From assembly GCA_012523435.1 (NCBI GenBank), contig JAAYIP010000191.1, positions 1 to 44,900 on the forward strand: a stretch of 44,900 nt of DNA, written 5' to 3'. Source of the stretch: Bacteroidales bacterium (GTDB lineage Bacteria; Bacteroidota; Bacteroidia; Bacteroidales; UBA12481). The translations under genes were made by a program, and so were the position numbers. The notes below the pieces were generated by a model. It was not told where the DNA came from and did not search any database. It saw only the letters and a list, made by a program, of their open reading frames with translations. Below are positions 1-44,900 of the stretch, one piece after another; positions within the stretch are counted from its first letter, which is position 1; the number at the start of each line of letters is the position of its first letter.

Positions 1-970
1 GGGAGTTAAAGAGCCGCCTTTCGCCCGTAATTATTTCGCCCGACAGCTCCTGATGAGTCCTTTTTGCTGCTTCTTTACCCAAAGCGGCGGCGCGGATAGC
101 CATTTTGGGGGCTTTATCGAGCGGGGACATCATCGCATCGTATTGTTTGCGCAGATTGTCAACTTCCTCCTCGCCAATAAAGGTGTTCATCTCAAAGATG
201 ACGCCGGATTTGCGGATCCGATCGATCTCTTGGTTGAGCACCACTTCCGGGAGGATCTCCCGGGAGACCGAGTAGCGCAAGGCTCCACCGGGCTGCTCGT
301 TCTGATCAAATATAGTACACTGAAAACCAGCTTGTTGTAAATACCATGCAGCAGATAAACCATAGGGTCCAGATCCGATGATGGCAATATTTTTATTCAG
401 TTTATGGGTAGGAATAATTGATTCGGCAGGGAGGTTTTCCTGTAGGTGATGATCTCCCGCGATTCTTTTAAGCAGGCAGATAGCCACCGGTTCATCGATG
501 GATTTCCGGCGGCAGGCTCCTTCGCAGGGGGCGGGGCAGATGCGTCCCAACACGGAGGGCAGGGCGATATCCCGGATCACGACATCATAGGCTTGCCGGA
601 ATTCGCCAGCTGCCAGATGCCTGTTCATCAGCGGGATATCCATGTGGGCTGGACAGGCGCGTTGGCAGGGGGCTTCGCAATCCCCGACATGGTCGCTGAG
701 CAACAGGTCGAGAGCGGTTTTACGTGCCTCTCTTACCTCCTCATCTCCAGTGATGATCTGCATGCCCTCTTCTGCCCGGATGGAGCAGCTCGGGATCATT
801 TTGCCGTTACGCTCATCCTTTACCACACAGATCATACAGGAGGCAAAGTGGGGCAGGTCGCCGTTATGGCACATTGAGGGAATGATGATCCCCAGCATAC
901 CGGCGGCTTCCATCAGGGTAGTTCCGGGCTCAACTTCTATCGGTTGATGATCTATGGTTAGGTTAATCAT
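1..970 (-). CDS. [2Fe-2S]/GltD-like flavoprotein, partial (C-terminus beyond left edge)
   Basis: ATG at 970; 323 codons are visible and the frame is open to the window edge. Residues 1-75 form a plant-type/NuoG-like [2Fe-2S] ferredoxin domain with C34, C45, C48 and C62. Next comes the two-motif Fe-S region of GltD/NfnB-type proteins (C98, C102, C106 followed by Pro; then C145P, C149E, C153). A dinucleotide-binding fold follows with GSGPYG at 199-204 and PGGALRY at 227-233, as in the FAD half of glutamate synthase beta chain. At about residue 280 the sequence jumps from the end of this FAD half (QYDAM) to what looks like the family's C-terminal segment (PKMAIRAAALGKEAA). The NAD(P)H domain and the FAD-contacting GD motif therefore appear absent. 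It starts 6 bases after the NuoE-NuoF fusion stop, so the two products probably form one complex. I infer a role in electron transfer between NADH, ferredoxin and FAD. No hydrogenase H-cluster motif is visible. Confidence 0.85.
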   Translation of the reverse strand, partial: MINLTIDHQPIEVEPGTTLMEAAGMLGIIIPSMCHNGDLPHFASCMICVVKDERNGKMIPSCSIRAEEGMQIITGDEEVREARKTALDLLLSDHVGDCEAPCQRACPAHMDIPLMNRHLAAGEFRQAYDVVIRDIALPSVLGRICPAPCEGACRRKSIDEPVAICLLKRIAGDHHLQENLPAESIIPTHKLNKNIAIIGSGPYGLSAAWYLQQAGFQCTIFDQNEQPGGALRYSVSREILPEVVLNQEIDRIRKSGVIFEMNTFIGEEEVDNLRKQYDAMMSPLDKAPKMAIRAAALGKEAAKRTHQELSGEIITGERRLFNS

Positions 971-976
971 GGCTCC

Positions 977-3319
977 TCAAAATTTATCAATGGCATCCAC
1001 CGGGCAGATCAGGCGGCAGGTATCGCATTTGATACACTTCTCCTGCTCAATTTCGTGTTTCTCGTGTGGTTTGAACCGGATAGCTTCGGTGGGGCATTTT
1101 TGTGCGCAGAGTGTGCATCCGATGCAGTTATCATTGATGGTGTAATGAATCAAGTCGGCGCACTTGCCGGTTGGGCAATGTCCCTGAATGTGAGCTTCAT
1201 ATTCGTCACGGAAGTACCTTAGGGTGGTGAGAACGGGGTTTGGGGCTGTCCGGCCCAGGCCGCAGAGGCTCCCCTTGCGGGTCCATTCGGCCAGCTTCTC
1301 CAGCTCATCCAGGTCGGAGGTTTTCCCCTTGCCTTGGCAGAGTCGTTCAAGAATATCCAGCATCCGCCGGGTGCCGATCCGGCAGAAGGTACATTTTCCG
1401 CACGACTCTTTTTGGGTGAACGACAGGAAGTAGCGTGCCATATCGACCATACAGTCGGTATCATCCAGCACTACCAGACCTCCGGATCCCATCATAGCTC
1501 CCAGCTCAGTCATGGTTTCAAACCCCACCGGGGTATCGGCCAGGCTGGCAGGGATACATCCTCCCGATGGGCCACCGATCTGTATTGCTTTGAACTGATG
1601 GCCATTGGGTATTCCGCCGCCGATCTCTTCCACGATCTCCCGGATGGTGATTCCCATAGGTACCTCGATCAGCCCGCCGCGTGCAATTTTCCCCGCCAGG
1701 GCAAAAACTTTGGTGCCCTTGCTGGCATTTGTTCCCATGCGATTAAATTCGGTAGCGCCATGGCGCATGATGTAACTGACCATCGCGAGGGTTTCGGTGT
1801 TGTTCACCACGGTGGGAGCTCCCCAGAGCCCTTGTTCGGCCGGGAACGGTGGCCGGAGTGTCGGAAATCCCCGCCGTCCCTCAATGGAAGCAATCAGAGC
1901 AGTCTCTTCGCCACAGACAAAGGCGCCGGCTCCCTCGTATAGCCTGATCCTGAAGTTAAACGAGCTGCCCAGAATGTTTTGACCGAGGTATCCGGCTTCG
2001 GCGCATTGGCGGATCGCCTCACGGATGCGCTGAACAGCCAGCGGATATTCGGCCCGGATATAGAAAAATCCTTCGCCTGCTCCCGTTGCATACCCAGCTA
2101 TCAGCATGCCCTCCAAAACGCGATAAGGATACGACTCCAACAACATCCGGTCCATGAATGCTCCAGGGTCGCCCTCATCTCCGTTGCAGATGACATATTT
2201 GATGTCAGACTTCTGCCGCGAGACCATCTCCCACTTCACTCCTGTTGGGAATCCTCCTCCCCCTCGCCCGCGCAGTCCACTCTCGGTGATCTCCCGAATT
2301 ACTTCGGCAGGGCTCGTTCCGGTAAGACATTTCTTCAATGCCTTAAACCCTCCATTTTTCTTATACTCGTTGATATCAAGAGGGTTAAGTGCCCCGCGAT
2401 ACTCCGTTGCTATGGAAATCTGCCTGCCGAGAAATGAGGAAACCTCCTTCTCCCGGATGGAGGAAGAGTAGCGATCAACCCCGTCCCAGGTACGGTCGTC
2501 CTGAATCGTATTAATCAGGTTGAATGCCTTTACGCTAAGTTTTTTCCAAAAACCGGTCGGGCTGAAGTGCTGCTCAATGATTTGACGGACGTCGCCGGGC
2601 TTAACCTGGGTGTACAGAATGGGGTCGCCATTAACAGGCACAACTTCTACCAAGGGAACCTGGTGACACATCCCAACACAACCTACATTCTTTAGCTTGA
2701 TATTCAGAGAGTTGCTTTCGACGGTCTCTTCAACTGCCTGGCGGATAGCTTCGCTCCCGCTGGCCACGCAACAGGAACCCAGGCCGATTCTGATCTCGCC
2801 CTCAATTTCCCGACCCAGGGCAGTCCGGAAGGTTTTATCTTTACTTTTACCGAGCTGGTTTTTAAAATCTTCCAGCAATTTTCCGGCCTGATCGGGGGAG
2901 ACGTGACCATAGGTGATGCCATCGATCTGGACCACTGGAGCGATCGTACAGCATCCGAGGCAGCTGACCTTTTCCACGGTGAAGGTCCCGCTGGCATCGG
3001 TATCCTTTCCTTCCGTGAGATCAAGTTCCCGGCAGATAGCATCATAAACCAGTCCGGCCCCCTTGACATGGCAGGCGGTTCCGATGCAAACCCGTATCAT
3101 GTGTTTGCCAACGGGTTGTAGCCTGAACTGTGAGTAGAAACTGGCCACACCGATGATCTGGGCCGGGGTAATTGGCGTGATTGCACAGACCCGTTTGAGT
3201 GCCACCTCAGGTAAATAGTGATATTTTTTCTGGATGGCCTGCAGAATGGGAATCACCGCTGAAGTCTCCCTTCCGGTGGATTCAATGATTTGGTCTATAT
3301 CGTTGATATTGAATTCCAT
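977..3319 (-). CDS. NuoE-NuoF fusion, NADH-binding flavo-iron-sulfur subunit with two extra [4Fe-4S] clusters
   Basis: About 780 aa; ATG at 3319 (an in-frame TTG lies directly upstream). Residue numbers count from that TTG. Residues 1-160 are a NuoE/HydC thioredoxin-like [2Fe-2S] domain (C79, C84, C121, C125). Residues 165-255 are a second thioredoxin-like [2Fe-2S] domain, as at the N-terminus of HydB/HndC (C184/C185, C215, C219). Residues 300-690 are NuoF, with the NADH/FMN loop GLRGRGGGGFPTG at 349-361, NGDEGDPGAF at 380-389, GEETALIASIEGRRG from 471, and the N3 [4Fe-4S] ligands C641, C644, C647 and C687. The C-terminus holds two ferredoxin clusters (C733/736/739/743 and C763/766/769/773). 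The family oxidises or reduces NADH at FMN and passes electrons through Fe-S clusters, and in HydABC/Hnd-type enzymes it takes part in electron bifurcation. The E-F fusion in one chain is less common than separate subunits. It lies 6 bases after the upstream gene. Confidence 0.93.
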   Translation of the reverse strand: MEFNINDIDQIIESTGRETSAVIPILQAIQKKYHYLPEVALKRVCAITPITPAQIIGVASFYSQFRLQPVGKHMIRVCIGTACHVKGAGLVYDAICRELDLTEGKDTDASGTFTVEKVSCLGCCTIAPVVQIDGITYGHVSPDQAGKLLEDFKNQLGKSKDKTFRTALGREIEGEIRIGLGSCCVASGSEAIRQAVEETVESNSLNIKLKNVGCVGMCHQVPLVEVVPVNGDPILYTQVKPGDVRQIIEQHFSPTGFWKKLSVKAFNLINTIQDDRTWDGVDRYSSSIREKEVSSFLGRQISIATEYRGALNPLDINEYKKNGGFKALKKCLTGTSPAEVIREITESGLRGRGGGGFPTGVKWEMVSRQKSDIKYVICNGDEGDPGAFMDRMLLESYPYRVLEGMLIAGYATGAGEGFFYIRAEYPLAVQRIREAIRQCAEAGYLGQNILGSSFNFRIRLYEGAGAFVCGEETALIASIEGRRGFPTLRPPFPAEQGLWGAPTVVNNTETLAMVSYIMRHGATEFNRMGTNASKGTKVFALAGKIARGGLIEVPMGITIREIVEEIGGGIPNGHQFKAIQIGGPSGGCIPASLADTPVGFETMTELGAMMGSGGLVVLDDTDCMVDMARYFLSFTQKESCGKCTFCRIGTRRMLDILERLCQGKGKTSDLDELEKLAEWTRKGSLCGLGRTAPNPVLTTLRYFRDEYEAHIQGHCPTGKCADLIHYTINDNCIGCTLCAQKCPTEAIRFKPHEKHEIEQEKCIKCDTCRLICPVDAIDKF

Positions 3320-3325
3320 CAACTG

Positions 3326-5200
3326 TTAATTTGCGGCTATGCAATATAAAAACTGTTCGCCCCGGAGATAGATCGTTCCATCGGTGAATGCCGGTGTGAC
3401 CACCGATTTCTCTCCCAGAACCGGGCTACCCAGCTTCACGGGAGTTTTATCGAGCTTGTAAATATGCATAGTTCCACCCCGATCCATCACATACACTTTT
3501 CCGTCGGCGATCATCGGGGAGCCATAAAACCCTTGTCCGAACTCCTCCTCCCAGTACTGATCGCCGGTTTTGGCATCAAAGCAACCCAGCACGCCGTAGG
3601 TGGTGGCGATGAATATGAGTCCTTGGGCTACAGCCGGACTCGCGGTTTCGGGAAGGACATCATACTGTTGCCACAGTATTTCAGGGTTGGGGCCCGGCCG
3701 GATAGCTACCAGAGAGGCATATTCGTTCGCGGCATAGACAATACCATTGGAAAAGGCTGCTGAGGGGCCCACTTCGCCCGATAGTACATCCACCGACCAA
3801 AGTTCCTGGCCTGTTTGTGCGTCGAATCCGGCAACCGAAGGTGCGGAGGTGGTGATCACCTGCATCTTGCCGTCAATTTCCGCCAAGATGGGTGATGACC
3901 AGGATATTTTTGATTTTCTGACGGTTTCCCAGATGGTCTCTCCGTTGGCCATGTTGAGTCCGAGGAGCCGACCGCTTTTATTTGTATCGTATTGAACAAT
4001 AAGGGTTTGGTTAAAGTAGATAAGAGAAGAGGAGTGCCCGTAGTGGTTATCTGGAACCCCTAAGTTTTTGGCCCACACCCGATCGCCATTGTGGGTGAGC
4101 GCAATCAAGTCGCCGGTGCCGAAGATGGCATAAACACGCTGGTTGTCAACTGTTAAGGTTGGAGCTGAGAGTCCGGTGTCATTGGTAGTTTTCGGTGCGG
4201 TGGCTGGTGTGCCGGGGATATTGTTGGCTTCGGCTTGCCACAATAGATCGCCTGTGAGGCGGTCGAAGCAGAAAACCCATCGGCCCTGGGCATCAGCGCC
4301 GGCGAGAAAGAGCTTGGTGCCCCAGATCACCGGTGAATTGTACCCGGGCTTGGGAATCTTAGCTTTCCATTTGATATTGCGCCCGGAGGGACCATCCCAA
4401 GTTTCTGGCAAATTCTTTGCTTTGGAGATGCCCTGCCCCAGATGTCCTCTGAAATAAACATGATTTAAGGCGGGAAGAGCACTTACGGCTGTTCCAACAA
4501 GTGGCTCGGTCGGCTGTGTCGGCTGATCTGGAATATCAGCGACTTCGACTATTGGCGCAACGGTCTCAATATTAGTATGTTCTATGGTGTCGATAGTGGG
4601 TGGGTCGACTTCGTTACGGCTGTCAATTTCCTCCTCCTGCTCGATCAGGTCAATAACCTCCACGTCGCTCTGTGTCTCCTCAGTAACAGCCTCAGCCACT
4701 ACCTCTCCGGTGAGTTCGCCCTTCTGATATTTGTCGAGATAATCCACAGTCACCAGAGAACCAATGACTGCGCCGATAAACAAGATGGCTCCAATGCTCA
4801 GAATCCATCGCTGGGTGACAATCCGGTTGAGCAACAGGTTTCCGCCGCTGATCAAGGGTTCGCCAATCCTGGCTTTCAGGCTGTGGTAGATTCTTAGCAG
4901 GACAGCAAAGGCGATTGCACCGGCCAGCAAGAGGAAAGCCCCGGTTTTGATCTGCCACTGACTGGTGAAATAAGCTTTCCGTGCTAAAAGGTCAAGATTG
5001 CGGATATCCCGGATCAGGGTTTCGCTTTCGGGGTTCGACTTGAACTGCTCGACCAGCTGCGTAAGCGCCACACTTTCAAGTGGATCATGATACCTGACGT
5101 GCAAATAATTCAGGAGCAGCAGCAGCGCCACTATCAGCGTGAACAGGCCGGCAACGGCCATCAATTGGGATACCAGTTTTATCCTGGTTTTTTCATCCAT
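3326..5200 (-). CDS. Three-TM membrane protein fused to a PQQ-like beta-propeller
   Basis: ATG at 5200 overlaps the last 8 bases of the polyferredoxin gene (translational coupling), giving 624 aa; a longer in-frame reading to 5245 is possible but less likely. Three membrane helices are predicted by eye at about 10-32, 85-104 and 132-151. An acidic, Thr/Pro-rich linker follows (about 160-245, with runs of Glu/Asp), then a BamB/PQQ-like propeller (about 250-624) with tryptophan-docking repeats such as TGDLLW, NGETIW, TGQELW and TGDQYW. There is no CXXCH haem motif. The linker looks like a flexible tether placing the propeller outside the cytoplasmic membrane. Function unknown; by context it is a structural or docking part of the redox operon. 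The propeller type alone does not show that PQQ is bound. Confidence 0.85.
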   Translation of the reverse strand: MDEKTRIKLVSQLMAVAGLFTLIVALLLLLNYLHVRYHDPLESVALTQLVEQFKSNPESETLIRDIRNLDLLARKAYFTSQWQIKTGAFLLLAGAIAFAVLLRIYHSLKARIGEPLISGGNLLLNRIVTQRWILSIGAILFIGAVIGSLVTVDYLDKYQKGELTGEVVAEAVTEETQSDVEVIDLIEQEEEIDSRNEVDPPTIDTIEHTNIETVAPIVEVADIPDQPTQPTEPLVGTAVSALPALNHVYFRGHLGQGISKAKNLPETWDGPSGRNIKWKAKIPKPGYNSPVIWGTKLFLAGADAQGRWVFCFDRLTGDLLWQAEANNIPGTPATAPKTTNDTGLSAPTLTVDNQRVYAIFGTGDLIALTHNGDRVWAKNLGVPDNHYGHSSSLIYFNQTLIVQYDTNKSGRLLGLNMANGETIWETVRKSKISWSSPILAEIDGKMQVITTSAPSVAGFDAQTGQELWSVDVLSGEVGPSAAFSNGIVYAANEYASLVAIRPGPNPEILWQQYDVLPETASPAVAQGLIFIATTYGVLGCFDAKTGDQYWEEEFGQGFYGSPMIADGKVYVMDRGGTMHIYKLDKTPVKLGSPVLGEKSVVTPAFTDGTIYLRGEQFLYCIAAN

Positions 5201-6479
5201 GGGCAATCGTTTTATCGACAGGACAATAATCCAGGCACCTGGCACAACTGTAACAGTCGGCCCGGTTGGCCTGATAATCTTCTTTTCTCCGGAAAATAAG
5301 CTGATTTAGGGCAGTCAGACCGATCACCAGTCCGAGGAACCCACCAAGAATCATGGCGCCGATCCGAAATTTTTCTCTGATGGTAGCGGCATCTTCGGTG
5401 AGAGTTTCAAGCGTTTGCCCGGATGCTAGAAAGGTCTGGATATCAAGATTTAACGGGTCGCTCCTCAACTCAGGATGAGCAATCAATAGCTCAGCGAGAT
5501 AGACTGTTGAGTTCGCTCGTGAGAGAAAGACATGCGACAGGCTTCCGATGAACATCCCGACTGCGATCAGGACAGGGATTAGTGCGGCGAATGTGAGGAA
5601 TCTGCGTGTTTGGGTTCGGGGTTCGGGTTTGGTTTGTTCTGAATCGGGGAAATCAATAGCTTCGAAAGGGCATGCAGTAGTGCAGAGTTTACACTGTACA
5701 CAGCTGGTTGGATAGATGGAGAGGTGCCATTTAGAGAACCTGGAGGTGAGACTGAGGAGGGCACCATAGGGACAGATAAACCGGCAGTAGGGGCGTGCGA
5801 CGAAGAGTCCCATGAGCAAAAACGCGATGCCCAGGAGGATCATGATGAATTTGCCGTTCAACCGGTAGATGCCGATGAACGGATCGTACCGGCAGATGAT
5901 GAAATCGGTGCCGGTTGTGGCAAAGAGAACCGCTAATCCCAGATAGGTCCACGGTAGGATACTCAGTGACTTGCGCAGCCAAACCGGTAGGTTGATGGGC
6001 TTGAATATGATCAGATCCTGGATGGCACCTAGTGGGCAGGCGGCGGCACAGAATACCCGGCCAAAGAATAGACTGAATATCAAGGGTAAAAGAAACACCA
6101 GCAGTGCCACCAAGGGCAATCGGTAGGTTGGGTCGGCCAGCGCCAGCGCCACGTTTTGAATGGATCCGACGGAGCAGATACAGCCCTGTTTGTAAAATCC
6201 AAAATAGAAGAGGGAAAAAATCGTGAGGATCAGGATGCCGTAACGCGATCGCCGGCGGATGGCAACCCAGGCAGTCAGGCTCATCACCAGTACGAGAATT
6301 GCCAAGTCGAGGAATTCGAGTGCAGGGCTGCGGGGGGCAGGATGCTCTGGTACTGGTTGGGTATATTCAGTTTTAAACTCCGGTTTAGGAAAGCGTTGCT
6401 GGGCATACGAATGGTTCGATGCACACAGGAGTACAATCAGAAGCATAAGGCTACGGATCAGACCGGCTAACCAGTTCAT
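5193..6479 (-). CDS. NapH/NosR-type polytopic polyferredoxin
   Basis: Start set at ATG 6479 (428 aa), 13 bases after the upstream ferredoxin gene; an in-frame GTG at 6509 would overlap that gene. A signal peptide-like segment (residues 1-27, ending in SYAQ) precedes several membrane helices. Cysteine motifs are C100-x-C102, C144AAAC148P, C232RFIC236P, the ferredoxin motif C260/263/266/270, and a second complete ferredoxin motif at the C-terminus (C409/412/415/419). The paired CxxxCP motifs between helices are the hallmark of NapH, CcoG, RdxA and the NosR C-terminus, which carry electrons across or along the membrane, in several cases from quinol. The adjacent NapG-like ferredoxin supports this reading. 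No nitrate, nitrous-oxide or haem protein is encoded nearby, so the terminal partner is unknown. Confidence 0.88.
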   Translation of the reverse strand: MNWLAGLIRSLMLLIVLLCASNHSYAQQRFPKPEFKTEYTQPVPEHPAPRSPALEFLDLAILVLVMSLTAWVAIRRRSRYGILILTIFSLFYFGFYKQGCICSVGSIQNVALALADPTYRLPLVALLVFLLPLIFSLFFGRVFCAAACPLGAIQDLIIFKPINLPVWLRKSLSILPWTYLGLAVLFATTGTDFIICRYDPFIGIYRLNGKFIMILLGIAFLLMGLFVARPYCRFICPYGALLSLTSRFSKWHLSIYPTSCVQCKLCTTACPFEAIDFPDSEQTKPEPRTQTRRFLTFAALIPVLIAVGMFIGSLSHVFLSRANSTVYLAELLIAHPELRSDPLNLDIQTFLASGQTLETLTEDAATIREKFRIGAMILGGFLGLVIGLTALNQLIFRRKEDYQANRADCYSCARCLDYCPVDKTIAHG

Positions 6480-6492
6480 TCGGAGGGTTTTG

Positions 6493-7047
6493 TCAGGATG
6501 TGAACGCACCTTTTATCAGATAAGGATTTTCAATTGGGACTCGTTTGATGGCATCGGATGGGCAAACGCGTGCTATGGCGCACTGGTTGCAGTTATCGCA
6601 CAGGTCGTGCCGGATCTGCAGGTGCAGGGATCCGTTTCCGAAAGAGGTACATCCTTTGACGCATTTACCGCACCCGTTGCAGAGTTTTTCATCAATGGCA
6701 TACTCAAAGAAAGGCTCTTCCACAAATTTTCGCTGGATAGCTCCGGTGGGGCAGAGCTGGTTTTCTGCGCCGGTATTGAGATCCATCGTGTTAGGCTTGA
6801 AATAGCCCCCGCACAAGTCGCAATAGCCACAAAGATCATAGGCGTGGACACATTTAACTGCCGAAGGGGTCTTGATACATTCGGTAGCACAGCGACCGCA
6901 CTGGGTGCATTTCATGGGGTCGATCTGCCAGACATACTGACCAGATGCTGATACCCGTCTTTTGAAGAAGATCTGCCCTGTGATAAAGAGCAGAGCTCCC
7001 AGAATTGAGTATCGCCCCACGTTGGTAATGAATTTTTTACGATCCAT
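6493..7047 (-). CDS. Membrane-anchored ferredoxin with four [4Fe-4S] motifs (NapG/MauM-like)
   Basis: ATG at 7047 gives 184 aa and overlaps the end of the upstream propeller gene by 11 bases. The N-terminus (DRKKFI followed by a hydrophobic segment to residue 28) resembles a Tat-like signal or anchor with KK/RK instead of a strict RR. Cluster motifs are C47/50/53/57 with C66, C73/76/79 with distant C99-P, C123/126/129/133, and C150/153/156 with C162-P. This matches the NapG/MauM layout, a ferredoxin carrying four clusters and held on the periplasmic face. It sits directly before the NapH-like gene, the same order as napG-napH. I infer that the two work as a quinol- or ferredoxin-coupled electron relay. 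Confidence 0.87.
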   Translation of the reverse strand: MDRKKFITNVGRYSILGALLFITGQIFFKRRVSASGQYVWQIDPMKCTQCGRCATECIKTPSAVKCVHAYDLCGYCDLCGGYFKPNTMDLNTGAENQLCPTGAIQRKFVEEPFFEYAIDEKLCNGCGKCVKGCTSFGNGSLHLQIRHDLCDNCNQCAIARVCPSDAIKRVPIENPYLIKGAFTS

Positions 7048-8011
7048 GCTGATCTTTTTTTTCGAATATTCTGATGCTATTCCGATCGAAATCCAAGGCC
7101 AGGATCTCCCCGGCGGAGGTAACAGCCAGATCGGGGGCTGTTTTTCCTGTTTCAAAAGATGAGGGAGGGGCCACCACGCTACTCAGTTCTCCAGAGGGTT
7201 TGTATTCTTTAACTCTCACGAGCCCTTTCTCGGCTGTCACAAAGAAACCATCGGGAAGAATGGCCATGTGAGCTGGATTACAGCATCCGCTGAAGCCGGA
7301 AATGTCCATGGATGGTTTTGCCCAGTGGCTTCGGAGATTCCCGTCTGTTGTGTAGTTTTCCAGGGCGTGCATGCCTGGATTGACGACCCAGAGTTCTCCG
7401 TCAGGAGTAAAAGCCACATCGAAATAGAAACTTGGCACGATAAAACCATGGAGATCTTCCGATTCTCTTTTCCCATAGATCTTCCGAATCAGCGTTCCAT
7501 CCTCGTTAAACAGAAGAAGCACTCTTTGCCCGGCATCGGCCACAGCCACCAATCCTTCATGAAAAGCCACTGAGGTGAAATGTGATGAGTCAGATTCGGA
7601 TAGATAGCTCCGAATCAATTGACCTTCAAAATTATAGAGTGAAACCAGGTTATCAAAGCCGATGAATATTCCCGATTTCACTACCTGAATGCAGTTAGGT
7701 CGTCCGGTTAAAGTCATTTTCGATTCCTGTTGTCCCTCTTGGGAGATCACCTGGAGGTTATTTTCGGTGACCAGATAAATGTGGTTATCAAACCAGGAGA
7801 TCCCTCGTGCCTTATCCTTGCCCAGCCGGATATTTCTGGTTTCGGAGTAGTGAATCATTGCAGGGTCAACTTTTTCAAACTCGCTGATATCATAGGCATA
7901 GGGATTATCGGGGCGCTTATCCAGCTGAGTTGATCGGTGGTCGGTATAAACAAGTACCGCAATCAATCCGGCGAGTAGAATCAGAAAAACATATAGGACT
8001 TTTTTGTTCAT
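7037..8011 (-). CDS. Membrane-anchored NHL/SMP-30-like beta-propeller protein
   Basis: 324 aa from ATG 8011. Residues 4-22 form a single hydrophobic signal anchor (VLYVFLILLAGLIAVLVY), and the rest is predicted outside the cytoplasm. The body contains NHL-like blades (ARGISWFDNHIYLVTE, SVAFHEGLVAVADAGQRVLLLFNEDG, DVAFTPDGELWVVNPG, LAVTSAGEILALDFDRNSIRIF). This type of propeller is unlike the PQQ-type ones on both sides. NHL propellers bind small ligands or act as lactonases or lyases, but no catalytic signature is visible here. It is the fourth consecutive propeller gene in the operon and lies 51 bases after the preceding gene. Function unknown; probably a periplasmic partner of the Fe-S proteins. 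Confidence 0.8.
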   Translation of the reverse strand: MNKKVLYVFLILLAGLIAVLVYTDHRSTQLDKRPDNPYAYDISEFEKVDPAMIHYSETRNIRLGKDKARGISWFDNHIYLVTENNLQVISQEGQQESKMTLTGRPNCIQVVKSGIFIGFDNLVSLYNFEGQLIRSYLSESDSSHFTSVAFHEGLVAVADAGQRVLLLFNEDGTLIRKIYGKRESEDLHGFIVPSFYFDVAFTPDGELWVVNPGMHALENYTTDGNLRSHWAKPSMDISGFSGCCNPAHMAILPDGFFVTAEKGLVRVKEYKPSGELSSVVAPPSSFETGKTAPDLAVTSAGEILALDFDRNSIRIFEKKDQHGS

Positions 8012-8062
8012 TTGATGATTTGGCTCTCGTGGTGACTTTCTGTTTTGATCGTTGTAATTATT

Positions 8063-9487
8063 TTATTTAGAGATATTTAGGCAAAACATGTGTTTGGAGT
8101 CTCTCAGGATCATATATCCATCAGCGATAGCAATAGGAGCCCAGGCATCCTGTCCATCGAAGAGTTTGATTTGGTCGATTTGAACATACGAATTAATATC
8201 AGGTTTTGCGATAGTCATAGTTCCGTCATCGCTGAGAATGAATAATTTATCATCTGCAATCAGGTAAGGGCCAAGGCCAAAGCGGTTGCCTTTATCGCTG
8301 GTCCACACTGGTTTGCGGAGGTTAGATGGGTTGACGCATACCAGTTGATTTCGAAGGGCTCAGGCGTCTTTTGGCTGGATACCGATCAGGTGACCTTTGA
8401 AGTAGAGGGAGGTTTGTTGTTCGGTAGCCAATCCTTCCGAAGGTCCATACTCGTCGAGAATCTCCACCTCGAACTGGTTTCCATTGGGCACCAGACGGAT
8501 CATCATGGAGCCGGCGCCATAGCCTGCTGATAGGAAGATGCGTCCATCGGGCAGGCACACAGGTGATGGGGCCACAACGCTTTTGTTCCAGGCGCTGGTG
8601 CTCCAGAGCGTTCGTCCAGCATCCTGGCCATCGGCAGCGATGCCCATCACTCCGCCCACAGCGCTGTACACGAACATTTTCCGTCCGTTGAAAGTCATCG
8701 GCATGATAGAGGAGTGCGACATTTTCCAGTTGCCGGGATTGGGGGTTGACCAGATCTTTTCGCCAGTAGAACAGTCGATGGCGACGATAAATGTTTCGCC
8801 TCCCGTGGCAATGATGGCACGGTCCTGATCAACGAGAGGGCACTGACCGGTGTACCAGAATGGGATCTCTGGCGAATGTTCTCTTTCGGTATCATAACCC
8901 CACAGGAAATCTCCTGTGATCCGGTCGACACACATCACATGGCCCCGTGGCCCCAGCGTTACCACATAGTTCTCGGTAACAGCTGGAACAGTTCTTGACA
9001 TGCCATGGTTTCGCCTGATAGTCAGTCGGTAACCTCGTTGCCACACCTCTTTACCATCGCTCAGATTGAAACATCGGAGCAGGTCGGCCCGGAGGACCTC
9101 ATCATAGTCGAGAACATAGACAGCTCCTTGGTAGATTGCCGCTCCGGCGTGTCCTTCGCCCAACTCTTTTTGCCAGACAATTGGTGGCACCTGACCGTTG
9201 AAGTGATCAATCAGGGGTACCTTGGTGGTTGAAAGATTATCGAAGGCCGCTCCCCGAAACCGTGGCCAGCTCTCATTTAATGGGCTAATCTCACCCCCGG
9301 GGGCATGGAAATACTCTCCGATATTAATCATTTCAAGGGCGGTATCGGATCGTGCCGGACGGTTATCGGCTCCTGGGATGCTTGCCTTGATGGTCCTTGC
9401 GGGATCAAATAGCAGCCACCAGGCAAGCAGCAGGGCCCCTATCAGGGCCACTGATGCAACAATAATATGCAGGACCCTACTGGTCAA
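8063..9487 (-). pseudogene. Signal-anchored PQQ-like beta-propeller interrupted by an in-frame TGA at 8360-8362
   Basis: Read through, the frame encodes 474 codons; codon 376 is TGA. The start is TTG at 9487, only 4 bases after the upstream stop, and no ATG is available before residue 50. A signal anchor spans about 5-27 (LHIIVASVALIGALLLAWWLLF). PQQ-like blades follow with motifs such as TGDFLW, TGEKIW and GRTLW. Upstream of the TGA the frame reads HLIGIQPKDA. Downstream, in the same frame and with no shift, it reads ALRNQLVCVNPSNL and then a well-conserved last blade (NRFGLGPYLIADDKLFIL) ending at 8063. A single GGA-to-TGA change would explain the stop. Alternatives are a sequencing error, stop-codon readthrough, or selenocysteine. 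Other genes here use TGA as a normal stop. Confidence 0.8.
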
Positions 9488-9491
9488 TCAA

Positions 9492-10742
9492 TTATTTCTT
9501 CTTGATGTCATAAACCATCAGCACATCGCCATGCCTTAGGTATAATTTGCCGTCATAAATGGCGGGATGAGCCCAGAATGGCCCAGTTCCCCCCTCTAGT
9601 TTGAAGGTGCTGATCATCCGAAACTCCGTTGGATCAGGTTTAACCAGCGCCACATTGCCAGTTCGCTCTTCCATCAGGTATAACAGCCCATCGGCAAAAA
9701 TGATCGGACCTTTGTTTTTCCAATCCTCGTCCCACTGAACCTCACCCGTAGCCCAGTCGAGACAGACCCATCTCCCCTTGCCATTATTCAGCCAATTGGA
9801 TCCGTAGATGTATCCTTCATGAACGATCACGCCATGGTGGTGATTATCAAGGACATTACTTATCCATTTCTCGCTGACGGAACGATGATCAGGGGCAACT
9901 TTAAGCATCATAGCAGGATAGTCATACCCGCGGGTGATGAATATTTCATCCCCAACCACGACAGGGCTGTTCGGGAAGATATGACCACCGTCATCGTTGA
10001 CTTCACGATCCTTAACCCAATGCCGGTAGCTCCAAAGAACCTCTCCGCTTGATGGATTTACGGCGGTGATGAACTCGGTAGTGACGGCCAGGATAAGCTC
10101 TTTCCCGTGAATTGTTTTCAGCACCGGTGAAGCGTAAGTGCGAATTCCACCCACGGATGGAGTTGACCAGACCGTTTTACCCGTCATCTTGTCGAGGGCA
10201 ATCACGGTGGTCTGTTCGCCAGCTGGCGTGCTGATAACCAGGTTATTCCATATAAGTGGCGACTCAGATACGCCCCACTTGTGCCAAGTGCAACCAAAAT
10301 CCTGATCTACCTCTCTCGACCAGATCGCTTTCCCATCACTGAGGTTGAAGCAGGTGAGGCGCCCCTGACCACTGGTGACATAAATGCGATTGCCATCAAT
10401 TGTTGGGGTGCTACGGGTGTCGGGGAAAGATTTACCCCACGAATCTCCGCAGGGAACTTGCCATTTAATCGTCCCGAGTGGGGTGATGCAGGTCAGGTGA
10501 TCCACCCGGTCTTTCATCCCGGTGACGTAAATGTTTTGCTGGTGGTCGATAACAGCGGAGGAGAACCCGACGCCAATACCTTCAACCGTCAGGATTTTTG
10601 CGGGACCATTCTCCGGCCAGCTCGTTAGCAATCCGGTTTCTTCATATCGACCATCGCGGTTGGTGCCTCTAAACTGAGTTCTTTGGGCTTGCAGTCCTGT
10701 TGTAAGGATCAGGAGCAGCAGGAAAATTGTGGTTTTTCTCAT
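9492..10742 (-). CDS. Secreted PQQ-like beta-propeller protein
   Basis: 416 aa from ATG 10742, 4 bases after the stop of the preceding paralogue. A cleavable signal peptide is clear (residues 1-19, hydrophobic core then LQAQ), and no membrane anchor follows. The body is a BamB/PQQ-like propeller with repeats SDGKAIWSRE, TGKTVWSTP, SGEVLWSYR and TGEVQWDED, a W-docking pattern typical of eight-bladed quinoprotein-like folds. The N-terminal block (QFRGTNRDGRYEETGLL) is the conserved opening of the secreted outer-membrane-biogenesis/PQQ-like group. There is no haem motif and no recognisable catalytic Asp/Ca2+ site. It aligns by eye along its whole length with the next gene (10747-11958), so the pair arose by tandem duplication. 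Function unknown. Confidence 0.88.
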   Translation of the reverse strand: MRKTTIFLLLLILTTGLQAQRTQFRGTNRDGRYEETGLLTSWPENGPAKILTVEGIGVGFSSAVIDHQQNIYVTGMKDRVDHLTCITPLGTIKWQVPCGDSWGKSFPDTRSTPTIDGNRIYVTSGQGRLTCFNLSDGKAIWSREVDQDFGCTWHKWGVSESPLIWNNLVISTPAGEQTTVIALDKMTGKTVWSTPSVGGIRTYASPVLKTIHGKELILAVTTEFITAVNPSSGEVLWSYRHWVKDREVNDDGGHIFPNSPVVVGDEIFITRGYDYPAMMLKVAPDHRSVSEKWISNVLDNHHHGVIVHEGYIYGSNWLNNGKGRWVCLDWATGEVQWDEDWKNKGPIIFADGLLYLMEERTGNVALVKPDPTEFRMISTFKLEGGTGPFWAHPAIYDGKLYLRHGDVLMVYDIKKK

Positions 10743-10746
10743 TTTT

Positions 10747-11958
10747 CTACTTTAACTGGTAGGCCATCAGGGTGTTTCCATGACGCAGATATAGGATTCC
10801 ATTGTGAAGGACTGGGTGGGCCCAATGTTCACCGCTTCCCAGGGTAATCTGTGTCTTGCCAGTGATCTTAAACTCATCCGGAGATGCTGGGGCGATGAAC
10901 AGTTCGCCACGCTGGGAATAGCCTATCAGCATTCCATCAGCATAAATAGTGACACCCTTGGCAGCCTCGCGCGATTTGTATTTCTGTTCCCCGGTTTTCC
11001 AGTCGATACACTGCCACTCTTTGCCGGAAATATCGCCAGAACCATAGAGATACCCGTTAACCAGAACTGCGCCACCCATCCGGCTATCCATGGTTTGTGC
11101 GAACCACTCCTGGGTTACAGAGGAGCCATCGGGACTCAGGCGAAGCTTTGGTCCGCCCTGACGGTAACCGCTGAAACAGAACACTGCACCATCATGATAG
11201 ATGGGTGTGTTGGCATGAACGGAGTACTGGTTGGTCTGGGGATGCTTCCACAGCATCTTCCCATCCTCAGCGTCCAACCCGATGATGTGGCCAGCCGTCA
11301 TGGTTACTAAAAGCTTGCGCGATGGGAGATTGATCAGGAGGGGAGTGCAATAAGCTGATAATTCACCATTTCCTGGGCTTGACCAGATCAGATTACCATT
11401 ATGACGATTCAGGGCTATCACATTATTCGTGGCACCACCGGGTGTACAGTAAAGCACATCACCATCCACCACCACCGTTTCGGTTACACCCCACTGAATG
11501 TTCTTGCCATCAAAATCTTTGAAGAGATGTTTCTTCCAGCGAATCGCACCCTTCTGGATATCAAAGCAATATAGTCCACCCATTCCCGATTCCACATAGA
11601 GTAAATCACCGGCAATGGTCACAGACGAACGCGTTCCGGGCCAGCTTTCATAGAAATCCACCCCATATTCCCACCGATCGATCAGCTTGCCATCCATCGA
11701 CAGTACGTAGATGCTACCAATCGTATCGGTCATTCCGGTGACATAGATGCGGTTGTTGGCGATAACAGGCGAAGAGTGGCCAATGCCAATACCCTCATAA
11801 TGCCAAACCATTTCCGGACCGTCGGCAGGCCACTGTTTCAGCAAACCTTGATCGGGATAAATACCATTCCCTTCAGGGCCTCTCCAGCGGGTAGCTGTCT
11901 GGGCTGATAGTTCAATAGAAATCAGCATTAGGATGAGTGAAAAAAACGTTCTATACAT
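10747..11958 (-). CDS. Secreted PQQ-like beta-propeller protein, first gene of the redox operon
   Basis: 403 aa from ATG 11958. Signal peptide 1-19 (LILMLISIELSAQ). The mature part starts with RWRGPEGNGIYPDQGLL, matching the corresponding block of its downstream paralogue. Blades carry DIQKGAIRWKK, HNGNLIWSSP, EDGKMLWKHP and KTGEQKYKSR. It ends in YLRHGNTLMAYQLK, against YLRHGDVLMVYDIKK in the paralogue. As the first gene after a divergent promoter region, it probably begins the transcript that runs to the left edge. The product is predicted to be periplasmic or surface-exposed. The family is usually named outer membrane protein assembly factor BamB-like, but nothing here ties it to the BAM complex. 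Confidence 0.88.
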   Translation of the reverse strand: MYRTFFSLILMLISIELSAQTATRWRGPEGNGIYPDQGLLKQWPADGPEMVWHYEGIGIGHSSPVIANNRIYVTGMTDTIGSIYVLSMDGKLIDRWEYGVDFYESWPGTRSSVTIAGDLLYVESGMGGLYCFDIQKGAIRWKKHLFKDFDGKNIQWGVTETVVVDGDVLYCTPGGATNNVIALNRHNGNLIWSSPGNGELSAYCTPLLINLPSRKLLVTMTAGHIIGLDAEDGKMLWKHPQTNQYSVHANTPIYHDGAVFCFSGYRQGGPKLRLSPDGSSVTQEWFAQTMDSRMGGAVLVNGYLYGSGDISGKEWQCIDWKTGEQKYKSREAAKGVTIYADGMLIGYSQRGELFIAPASPDEFKITGKTQITLGSGEHWAHPVLHNGILYLRHGNTLMAYQLK

Positions 11959-11986
11959 AAGCTTTTATCTGATAAATTATGGCTTA

Positions 11987-12015
11987 CGAAAATAGTCAAT
12001 TTGTTGAATTCTCAA
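11987..12015 (-). promoter_or_regulatory. Putative promoter of the propeller/ferredoxin operon
   Basis: On the minus strand, TTG (12013-12015) is followed after 18 bases by TATTTTCG (11987-11994). This is one mismatch from the Bacteroidota -7 box TAnnTTTG with the usual spacing. Transcription would start near 11980, about 20 bases before the ATG at 11958. Confidence 0.45.
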
Positions 12016-12105
12016 GCATTAAGGGGTGTCCTGGGTTGGGTTTGAGCGTTACGGTAGAGGCAAATCATTCCGTGCATTATTTCTGTACATTTGATCTCTG
12101 ACGCT

Positions 12106-12963
12106 ATGAAACAATCTGAACAACATATCGATGAGGCCATCCGCGGGTTTCTTTCTTCTGTCGGTCGTGCTTTTGACCCACACACCGAAATCGGCCAGCT
12201 GCCAGACGAGCTTTTCGAACTCGTTGATCATGACCATTCAAGGCTGGCCAAATTCCGGGCGATAAAATCCCTCAGCTCGCGGAAACAAAAGCTGCTGCGT
12301 TACCATTGTGAAGGGCATGAGCCAGGAGCCATCCTGGAATCTATCCAGTTTGATTCTCCCGATCAGCTCTGGTTGGAGCTGGGCGAGTCGATACAGGTGA
12401 TCGTGGGGAAACCTGCCACAGGGAGCGGTGATGCGTTAACCCCTGAGCTGAAAGAACAGGTGGTTCGTACATTTGAATCCTATGATCAGCTTGCCGAACG
12501 TATTGCTCTGATTCAGGATCAGCTAGAAGATGAATCGGAGAAGTCGAAAAAAAGAGGGACCCGATTGCTAACGCTGGTGGTACTAGCGGCCATATTCCTG
12601 GGCGCGTTTCTGATCTTTTATCCTAAGATCACCCGCCCTGATGCTCTCAGTCTTTATGAATCCTATAAATCAGTATATCAGTTAGATGTGAACTATATTG
12701 ATACAACTGATATCATTGGAAGAGATTTTTATGATGCAGTAGATTTATTTCTTGAAGGGGAGTTGTCAGCTGCTGCCGGGCTGTTTGAGACTGTATCGTC
12801 AGCGATCTCTAAACATACCACTGAGGCTTACTGGTATTTGGCTTTGATTAATTTACACAATGGGAATATCCGAGGATGTATCGAATACTTGGAGCTGATC
12901 AGGATGTCAGATCCTGAGTTTTTTGGGCTCTACGGAGTGAAACTGCTCCGAACTCTGAAATGA
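12106..12963 (+). CDS. Single-pass membrane protein with sigma-region-4-like N-terminus and TPR-like C-terminus
   Basis: ATG at 12106 gives 286 aa (an in-frame TTG at 12091 is less likely). The cytoplasmic part (1-140) contains a helical stretch (KSLSSRKQKLLRYHCEG) that resembles a sigma-factor or response-regulator HTH start, but I would not assign DNA binding on this alone. One membrane helix follows at about 143-163. The outside part (about 165-286) is helical and TPR-like (EAYWYLALINLHNGNIRGCIEYLELI). The layout recalls Bacteroidota envelope-sensing or anti-sigma-like proteins. It is transcribed divergently from the propeller operon, separated by 147 bases, so a regulatory link is possible. 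No family recognised with certainty. Confidence 0.7.
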   Translation: MKQSEQHIDEAIRGFLSSVGRAFDPHTEIGQLPDELFELVDHDHSRLAKFRAIKSLSSRKQKLLRYHCEGHEPGAILESIQFDSPDQLWLELGESIQVIVGKPATGSGDALTPELKEQVVRTFESYDQLAERIALIQDQLEDESEKSKKRGTRLLTLVVLAAIFLGAFLIFYPKITRPDALSLYESYKSVYQLDVNYIDTTDIIGRDFYDAVDLFLEGELSAAAGLFETVSSAISKHTTEAYWYLALINLHNGNIRGCIEYLELIRMSDPEFFGLYGVKLLRTLK

Positions 12964-12983
12964 TGGAGTTGCGAGTGGCTTCT

Positions 12984-13451
12984 TTAGTCGTCAAAATGGT
13001 AGAGGAATACGATAAAGCCGGTGAATGCCGGTTTTCTTTTGCCTTTGATTTCCAGAACGGCTTTCATCCTGGTTTTTATGATTCCTCTCAGGTTGACGAG
13101 TGAATCGAGGAACACTCGGACGCGAACCTGGCTGTTAACGCCAACTGGTTCTTGAAAACGAAAATCTTCAATGCCATAGTTCACCATCATACGGACATTT
13201 CTGACGTCGGCGATCATTTCCCAGAAGTAGGGGAGGAGGGATATTAGTAGGTAACCGTGGGCGATGGTTGTTCCAAATGGGGTCTCTTTTTTTGCCCTCT
13301 CTGGATCCACATGGATCCACTGATGATCCAGGGTAGCGTCGGCAAAATTGTTAATCTGATCCTGGGTGATGGTCAGATACTCCGATACCCCGATCTCATG
13401 TCCGACAAGGGACTCAAATTCAGCAAGATTGTTAATTACTCTTGGAGGCAT
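12984..13451 (-). CDS. MaoC-family (R)-specific enoyl-CoA hydratase-like protein
   Basis: 155 aa from ATG 13451, the usual length of single-domain MaoC/NodN-type hydratases. The hot-dog fold signature is clear: FADATLDHQWIHVD supplies the catalytic Asp and His of the hydratase-2 motif, and GTTIAHGYLLISLLP follows as in the family. Members hydrate trans-2-enoyl-CoA esters to (R)-3-hydroxyacyl-CoA in the cytoplasm. The substrate cannot be read from the sequence. It converges with the membrane protein gene to its left with a 20-base gap, and stands alone as a transcription unit. Confidence 0.88.
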   Translation of the reverse strand: MPPRVINNLAEFESLVGHEIGVSEYLTITQDQINNFADATLDHQWIHVDPERAKKETPFGTTIAHGYLLISLLPYFWEMIADVRNVRMMVNYGIEDFRFQEPVGVNSQVRVRVFLDSLVNLRGIIKTRMKAVLEIKGKRKPAFTGFIVFLYHFDD

Positions 13452-13528
13452 ATCATTAGAACATCAAGTTTTGCATTAATAACCATGAAAAGCACGATCA
13501 GCTCGGATCAAGGAGCATTATGGTGATG

Positions 13529-15853
13529 TTAATCAATCGGCCCGACTGCTTTTTCAAGATCTCGGGCCATGGCCAGGAACTCCTGAACGTTCAGATCGCG
13601 GAAGAAGATTAATCCATGGCTTGCGCGAATCAGCGGGTGGTTATTTTGGTAGAAGAAATCCTTTCCCAGCATGAGTTGAACTTCCTTGAACTGTTCCACC
13701 CAGATACGTTGGGCTAGGTCGCAGAAGGGGCCGTTGAGCTCCGGACTTGGGAATGCGGCATCTACTTGGCTTAAGTAGCACTGTCTGAAGCTGTTCTGTA
13801 GTAGCGCCAGGCTGTTCAGCGACACAGGTGAGTACACGTTGGCTTCATCAGCACGGAAGCGATACCAGACATTACGATAGGCGTGAATCCGGAGGTTAAC
13901 CAGATTTTTTTCCAGGCTCCAGATGGTGAGTGCTTTTGCAATAGCCTGCAGCACTTTGTAATGTGTATCCGGACCGCTGCCTTCGGGATCCATGGTTACG
14001 CTAAGCACATCCGGATTGACCTTTTTTAACAGCTCGACGATTGGTTCGACATCGCGCTCTACATTAGGCACTTCGGTGAAGGTTTCCCCCTGGTAAAAAC
14101 CGAGCCGCAGGTGGTGGATGCGATCGATTTGGATTCCTGAGTGAGCCCAGAGCAGTTCCTCCTCAAACTCTCGCATCATACCCTTAAGTGTTTGGATATC
14201 AGGCGGATTCTTCTCTCCGTCGTAGCTTTTTTCCAGGATATTGATGGCTTTTGAGATACGTTCCTGCAGGATCCCTTTGGACTTGATGCTATACAGTTTA
14301 ACCATACAACGAACGATTCGGTGGCTGAGGCCTCTTTTCTTGCCCTCATCATCCCGTTCGGCCACTTTGTTGAGATAGTGGCTGACATCCTTGTCCCATT
14401 TATAAAGGTATCCCTTAGAAAAGAAATCAGGGTATTCAAGCATTTGGATCTCACCCTGATCGATCAGGTAGTTCGTATGTTTCAGTGATTCAATGATGAA
14501 GCTGTTGCTGATGGCGGTGAATCCGGAGGTCATGATGGCAAAGTGCACATCATTAGAGGGGATTCTAAGTTGACGGTTGATAGCGGGCATCAATCCGAGC
14601 ATGATGTCATCGTGATGCGGCCCGGTATGTAGAATTGTCTTGCCGTCGGGTATTTGTAATCCGCGGTTCATCCTCATCTTCACCTCCCGGATGATACTGC
14701 TGACTACCCGATCGTTCAGGTTGGGGATCATGCTACACCTGGCATCTTTTTTCAGGTCTTCGAGGTCGATTTTGTGGGCATACCGGTTAGTTTTCTTACA
14801 GTAATCCAATAGGGCTCTGACCGATTTATCCATATTCCATGGGCCGCTTTCGTAGAAGCGATTCAGCTGGTCGGTCAGTTGACTGGCTGCTCCTTCGGTC
14901 AGGTAGAATCGTGCGTTGGGCAGTTTCTGAAGGACGGTTGCTGGATACTGTGCATGTGGTTCCGATTCGATAGCTGCTTTGACCATTGGGGCTTTAGTCT
15001 CGCCCGAAGCGAATATAATCGCGGTGATATTGGGGTTGTACGTGATGGTTCCCAGACCGATGGTGATCACTTGCCGATTGGCAGAGATATTGATACCTCC
15101 CAGGTCGCTGGCAGCTGCTGCCTGTGTTTCGTAATTTGTGGGACCCAGACGTGTGGTTGAGTGGTGATCGCTGCCCCGGATATTGAAGGCGATGTGACCA
15201 TCAGGGCCTATACCGCCGAGGAAGAACCCAATGCCGCCTTTGGCGCGGATCTGCTCTTCATATTGCATGCACCAGTTGTCAATCCTGAATATCGATTTCT
15301 GCTGAAGCTCTTCCCGCTTGCTTCGTGCTTCGCGATGCCTGAGGCTCAGGTCGATAGAGAGATCAGGAAAGACATCCTGATAGCTCATTCCGGGAATCAG
15401 TGGGATCTGATCGGAATTGATCAGAAGGGCCTTGTCAGGATTCAGGCCCAGACCTTTGATGTAATACTCCCTGACAAAATGGTTGAAGCTGTTATGTTGG
15501 GTGGGGTTGATCGGATAGAAATCATCCATCTGTACGAAGGTGATCCCTTCCATAATGGGTTTGCGCTTCGGATCAAGGCCATTTTCGTCGAGCAGCTTCC
15601 AAGTAGCTGATTTCGACCAGGTTTTGAGCAGATGCTGAGCCCATTTGATGAAGTATTCAGGAGTTCTCCCGGTAGGGAGACTAATCACACCCTCAGGGTT
15701 CTCCCGGACCCACTCCAGAAACCGGAGCGCAGCCATCAACCCCAGGCGGGGAAAGTTATCGACGATAATGTAGGGAATCCGACCAGTCTGTTCAGTCAGC
15801 TCAGACCGAAGGAAGAAATTTCTCTCAATTTCAGATGTAAACTTTGGTGTCAT
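13529..15853 (-). CDS. nagB: Glucosamine-6-phosphate deaminase domain fused to an LmbE/PIG-L-like domain
   Basis: ATG at 15853 gives 774 aa, against about 260 for ordinary NagB. The N-terminal half (about 25-340) is the NagB/6PGL fold with phosphate loop SLPTGRTPEYF, the QMDDFY segment carrying the catalytic Asp, and GIGPDGHIAFN with D218/H220. The C-terminal half carries a PIG-L/LmbE metal site (PHHDD, H413-D416) and a later SVTMDPEGSGPDTHYKVLQA stretch. NagB converts glucosamine-6-phosphate to fructose-6-phosphate and ammonia; LmbE proteins remove N-acetyl groups from sugars. This two-domain form is known from Bacteroidota, where the second domain's activity is not established to my knowledge. 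A deacetylase-deaminase pairing is a reasonable inference. The gene stands alone with its own promoter. Confidence 0.9.
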   Translation of the reverse strand: MTPKFTSEIERNFFLRSELTEQTGRIPYIIVDNFPRLGLMAALRFLEWVRENPEGVISLPTGRTPEYFIKWAQHLLKTWSKSATWKLLDENGLDPKRKPIMEGITFVQMDDFYPINPTQHNSFNHFVREYYIKGLGLNPDKALLINSDQIPLIPGMSYQDVFPDLSIDLSLRHREARSKREELQQKSIFRIDNWCMQYEEQIRAKGGIGFFLGGIGPDGHIAFNIRGSDHHSTTRLGPTNYETQAAAASDLGGINISANRQVITIGLGTITYNPNITAIIFASGETKAPMVKAAIESEPHAQYPATVLQKLPNARFYLTEGAASQLTDQLNRFYESGPWNMDKSVRALLDYCKKTNRYAHKIDLEDLKKDARCSMIPNLNDRVVSSIIREVKMRMNRGLQIPDGKTILHTGPHHDDIMLGLMPAINRQLRIPSNDVHFAIMTSGFTAISNSFIIESLKHTNYLIDQGEIQMLEYPDFFSKGYLYKWDKDVSHYLNKVAERDDEGKKRGLSHRIVRCMVKLYSIKSKGILQERISKAINILEKSYDGEKNPPDIQTLKGMMREFEEELLWAHSGIQIDRIHHLRLGFYQGETFTEVPNVERDVEPIVELLKKVNPDVLSVTMDPEGSGPDTHYKVLQAIAKALTIWSLEKNLVNLRIHAYRNVWYRFRADEANVYSPVSLNSLALLQNSFRQCYLSQVDAAFPSPELNGPFCDLAQRIWVEQFKEVQLMLGKDFFYQNNHPLIRASHGLIFFRDLNVQEFLAMARDLEKAVGPID

Positions 15854-15871
15854 ATCGATTTGTGTAATCAG

Positions 15872-15879
15872 CAAAGTTA
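15872..15879 (-). promoter_or_regulatory. -7 box TAACTTTG of the nagB-lmbE gene
   Basis: Exact TAnnTTTG match on the minus strand, 19 bases upstream of the ATG at 15853. The -33 region at the expected distance is T-rich with no clear TTG, so strength is uncertain. Confidence 0.45.
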
Positions 15880-16032
15880 CCTTAAAAGTAACGATAAAAA
15901 AACCAGAATCCCTACCCATAATCTAACCGTATGCTCTGCAATCTGGTTTCTTTTTTCCAACACCCGATAAAAAGATCATTAAATAATACTATCTTCCATG
16001 TTGATTTATTAACTAATATAAATATATCGATA

Positions 16033-16635
16033 ATGTCAACTGAAAATGTTCTTGGTGCGTTGTTGTCCAAGTTGGATGATAATGCTTTACAGGCTATCAG
16101 CCGAAAAACTAATGCTACTCCTCAGCAGGCTCAAGGTGCACTGGCGAGTGCCATTCCGGTGTTGATGAATGCTCTGGCGAAAAACAGCAGCACACCCGAA
16201 GGAGCGGAAGCGTTACAAAGAGCGGTAGCCAAAGATCACGATGGCAGCTTGCTCGACAACCTCGGATCATTTCTCGATAATCCTGCCATGGCTAATGGTT
16301 CAGGTATTCTGAAGCACGTGTTAGGCGACAAGCAAAAGAGTGTGGCTCAGTATGTTAGTAAGAATTCGGGCGTAAGTGGATCATCCGCTTCCAGCATTCT
16401 GGAGATAGCTGCTCCTTTGGTGATGGGATATCTGGGAAAGAATAGCTCTGGTGGTAGCGGAGGGATGATTGGAGATCTGCTTAACTCTTTCGTGCAAACA
16501 GAAGAGAAAGCGGGAGGGAAATCGCAGAGCATGATCAATCAACTGCTTGATCGCGATAAGGATGGTCAGGTAGCCGATGATATTGCCGAGATGGGGATGT
16601 CCTTTCTTGGACGGATCTTGAAGAAAAAGAGGTAG
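16033..16635 (+). CDS. DUF937-domain protein
   Basis: ATG at 16033 gives 200 aa; an in-frame extension to 15931 looks non-coding. The sequence has the DUF937 pattern: an N-terminal helical part (LLSKLDDNALQAISRKTNATPQQAQGALASAIPVLMNALAKN) and a central GSGILKHVLGDKQKSVAQYVSKNSG block. A glycine-rich LLGKNSSGGSGG-like linker follows, and a C-terminal acidic segment DRDKDGQVADDIAEMG looks like a single calcium-binding loop. The family is widespread in Bacteroidota and proteobacteria (YidB-like); its role is unknown. No signal peptide or membrane helix is seen. It converges with the PepSY-TM gene, with 16 bases between stops and no clear terminator. Confidence 0.85.
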   Translation: MSTENVLGALLSKLDDNALQAISRKTNATPQQAQGALASAIPVLMNALAKNSSTPEGAEALQRAVAKDHDGSLLDNLGSFLDNPAMANGSGILKHVLGDKQKSVAQYVSKNSGVSGSSASSILEIAAPLVMGYLGKNSSGGSGGMIGDLLNSFVQTEEKAGGKSQSMINQLLDRDKDGQVADDIAEMGMSFLGRILKKKR

Positions 16636-16651
16636 GCGCGCGATTCCGTCG

Positions 16652-17275
16652 TCAGGGTTGCTTCTTCTGCCGGTTGTTACCACCTCGGCGTAGTCGTTTT
16701 GGACCTAACCACAACAACATTCCTGTAGTGGTAAAAGTGAGCAGAGCAATGCTCATGATCGTGGTGTAAATCAGCTTAAATGGGGAGCCTTTGGTTTTAA
16801 ACCAGTGGTCGAAAATTGAACCGTCATGAATTTTTTCTATGATATCGGAACGTCTTTTCCCGATCTGGAGAACTTCTCCTGTGGAACCGTCAAGCTGAAC
16901 TTCCCAGAAATGCTCCTTGAATACAAACTTGACCATCCCGTGGTCTTTTCTGATATCGATCCGGTCAACTGCCGTCGAAAGATCGGGCGATACAGAATCC
17001 TGTAAGATCTTGCAGGCTTTCTGATGCAGCAGGTCAACCGGTAACCAAGTACTCAGCTCGGTGCTGGTTCCGCTGACAGACTTGGGCAGTAGCTGTCCAT
17101 CGCTGTTCTTTTTCCACCCCAGAAGGATCCCGGTAATAGCGATGACAAACAAAAAGAAAAATACGAGAATGCTGGTAGTCCGGTGAATCTTTCTGGAGGT
17201 GCGGATAGTTTTAACCTGTGATTGCCGATTATTGTTTTCTGATGTGTCCAGGTTGTTAGTTTTTGCTCTTTTCAA
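16652..17275 (-). CDS. PepSY-associated TM-helix protein
   Basis: 207 aa. The only start in the frame is TTG at 17275 (an upstream in-frame stop lies at 17282). Two membrane helices, about 33-52 (TSILVFFFLFVIAITGILLG) and about 165-190, flank a soluble region with a PepSY-like segment ending STGEVLQIGKRRSDIIEKIHDGSIFD. The motif KIHRTTSILVF at the first helix is typical of PepSY_TM proteins, often linked with iron or flavin reduction in the membrane. The nearby genes give no partner. Product placement is the cytoplasmic membrane with the central domain in the periplasm. Confidence 0.8.
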   Translation of the reverse strand: MKRAKTNNLDTSENNNRQSQVKTIRTSRKIHRTTSILVFFFLFVIAITGILLGWKKNSDGQLLPKSVSGTSTELSTWLPVDLLHQKACKILQDSVSPDLSTAVDRIDIRKDHGMVKFVFKEHFWEVQLDGSTGEVLQIGKRRSDIIEKIHDGSIFDHWFKTKGSPFKLIYTTIMSIALLTFTTTGMLLWLGPKRLRRGGNNRQKKQP

Positions 17276-17363
17276 AATCTGTCAAAATTTTTGCTCTCAA
17301 AGGTATAATTTTTCAACGTTTGCCCTCTGTCTCTGGCATACCAGGGCCACCTGTCCAGCAGAC

Positions 17364-18488
17364 TTAGTTGATATGATATCCCTGACTTCTGATTTCGAGA
17401 CTTTTGAACAGGTTGTACTTCTCTACATCATAAGGATAGTCCCAGCAGCCCAGACTATGAAAAATATGTCCTCCAAAGCCAGTCTTAAACCGGTGTAACC
17501 CATACAAGGGATGTGATTTGTCTTTACTTGGGGAGATTCCAAACATATCATATCCAGAACACCCCTTTTGTTTTGATATTTTAATGGCTTCCCACTGTAA
17601 GGCATAGGTTGCCATATAGTTACGATTCCTGCTCGAGGAGGCTCCGTAAAGGTATGACCCCCGGTTTCCGGAAATGATCAGGAACATGGCAGCTAAAGGG
17701 GTTTGGTCCACTTCGGCTATTAGATAGAACACTTCGGCCGGAGATTTGGTTTGATCCGCCCGAGCAGTAAGGATAGCCTCAAAATACCGAAGATCATTGA
17801 GATAGAGTCCATTCCGTTGAGCAGTTTCCGAATAGAGTTTATACCAAACGTTCAAATCGGCCAGATCTGCCGTTCGTACCGTAACCCCCTTTTTGTGTGA
17901 AATCCTGATGTTGTATCGGGTTTTGGGCTTCATTCGCATCAGGATGGAATTCAAATCAGCCTTTAAGTCGAGATATAATGTGTTAGTTGGCAGGATATTA
18001 GTTTGGGATTTTCTGAGGTTCCAGTGGATGGTGTTAAAGTTGAAGCGGAGCTCCTGCGACTGGATGGATGGCTCACCGATCAGGTTGCCCTCTGAGTCAA
18101 AGAAAGCCTGCTCTCCGGCCCAAAAGACTTCCCAACAGAGGTCATAGCGGATCATAAAGCAATTTTTTGGAAGGTAGGGACGAATGCATTCGGACAGTTC
18201 TTCGAGAAAAACACCTTGGAATTCATTTTCCGGCTCCAGTTCAGGCCCATAAGGAACATAAGCGATGCTATCGTTGTTGTTGAGTTGCTGGATGATCACC
18301 AGGAGGTCCGACTGGATGTTTGTATCGGTTACGATCCCGGTATAAAGGTTGCTTTTCCTGGAGTTGAAGTTCAGGGCGATTGACTCCTGGCCAGTCTTCT
18401 TTTTGACGATTGACCAGAAAGCGGTTTGTTGGACGATTGATGTTTTCTGCAGCTCAATGATCTGTTTTTTATGTACGTTGGATAGCAT
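17364..18488 (-). CDS. FemAB-family peptidyl/aminoacyl transferase-like protein (GNAT fold)
   Basis: 374 aa from ATG 18488. Two GNAT-like halves are visible. The N-terminal part contains YVPYGPELEP, as in FemX/FemA proteins that begin the second half with a proline-rich strand. The C-terminal part carries KPKTRYNIRISHKKGVTV and YLYGASSSRNRNYMATYALQWEAIKISKQKGCSGYDMFGI, the conserved core of FemAB enzymes. These transfer amino acids from aminoacyl-tRNA to lipid II side chains. Bacteroidota normally lack such cross-bridges, so another acceptor is possible. It lies downstream of hcp in the same direction, with a strong hairpin between. Confidence 0.85.
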   Translation of the reverse strand: MLSNVHKKQIIELQKTSIVQQTAFWSIVKKKTGQESIALNFNSRKSNLYTGIVTDTNIQSDLLVIIQQLNNNDSIAYVPYGPELEPENEFQGVFLEELSECIRPYLPKNCFMIRYDLCWEVFWAGEQAFFDSEGNLIGEPSIQSQELRFNFNTIHWNLRKSQTNILPTNTLYLDLKADLNSILMRMKPKTRYNIRISHKKGVTVRTADLADLNVWYKLYSETAQRNGLYLNDLRYFEAILTARADQTKSPAEVFYLIAEVDQTPLAAMFLIISGNRGSYLYGASSSRNRNYMATYALQWEAIKISKQKGCSGYDMFGISPSKDKSHPLYGLHRFKTGFGGHIFHSLGCWDYPYDVEKYNLFKSLEIRSQGYHIN

Positions 18489-18532
18489 CGCGGATACTGT
18501 TTATGCGTTGATGCCCGGGTATCAACAAAAGA

Positions 18533-18583
18533 CCCGGAAAGAGTGAATCCCTCTGTTTACGAGGGGTCCAACTCTTTACCGGG
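18533..18583 (-). terminator. Two-tier hairpin downstream of hcp, probable terminator
   Basis: The outer stem pairs CCCGGAAAGAGT (18533-18544) with ACTCTTTACCGGG (18571-18583) with one bulged A. The inner stem pairs CCCTC with GAGGG around a short loop. On the minus strand it is followed by TCTTTTGTT. It lies between the hcp stop and the FemAB start. The left arm can also pair with 18515-18520 (CCGGGT), giving an alternative shorter hairpin. Confidence 0.65.
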
Positions 18584-18608
18584 CCGTGTGTTTTAAACCG
18601 GCTTGTGA

Positions 18609-20240
18609 TTAAGCTAACTCGAAAATCTTCAGGTCCTCCTCTACTGTTGTAATTCCCTGAACACCAAAATGTTCCACAACTGCCTTGAGGATGTTGGGGG
18701 TCAGGAATCCGGGTAGGGTTGGACCAACGTGGGTGTTTTTGATGCCAAGGTACAGGAGGGCTAGGTGAACGATGATAGCCTTCTGTTCGTACCAGGCAAT
18801 ATTGAACACAATTGGTAATTTGTTGATGTCGTCGAGATTGAGAACTTCCTTCAGTTTTAAAGCGACGAATGCCCAGGAGTAGCTGTCGTTGCACTGGCCA
18901 GCGTCAAGCACTCGTGGGATACCGTTGATATCGCCCAGGTTGAGCTTGTTGTACCGGTATTTGGCGCATCCGGAGGTCAGGATAACCGTATCCTTCGGTA
19001 ATTTAGCGGCAAATTCGGTGTAATACTCACGAGTTTTCTGGCGGGCATCGCAACCCGACATAACCACCAATTTTTTGATTGCGCCGGAGTTAACGGCTTC
19101 CAGAACTTTATCGGCCAGGGCCATTACCTGATTATGAGCGAATCCGATGGTGATTTCACCATTTTCGATTTCGGTCGGAGGCTGGCAGGTCTTTGCCATT
19201 TCGATGATTTCGCTGAAATCTTTGTGACCGTTGGGCAAGGTTTTGTCGATTCGTTTCCACTGCGGCATACCTGTTGCGCCAGTTGTAAATACCCGGTCGT
19301 TGTAGGTGGTATGCTTTCTGGGTGGAACCAGGCAGTTGGTGGTAAACAGGATTGGACCGTTGAAGGATTCGAATTCATCCAGCTGACGATGCCATGCGTT
19401 GCCGTAATTGCCTACTAAATGCTTGTATTTCTTGAACTTAGGATAGGCGTTTGCGGGAAGCATTTCGGAATGGGTATAAACATCGATACCAGTTCCTTCG
19501 GTTTGAATCAGGAGTTGTTCGAGGTCTTTCAGGTCGTGACCGCTGATGAGGATACCCGGGTTTTTCCCAACGCCGATTTTGACACTGGTGATTTCGGGAT
19601 TTCCGAAGGTCGAAGTGTTAGCCTCATCCAGGAGGGCCATTACTTTAACTCCGTATTCACCGGTACGTACTACCCAGTTCAGCGCATCGCCCAGTTCAAT
19701 CGGTTTGGTGATCATCACGAGGCTCTTCTCCATGAAATCGTAGATGTCGTTATCCTCATACCCCAGGTTAAAGGCATGTTCCGCATAGGCGGCCATTCCT
19801 TTGATACCGAACAGGACATACTGTTTCAGGGAGCGGACATCCTCGTCTCTATCGTAGGTCAAGGTTCCACCCTCTTTGGCTTTGTTGTAAAACTCTGTAT
19901 CTGAGTAACCTATCCAAGTAAGGGATGGGTGCGATTCAGTCACAGTAACCTGTGATTTCAGCGAATCACGGAGAGCAATAGCTTCCTTGATAGCCTGAAT
20001 GATTGATGTGTCGTCGAAGTTAGCATTGGTGATCGTCATGAACAGGCAGTTGGTGATGTGCTTGCTCTCGCGATTGGTGTCAATGCCTAGCTTCCTGGCT
20101 TCGATCGTAAGATAGGATAGCCCTTGGCAGGCGAAGATCAAAAGATCCTGAATGTTTGAAGTCTCTTCAGACTTACCGCACACTCCTTTGATGGTACAGC
20201 CCGTGTTTTTGGCTGTTTCCTGACATTGATTACAGAACAT
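18609..20240 (-). CDS. hcp: Hydroxylamine reductase / hybrid-cluster protein, class I
   Basis: 543 aa from ATG 20240, full length. The N-terminal cysteines C3, C6, C15 and C21 have the Cx2Cx8Cx5C spacing of class I Hcp, which bind a [4Fe-4S] cluster and are typical of anaerobes. Hybrid-cluster ligands are visible in order: SGHDLKD (His/Glu region), [30 protein letters not shown] and [11 protein letters not shown]. The protein reduces hydroxylamine in vitro and is mainly tied to nitric-oxide detoxification and S-nitrosylation in vivo. No hcr reductase gene is adjacent, as usual for class I. The promoter contains a perfect inverted repeat (20293-20307), which fits NO- or redox-responsive control by a Crp/Fnr-family regulator. 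Confidence 0.96.
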
Positions 20241-20282
20241 AACTGCTACGTTTTATTTAGTATTTATCTAAAAATTACGGCT

Positions 20283-20311
20283 TAAAGATATAACAATTCC
20301 CGATTGTCAAA
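20283..20311 (-). promoter_or_regulatory. Putative hcp promoter with an internal operator-like inverted repeat
   Basis: On the minus strand TTTG (20308-20311) precedes TATCTTTA (20283-20290) by 17 bases, close to the Bacteroidota consensus. The spacer holds the perfect inverted repeat ACAAT-N5-ATTGT (20293-20307). A protein bound there would block or position RNA polymerase. Confidence 0.5.
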
Positions 20312-20346
20312 CTGTTCGAGAGTCTTCTTGGAATATTTATTTAGGG

Positions 20347-21426
20347 CTAGTTTCCTCGGGTGACGCGCTTATCGATGTACTTGGAGTTCAGGATTCGGAG
20401 AGTGCCCATGTAGTCCAGTTTAAACTCAAGTAAATCACCCACTTTGTAATTCTTGATATTGTCATCTAGGTCGATCACAAACATATCGGAGCTGCCTCCA
20501 ACGATTGAGATGTTTGGATCGTTTGGCATGAGGTGTTTTTCGTCCACATCGAGCAAGCCAATGTCTATCAGCGCCCTGTAGCTTGTTTTGCCGGCCAGGC
20601 TCTCATCAAAAGTAACGGAGTTGCCATCCACATTGGTGCCCATTTCTCCATCAGGCTTTTGGGGTTTTTCGATCAGCTCGATGATTTCGGCATACAGTAG
20701 AAAGGCATCTGTCGCCATTTTTTTCAAGGGCTTATTGTTGTACACATCGGTTCCCAGGTAAAGGGTCTCTCCCACCCTGAAGTGATTGATGCCTTTAGGT
20801 AGTAAATTCTTGAAAATTAGAGGTATAGTAACGGATGATCCTCCTGAGACGTATTGCATTTTTTTGTTGAACTTGGCTTCAATGAGCTGTTGATAGAGGC
20901 TCAACTGGATCAACTTGTCGTGATTAGGTAGGACTCCATAGAGGCATGACAGGTTCGTTCCGATTCCGACAACCTGAATGTTCTTAAGTTTAAAGATCTG
21001 ATGGTAGAAATCGATGAGATCGTCCCGCATGATTCCCTCCCTCAGTTCACCCATCTCGATCATGATGATCACTTTATGAATCCGATCCTGCTTTTGGGCC
21101 TCTTCCGATAGTAGTTTGATTGTTTCAACCTCGGTGTTCATGCTGATATCAGCGTATTGGACAATGCTTTTAACAGCCCGTTTCGCAGGAGGTTTGATAT
21201 AGATAGTTTCGATCTCCGGATTGATCTGTTTGATCCGTTTGAGATTGGATACCCGAGAGTCGCACACCTGCTTGATGTTCAGTTTTAGCAACTCCTGCAA
21301 ATAGTCCCGATTTCCGCAGAGCATTTTGGTCACGACGGACCACTGTATGTTCTTCTTTTTGAATAGCTTATCAAGGTATTCAAAATTCGACTTCAGTTTT
21401 TCAACATTTAGTGTGATAAATGCCAT
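20347..21426 (-). CDS. PLP-dependent amino-acid racemase, alanine/ornithine racemase-like
   Basis: 359 aa from ATG 21426, overlapping the upstream GNAT gene by 26 bases. It has the fold-type III (alanine racemase N-terminal) layout: PLP lysine K34 in SVVTKMLCGN, substrate-side IMIEMGELREGI, phosphate-binding YVSGGSSVTIPL and NHFRVGETLYLG. The length and motifs resemble the ornithine racemase/YhfX group more than Alr, which has a separate C-terminal barrel. The substrate cannot be fixed; ornithine, alanine or lysine are candidates. Coupling with a GNAT gene suggests an amino-acid modification pair. Base composition is more AT-rich than its neighbours. Confidence 0.82.
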   Translation of the reverse strand: MAFITLNVEKLKSNFEYLDKLFKKKNIQWSVVTKMLCGNRDYLQELLKLNIKQVCDSRVSNLKRIKQINPEIETIYIKPPAKRAVKSIVQYADISMNTEVETIKLLSEEAQKQDRIHKVIIMIEMGELREGIMRDDLIDFYHQIFKLKNIQVVGIGTNLSCLYGVLPNHDKLIQLSLYQQLIEAKFNKKMQYVSGGSSVTIPLIFKNLLPKGINHFRVGETLYLGTDVYNNKPLKKMATDAFLLYAEIIELIEKPQKPDGEMGTNVDGNSVTFDESLAGKTSYRALIDIGLLDVDEKHLMPNDPNISIVGGSSDMFVIDLDDNIKNYKVGDLLEFKLDYMGTLRILNSKYIDKRVTRGN

Positions 21427-21871
21427 TGCTATTTTTTAGGTATCGCATTTCAAGGTATTTATTCGTAAACCCAATTTTTTCATACAGATACCTTGCCGGG
21501 TTGTCCGGTTCAACATGCAGCGCGACATTTCCCTCGGCAGTCTCCAAAGCTTTCAGCATCATCTCCTTGCCGATACCTTTGCCGCGCATATCATGATGAG
21601 TTGCAATATAGACCAGGATATTTTCGGGGATATAACCTTTCATTCCGGTCTTATTGACTACTACTACGCATGCAGTATCTTCGTTTTCAAAGGATTGCAG
21701 AACGAACCCCCCAAATGAGGGACCCTCCTTTAGGGCGAAATTCACGACTTTTTCAATATCCTGTTTTGCATCACCAAAGTTTTCCAGGTGATGAAACAGA
21801 AAGTTCACTATTTGTTCTTTTTCTTTCAGATTCGGCTTGTTTTCTTCATTGAATAGTTTGATCTTCCTCAT
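21401..21871 (-). CDS. GNAT-family N-acetyltransferase
   Basis: 156 aa from ATG 21871. The acetyl-CoA loop is MRGKGIGKEMMLKAL (R/Q-x-x-G-x-G/A signature), preceded by the strand ILVYIATHHD and followed by VALHVEPDNPARYLYEKIGF, the typical last part of the GNAT fold. Its 3' end overlaps the racemase start, so the two are translated from one message. The leader upstream is about 120 bases long and holds a hairpin (21935-21958). The acceptor is unknown; an amino acid made or used by the racemase is a reasonable guess. Confidence 0.85.
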   Translation of the reverse strand: MRKIKLFNEENKPNLKEKEQIVNFLFHHLENFGDAKQDIEKVVNFALKEGPSFGGFVLQSFENEDTACVVVVNKTGMKGYIPENILVYIATHHDMRGKGIGKEMMLKALETAEGNVALHVEPDNPARYLYEKIGFTNKYLEMRYLKNSNGIYHTKC

Positions 21872-21934
21872 TGTAAATAGTTTATATTATTAAAGATGTT
21901 AAAGGGGATTTGCTTGGGGTCAAATATGTAAACG

Positions 21935-21958
21935 GGATCCTGTAGTTGACAGGCATCC
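21935..21958 (-). other. Hairpin in the leader of the GNAT-racemase message
   Basis: GGAT-CCTGT (21935-21943) pairs with ACAGG-C-ATCC (21949-21958), nine base pairs with one bulged base and a 5-base loop. It lies inside the predicted 5' leader. No known riboswitch class is recognised and no T-tract follows. Confidence 0.4.
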
Positions 21959-21996
21959 GGATCGATGTATGCATTAATTGATGACCCACTAAATAG

Positions 21997-22028
21997 CAAA
22001 GGTAATCAAAAAAGCACAAAAAGCCAAA
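21997..22028 (-). promoter_or_regulatory. Putative promoter of the GNAT-racemase operon
   Basis: TTTG (22025-22028) and TACCTTTG (21997-22004) on the minus strand, 20 bases apart, match both boxes of the Bacteroidota consensus. The implied start near 21990 leaves an unusually long leader of about 118 bases. Confidence 0.55.
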
Positions 22029-22136
22029 TCAATAGTATTTATAGATCTGATAAATAATTGATTAGCGTTTCGGCTGTGAGGCTTAGGTTAACGGAACAAC
22101 CTATCTCCTCAAGATTATTGGTCAGCTTTGGAATGT

Positions 22137-22949
22137 TTATCCATTGTGGACGTGAACATCCATTTGTGGGAATGGGATATTTAGACCTTCGGATGCAAAG
22201 GAATGGTAGATTTTTTCATTCATCGAGAAAAGGACATCCCAGTAATCAGCCGCATTGACCCAAGCGCGGACTGCAAAATTCACCGAGCTGTTACCCAGTT
22301 CGGAAACGGCGATGAAAACCTCAGGGTCGTTAAGAATTCTGTGATCTTCATTCGCTAGCCGTTTGATCACTGCTTTTGCTTTATCCACATCATCGCCATA
22401 ACCTATCCCAAAAGTCCAATCGACTCGTCGTTTCTCTTCGGTTGAATAGTTGGTCATGGAAGAATTGGAGAGCCCGCCATTAGGAATGATTATCGTCTTA
22501 TTGTCTGGAGTTTTTAGGATTGTGTTAAAGATTTGGATTTCGCGGACCGTCCCTGAATGTCCTTGAGCATCAATATAATCGCCTACTTTAAAAGGCTTGA
22601 ATATCAATATCATGACACCACCGGCAAAGTTTTGCAGTGTACCGGACAAGGCCATACCTACAGCCAGGCCGGCAGCACCCAAGATGGCGATAAACGAGGT
22701 CATTTCAATTCCTATCATGCCAAGCACGCTGATAATCAGCGAGGCTTTCAGGAGGATAGAGACAGTCCCTTTTAAGAATGGTTTTAAAGAGGCATCGGTG
22801 TTTCGTTTATCAAGCATTTTTTCGAATGCTCGGGTTAGGGTTTTGATCACCCAACCGCCTATAATTAGTACAAGAATAGCGCCTATCAGTTTAGGGCCAT
22901 ATTCAACTGCCATGCTTGTCAACTTTTCACCTACATTTTCCAAATTCAT
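22137..22949 (-). CDS. mscS: Small-conductance mechanosensitive channel, MscS family
   Basis: 270 aa from ATG 22949, preceded by AAGGAG, an unusually good ribosome-binding site for this window. The three-helix layout is clear: TM1 about 17-38, TM2 about 62-82, and the pore-lining TM3 with the Gly/Ala pattern GAAGLAVGMALSGTLQNFAGG. The beta domain FKPFKVGDYIDAQGHSGTVREI follows, then the C-terminal alpha/beta part. It opens under membrane tension during osmotic downshock. No partner gene is adjacent; the upstream gene (hppA) ends in its own terminator. Confidence 0.95.
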   Translation of the reverse strand: MNLENVGEKLTSMAVEYGPKLIGAILVLIIGGWVIKTLTRAFEKMLDKRNTDASLKPFLKGTVSILLKASLIISVLGMIGIEMTSFIAILGAAGLAVGMALSGTLQNFAGGVMILIFKPFKVGDYIDAQGHSGTVREIQIFNTILKTPDNKTIIIPNGGLSNSSMTNYSTEEKRRVDWTFGIGYGDDVDKAKAVIKRLANEDHRILNDPEVFIAVSELGNSSVNFAVRAWVNAADYWDVLFSMNEKIYHSFASEGLNIPFPQMDVHVHNG

Positions 22950-23053
22950 GTCTGCTCCTTATTAGATTTAGTTAGTTGATTATGATATCAAACTGGTACG
23001 ATCAACCCTAAAAATAGTAACAATTTCGTGAACTGAAAGTTTTGATAAAGCAA

Positions 23054-23087
23054 AAAAGGCTAGAAGGTGTGGACCTAATAGCCTTTT
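23054..23087 (-). terminator. Rho-independent terminator of hppA
   Basis: AAAAGGCTA (23054-23062) pairs with TAGCCTTTT (23079-23087), with an inner AGGT/ACCT stem. On the minus strand it is followed by TTTTTTGC. It sits about 20 bases after the hppA stop codon. Confidence 0.8.
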
Positions 23088-23107
23088 AAATAGAGGGTTA
23101 GGGAATT

Positions 23108-25381
23108 TTAAAAAAGACTATAGACTACGGTAACTCCCGACATCACCACTGATACCATCGTCATTAATTTAATGAGAATATTGAGCGAGGGTCCTGATGT
23201 GTCTTTGAATGGATCTCCAACGGTATCGCCTACCACGCTTGCTTTATGTGCTTCGGAATTTTTGCCTCCGAAGTTTCCTTTTTCGATGAATTTTTTGGCA
23301 TTATCCCAGGCGCCACCGGAGTTGTTAAGCATAATAGCTAAGGTAAATCCGGTAGTAAGAGTGCCCATTAGAAGGCCTACGACCCCGGCTACTCCTAGTA
23401 CTAAACCAACTGCCACCGGTACAATAATCGCCAGTAACGATGGGAATATCATCTCTTTCTGAGCTCCTTTGGTTGAGATGGCAACACATTTGGCATATTC
23501 AGGCTTCCCTTCACCGGTAAGAATTCCGGGGATTTCTCTAAATTGACGTCGAACCTCATCAACCATATCGCCTGCGGCCCGGCCTACTGCTTTCATGGTT
23601 ATAGCACTAAAAACAAAGGCCATCATAGCTCCAATAAATAACCCTCCCAGCAGCCTGGGGTTGAATAACGACAGATCGTAGAAAGAAGAAAAATCGCGTA
23701 GGGATGCTTCACTAATGAAAACCTGACTGGCGCCTTCAACCATGGTTTCGGAACCATCCATAATGAACTGAATGCCATTTTGTGCCATTGTCTCGCCCTG
23801 ATGGATCAGATCTTTTATCCAAATTTTAACTTCTTCCATGTACGCTGCAAGCAGTGCCATGGCTGTTAAAGCAGCCGAACCAATAGCAAAACCTTTTCCG
23901 GTTGCGGCGGTTGTGTTGCCTAAAGCATCGAGGGCGTCGGTACGTTCACGTACTTCTGCTGGCAATTTGCTCATTTCGGCGTTACCTCCGGCATTGTCGG
24001 CAATTGGTCCAAATGCGTCGGTAGCTAGGGTGATTCCCAGAGTGGAGAGCATCCCTACAGCGGCAAAACCGATTCCATATACACCAGCGGAGAAATTTGT
24101 GAATCCACCGGCAAAACCATAGGCTCCAATAATTCCCAGAACAATGGTAACTACTGGCAACCAGGTTGACATCATGCCAGTTGCAATACCATCGATAATG
24201 GTTGTTGCTGGCCCTTGCTGGGCTTGTTTGGCAATTCCTTTGGTTGGTTTGTATTCGTCAGAAGTATATCGCTCAGTTCCTTGTCCGATAATTGTTCCGG
24301 CAACTAAACCGACCACAACAGCGCCAACAATACCCCAAGTGATCATGCCGGCAAAAGCCATGATAACGACCACAGCAATAATGAGTATCGTACTTCCACC
24401 GGTGCCCAATAACAGGGCATTAAGCAAATTCTTTTGAGTGGCCGATTCTTTGGTGCGAACCATAAAAATGCCGATAATTGACAGGATAATTCCGACTGCG
24501 GCTACAATCATTGGGGCAAGCACATTAGCTGTTTGTTCGGCAGCGTTTACCGAAAGTGCAGCACCTAACGCCGCCGTTGCCAGTATTGAGCCGGCATATG
24601 ATTCATACAGGTCAGCTCCCATTCCAGCTACATCCCCTACATTGTCGCCTACATTATCTGCAATGGTTGCAGGGTTACGGGGATCGTCTTCAGGTATTCC
24701 GGCTTCAACCTTGCCAACCAAATCGGCACCTACATCAGCAGCTTTGGTGTAAATCCCTCCGCCAACACGGGCGAATAGAGCCTGGGTTGAAGCACCCATC
24801 CCGAAAGTCAGCATAATGGCTGTAATCTCAACCAATTTGTGCGATTCTTCAGTGCCGGCTTTTACAAAGTCGAGTCCTAAAAATGTGAGACCTTGTTGCA
24901 TATGCTCGGCGGTGTATACCAGTTTGGTTAAAATAAGATACCACAGTGAAATGTCGAGTAAGGCAAAACCTACCACAACCAATCCCATTACGGCTCCACT
25001 ACGAAAAGCAACTTTAAGTCCTTTGTTTAACGATACAGAAGCTCCTTGAGCGGTACGTGCCGAAGCATTGGTGGCTGTTTTCATTCCCAGATACCCGCAT
25101 AATCCTGAAAAGAAGCCCCCGGTTAAAAACGCTATGGGTACAAACGGATTTTGTACTCCCATATAGGCCAAAATCGTGAGGACAATGAGAATTACAACAA
25201 ATACAATGGTAACAACACGGTATTGACGAGAGAGATAAGCCATGGCTCCTTCGCGGACATACTGTGCTATTTCTTTCATCTTGTCATTACCCTCTGGGTT
25301 TTTCATCATCGACTTGTAGAAAAACCAGGCAAATACCAGTGCGATTACAGCTGAAAGTGGTATTAAGAAGAAGTAATCCAT
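23108..25381 (-). CDS. hppA: K+-dependent membrane pyrophosphatase (H+ and/or Na+ pumping)
   Basis: 757 aa from ATG 25381, with about 16 membrane helices. The PPi-binding motif DVGADLVGKVEAGIPEDDPRNPATIADNVGDNVGD begins at about 216 in substance (DVGADLVGKVE and DDPRNPATIADNVGDN). Late catalytic motifs are DAFGPIADNAGGNAEM and, near the C-terminus, VGDTVGDPFKDTSGPSLN. The GNTTAATG stretch (488-495) has Ala where K+-independent enzymes have Lys, which marks the K+-dependent type. That group includes H+, Na+ and dual Na+/H+ pumps; the ion cannot be fixed by eye. The enzyme recovers energy from PPi made in biosynthesis, common in anaerobes. It stands alone with its own terminator. Confidence 0.96.
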   Translation of the reverse strand: MDYFFLIPLSAVIALVFAWFFYKSMMKNPEGNDKMKEIAQYVREGAMAYLSRQYRVVTIVFVVILIVLTILAYMGVQNPFVPIAFLTGGFFSGLCGYLGMKTATNASARTAQGASVSLNKGLKVAFRSGAVMGLVVVGFALLDISLWYLILTKLVYTAEHMQQGLTFLGLDFVKAGTEESHKLVEITAIMLTFGMGASTQALFARVGGGIYTKAADVGADLVGKVEAGIPEDDPRNPATIADNVGDNVGDVAGMGADLYESYAGSILATAALGAALSVNAAEQTANVLAPMIVAAVGIILSIIGIFMVRTKESATQKNLLNALLLGTGGSTILIIAVVVIMAFAGMITWGIVGAVVVGLVAGTIIGQGTERYTSDEYKPTKGIAKQAQQGPATTIIDGIATGMMSTWLPVVTIVLGIIGAYGFAGGFTNFSAGVYGIGFAAVGMLSTLGITLATDAFGPIADNAGGNAEMSKLPAEVRERTDALDALGNTTAATGKGFAIGSAALTAMALLAAYMEEVKIWIKDLIHQGETMAQNGIQFIMDGSETMVEGASQVFISEASLRDFSSFYDLSLFNPRLLGGLFIGAMMAFVFSAITMKAVGRAAGDMVDEVRRQFREIPGILTGEGKPEYAKCVAISTKGAQKEMIFPSLLAIIVPVAVGLVLGVAGVVGLLMGTLTTGFTLAIMLNNSGGAWDNAKKFIEKGNFGGKNSEAHKASVVGDTVGDPFKDTSGPSLNILIKLMTMVSVVMSGVTVVYSLF

Positions 25382-25417
25382 ATGTTTAGTTTTTATCTAG
25401 TTAATTTCATTAGGCAA

Positions 25418-25425
25418 CAAAAATA
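25418..25425 (-). promoter_or_regulatory. -7 box TATTTTTG of hppA
   Basis: Exact TAnnTTTG match on the minus strand, 36 bases before the ATG. No clean TTG is seen at the -33 distance. Confidence 0.4.
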
Positions 25426-25538
25426 AGGGCTGAAATTACAATTTTATCACAGAAATCCATGTCCCAAAATTCTTATGTTTTGTGTATTGGTTTTCAGTGA
25501 ACGGTTCGAAAATTTGACTAGTTCAGCCTTTCCCTTTA

Positions 25539-26210
25539 TCAAAAGAGTGCAGTAAATCCTCCTTTAATCTCTTCAACTTTTGAATACCCAAGGTCTCTGA
25601 CAAAATTTAGGCACGAATCATGAATTGTTTGGCTATGAGTCGAAATAACTAAGATTGGCTTATAAGTTTTTAGTAATTCCCTTGAACCACACAAGGCTTT
25701 AAACTCTTCTCCTTCAATATCCATCTTGATTAAGTCTGGAGGGGCAATTGCTTTATCTTCATGTAGCTTATCTAGAGAATTTACTCTAATTGTAAGAGAT
25801 CCTTTATCGGAAATCTTGCCAGTACCGGTTCCTCCTTTGTCATAAAAGGTTGATTCCCCAGTAAAATCACTAATGCCAATCCCAAGCAGTTTTATATTAA
25901 GGATTTTATTAAGCTTAATATGGCGATTAATATAGTTGATATTGATAGGTCTAGGCTCGAAAACGTAAACGGTACCATCTTTTCCAACCAGTTTTGATAA
26001 TACTAGACTCAGATAACCAACATGGCCTCCAATATCATAGCAGCAAGATGAGTTCTTAACATGTTGTTCAAGGAATGCCACAGTGGGTTGTTCATAAGTC
26101 CCCCGTATAAACGATAAACCACTAGCTGCGATAAAGCGATACTTTTCCAGAGGACCTTGTTTAATACGCAGATGAACTACTGATGATATGGATTTTATTA
26201 CTTTTTTCAC
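25539..26210 (-). CDS. FkbM-family SAM-dependent methyltransferase
   Basis: 223 aa from GTG 26210; an in-frame stop at 26229-26231 excludes a longer form and no early ATG exists. The SAM-binding motif is CYDIGGHVGYLSLVLSKL, followed by the acidic strand TVYVFEPRP. The FkbM signature LIKMDIEGEEF is at about 159-169. Members methylate O-atoms of sugars or secondary metabolites. It is noticeably richer in AT than the genes to either side, stands alone, and lies near no glycosyltransferase, so it may have been acquired by transfer. Acceptor unknown. Confidence 0.85.
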   Translation of the reverse strand: MKKVIKSISSVVHLRIKQGPLEKYRFIAASGLSFIRGTYEQPTVAFLEQHVKNSSCCYDIGGHVGYLSLVLSKLVGKDGTVYVFEPRPININYINRHIKLNKILNIKLLGIGISDFTGESTFYDKGGTGTGKISDKGSLTIRVNSLDKLHEDKAIAPPDLIKMDIEGEEFKALCGSRELLKTYKPILVISTHSQTIHDSCLNFVRDLGYSKVEEIKGGFTALF

Positions 26211-26229
26211 CTTAAAAAAATTTCTGAAT

Positions 26230-26237
26230 CAAAGATA
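26230..26237 (-). promoter_or_regulatory. -7 box TATCTTTG of the FkbM methyltransferase gene
   Basis: Exact TAnnTTTG match on the minus strand, 19 bases before the GTG start; no clear -33 box. Confidence 0.4.
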
Positions 26238-26352
26238 GCGTTTAACCAATGTTCCCAGAGCTGGATTTTAGTATTTATGCAGAATTGGATAAGTTTGACC
26301 TGAGATTATCTCAATAACTCAGTTCTTAACCTGTAACCAAAGAAATGTCAAG

Positions 26353-27063
26353 ATGAAAAAAGTGTTATTGTTTTTTGTTCTGTTGCCGGCTTTAGTACTT
26401 AGCAGCTGTGATCCTGAACTGCCTGACGAGGAGTCATTCAAGGATGAGCGTGATGGGAATATTTACCAGACAGTCAAGTTTGGTTCGCAGCTCTGGATGG
26501 CGGAGAACTTGGCTTACCTCCCGGCAGTCAGTCCGGCTGATGTTGGTGCAGACTCGGAGAAGCACTATTATGTCTATGATTATGAGGGTACTAGTGTAGA
26601 TGATGCTAAGGCGTTGCCAAATTATGCCACCTACGGTGTACTTTATAACCGGGAGGCTGCTTTATCGGCTTGCCCGGCGGGCTGGCATTTGCCGAGTGAT
26701 CTGGAATGGTCAGTTTTAACCGATTATCTTGAGGAAAATGGATATGGATTTGAGGGAGACGGATCCGATATTGCCAAGTCGATGGCTTCAACCTCCGAAT
26801 GGACCAGCTCCGATTTTGAGGGTGCTCCAGGGAATGCACGGACCACAAATAACAGTAGTGGTTTCAGTGCCCTGCCTGGTGGTTACCGGAGTCAATATAA
26901 TGAGTTTGCTGGTTTGACTGATTATGCCTACTTCTGGTCGTCAACCGAGGCTAATGGCTCCTACGGCTTGCTGCGTAGCATCTTTTGCGGTGGATCAATG
27001 GTGGATCGGATGAACGGTGCATTCAAGGGAGGCTTCTCCGTTCGCTGCCTCAGAGATGAGTAA
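26353..27063 (+). CDS. FISUMP-domain lipoprotein
   Basis: 236 aa from ATG 26353. The lipoprotein signal peptide ends in a lipobox (ALVLSSC, Cys19), followed by Asp-Pro-Glu. The rest is one FISUMP domain (Fibrobacter succinogenes major paralogous domain): DGNIYQTVKFGSQLWMAENL, CPAGWHLPSDLEWSVL, a GFSALPGGYRS block, FWSSTEANGS, and the C-terminal FSVRCLRDE. Such proteins are secreted or surface-exposed in Bacteroidota and Fibrobacteres; they carry a C-type-lectin-like fold and their ligands are mostly unknown. The gene is alone between the FkbM gene and tRNA-Ala. Confidence 0.9.
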   Translation: MKKVLLFFVLLPALVLSSCDPELPDEESFKDERDGNIYQTVKFGSQLWMAENLAYLPAVSPADVGADSEKHYYVYDYEGTSVDDAKALPNYATYGVLYNREAALSACPAGWHLPSDLEWSVLTDYLEENGYGFEGDGSDIAKSMASTSEWTSSDFEGAPGNARTTNNSSGFSALPGGYRSQYNEFAGLTDYAYFWSSTEANGSYGLLRSIFCGGSMVDRMNGAFKGGFSVRCLRDE

Positions 27064-27082
27064 AGTAGGCTGATTTTCACCG

Positions 27083-27156
27083 TGGAGACGAACGGAATCG
27101 AACCGTCGACCTCTTGACTGCCAGTCAAACGCTCTAGCCAACTGAGCTACGCCCCC
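27083..27156 (-). tRNA. tRNA-Ala (anticodon GGC)
   Basis: 74 bases on the minus strand. Acceptor GGGGGCG pairs with CGTCTCC, D-arm GCTC/GAGC, anticodon stem TTTGA/TCAAG around loop CTGGCAG (anticodon GGC), and TTCGATT in the T-loop. Discriminator A; the 3' CCA is not encoded, as is common in Bacteroidota. Confidence 0.93.
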
Positions 27157-27405
27157 AAAATCGGACTGCTAAAATAGATGTTTTTTTGTTTCATCCCGAT
27201 GACACCGGGTAGAATTTTTTCATAACCGTGTCAAACTAGCTGGTTGTCAGCACAACAAACCATCTAATCCCAACGTAAAACTATGTAGTTGAAGGTCATA
27301 GGGCTACAACTCAGGGTACAGAATAATCCCTGAAAAAGTGATGCCGGAATACCTTTGATATTGTTTGGAGAATTCATACTTTTATCACCTCAAAAATTTA
27401 TTCTG
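27157..27405. other. Intergenic region between tRNA-Ala and tonB
   Basis: No gene found in these 249 bases. It holds a short hairpin TCAGGG-N11-CCCTGA (27311-27333) and a -7 box TACCTTTG (27350-27357) on the plus strand, about 50 bases before the tonB ATG. A weak CCCG/CGGG repeat with a T-run (about 27197-27226) might end plus-strand transcription from the FISUMP gene. Confidence 0.4.
27350..27357 (+). promoter_or_regulatory. -7 box TACCTTTG of tonB
   Basis: Exact TAnnTTTG match, with transcription expected near 27364 and the tonB ATG at 27406. The -33 region shows no TTG; the preceding 6-bp hairpin may matter instead. Confidence 0.4.
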
Positions 27406-28098
27406 ATGGTACCAAAGAAAACAGATCGGGCAAACCTTGAGACGAAGAAAGGACTCTTCATCGAGATCGGGCTGGTCATTGCATTAGCCCTAACGCTGGC
27501 CGCCTTCGAATACACTAAAGAGGATTTGAGAACGGCAAATATTCAGGCTATCCGTGATGTACAAGGTGAAGAGGAGATTATCCCGATCACCCGTCAGGAG
27601 CTCCAAAAACCACAGGATCCTCCAAAACCAAAAACCGTCATCATTGACCTGAATATCGTGGAAGATGATATTGAGCTGACCGATGAGCTTGACTTTGAAT
27701 CTTTCGACGCTAACCAAGATGACGCTATTCAAATCGCTGACGTCATCGGAAATAAGGAAGAAGAAGAGGAGGAAGATGTGGAGGTTTTCTATATCGTAGA
27801 GACCATGCCGCAGTTCCAGGGAGAAGGAATCGAAGCTTTCCGTGCTTACATCCAAAAGAACGTGACATACCCACAACTCGCCCTGGAAAACGGGATCAGT
27901 GGTATCGTCTATGTCAGCTTCGTAATCAACCGCCGTGGAGAACTTACCAATATCAGTATTCTCCGTTCCGTTGACCCATCTCTGGATGAAGAAGTAATCC
28001 GGGCCCTGAAAGCTGCCCCTAAATGGGAACCAGGTAAACAACGCGGGAAACCGGTTAACGTATCTTTCTCTATCCCAATTCGATTCATTCTCAATTAA
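27406..28098 (+). CDS. tonB: TonB-family energy transducer
   Basis: ATG at 27406 gives 230 aa; an in-frame start at 27355 would put 17 odd residues before the anchor. A single N-terminal helix (about 15-31, IEIGLVIALALTLAAFEY) is followed by a Pro/Lys-rich stretch with PQDPPKPK, an acidic region (NKEEEEEEDVEV), and the TonB C-terminal domain (GIEAFRAYIQKNVTYPQLALENGISGIVYVSFVINRRG; end IPIRFIL). It transmits proton-motive force to TonB-dependent outer-membrane receptors. No exbBD is adjacent, as usual for the many TonB copies of Bacteroidota. It ends in a strong terminator. Confidence 0.93.
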   Translation: MVPKKTDRANLETKKGLFIEIGLVIALALTLAAFEYTKEDLRTANIQAIRDVQGEEEIIPITRQELQKPQDPPKPKTVIIDLNIVEDDIELTDELDFESFDANQDDAIQIADVIGNKEEEEEEDVEVFYIVETMPQFQGEGIEAFRAYIQKNVTYPQLALENGISGIVYVSFVINRRGELTNISILRSVDPSLDEEVIRALKAAPKWEPGKQRGKPVNVSFSIPIRFILN

Positions 28099-28117
28099 GT
28101 AGTTCATTCATAAAGGG

Positions 28118-28147
28118 AAAGGCTGCTCCTAAAGGCAGCCTTTTTTA
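28118..28147 (+). terminator. Rho-independent terminator of tonB
   Basis: AAAGGCTGC (28118-28126) pairs perfectly with GCAGCCTTT (28135-28143) around an 8-base loop, followed by a T-run. It separates tonB from hflX. Confidence 0.88.
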
Positions 28148-28174
28148 ATATCTGATTTACAGGGTAATAGATAT

Positions 28175-29374
28175 ATGACAGCTGGATTGATCGACAAAGA
28201 ACTTTCACGGGGCGAACGGGCACTGCTGATTGGAGTGGTCCGGAAAAACCAAGACATCAGAACCGTTACCGATTACCTCGATGAACTGGAGTTCCTCGCT
28301 AATACCGCCGGCGCTACGATCCTCACCCGCTTCATCCAACGAATGGAGGATCCAAACCCGGCAACCCTCATCGGTAAAGGGAAGATGGAGGAAATCATGA
28401 CCTATATCGAAGATCATGCGATCGATCTGATCATCTTCGACGACGACCTGACCCCTACCCAGCTCCGAAATATCGAGGGATTCTTCAAAATAAAAGTGCT
28501 CGACCGTACCAACCTTATCCTCGATATCTTCGCTAGCCGTGCCCAGACAGCCTATGCAAAAGTCCAGGTGGAGCTGGCTCAATACCTCTATATCCTGCCC
28601 CGCCTGGCGGGAATGTGGACACACCTTGAACGGCAACGAGGAGGAATCGGAATGCGCGGTCCCGGTGAACGCGAAATCGAAACCGACCGCCGTATCATCC
28701 GCGAACGAATCGCCCGCCTTCGCGAAGAACTCAAGAAAATCGACCTCCAAATGGCAACCCAGCGGAAAAACCGCGGGAAACTGGTCAGAGTCGCCCTGGT
28801 AGGTTACACCAACGTGGGAAAATCTACCCTGATGAACCTCGTTAGTAAATCCGAAGTCTTCGCCGAAAATAAACTCTTCGCAACCCTCGATACCACCACC
28901 CGTAAAGTGGTCATCGAAAACCTTCCATTCCTGCTCAGCGATACCGTGGGTTTTATCCGCAAACTGCCACACCACCTCGTCGAATCTTTCAAAAGTACTC
29001 TTGACGAAGTGAGAGAATCCGATATCCTCCTCCATGTAGTCGATATTTCTCACCCAGGATTCGAAGAACAAATCAGTGTGGTCGAACAAACTTTGGTCGA
29101 GCTGGATTCAGGAGATAAACCCACTATTCTTATATTCAATAAGATAGATGCTTTTACCTACGAGGAAAAAGATCCCGACGACCTCACTCCGATCCGCCGC
29201 GAAAATTTTAGCCTGGAGGATTTGATGAACTCCTGGATGGCAAAAAACAATAATCCTTGTATTTTTATCTCCGCAAAACAAAAAACTAATCTGGAGCAGT
29301 TAAAACAGTTACTTTATGACAAAGTCAGGGAGATTCATGCCGCACGATACCCATATGACACTTTCCTCTATTAA
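28175..29374 (+). CDS. hflX: GTPase HflX
   Basis: 399 aa from ATG 28175, full length. The N-terminal HflX domain (about 20-190) carries the conserved GGIGMRGPGEREIETDRR stretch. The G domain follows: P-loop GYTNVGKST (210-218), G3 DTVGF (256-260), G4 NKID (322-325) and a G5-like FISAK. HflX binds the 50S subunit and splits stalled or hibernating ribosomes, notably after heat stress. Its codon use (many NNC codons) differs from the AT-richer genes just upstream. The serine hydrolase gene overlaps its end by 20 bases. Confidence 0.97.
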   Translation: MTAGLIDKELSRGERALLIGVVRKNQDIRTVTDYLDELEFLANTAGATILTRFIQRMEDPNPATLIGKGKMEEIMTYIEDHAIDLIIFDDDLTPTQLRNIEGFFKIKVLDRTNLILDIFASRAQTAYAKVQVELAQYLYILPRLAGMWTHLERQRGGIGMRGPGEREIETDRRIIRERIARLREELKKIDLQMATQRKNRGKLVRVALVGYTNVGKSTLMNLVSKSEVFAENKLFATLDTTTRKVVIENLPFLLSDTVGFIRKLPHHLVESFKSTLDEVRESDILLHVVDISHPGFEEQISVVEQTLVELDSGDKPTILIFNKIDAFTYEEKDPDDLTPIRRENFSLEDLMNSWMAKNNNPCIFISAKQKTNLEQLKQLLYDKVREIHAARYPYDTFLY

Positions 29375-30515
29375 ACCTATTCTTCGTACAGTCGCCTTTA
29401 TCCTCCTGGCAGCACTTCTCGCCCCGCCAGCCTGTGTGCGTTACCAAAGCAGCGGCGGCCAGGCAGAACCCGACGATCCTTACTTCGCTAATTTCCCAAT
29501 TTATGCTGAACTAACGCCCGAAAGAGCCGAAATCACCGATAATCTCAGCACCTATTTCGAGCGAATGAATCGCGCCGGATTCAATGGCACCGTCCTCTTC
29601 GCCGAAAATGGCGAAATCGTCTTCGCTAAAGCTTACGGTTACTGCAACCTCCAACAAAAAGATTCCCTGTCGCTGGAATCATCCTTCCAGCTCGCCTCCG
29701 TGTCAAAGCCAATAACAGCTTTGGCTGTCCTGATCCTGGAAGAGGAAAAGAAACTATCTGTTGATGATACCATTACCCGGTATCTACCCGGATTGCCCTA
29801 TGAAGGTATAACCATCCGACACCTGCTCTCCCATCGGAGCGGATTGCCAAACTATATGTACTTCTGCGAGGATTACTGGACTGATAAAGAGGGCGCTGTC
29901 TCAAATGAGGAGATGATCCACCTGATGATCCGCCATTCTCCTAAACGATACTATCTGCCCGACCGACGATATAATTATTCCAATACGAATTATGCCCTTT
30001 TAGCATCAATCGTTGAACGAGTCTCGGAAATGCCATTCGAAACATTCGTGAAAAAGCGCATCTTCGAGCCGCTACAGATGAAAAATGCCATGATCTATAA
30101 TAAGGCCGCTCAACCATCAAACGATAACCCGGTGCTGGGTTATGTCTCCTCTAGATTGGTGGCCGAAAATAATTTTCTCAATGGCGTCGTGGGCGATAAG
30201 GGAGTCTATGCCTCCGCCTTCGACCTGCTGAAACTCGATCAAGCCCTCTATACCGATAAACTGGTCAGCCAAGAAACCCTCAAAAAAGCTTTCGAGCCCC
30301 AGCATAAGGACCTCCGACCTAATGATAATTATGGCCTTGGCTGGCGATTGGATGTGTCTGATGAGCTTAACCCGGTTGTGTACCATACCGGATGGTGGAA
30401 AGGCTTCCGAACCTATTTTATCCGGGAACTGAGTGAAAAGCGAACGATTATTATTCTTTCTAATACATTGAAAGCCAGTCGATTCAATACCAGAGAGCTG
30501 CGCGAGCTCTTCTGA
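29355..30515 (+). CDS. Class C beta-lactamase-like serine hydrolase
   Basis: ATG at 29355 gives 386 aa and overlaps hflX by 20 bases (an earlier ATG at 29337 is possible). The N-terminus is a signal sequence ending LLAPPAC, a weak lipobox. Active-site motifs are S115-V-S-K118, Y208-S-N210 and H344-T-G346, in the order and spacing of the beta-lactamase class C/DD-peptidase/esterase family. These enzymes act on peptidoglycan peptides, esters or D-amino-acid peptides in the periplasm; antibiotic hydrolysis is not implied. It is translationally coupled to hflX, an unusual pairing. Its stop codon abuts the asd stop codon directly. Confidence 0.9.
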   Translation: MTLSSIKPILRTVAFILLAALLAPPACVRYQSSGGQAEPDDPYFANFPIYAELTPERAEITDNLSTYFERMNRAGFNGTVLFAENGEIVFAKAYGYCNLQQKDSLSLESSFQLASVSKPITALAVLILEEEKKLSVDDTITRYLPGLPYEGITIRHLLSHRSGLPNYMYFCEDYWTDKEGAVSNEEMIHLMIRHSPKRYYLPDRRYNYSNTNYALLASIVERVSEMPFETFVKKRIFEPLQMKNAMIYNKAAQPSNDNPVLGYVSSRLVAENNFLNGVVGDKGVYASAFDLLKLDQALYTDKLVSQETLKKAFEPQHKDLRPNDNYGLGWRLDVSDELNPVVYHTGWWKGFRTYFIRELSEKRTIIILSNTLKASRFNTRELRELF

Positions 30516-31547
30516 TTATTCGACAATCCCTTCAGCTACCAAATACTCAGCAATCTGAACAGCATTGGTCGCTGCTCCTTTTCGTAGATTATCTGATACA
30601 ACCCAGAGATTAAGGCAATTATCCCTTGACTCGTCGCGGCGAATCCTCCCCACGAAAACCTCATCCCTCTCGTGCGCTAAGAGTGCCATGGGATACTCAA
30701 AAGCAGCCGGATTGTCCAATACGACGATCCCCTCAGTGTTTGTCAATAGCTTACGTACCTCAGCCAAATCATAGTCACGCTCGAACTCAAGATTGACAGC
30801 TTCGGAATGCCCGCCGGTTACCGGAACCCGCACGGCAGTTGCCGTAACCATAATGGAATTGTCGCCCAAAATCTTCCTGGTTTCATTCACCAGCTTCATC
30901 TCCTCCTTGGTGTAGCCATTCTCGAGAAACGTGTCGCACTGCGGTATGCAGTTCCGATAGATGGTATGCGGATAGGCTTTCTCAATAGAATTGGTTGCGG
31001 CTGGTAGGTGACCCGCAACGGCCAGAACCGTGGCCCGCTCTTCGTGCTCCAGCTGCCTCAGTGCCTTAATACCAGTGCCGGAAACAGACTGATAGGTGCT
31101 GACTACAATTCGTTTAATGCGGTACATGCGATGCAGGGGTGCAAGAACCATCAGCATCTGAATGGTGGAACAGTTCGGGTTCGCTATGATCCGGTCGCCC
31201 TGCCGTAGCATTCCGGCATTGATCTCGGGAATCACCAGCTTCACCTTAGGATCCATCCGCCAAGCCGAGGAATTGTCAACTACATACGTGCCAACTTTGG
31301 CAAACTCCGGCGCCCAACGCTGCGAAGTGCCGCCTCCAGCAGAAAAAATCGCTATGGCCGGCTTCATGGCAATAGCTTCCTCCATCGACCTGACAAGGTG
31401 TTCTTCTCCCCTAAAGATGACTTTCTTACCTACCGATTTTTCAGAGGCAACCGGAATTAGTTGACTGACAGGGAATTGTCGCTCTTCTAGTACTTGTAAC
31501 ATCTTACTGCCAACCAACCCGGTGGCACCTACAACTGCAACTTTCAT
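30516..31547 (-). CDS. asd: Aspartate-semialdehyde dehydrogenase
   Basis: ATG at 31547 gives 343 aa (an in-frame TTG lies 9 bases upstream). The NADP-binding loop is VVGATGLVGSKML at the N-terminus. The catalytic Cys sits in NPNCSTIQM (C126). GTGIKALRQLEHE and the late VTGGHSEAVNLEF, with catalytic His, complete the site. It reduces beta-aspartyl phosphate to aspartate semialdehyde for lysine/diaminopimelate, threonine and methionine synthesis. It stands alone. The stop codon touches the serine hydrolase stop with no base between. Confidence 0.96.
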   Translation of the reverse strand: MKVAVVGATGLVGSKMLQVLEERQFPVSQLIPVASEKSVGKKVIFRGEEHLVRSMEEAIAMKPAIAIFSAGGGTSQRWAPEFAKVGTYVVDNSSAWRMDPKVKLVIPEINAGMLRQGDRIIANPNCSTIQMLMVLAPLHRMYRIKRIVVSTYQSVSGTGIKALRQLEHEERATVLAVAGHLPAATNSIEKAYPHTIYRNCIPQCDTFLENGYTKEEMKLVNETRKILGDNSIMVTATAVRVPVTGGHSEAVNLEFERDYDLAEVRKLLTNTEGIVVLDNPAAFEYPMALLAHERDEVFVGRIRRDESRDNCLNLWVVSDNLRKGAATNAVQIAEYLVAEGIVE

Positions 31548-31592
31548 TTTTTCCAATCCAAGGTTAAAAATCCATCTATACCATCAAATCCA

Positions 31593-31600
31593 CAAAGATA
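31593..31600 (-). promoter_or_regulatory. -7 box TATCTTTG of asd
   Basis: Exact TAnnTTTG match on the minus strand, 45 bases before the asd ATG and only 6 bases from the divergent lamin-tail-domain gene start. The two genes must share or overlap regulatory DNA. Confidence 0.45.
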
Positions 31601-31606
31601 AACGCA

Positions 31607-33265
31607 ATGCTGTTAATATTTCTGGTCCTGATTAGTGAAATTATGTTCGACCCGGATCCATCGGTCGGATTACCGGCTTATGAATATGTTGAGTTGTATA
31701 ATCCAGGGAATGAGTCGGTTGACCTGACCGGATGGATGTGGGTGGTTGGATCTAAAAGTCAGACAGTCAAGATGATAAAAAAAGGAGTGGTACCACCCGG
31801 CGGCTTCCTAATCCTCTGTAGCCAGTCGGCTACTAACCATTTTCGTCTTTTTGGTGAGGTGGGAGAAATAGAATCGTTTCCTGCTCTACGTAACACCGGT
31901 GACCGGCTCTCTCTGCTCAACCGAAATAGGGAGCTGGTGCATACTGTTTCTTATGCCCCCGATCGCTTTGACGACCTGATCAAGGAGAATGGGGGATGGT
32001 CGCTGGAATTGGCCGATTATTCAAAGCCTTGCTCAGATGAGGCCTGGCGACCTTCATGCGATCCTTCGGGCGGAACGCCGGGAAGAGCCAACTCACAAAA
32101 CCTAGCCTTGCCCGATGTGGATCCGCCGCTGTTGCTTCGAGCCGGATGTTATGATTCTGGGGAGCTTTTCCTGCTCTTTTCCGGAGGATTGGCTCCGCTT
32201 CAGGCCCATGAGGAAATCTGCTGTAGGTTTTCTCCGGGTGAGCTGATTGCTAGTATGATACCATCACCAATGTATGGGTTTCCGGGGCTGTTTTTTGAAC
32301 TACCCGAGGGTGTGGAGGTTGGACTAACCTATTCTATTGAGCTCCAGGGTGAAGTCTTCGATTGCTCAGGCCAGAAAGCCCTAACTTCTTCGATCTCTTT
32401 TGCTCTACCTCAACCGCCAGTCGCCGGCGATCTGGTCATTTCGGAGGTCATGTTCGATCCAATTCCGGGACAAGTGGAGTTTGTCGAACTGTTCAATCTA
32501 TCGGATCATACCGTAGAATTGGGTGATCTTCTTCTGGCACGCGCCGATACTGCCGGAAAGGTGGTTTCGTTTTCGGATGATCAGGAGTGCTCTTACTTAC
32601 TTTTGCCGGGAGAATATGCTCTTTTTACCGGAAATGGACGGCTTTTTCATCAGGCCTGGCCGGATCCAGGCCTGGCCTGCGCAGCAATCCGCTCCGATAT
32701 GCCAACGTTGGTTAACTCAGAGGCCCGCCTGCTCCTGCTTACCTCCACCGGCGATACCATCGATCAGATCTCCTATTCACCCGATTGGCACTACCCATAT
32801 CTGGCGGAAAAGAAGGGGATATCTTTGGAACGTGCTGATTTTCAGAGATCGGGATTGAATCAGACTAATTGGTGCTCGGCCTCTGCGGGATGCGGTGGGG
32901 CAACGCCCGGAAGGATAAACTCCAACCGACCGGTCGCCCGGCAAAACGAGGGAACCCCTTTCACCATAGTTCATCAGGCAGAATGGAATCAGAATCATCA
33001 GGATCAAGCTGTTGTGGTTATAGCATATGCCTTTGATGATCCGGGCTGGTTTGCCCAGGTTTCGGTTTTTAATGATGTCGGTAAAGCTGTTCGGGTTATT
33101 TTCCCGTTCAATCAGTTGGGAAAAACGGGCTCACTGATTTGGGATGGTTTGGATCAGCAGGGGCGACTGGTGGAGGAGGGAATATACCTCTTGATAGCTG
33201 AGTATGTTCATCCATCCGGTCAGAAAGGGCGGTGGAAAAGTGCTTGTGGGGTAAGACGAGATTAG
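31607..33265 (+). CDS. Secreted protein with two lamin-tail domains
   Basis: 552 aa from ATG 31607; an in-frame stop at 31565 excludes a longer form. Two LTD domains begin with ISEIMFDPDP (about 9-) and ISEVMFDPIP (about 279-), each with the EYVELYNPGN/EFVELFNLSD strand and a closing ATPGRINS-like turn. The C-terminal 85 residues look like a FlgD-type Ig fold (GSLIWDGLDQQGRLVEEGIYLLIAEY). Only about 8 hydrophobic residues precede the first domain, so the signal peptide is unusually short or missing. LTD proteins in bacteria are often surface-associated. It overlaps the convergent LOG gene by 4 bases. Confidence 0.83.
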   Translation: MLLIFLVLISEIMFDPDPSVGLPAYEYVELYNPGNESVDLTGWMWVVGSKSQTVKMIKKGVVPPGGFLILCSQSATNHFRLFGEVGEIESFPALRNTGDRLSLLNRNRELVHTVSYAPDRFDDLIKENGGWSLELADYSKPCSDEAWRPSCDPSGGTPGRANSQNLALPDVDPPLLLRAGCYDSGELFLLFSGGLAPLQAHEEICCRFSPGELIASMIPSPMYGFPGLFFELPEGVEVGLTYSIELQGEVFDCSGQKALTSSISFALPQPPVAGDLVISEVMFDPIPGQVEFVELFNLSDHTVELGDLLLARADTAGKVVSFSDDQECSYLLLPGEYALFTGNGRLFHQAWPDPGLACAAIRSDMPTLVNSEARLLLLTSTGDTIDQISYSPDWHYPYLAEKKGISLERADFQRSGLNQTNWCSASAGCGGATPGRINSNRPVARQNEGTPFTIVHQAEWNQNHQDQAVVVIAYAFDDPGWFAQVSVFNDVGKAVRVIFPFNQLGKTGSLIWDGLDQQGRLVEEGIYLLIAEYVHPSGQKGRWKSACGVRRD

Positions 33266-33858
33266 CGTACCAGTGCAAAATTATGGGCGTCGGATTCCCA
33301 TCCTGGCGCTGATTCAATGGCTGGTAGAACCTCCTCAGGCTCCTTAACCACCTGCCACATCTCCCGGTGCCTGCTTCCGAGAAACTTGTTCTCTAACATG
33401 GAGTCCAATAAACTTACCAGAGGATCGTAATAACTAAAACTGTTCAAGATGATCATGGGTTTGGTGAATTGGCCTAATCGTTTGAGGCTCAAGGTTTCCA
33501 TGAACTCTTCCATGGTCCCGCAACCACCGGGAAGGGTAACAACGGCATCAACCCGGTCAATCATGGCCTCTTTTCGTTGAGCCATGGTATCTGTCAGGAT
33601 CAGTTCACTCAGATTGGGATGGTTCCACTCAACGGCGGTCATGAACCTGGGCATAATCCCGATAGCTTTTCCCCCGCTGGCCATCACCTCATCAGCCAGG
33701 ACGCCCATCAGGCCGCTGCGACTGCCACCAAACACCAAATCAATACCCTCGTTGGCCAAGAGCCTTCCCAGCCGGCGCGCAGGTTCGATGAACCGTTCAG
33801 GCGTCAGTGTACTGGAAGCGCAGTAAATACAGATGCGGCGATGAACGAATCGGGTCAT
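33262..33858 (-). CDS. LOG-family protein (nucleotide 5'-monophosphate nucleosidase-like)
   Basis: 198 aa from ATG 33858, overlapping the PNP stop in an ATGA arrangement. The family signatures are GGSRSGLMG near residue 44 and [10 protein letters not shown] near 110, which bind the ribose-phosphate. LOG proteins hydrolyse nucleotide monophosphates such as cytokinin riboside phosphates, AMP or GMP to base and ribose phosphate. Coupling with purine-nucleoside phosphorylase fits purine salvage. Many are misnamed lysine decarboxylase; no PLP-decarboxylase features are present. Confidence 0.92.
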
Positions 33859-34688
33859 GCGAACGATGGTGAGTACGGCGATACGGGTAAAAGTCCGGAA
33901 AACAGAGCAATGAGTCGCGACCCGGCCCGACTGGCTGCTTCCTGGACATCCTCATGGGTGTTTTTGTCAAAACTGCCCGGAATACTGACGTTGGTAATGA
34001 CCGATACTCCCAGAACCGGCAGGTCCATGTGCCTGGCCACGATAACTTCAGGTATGGTGGACATCCCGATGGCATCGCCGCCAATGATGCGGTAATGCAG
34101 ATATTCGGCAGGGGTCTCAAAACTTGGGCCTGGGTTTCCCACGTAAACGCCTTCTTGAATCGTAAACCCCAGTTTTTCAGCCGTTTGGTGAGCCAGGCCA
34201 ACCAGTTTTCGGTCGTAGGGTTCCGACATGTCCGGGAAGCGAGGTCCCAACTCTTCAACATTGGGTCCGCGTAACGGACTCTCCGGAAAAAAGTTGATAT
34301 GATCCCGAATAACCATCAAATCACCTACACTAAAAGAAGGATTGATTCCTCCGGCAGCATTGCTTAGAAACAACTGTTTGATCCCAATCATCTTTAATAC
34401 TCTGATGGGCAGTGTGACCTGCTCCATCGAGTACCCTTCATAATAGTGGAATCGACCTTGCATGGCGACAACGGGAATTCCCGAAAGCCGACCGAAGATC
34501 AGATTACCGGAATGACCCTCTACTGTTGTAGTTGGAAACCCGGGGATATCATTATATGGTATAACTGTCTGATTTGTAATATTTTTAGTTAATCCTCCCA
34601 GACCTGTTCCCAAGACAATGCCTGCTGCCGGAGCTAGTCCGGGCAGGGATCTGAGATAGCTGGCTGCTTCATGAATTCGGTGCAACAT
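33855..34688 (-). CDS. punA: Purine-nucleoside phosphorylase, trimeric type
   Basis: 277 aa from ATG 34688, the size of the trimeric PNP/MTAP family. Phosphate- and nucleoside-binding motifs are [49 protein letters not shown] and [17 protein letters not shown]. It cleaves purine nucleosides with phosphate to free base and ribose-1-phosphate. It lies 20 bases after lpxK and is coupled to the LOG gene. The order sppA-lpxK-PNP is one I associate with Bacteroidota genomes. Confidence 0.95.
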
Positions 34689-34708
34689 AATTATTATCAG
34701 TGGTTTAG

Positions 34709-35749
34709 TCAGCGATTTCTTAGCGGTTTTATCAGGGGTAATATTTGTGTGATAAGATCTTTTTCCCGATCGAAAGAGGGTACTGCTGGGATTCGGTACA
34801 CCGGTAAACAGGTTAGTTCGGGGTACCGGGCGAGTTTGACAAAGTCTTTGCCGGTGGTGACAATAACCGGCGAATCGGATTTGTACTGATTGAATGTTTG
34901 TACGATTCGATTGACATCTCCTTGGGTATAGTGGTGGTGATCGCCAAACTTCAGGTGAGTCAGCACTTTGCCAAACTGTTCTAAATGCGTATGTAGAGGG
35001 CCGGGAGAGGCAATGCCGGTAACCAGGATGAGTGGTTTAAGGTCACTCAGTGGATCGGAGGAGCGATCCGGATGGGAGGGCAGTACCAGTTGTTGCGGGG
35101 TAAACAGGTTGAAAAGGTTGACGGGTGCTTGATAGTGAATCCTGCTGTAGAAGGTTGGGATGATCTGGCGGTATTTGATTGGAGTGTTGTTTGGAGGGTC
35201 AACTCCGGGTGGTATCTTGGTGATTATCAGGATGTCGGCCCGTTTCAGCTCAGAGAGAGGCTCTCGTAGCCTGCCGGTAGGCAACATTTTTTCTCTGAAC
35301 ATTGGCCGGTTGTAATCATCCAAAATGATTGAGAGTGTTGGCCTGATCTTTCGGTGTTGAAATCCATCATCCATCAGGATTACATCGATCTTTCCATACC
35401 GGCCGCTGGTGATGGTTTTGATGCCTCTTGATCGATGCGCGTCGACTGCCACCAGAATATCAGGGTGCCTGAGCTTAAGCTCCAGCGGCTCGTCTCCTGT
35501 CATCACCGGGGAAGAGGAGGTCTCAACGACTAAAAAGCCGGAGCTCTTGCGTTTATAACCCCTGCTGAGGACAGCCACCCGGTATTCTTTTTTCAGCTTA
35601 TCGGCCAGCCACCCGACCATTGGTGTTTTTCCGGTGCCTCCGGTGACCAGATTCCCGACCACAATAACTGGTACTGGCGGATCGTAAACCGACAGTAAGC
35701 CTTTGTCGTAAAGGAAGTTCCTGGTTCTGATGATCAGTTCATACAACAT
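34709..35749 (-). CDS. lpxK: Tetraacyldisaccharide 4'-kinase
   Basis: 346 aa from ATG 35749, 16 bases after the sppA stop. The Walker A motif GGTGKTPM (37-44) follows the strand [10 protein letters not shown]. The conserved DDGFQHRK segment with catalytic Asp and the late [11 protein letters not shown]-like motif ([13 protein letters not shown]) are present. It phosphorylates the 4' position of the lipid A disaccharide at the inner membrane, so the organism makes a Gram-negative outer membrane. Confidence 0.96.
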
Positions 35750-35765
35750 AGTTTGCCGGTTAGGA

Positions 35766-37523
35766 TCAATACACTTCGATCCGGTAAGGTAATCGTGCCT
35801 GCATCCTGCCGGAGTTTATCATCTCTTTGATATCCTGAATAATCGGAATATGGCGGGTCAGAAGTTCCTCTTCCGGAGAGGATTTTCCCATTAGGCTTTC
35901 AATTATCTGATTAATAGGGTCTTTGAGTTGTGGCATTTCGCGAACGCGCCAGGTGGCCAGTCCGGCCTCCGAGGCTGCCAGCCTGATCGCGTCATGGAGC
36001 CCACCGATCTCATCCACCAGTCCCAGCTCTTTTGCGGTAACTCCAGCCCAGATTCTTCCTTCGCCAATGCGATCCACCTCTTCAACCGGCATTTTACGGA
36101 ACTTGGATACCTGGTTGAGGAAATAGGAATAGGTTTGCTTCAGCTGGTCCATAAAGAGGGCTCTTTCTGCTTCTGTCAAAGGCCTGAAGATCGTCCCGGC
36201 GCCGGCTAGTTCATTGGTTTGCACACCATCGATGGTAAGTCCGATCTTATCTTTCAGCAGTTTCTCTGCGTTTGGAATCATCCCAAAAGCTCCGATGGAG
36301 CCGGTGAGGGTCGTTGGGCCGGCTACAATCTTACTTCCCGGGGTTGAGATCCAATAGCCTCCCGAAGCGGCCAAGTCACCCATAGAGATGATCACTGGTT
36401 TTTCCTGGGCGGCTAGTTCCACTTCGCGACGGATTACTTCCGAAGCGAGGGCGTCACCGCCGGGAGAATTCACGCGAAAAACTATGGCTTTCGTTTTTTT
36501 GTCGAGCCGGGCTTTTTGAATGGTTTTGGCCAGATTAGCACCGATGGATTGTGGACCGGTTGATTCCATTGCGATGGAGCCAGTTCCGTAGATCACTGCG
36601 ATACGGTCAGCTGTGTAATCCTCTTTCGCGGTGGAGGCGGCATTGGTATATTTGCTGATGGATACCGTACTGAGTTTGGCTGTCGATTTGGTGTTAGTTA
36701 ACTCTTTCAGAAGATCCTGCACCTGATCTTCATACAGGAGACTATCAACCAATCCAGCTTTTACAGCCCCTTCGGGTGAGCGGCCCGACCACTGATCTGC
36801 AATCAGGTTGAGCTGTTCCGCTGTGAGGTCACGACTCTCTCCAACAGCTGTGATGATTCTGTTCCAGATCGCCTGCAGATAGGCATCCAACTGTTCGCGG
36901 TTTTCCGGGCTCATCGACTGTTGTTGGAAAGGCTCTACGGCAGCTTTAAACCGACCCTGACGGATGATCTGCATGTCTATGCCGATTTTATCAAGAGCCT
37001 CTTTATAGAACATGGTCTCCGCTCGTAATCCTCTGAATTCCAGGATGCCCAGAGGATTTAGAAACACTTTATCCGCAACGGAGGCGACAAAATAGGAGCC
37101 TTGCGAATAGATGTTGGAATAGGCAAATACAAATTTCCCCGATTCTTTGAATTTAGCCAGGGCATTTCTGATTTCATCAAGGGATGACAATCCATTGGCT
37201 TGCTGGCCAGTGAGGATAAGAACACCTGAAATGTCAGGGTCTTCTGCTGCCTTTTGCAGGTTGTTGACCACTTCATACAAGCCGATGGAGCTTCCCATAC
37301 CAAAACCCTGAAGACTGCTAACATCAAAGGGACTATCAATGGTGCGGTCGGTAATAGGCTTGTTCAGATCGACAACGAGGACTGTATTAGGCTTAAGCTT
37401 AATGACTTCGGGCTTGGACGAAAAGAGTGCTGAAAAACTGCCCAGTCCGAGTAGAAAGATGGCCAGAAGAGCTAACAGGATAGCTAGGAAGCTGGCCAGG
37501 AAGTATTTAAGAAAACCTTTCAT
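35766..37523 (-). CDS. sppA: Signal peptide peptidase SppA, long (67K) type
   Basis: 585 aa from ATG 37523. One N-terminal membrane helix (about 7-32) is followed by two tandem S49 peptidase domains. The catalytic lysine is K193 in GRFKAAVEPF and the nucleophile is S387 in GDLAASGGYW, the split arrangement of the tetrameric E. coli type. It degrades cleaved signal peptides in the membrane, active site on the periplasmic side. It appears to start the sppA-lpxK-PNP-LOG operon and is divergent from folK. Confidence 0.95.
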   Translation of the reverse strand: MKGFLKYFLASFLAILLALLAIFLLGLGSFSALFSSKPEVIKLKPNTVLVVDLNKPITDRTIDSPFDVSSLQGFGMGSSIGLYEVVNNLQKAAEDPDISGVLILTGQQANGLSSLDEIRNALAKFKESGKFVFAYSNIYSQGSYFVASVADKVFLNPLGILEFRGLRAETMFYKEALDKIGIDMQIIRQGRFKAAVEPFQQQSMSPENREQLDAYLQAIWNRIITAVGESRDLTAEQLNLIADQWSGRSPEGAVKAGLVDSLLYEDQVQDLLKELTNTKSTAKLSTVSISKYTNAASTAKEDYTADRIAVIYGTGSIAMESTGPQSIGANLAKTIQKARLDKKTKAIVFRVNSPGGDALASEVIRREVELAAQEKPVIISMGDLAASGGYWISTPGSKIVAGPTTLTGSIGAFGMIPNAEKLLKDKIGLTIDGVQTNELAGAGTIFRPLTEAERALFMDQLKQTYSYFLNQVSKFRKMPVEEVDRIGEGRIWAGVTAKELGLVDEIGGLHDAIRLAASEAGLATWRVREMPQLKDPINQIIESLMGKSSPEEELLTRHIPIIQDIKEMINSGRMQARLPYRIEVY

Positions 37524-37545
37524 GGTAATATGGATGTGTTAGTAT

Positions 37546-37553
37546 CAAAAGTA
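37546..37553 (-). promoter_or_regulatory. -7 box TACTTTTG of the sppA operon
   Basis: Exact TAnnTTTG match on the minus strand, 22 bases before the sppA ATG. The region 20 bases further upstream reads TTCG, a weak -33 box. Confidence 0.45.
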
Positions 37554-37590
37554 GTTTTAAAGGTCTAATTTTACGAACATTTTCAATGAG

Positions 37591-38082
37591 ATGAAAGAGC
37601 TGGTCATCGGTTTGGGTAGTAATCTTGGTAATCGGGAGTGGAACATTTCGGAAGCCATCAGATTATTATCACTGGAATTCGGTCCACCACTAAAGGTTTC
37701 TTCCTTAATCGAAACCGAGCCTTGGGGCTTTAATTCCGATTATGCTTTTCTGAATGCCGTAGCTCTATTCAGTCCGGTGGTTGATTCAGAAGCATCTAGT
37801 GCAGAGCTTCTTGCCGGTTTCATGCGACTGCTCTTTCAGATAGAAGCTCAGTTGGGGAGGAACCGGACGAAAGAGGGTTATGCTGATCGAACCATTGATC
37901 TGGATCTATTATTTTATGGTGATACAGTATTGTGTCATCCGGAGCTTACAGTGCCTCATCCGCTGCTGCATAAGCGGGGCTTTGTACTCATCCCACTGAT
38001 GGAGACCTGCCCCGACCTGGTTCATCCGGTTCTCAGGAAAACCACTAGGGAATTACTGGAAACGCTTAACACTAAAGAATAA
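37591..38082 (+). CDS. folK: 2-amino-4-hydroxy-6-hydroxymethyldihydropteridine pyrophosphokinase
   Basis: 163 aa from ATG 37591. HPPK motifs are GLGSNLGNREWNI at the N-terminus, the pterin-pocket SLIETEPWGF, RNRTKEGYADRTIDLDLLFYGD with metal-binding Asp residues, and VPHPLLHKRGFVLIPL. It transfers pyrophosphate from ATP to the pterin in folate synthesis. Convergent with upp with 6 bases between the stops. Confidence 0.96.
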   Translation: MKELVIGLGSNLGNREWNISEAIRLLSLEFGPPLKVSSLIETEPWGFNSDYAFLNAVALFSPVVDSEASSAELLAGFMRLLFQIEAQLGRNRTKEGYADRTIDLDLLFYGDTVLCHPELTVPHPLLHKRGFVLIPLMETCPDLVHPVLRKTTRELLETLNTKE

Positions 38083-38088
38083 CAGCTT

Positions 38089-38760
38089 TTAGTAGAAATC
38101 CTCACCCCAGGCGGTTTTGCTGCCATAAGCCAGATCTCCGGCATCGCCCAGACCCGGAACGATGAATGCCTTGGATGTTAGCTCATCATCGATGGCTCCT
38201 ACCCAAATCGTTGCTTTCCTTGCCGGAATCTTTTTTCTCAGGAATTCAATTCCTTCCCGACTGGCAACCAAAGTGAGGATATGCACGTGTGACGGAGTTC
38301 CTTTTTCAAGTAATGCGTTGTAAGCTAAGGCGATAGATGATCCAGTGGCAAGCATGGGATCAGCTAATACGACTACTTTCCCCTCGATAGATGGGCAGGA
38401 GATATGCTCGAAACGGATATGGAAGGTTCCATCTTTTTCATAAACCCGGTAGGCGGAAATAAAGGCATTTTCGGCTTTGTCAAAGAAGTTTAGGAGCCCC
38501 TGATGGATGGGAAGACCGGCCCTAAGGATAGTTGCCAACACCAGCTCGTTGGTTGGCAGGGCTACTTCGGCGGTGCCGAGGGGGGTTTTGACCTCTTTCC
38601 TCTCATAATTCAAGGTTTTACTAATCTCCATGGCAAAAACCTCGCCTGCTCTCACCAGATTATGACGAAAGCGCAGGGAGTCTTTCTGGATCTGTTCATC
38701 CCTTATTTCGGCTATGAATTGGTTGAGGATGGAATTTTTGGATCCGAGGTTTATGATCAT
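38089..38760 (-). CDS. upp: Uracil phosphoribosyltransferase
   Basis: ATG at 38760 gives 223 aa; the in-frame start at 38793 lies in promoter sequence. The PRPP-binding motif is VVLADPMLATGSSIALA. RAGLPIHQGLLNFFDKAENAF is the conserved uracil-side block, and the C-terminal VPGLGDAGDLAYG motif binds the base. It salvages uracil to UMP. Together with PNP and LOG it shows active base salvage in this region. Confidence 0.95.
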   Translation of the reverse strand: MIINLGSKNSILNQFIAEIRDEQIQKDSLRFRHNLVRAGEVFAMEISKTLNYERKEVKTPLGTAEVALPTNELVLATILRAGLPIHQGLLNFFDKAENAFISAYRVYEKDGTFHIRFEHISCPSIEGKVVVLADPMLATGSSIALAYNALLEKGTPSHVHILTLVASREGIEFLRKKIPARKATIWVGAIDDELTSKAFIVPGLGDAGDLAYGSKTAWGEDFY

Positions 38761-38781
38761 AATGGGCGGCTTTGGTGTTCC

Positions 38782-38810
38782 CAAAAGTAACAAAAAAACC
38801 TATCAGCAAA
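38782..38810 (-). promoter_or_regulatory. Putative promoter of upp
   Basis: TTTG (38807-38810) and TACTTTTG (38782-38789) on the minus strand, 17 bases apart, 21 bases before the upp ATG. Confidence 0.5.
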
Positions 38811-38827
38811 GCACTCAGGATTTTCTG

Positions 38828-39760
38828 TTAATGGAAACGTCCAGGTGTGACAGCTTTAAGGAGGGGCGGCAGTCGATTGAACCGCATGGAAGGGTAGCTT
38901 TGCGGCTCTGGTCCAAACCCTTTGTAGAAGCGGGCGACATTTGGGATGTCAGAACCCTCAAAATCTAACAGATAATCTTGGCCTGCATACTGATGAATGA
39001 TCCGATCGATTAAGTAAAACATGGCACGTTGCTCCTGACCTGTATTGGTCATGGCCGGGGCTAGATAATAGAGCACCTGCCGATGGATTCCCGTCAGCAC
39101 TGCTGCAATAAGGCTGCCTTCCGGATCTCTGACACCAAAAATAATGCCCGACCGCTGTCGAGTCATGGCGCTAATAAGCCTGATTAACAGTGGTTTATTG
39201 GTGTCTGATAGCAGAATCTTACTGCCTGGGCTTTGATCAGCTTCGAGGAGGTCGAGGAATTCATCCTGGTTGATTTCGGACGTAAACCGGAGATCGCGGT
39301 TGGCTGCTTTTTGTAGGTTTCTGCGATGATTGGAGGAGTAGTGCCGGGCAATCTCTTCATACGAATTATTTAGTCGAAGCAGGTAGGTAGTGTGCCACTG
39401 AAACCGAAATGGTCCGGGGCAGATGGGATTGCCATAGTTCAGGGTAATTTCGGCAAGCCGAAAGCGTGTCGGGATGGAGCTCATGAACTCCTGCACCTGA
39501 TCAGGTCTAACCGCGGTACTCGAAAAGATGCCGGCCTGCTGGCTCAAGAGTGGTTGGTACAAATAGCTAATGCCCAATTTTTTACGCCAGGTTAATGGCA
39601 TCGCCAGCTGATAATTGTTGGCTACCAGAGCATGCCAATTGGGACTGACGGCATCCAGGTACCAAGAGAGGTGGTAAATTTTGCCGGTGAGGGAATGGTT
39701 CACGGCATGATCCCACAACTCGCGTCGAATCTGGTTATTATGAAGATACCGTATGCCCAT
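38828..39760 (-). CDS. GNAT/FemAB-fold acyltransferase-like protein
   Basis: Start set at ATG 39760 (310 aa), overlapping the deacetylase gene by 23 bases; longer in-frame readings lie inside that gene. It has an N-terminal segment LSWYLDAVSPNWHALVANNYQLAMPLTW, then YSSNHRRNLQKAANRDLRF and a GIHRQVLYYLAPAMTNTGQEQRAMFYLIDRIIHQ core, the pattern of BioF2/FemAB-like acetyltransferases. It is coupled to a polysaccharide deacetylase-like gene, so it may modify an envelope sugar or peptide. Substrate unknown. Confidence 0.75.
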   Translation of the reverse strand: MGIRYLHNNQIRRELWDHAVNHSLTGKIYHLSWYLDAVSPNWHALVANNYQLAMPLTWRKKLGISYLYQPLLSQQAGIFSSTAVRPDQVQEFMSSIPTRFRLAEITLNYGNPICPGPFRFQWHTTYLLRLNNSYEEIARHYSSNHRRNLQKAANRDLRFTSEINQDEFLDLLEADQSPGSKILLSDTNKPLLIRLISAMTRQRSGIIFGVRDPEGSLIAAVLTGIHRQVLYYLAPAMTNTGQEQRAMFYLIDRIIHQYAGQDYLLDFEGSDIPNVARFYKGFGPEPQSYPSMRFNRLPPLLKAVTPGRFH

Positions 39761-41087
39761 AAGTTTGTATTGGTCCTGCAGCATGCTGGATGAGTTCGCG
39801 ATAAACGGACGACCATCCTCTCCAGGCTTTCCATTCACTGAGTGACTCGTTGTGCCAGAGGCTGATAAAAGTACCACCAACCTCTCTGGTGGTGTCAATA
39901 AGCTTCTGAATGAGTTGGGTGGCTTGGGTGGGATCGAGCTTCATGTATTGCCTTAAGGTTGTGTCCATTACCTCAAAGGGATACACCATGAGCTGTGTCG
40001 GGGTATTCTCCCGAAGATCGAAAAACCGGAATGGGATGGCAATACCTGCTCTGTACCCAACCCGGTCGGCGAAACCCAGACTGTACTCTTCCCGGATGCC
40101 GGCCTGGAGTAGGTCTTGGTAAGTTTCCGGAAATCTGATTTTTAGATAGTGCTGTCGACTTCGGATGACAGGCTGGCCCGTCATGCTAGTCAGTGTTTCC
40201 ACCTCTTGGAGCAACAATGATGGATGGATATTGGAAGCATACGAAGGGTGAAGGCCGGTTTTGAATTCTTCCGACAGCTGCTTGACCAGTTGCCGGAAAT
40301 TTCGGTTGGCAGGATTGATATTCTTATCGAACCGTCCATGCTTGCCCACTTGGAAGAACCAGATGGGTTCCGAAGGGTTCTCGTGATGAAAATACCGGAA
40401 TAGGTTATAGGTGTCGAAGGGATCGGGTTGGTTTCCTCTTAAGACGGAAAATCGAAAATTCCTCCCTTCCATATCCCGCCGGTCTTTCCAGATTCCAGCC
40501 AGTGTTCGGAGAATACCTTTACCACTAAAGGCATAGGCGCTATCCACATCAATTGTTGGAATGAATTGATATTTAGGTTGTAAAATGCTGATAATTAGGG
40601 TAGTATGCTCCTCGAGTAGTTTTGAGAACGCGATAGCCCAACGATTAACTATTGGTTCTTCCAGCACATCAAGTCGGTAGGCCGAACTTTCATGCGATGG
40701 AAATCGGCCGTGTTGATCGGGTTTAAAGGGCAGATACTCTTCGTAACGGGCTACGAAATAGAAGGTGGCAGCCAAGATGTCAAAAGGTACCAGGGTTTTC
40801 TCCAGATCATTCCGCTGGGCAAAGATCACAGGCCAACCGTTCCATAGATCTCCTTTAACCAGATGATCAGTTTGAGGGTGTATGCTGTTCTCGAACAGCA
40901 GGCCGCATGCTTTTATCCAGGGGATATCATCGATAGGCTCGTGAGAGTAGGCCAGCTTAGGGCCTTGGTATTCGCGGATCTCATCAGTCCTGACCGTGAT
41001 TTGGCAGGGTTGTCCCAGCAGTTGGCGAAACAGCAAGTCAATAGTCCAGGCGACTCGGTGATTATTTTCCGGAGAATAGATCAGCAT
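39738..41087 (-). CDS. Polysaccharide deacetylase-like protein (NodB fold, with N-terminal DUF7033-like domain)
   Basis: ATG at 41087 gives 449 aa; a TTG at 41108 is in frame. The N-terminal 130 residues are an alpha/beta domain often found before atypical deacetylases. The catalytic part starts with FIPTIDVDSAYAF, where the Asp pair fits the metal-site motif. Later come TGLHPSYASN (metal-binding His region) and RQHYLKIRFPETYQDLLQAGIREEYSLGFADRVGYRAG, then ISLWHNESLSE. The family removes acetyl groups from sugars or acts on peptidoglycan. No signal peptide, so it is probably cytoplasmic. Confidence 0.78.
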   Translation of the reverse strand: MLIYSPENNHRVAWTIDLLFRQLLGQPCQITVRTDEIREYQGPKLAYSHEPIDDIPWIKACGLLFENSIHPQTDHLVKGDLWNGWPVIFAQRNDLEKTLVPFDILAATFYFVARYEEYLPFKPDQHGRFPSHESSAYRLDVLEEPIVNRWAIAFSKLLEEHTTLIISILQPKYQFIPTIDVDSAYAFSGKGILRTLAGIWKDRRDMEGRNFRFSVLRGNQPDPFDTYNLFRYFHHENPSEPIWFFQVGKHGRFDKNINPANRNFRQLVKQLSEEFKTGLHPSYASNIHPSLLLQEVETLTSMTGQPVIRSRQHYLKIRFPETYQDLLQAGIREEYSLGFADRVGYRAGIAIPFRFFDLRENTPTQLMVYPFEVMDTTLRQYMKLDPTQATQLIQKLIDTTREVGGTFISLWHNESLSEWKAWRGWSSVYRELIQHAAGPIQTYGHTVSS

Positions 41088-41140
41088 TTTGTACGGATAA
41101 TCGGCCAACCAAGATACAAAATATTAAGTGTGCTGACAGT

Positions 41141-41836
41141 TTAAGGCATCAGGTTCTCATCGGCCATGCTGAGGTATCCTTGATCTGAGACGATGAGATG
41201 ATCGAGTAGGGAGACATCAAGTAAGTTGGCGGCATCCTTGATCTTTTTGGTGATCTTCAGATCGGGTTCCGATGGGGTGAGGTTACCTGATGGATGATTG
41301 TGTGCCAAGATAAGGGCTGAAGCCAACCTTTCGATTGCAGCATGAAGGATTAGACGGATATCGGTAACGGTACCTGAAATGCCACCCTGACTAATTCGAA
41401 CCTGGTCGATCAGTTGATTAGCACGATTTAAAACAAGGATCCAGAATTCTTCGTGTTGTAGGTCAGCGAGTTTACCTTCGATAAGTCGATACGCATCCTG
41501 ACTGCAGCGGATTTTTGGTTTGCTGGCAGGTGTGGCGTTGCGGCGCCGCCGTGCTAGCTCAAAACCGGATTGAATTTTAACAGCTTTAGCGTGACCGATG
41601 CCGGGGATCTTTTCCAATTCGGCTATGGACATCTGACTTAGCCTGACCAAATCGTTTCCAGCCTGTTGAAGAAGATTCCGGGCTAGGTCGATGGCTGAAT
41701 GGTTCCGATTTCCGGTACCGATGAGAATCGCAATTAACTCTGTGTTGCTCAGGCTTCTAAGCCCTTGGCTCAATACCTTCTCCCTGGGGCGTTCCTCAAC
41801 GGCCATGTCGAGGATCTTGATAAATGGGTACTCCAT
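41141..41836 (-). CDS. radC: RadC/JAB1-family protein
   Basis: ATG at 41836 gives 231 aa; the in-frame upstream reading passes through the rpsT terminator and is rejected. The N-terminal UPF0758 helix-hairpin-helix part (SQGLRSLSNTELIAILIGTG, EKIPGIGHAKAVKIQSGFEL) is followed by the MPN/JAMM metalloprotease-like domain with AHNHPSGNLTPSEPDLKITKKI, whose His-x-His and Asp are the zinc ligands. Historically linked with DNA repair, its true role is unsettled. It follows rpsT, separated by a strong terminator. Confidence 0.94.
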   Translation of the reverse strand: MEYPFIKILDMAVEERPREKVLSQGLRSLSNTELIAILIGTGNRNHSAIDLARNLLQQAGNDLVRLSQMSIAELEKIPGIGHAKAVKIQSGFELARRRRNATPASKPKIRCSQDAYRLIEGKLADLQHEEFWILVLNRANQLIDQVRISQGGISGTVTDIRLILHAAIERLASALILAHNHPSGNLTPSEPDLKITKKIKDAANLLDVSLLDHLIVSDQGYLSMADENLMP

Positions 41837-41890
41837 CGTCTTTGGTATTACTTCTTTCTTCTTTAGACGATGGTTACCCCAGTCAACGGA

Positions 41891-41920
41891 AAATAAAAGC
41901 CCCGCTTTTGGGCGGGGCTT
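41891..41920 (-). terminator. Rho-independent terminator of rpsT
   Basis: AAGCCCCGC (41897-41905) pairs perfectly with GCGGGGCTT (41912-41920) around a 6-base loop; on the minus strand TTATTTT follows. Confidence 0.9.
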
Positions 41921-41944
41921 AAACATTGATTGGAATATCTTAAC

Positions 41945-42196
41945 CTATAAGCTGTTCACGTGCCTGGTGAGGCTCGACTTCAGGTTGGCGGCCTTGTTGG
42001 CGTGAATGATGTTTTTCTTGGCCAGCTTGTCAAGCATGGAGGCCACTTTTGGGAGCTGCTCAACAGCAGCTTCCTTTTCACCCGTAAGCCTCAATTGCTT
42101 GATCGCGTTGCGGGTAGTCCGAGCGTAATACTTATTATGTTCTTTCCTCGATTCGGTTTGACGAATTCGCTTTAAAGCTGATTTATGATGTGCCAT
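41945..42196 (-). CDS. rpsT: 30S ribosomal protein S20
   Basis: 83 aa from ATG 42196. The N-terminus MAHHKSALKRIRQTESRKEHNKYYARTTRN is the hallmark of S20, in substance AHHKSALKRIRQ, and the C-terminus KNIIHANKAANLKSSLTRHV is equally typical. The protein binds 16S rRNA early in 30S assembly. It lies 30 bases after tRNA-Glu in the same direction and is probably co-transcribed with it. Confidence 0.98.
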   Translation of the reverse strand: MAHHKSALKRIRQTESRKEHNKYYARTTRNAIKQLRLTGEKEAAVEQLPKVASMLDKLAKKNIIHANKAANLKSSLTRHVNSL

Positions 42197-42226
42197 TTGC
42201 TTATTATTATTTACTTGAAAGCTCTG

Positions 42227-42298
42227 TAGCCCGTAGGGGAATCGAACCCCTGCTACCAGAATGAAAATCTGGCGTCCTAACCGCTAGACGAACGGGCC
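42227..42298 (-). tRNA. tRNA-Glu (anticodon TTC)
   Basis: 72 bases on the minus strand. Acceptor GGCCCGT pairs with ACGGGCT (one G-U), anticodon stem CCAGA/TCTGG around loop TTTTCAT (anticodon TTC), T-loop GTTCGATTCC. Discriminator A; no encoded CCA. Confidence 0.96.
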
Positions 42299-42307
42299 AA
42301 ATAACGC

Positions 42308-42326
42308 ACCCAAGCAAAACTTGGGT
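42308..42326 (-). other. Hairpin near the transcription start of tRNA-Glu
   Basis: ACCCAAG-CAAAA-CTTGGGT, a perfect 7-bp stem with a 5-base loop. It lies between the predicted -7 box and the tRNA 5' end, so it would form at the very start of the transcript or act as a DNA palindrome. Confidence 0.5.
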
Positions 42327-42329
42327 CTG

Positions 42330-42359
42330 CAAAAGTAACTAAAAATTATTTTCGCGCAA
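42330..42359 (-). promoter_or_regulatory. Promoter of the tRNA-Glu-rpsT unit
   Basis: TTG (42357-42359) and TACTTTTG (42330-42337) on the minus strand, 19 bases apart: both boxes of the Bacteroidota consensus with ideal spacing, the best promoter in the window. Confidence 0.7.
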
Positions 42360-42424
42360 CAGGTGCATTCTTTTTTTATCACCTACTGACAAGACAATAA
42401 CCTCATCGCCGGCGAAAAGAGTGC

Positions 42425-42432
42425 TATCTTTG
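42425..42432 (+). promoter_or_regulatory. -7 box TATCTTTG of the HEAT-like gene
   Basis: Exact TAnnTTTG match only 5 bases before the ATG at 42438; transcription would begin at or next to the start codon. No clear -33 box. Confidence 0.4.
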
Positions 42433-42437
42433 TTAGT

Positions 42438-42977
42438 ATGGCTGACATTGATTTTGAAACGATCCTGTGCGACAGCAGTCGGTCGCTGGCTGATTATGTT
42501 ACTTCAGTGGTTGGTGCCGACCCTCAATTGTTTGACCAGGTTCTTGACCTGGCCTTGGAGCTGAAGCCACGAATCAGTATGCGGGCAGCTCGCGTGGCCG
42601 ATCTGGCCTGCCTGAAGCATCCAGAACTCATCCGACCACGATTGGCAGAGATTGCAGGGCTTCTGCCAGATATCACTGACCATTCGGTGAGACGGATCCT
42701 ACTCCATATTCTGATTCGGCACCCCTGGGTGGAGGATGAAGATGCCATGGGCCGACTCGTTGAAACGCTTCTGACCTGGTTGCAGGATGAACGACAGGAC
42801 CTCGCCGCCCGATCCTATAGTATTAATATGATGGAAAAAATCTGTGAGGTCGAACCAATGCTGGGACGAGAGCTGGCTCTTGTTCTGCAGGAATCCCTGC
42901 CCGGCTGGAACTCTGTCACCCTCCGAAAACAGGGACAGAAGGTATTAACCCGTTTAATGAAGGAGCATGAGTTTTAA
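42438..42977 (+). CDS. HEAT-repeat-like helical protein
   Basis: 179 aa from ATG 42438. The sequence is all helical with HEAT-like pairs (DQVLDLALELKPRISMRAARVADLACLKHPELIRPRLAEIAGLL; HSVRRILLHILIRHPW; DLAARSYSINMMEKICEVEPMLGRELALVL). No signal peptide, membrane helix or catalytic motif is present. HEAT repeats serve as protein or nucleic-acid docking surfaces; distant similarity to DNA-alkylation-repair-type HEAT proteins is possible but unproven. It overlaps the next gene by 11 bases, so the two are translated together. Confidence 0.75.
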   Translation: MADIDFETILCDSSRSLADYVTSVVGADPQLFDQVLDLALELKPRISMRAARVADLACLKHPELIRPRLAEIAGLLPDITDHSVRRILLHILIRHPWVEDEDAMGRLVETLLTWLQDERQDLAARSYSINMMEKICEVEPMLGRELALVLQESLPGWNSVTLRKQGQKVLTRLMKEHEF

Positions 42978-43773
42978 AACACAGGTAATGAGTCTGTTGC
43001 GATCGGTTAGACTGCTGCAACTCATCGATAAGGGCCGGTTTTGGCCAATGAAAATCCGTAATTATCGGCGCAACCGGAACTTCGTCAGAATGCATCCTGA
43101 TGTGGTGCTCCCACCAGATTATCTTATGTACGAATCCTTTCAGCTGGATTATGCTCGATATTACCTGAATGGTGAAAAGAGTGCCGGATGGTTGATAGAT
43201 CTGGTTGGGAACCATATCGACCTGTCAACGGCAAGAATTCTGGACTGGGGTTGCGGTCCTGCCCGGATGTTGCGCCATTTGCCAGTAATGCTACCGGGAG
43301 CAAGCTGTTATGGCACCGATTACAACAGAAAGACAATCGACTGGTGCTCAGGCGTTTTTGATGATATCACCTTTCATGCGAACGACCTGATGCCTCCGCT
43401 GATTTTCCAGGAAGACTATTTCGATCTGATTTATGGAATATCCATTTTTACCCACCTGTCGGAGGAAGCCCATCATGCCTGGCTGGCTGAGCTCCTTCGG
43501 ATACTAAAGCCGGGCGGAGTGTTGTTCCTGACCCTCCATGGAGCCTCGTTTAGGGGCAAGCTAACCGACCGTGAATTGACTGATTTTGATGCCGGAAGGC
43601 TGGTTGTCAGAGGGTTAGTAAAAGAAGGGCATCGCACCTTTACGGCCTTTCATCCGGAGAGCTGGGTCCAAACCTGGCTACCCCCAGGCTCTGTTGCTGA
43701 ACATATCCCCGGGAATATAGGGGACCAGGATGTCTGGATGATTATAAAACCAACAAAAGAATTCCTCCGGTAG
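42967..43773 (+). CDS. Class I SAM-dependent methyltransferase
   Basis: 268 aa from ATG 42967, overlapping the HEAT-like gene. Motif I is ILDWGCGPARML (D93, G95, G97), motif II ends CYGTDYN, and motif III region DLIYGISIFTHLSEEAHHAWLAELLRILKPGGVLFLTLHG is complete. The family is the Methyltransf_11/25 type; the substrate is unknown. An unusual N-terminal 80 residues rich in Arg and Tyr precede the fold. Its 3' end overlaps the convergent nucleotidase gene by 32 bases. Confidence 0.88.
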   Translation: MSFKTQVMSLLRSVRLLQLIDKGRFWPMKIRNYRRNRNFVRMHPDVVLPPDYLMYESFQLDYARYYLNGEKSAGWLIDLVGNHIDLSTARILDWGCGPARMLRHLPVMLPGASCYGTDYNRKTIDWCSGVFDDITFHANDLMPPLIFQEDYFDLIYGISIFTHLSEEAHHAWLAELLRILKPGGVLFLTLHGASFRGKLTDRELTDFDAGRLVVRGLVKEGHRTFTAFHPESWVQTWLPPGSVAEHIPGNIGDQDVWMIIKPTKEFLR

Positions 43774-44900
43774 CAAGGGTCAAAAGGGTGGCCGGCAGGA
43801 TATTAACTCCATTGGTGCCTTTGAAATAGGTTACCGGATTAATTGACTTGACTTGTTCTGATGTTTGATTCGGGTGTTGGTATCGTTCGGGTATATCCGG
43901 AATTCCGTTGCCATTGGTGTCAGGCAGTTGACTAGCGAACACCATCAATCCGGCCCACTCTTTGGCTTCCTGGATGCCAGGAGTATCCGGGTCGCGGTCG
44001 ATCAAGCCCAGTTTAAGATCAGTCATCGCTGTTCCATCGGCCTGTTTGGGCTCGACTTTCAGAATCCCTTTAGTTAGCTGCTTAATCAACCCGAAGAACT
44101 CTAATACATAGGCATTTGTTACGATACTATAGAGCTGAGATTTGTTTTTAGTCAACGGGATGCGTTTAAAACCCTCCTCATCGTTCCCGATTTCAACTTC
44201 GAAAACCTGGTCCAGAGGCAGTCGGGTGCGGTTGTATCGGTAGCGAATGCCCGACCAGAACGGGAAGTTCCCAGTGGAGATACGCGGGGCTATCAGCATG
44301 ACTTCGAGGATGTTTTTTAGTTCCCGACCGGTGACATAAATTTTGCTCATGGAATAGCCGGGTTGATTATCGTTAACTCCTTGTCCCAGAGGGAATATCC
44401 GAAAAAGATCAGAAGGAAGCTGTAGCCCAGTCGTGCCAGTCACGATATTATCGCGAATCAGTCCGGTAGTAACCAGGGCAACATCTGTTGATTTGTTGTC
44501 GATACTTCGGGCGTAATAGTATAGGGCATCAGCGAGAAATGGGCCAAGATTGGAAGTTTTCAGTCCGGTTTGTTCGTTGAGCATCAGATCGAAGGAGGTT
44601 TCTAAAAGAGGTTGGGTAGCCTCGAAGCCATACGCTCCGAACAGTTCTGAGCCGATCTTTTCTTGTTGATCAGCGATCCGGCGCTGGATCATCGGGTCAC
44701 CAGGTATTTGGTCATTGACTGGAATCAGTTCGCTTGAAATGAGGGTGATCTGTTCCGGGCTTTTTTCGATGACCAGCTTTCCCACGTAGCGTCCTTCGGA
44801 ACCTGCCTGAACGATAATCGTTTGATTCACTTCTATTGGTTTAGCCAGCGGAGTATGCGAATGCCCTGAAATGATCACATCAATTCCCGATACCTGGTTA
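43742..44900 (-). CDS. 5'-nucleotidase/UshA-like metallophosphoesterase, partial (N-terminus beyond right edge)
   Basis: The frame is open to the right edge, so about 386 codons of the C-terminal part are visible. The last metal-binding motif of the metallophosphatase domain, ISGHSHTPL, is near the edge. The 5'-nucleotidase C-terminal substrate domain follows (TSNLGPFLADALYYYAR, VALVTTGLIRDNI, YSMSKIYVTGRELKNILEV, FWSGIRYRYN). A calcium-loop-like DTNGNGIPDIPERY segment and a C-terminal helix (LLTLATGGILLLVL) suggest a surface-exposed, membrane-tethered enzyme. It hydrolyses nucleotides outside the cytoplasm, which fits the salvage genes nearby. Confidence 0.9.
   Translation of the reverse strand, partial: NQVSGIDVIISGHSHTPLAKPIEVNQTIIVQAGSEGRYVGKLVIEKSPEQITLISSELIPVNDQIPGDPMIQRRIADQQEKIGSELFGAYGFEATQPLLETSFDLMLNEQTGLKTSNLGPFLADALYYYARSIDNKSTDVALVTTGLIRDNIVTGTTGLQLPSDLFRIFPLGQGVNDNQPGYSMSKIYVTGRELKNILEVMLIAPRISTGNFPFWSGIRYRYNRTRLPLDQVFEVEIGNDEEGFKRIPLTKNKSQLYSIVTNAYVLEFFGLIKQLTKGILKVEPKQADGTAMTDLKLGLIDRDPDTPGIQEAKEWAGLMVFASQLPDTNGNGIPDIPERYQHPNQTSEQVKSINPVTYFKGTNGVNILPATLLTLATGGILLLVL

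Follow-up and report, generated by a model that had tools for sequence, protein, structure and literature searches.

An in-frame TGA in a conserved propeller gene of a fragmented Bacteroidales-type MAG: a probable sequence error or mutation of very recent origin

A PQQ-like beta-propeller gene in the analysed stretch of Bacteroidales DNA (44,900 nucleotides, referred to here as the window) is interrupted, in its assembled form, by an in-frame TGA. Our results point to an error in the sequence or a mutation of very recent origin as the most likely source of this TGA, and not to a special mode of decoding. We favour, with a probability of about three in four, a wrong consensus base of the fragmented Bacteroidales-type MAG, one among several scattered substitutions that created stops; the choice of a wrong base over a real and very young mutation is the step that we infer.

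The window gene and its neighbours

The stop was read from the assembled sequence as TCA on the plus strand, i.e. TGA on the minus strand, where it forms codon 376 of the 474 codons of the window gene, about four fifths along (Table 1). The part preceding it matches the PQQ_2 family (PF13360) with E=3.1e-15 and 56.9 bits, against a curated cut-off of 27.6. As the first-pass annotation had proposed, propeller sequence flanks the TGA on both sides in the same frame, since the orthologues align over residues 1-474. In the alignment of 98 orthologous loci the family homology crosses the site free of gaps, and the downstream frame is therefore more than a chance open frame. The complete frame over all propeller blades, broken in the assembled window copy, is unbroken in every orthologue examined. 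The statement that the downstream part has no ATG of its own was too broad: in-frame ATGs are present (in GTMTI, GYMIL and HMFCL) and a GTG lies 18 codons past the stop, and all that is missing is a start near the beginning of this part.

The window gene belongs to a minus-strand gene run with two PQQ-like propeller genes upstream. Downstream follow, in this order, the NHL-repeat protein, two ferredoxin-type proteins, a longer PQQ-like protein, and NuoE/F-like and FAD/2Fe-2S subunits. All frames of the run are intact, which agrees with the earlier description of the flanking genes. The run, spanning positions 2-11958, thus holds four PQQ-like propeller proteins alongside the NuoE/F-like and FAD/2Fe-2S subunits and the ferredoxins, which are NapH/NapG-like. 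In relatives, tandem propellers again adjoin the orthologue. A second intact copy of the window gene was not found in the genome, where the paralogues are at most 29% identical, and a plasmid search for near relatives gave no match.

Table 1. Coordinates of the window gene, its surroundings and the clearest in-frame stops elsewhere in the assembly
Feature	Position	Strand	Basis or remark
PQQ-like (BamB/PQQ_2 type) beta-propeller gene, TGA ignored, 474 codons	8066..9487	-	translation, PQQ_2, orthologues
Pre-stop part, 375 codons, TTG start	8363..9487	-	reading frame
In-frame TGA	8360..8362	-	alignment; orthologues mostly Gly, else Ala/Arg/Leu, never Cys or stop
Post-stop part, 98 open codons, final propeller portion, conservation kept	8066..8359	-	translation, orthologues, divergence
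Ordinary TAA stop at expected gene end	8063..8065	-	reading frame
Weak stem GACGC/GCGTC, inner GCC/GGT, around the TGA, not significant	8333..8368	-	folding
Intact PQQ-like propeller gene, paralogue about 26% identical	9492..10742	-	domain search, homology search
Intact PQQ-like propeller gene, paralogue	10747..11958	-	domain search, homology search
Intact downstream gene with NHL repeat	7037..8011	-	domain search
fusA (EF-G), in-frame TGA	L256 / L200:7228-7230, contig C78		Ala or Thr in same-genus EF-G (77-78% identical)
ABC transporter ATPase gene, in-frame TGA	L196:1045-1047, contig C166		Gly in a relative
XerC/D-like tyrosine recombinase gene, in-frame TAG	L175:9854-9856, contig C77		Lys in G004
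DUF2961 gene, in-frame TAG	L201:18376-18378, contig C309
MiaB/RimO-like gene, in-frame TGA	L202:126-128, contig C294		within radical-SAM Pfam domain
OmpA/TSP3 protein gene, in-frame TAA	L162:3474-3476, contig C106

The site in relatives and the age of the stop

Orthologues of the read-through protein, 46-68% identical to it, were identified in each of the seven same-genus genomes and across many families of the order, and none contains a stop; 80 loci were matched in the collection of species-representative genomes. At the aligned position, within the motif PKDAG-x-x-RNQ, the 98 orthologous loci (a count that includes some records fetched twice) carry Gly in 86 cases, Ala in 9, Arg in 2 and Leu in 1, and in no case Cys, Sec or a stop. 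The residue about which the first-pass annotation had been undecided (Gly, Cys or Sec) is thus mostly Gly, and this preference fits its proposal of a one-base change at a Gly codon in an otherwise intact gene.

Evolution behind the TGA is not relaxed. When branch lengths were estimated by maximum likelihood with the tree held fixed, the branch leading to the window gene made up 7.8% of the tree length for the pre-stop part (0.46/5.89) and 4.8% for the post-stop part (0.18/3.73). Against the same-genus orthologues, pN is 0.16-0.19 in the post-stop and 0.23-0.25 in the pre-stop part, and the window gene departs from none of the 105 near-invariant columns. As the post-stop part has evolved no faster than the pre-stop part, the stop is either very recent or unreal, and the region behind it has thus remained normally constrained up to the very recent past. 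An old pseudogene was rejected, there being neither relaxation behind the stop nor any further lesion; the gene is, as had been remarked earlier, unlike one.

In-frame stops elsewhere in the assembly

The genome is a 2.64-Mb MAG in 369 contigs. We searched about 844 kb of it for further in-frame stops by hexamer scoring combined with homology, inspecting the candidates one by one, so that the census is a partial one; an earlier codon-usage scan had been too strict and missed even the window TGA. Besides the genes listed in Table 1, there are two weaker cases: a TAG in a Kelch/T9SS gene, and a TGA that lies between regions 2 and 4 of an ECF sigma gene. All three stop codons occur and the replaced residues vary, which is the pattern of random substitutions and not of one recoded codon. 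In these coding regions, about 4.0% of substitutions placed at random would give a stop, and by rough arithmetic 7-9 stops per 844 kb correspond to a few substitutions per 10 kb. No frameshifts were seen in the compared parts of the assembly.

One of these genes is fusA. EF-G is essential, and the other EF-G-like genes of the genome are distant (47% and 29% identical to fusA), so that the stop lies in a gene without a close spare copy. If real, it could hardly be tolerated, and at least some stops of this assembly are therefore probably errors.

The background of in-frame stops is not zero, as the control genome G004 of the same genus has at least one probable case in 794 kb; part of the signal may thus consist of normal, real nonsense alleles. 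The G004 case is a probable TGA in the gene of an alpha-L-rhamnosidase-like protein (L219:6479).

Decoding of UGA and the other stop codons

Could the TGA encode an amino acid? Two in-frame TGAs, those of the window gene and the ABC transporter ATPase, occupy Gly sites, and the region past the window TGA is still conserved, as expected if UGA were leaky or generally recoded and partly or fully translated, e.g. as Gly. Such a code (genetic code 25) is known from Absconditabacteria and Gracilibacteria (PMC8629427). The screen reported there took the presence of RF2 and the absence of a UCA tRNA to indicate that UGA terminates normally, and the genome studied here matches this situation. It carries prfB (RF2), with its own TGA-dependent frameshift site: the usual short upstream frame ends at TGA, followed by the shift into the main frame. 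No UCA anticodon occurs among the 35 tRNA genes listed from the possibly incomplete MAG, and tRNA-Trp has CCA. Furthermore, among 542 long frames in 735 kb of the genome, 156 terminate at TGA, as do the genes adjoining the window gene, and the genes closed by TGA largely stop at the same place as their relatives. A code-25 organism would use UGA frequently at Gly sites and not as a stop, whereas the in-frame cases here are rare, comprise TGA, TAG and TAA, and replace Gly, Ala/Thr, Lys and other residues. Reassignment of UGA is thus unlikely, and we regard leaky or general recoding as a whole as highly improbable.

RF1 was not found in the assembly with PF00472, which detected RF2 alone, while most relatives carry two release factors; the missing gene probably falls into an assembly gap. 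TAG reassignment, considered on account of this absence, was rejected because 11 of 13 TAG-ended genes stop where their relatives do. Two apparent early gene ends (L164 and L160) proved on reading to be ordinary ones. That the organism tolerates scattered stops, including that in fusA, through weak termination with RF2 only and a useful rate of readthrough seems even less credible than recoding of UGA.

Selenocysteine at the window TGA is the least probable reading of all, and its chance is close to negligible. It had been suggested by a possible stem around the TGA, GACGC pairing with GCGTC and, inside it, GCC with GGU. This stem is indeed the predicted minimum (-7.7 kcal/mol), although its GACGC is one base off the TGA and not directly adjacent as described. 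It has no significance compared with shuffled sequence (z = -0.37; 65 of 200 shuffles were equally good). A bacterial SECIS sits just downstream of the UGA. Here the stem encloses the UGA, which bears out the earlier remark that it resembles no known bacterial SECIS, and no SECIS hairpin was found just downstream of the UGA. The search for selA, selB and selC likewise spoke against this reading: in the fragmented MAG we found neither SelA nor the SelB wing domain (the E. coli control was positive), and the sole match to RF01852 above the cut-off was tRNA-Ser(UGA). Together with the lack of any Cys or Sec homologue, the normal RF2 and the presence of all three stops in frame elsewhere, these results remove the recoding option raised by the first-pass annotation and rule out selenocysteine as far as this can be tested in a fragmented MAG. 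By the reasoning of that annotation, a sense codon in the homologues and a genome in which no selenocysteine machinery is found leave an error or a fresh nonsense mutation.

Consensus error or young nonsense allele

The main rival to a consensus error is a real, very recent nonsense mutation, a fresh pseudogene or strain allele, to which we assign a low but appreciable probability. The protein would then be cut before the last part of the propeller, which probably could not close, in an otherwise intact operon. A single substitution separates the TGA from the class of Gly codons usual at the site, and the gene has no other damage, as in a young allele; moreover, conserved genes interrupted by an in-frame stop are widespread among bacteria (PMC7918605), the probable case in G004 being consistent with this. 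The stop in fusA, hardly a tolerated loss, argues against reading all stops of the assembly in this way. An error in the window gene is favoured by the sense codon at all 98 orthologous loci and in the seven same-genus genomes, by the lack of selenocysteine machinery and of relaxation behind the stop, and by the in-frame stops of all kinds elsewhere. The lack of frameshifts speaks against it, so that the error model must consist of substitutions only, and since unusual residues are not in excess in the window gene, the errors would have to be sparse. According to the consensus-error model, scattered single-base errors would happen to create stops, the window TGA among them, while the gene carried by the living population would probably specify a normal PQQ-like propeller of full length, with Gly or another tolerated residue at the site.

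The case serves mainly as a warning. When a conserved gene in a fragmented MAG carries a clean in-frame TGA, recoding should be considered only after one has examined the homologues, the genes for selenocysteine, the release factors, and whether essential genes of that assembly contain stops as well. True recoding would represent a new change of the code within Bacteroidota, but the evidence is against it.

Comparison with known systems

The window gene resembles the BamB-like propellers of PF13360 in its domain match, in the tandem propeller paralogues adjoining it and in its full-length orthologues across Bacteroidales-like genomes, and differs from them in the TGA of the assembled copy. An in-frame TGA is also what it has in common with the genes of bacterial selenoproteins; unlike them, it is accompanied by neither the machinery nor a Cys homologue nor a SECIS. 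With genetic code 25 it shares a TGA at a Gly site, but in the present genome, which belongs to another lineage, RF2 is present, no UCA tRNA was found, TGA is an ordinary stop and other stop codons occur in frame too. It also resembles the in-frame stops described for prokaryotic genes in PMC7918605, where only those common to at least two genomes were retained in order to exclude sequencing errors: here, too, a single stop interrupts a gene whose frame is kept, whose flanks are conserved and whose dN behind the stop is low, whereas the window stop is unique to one assembly.
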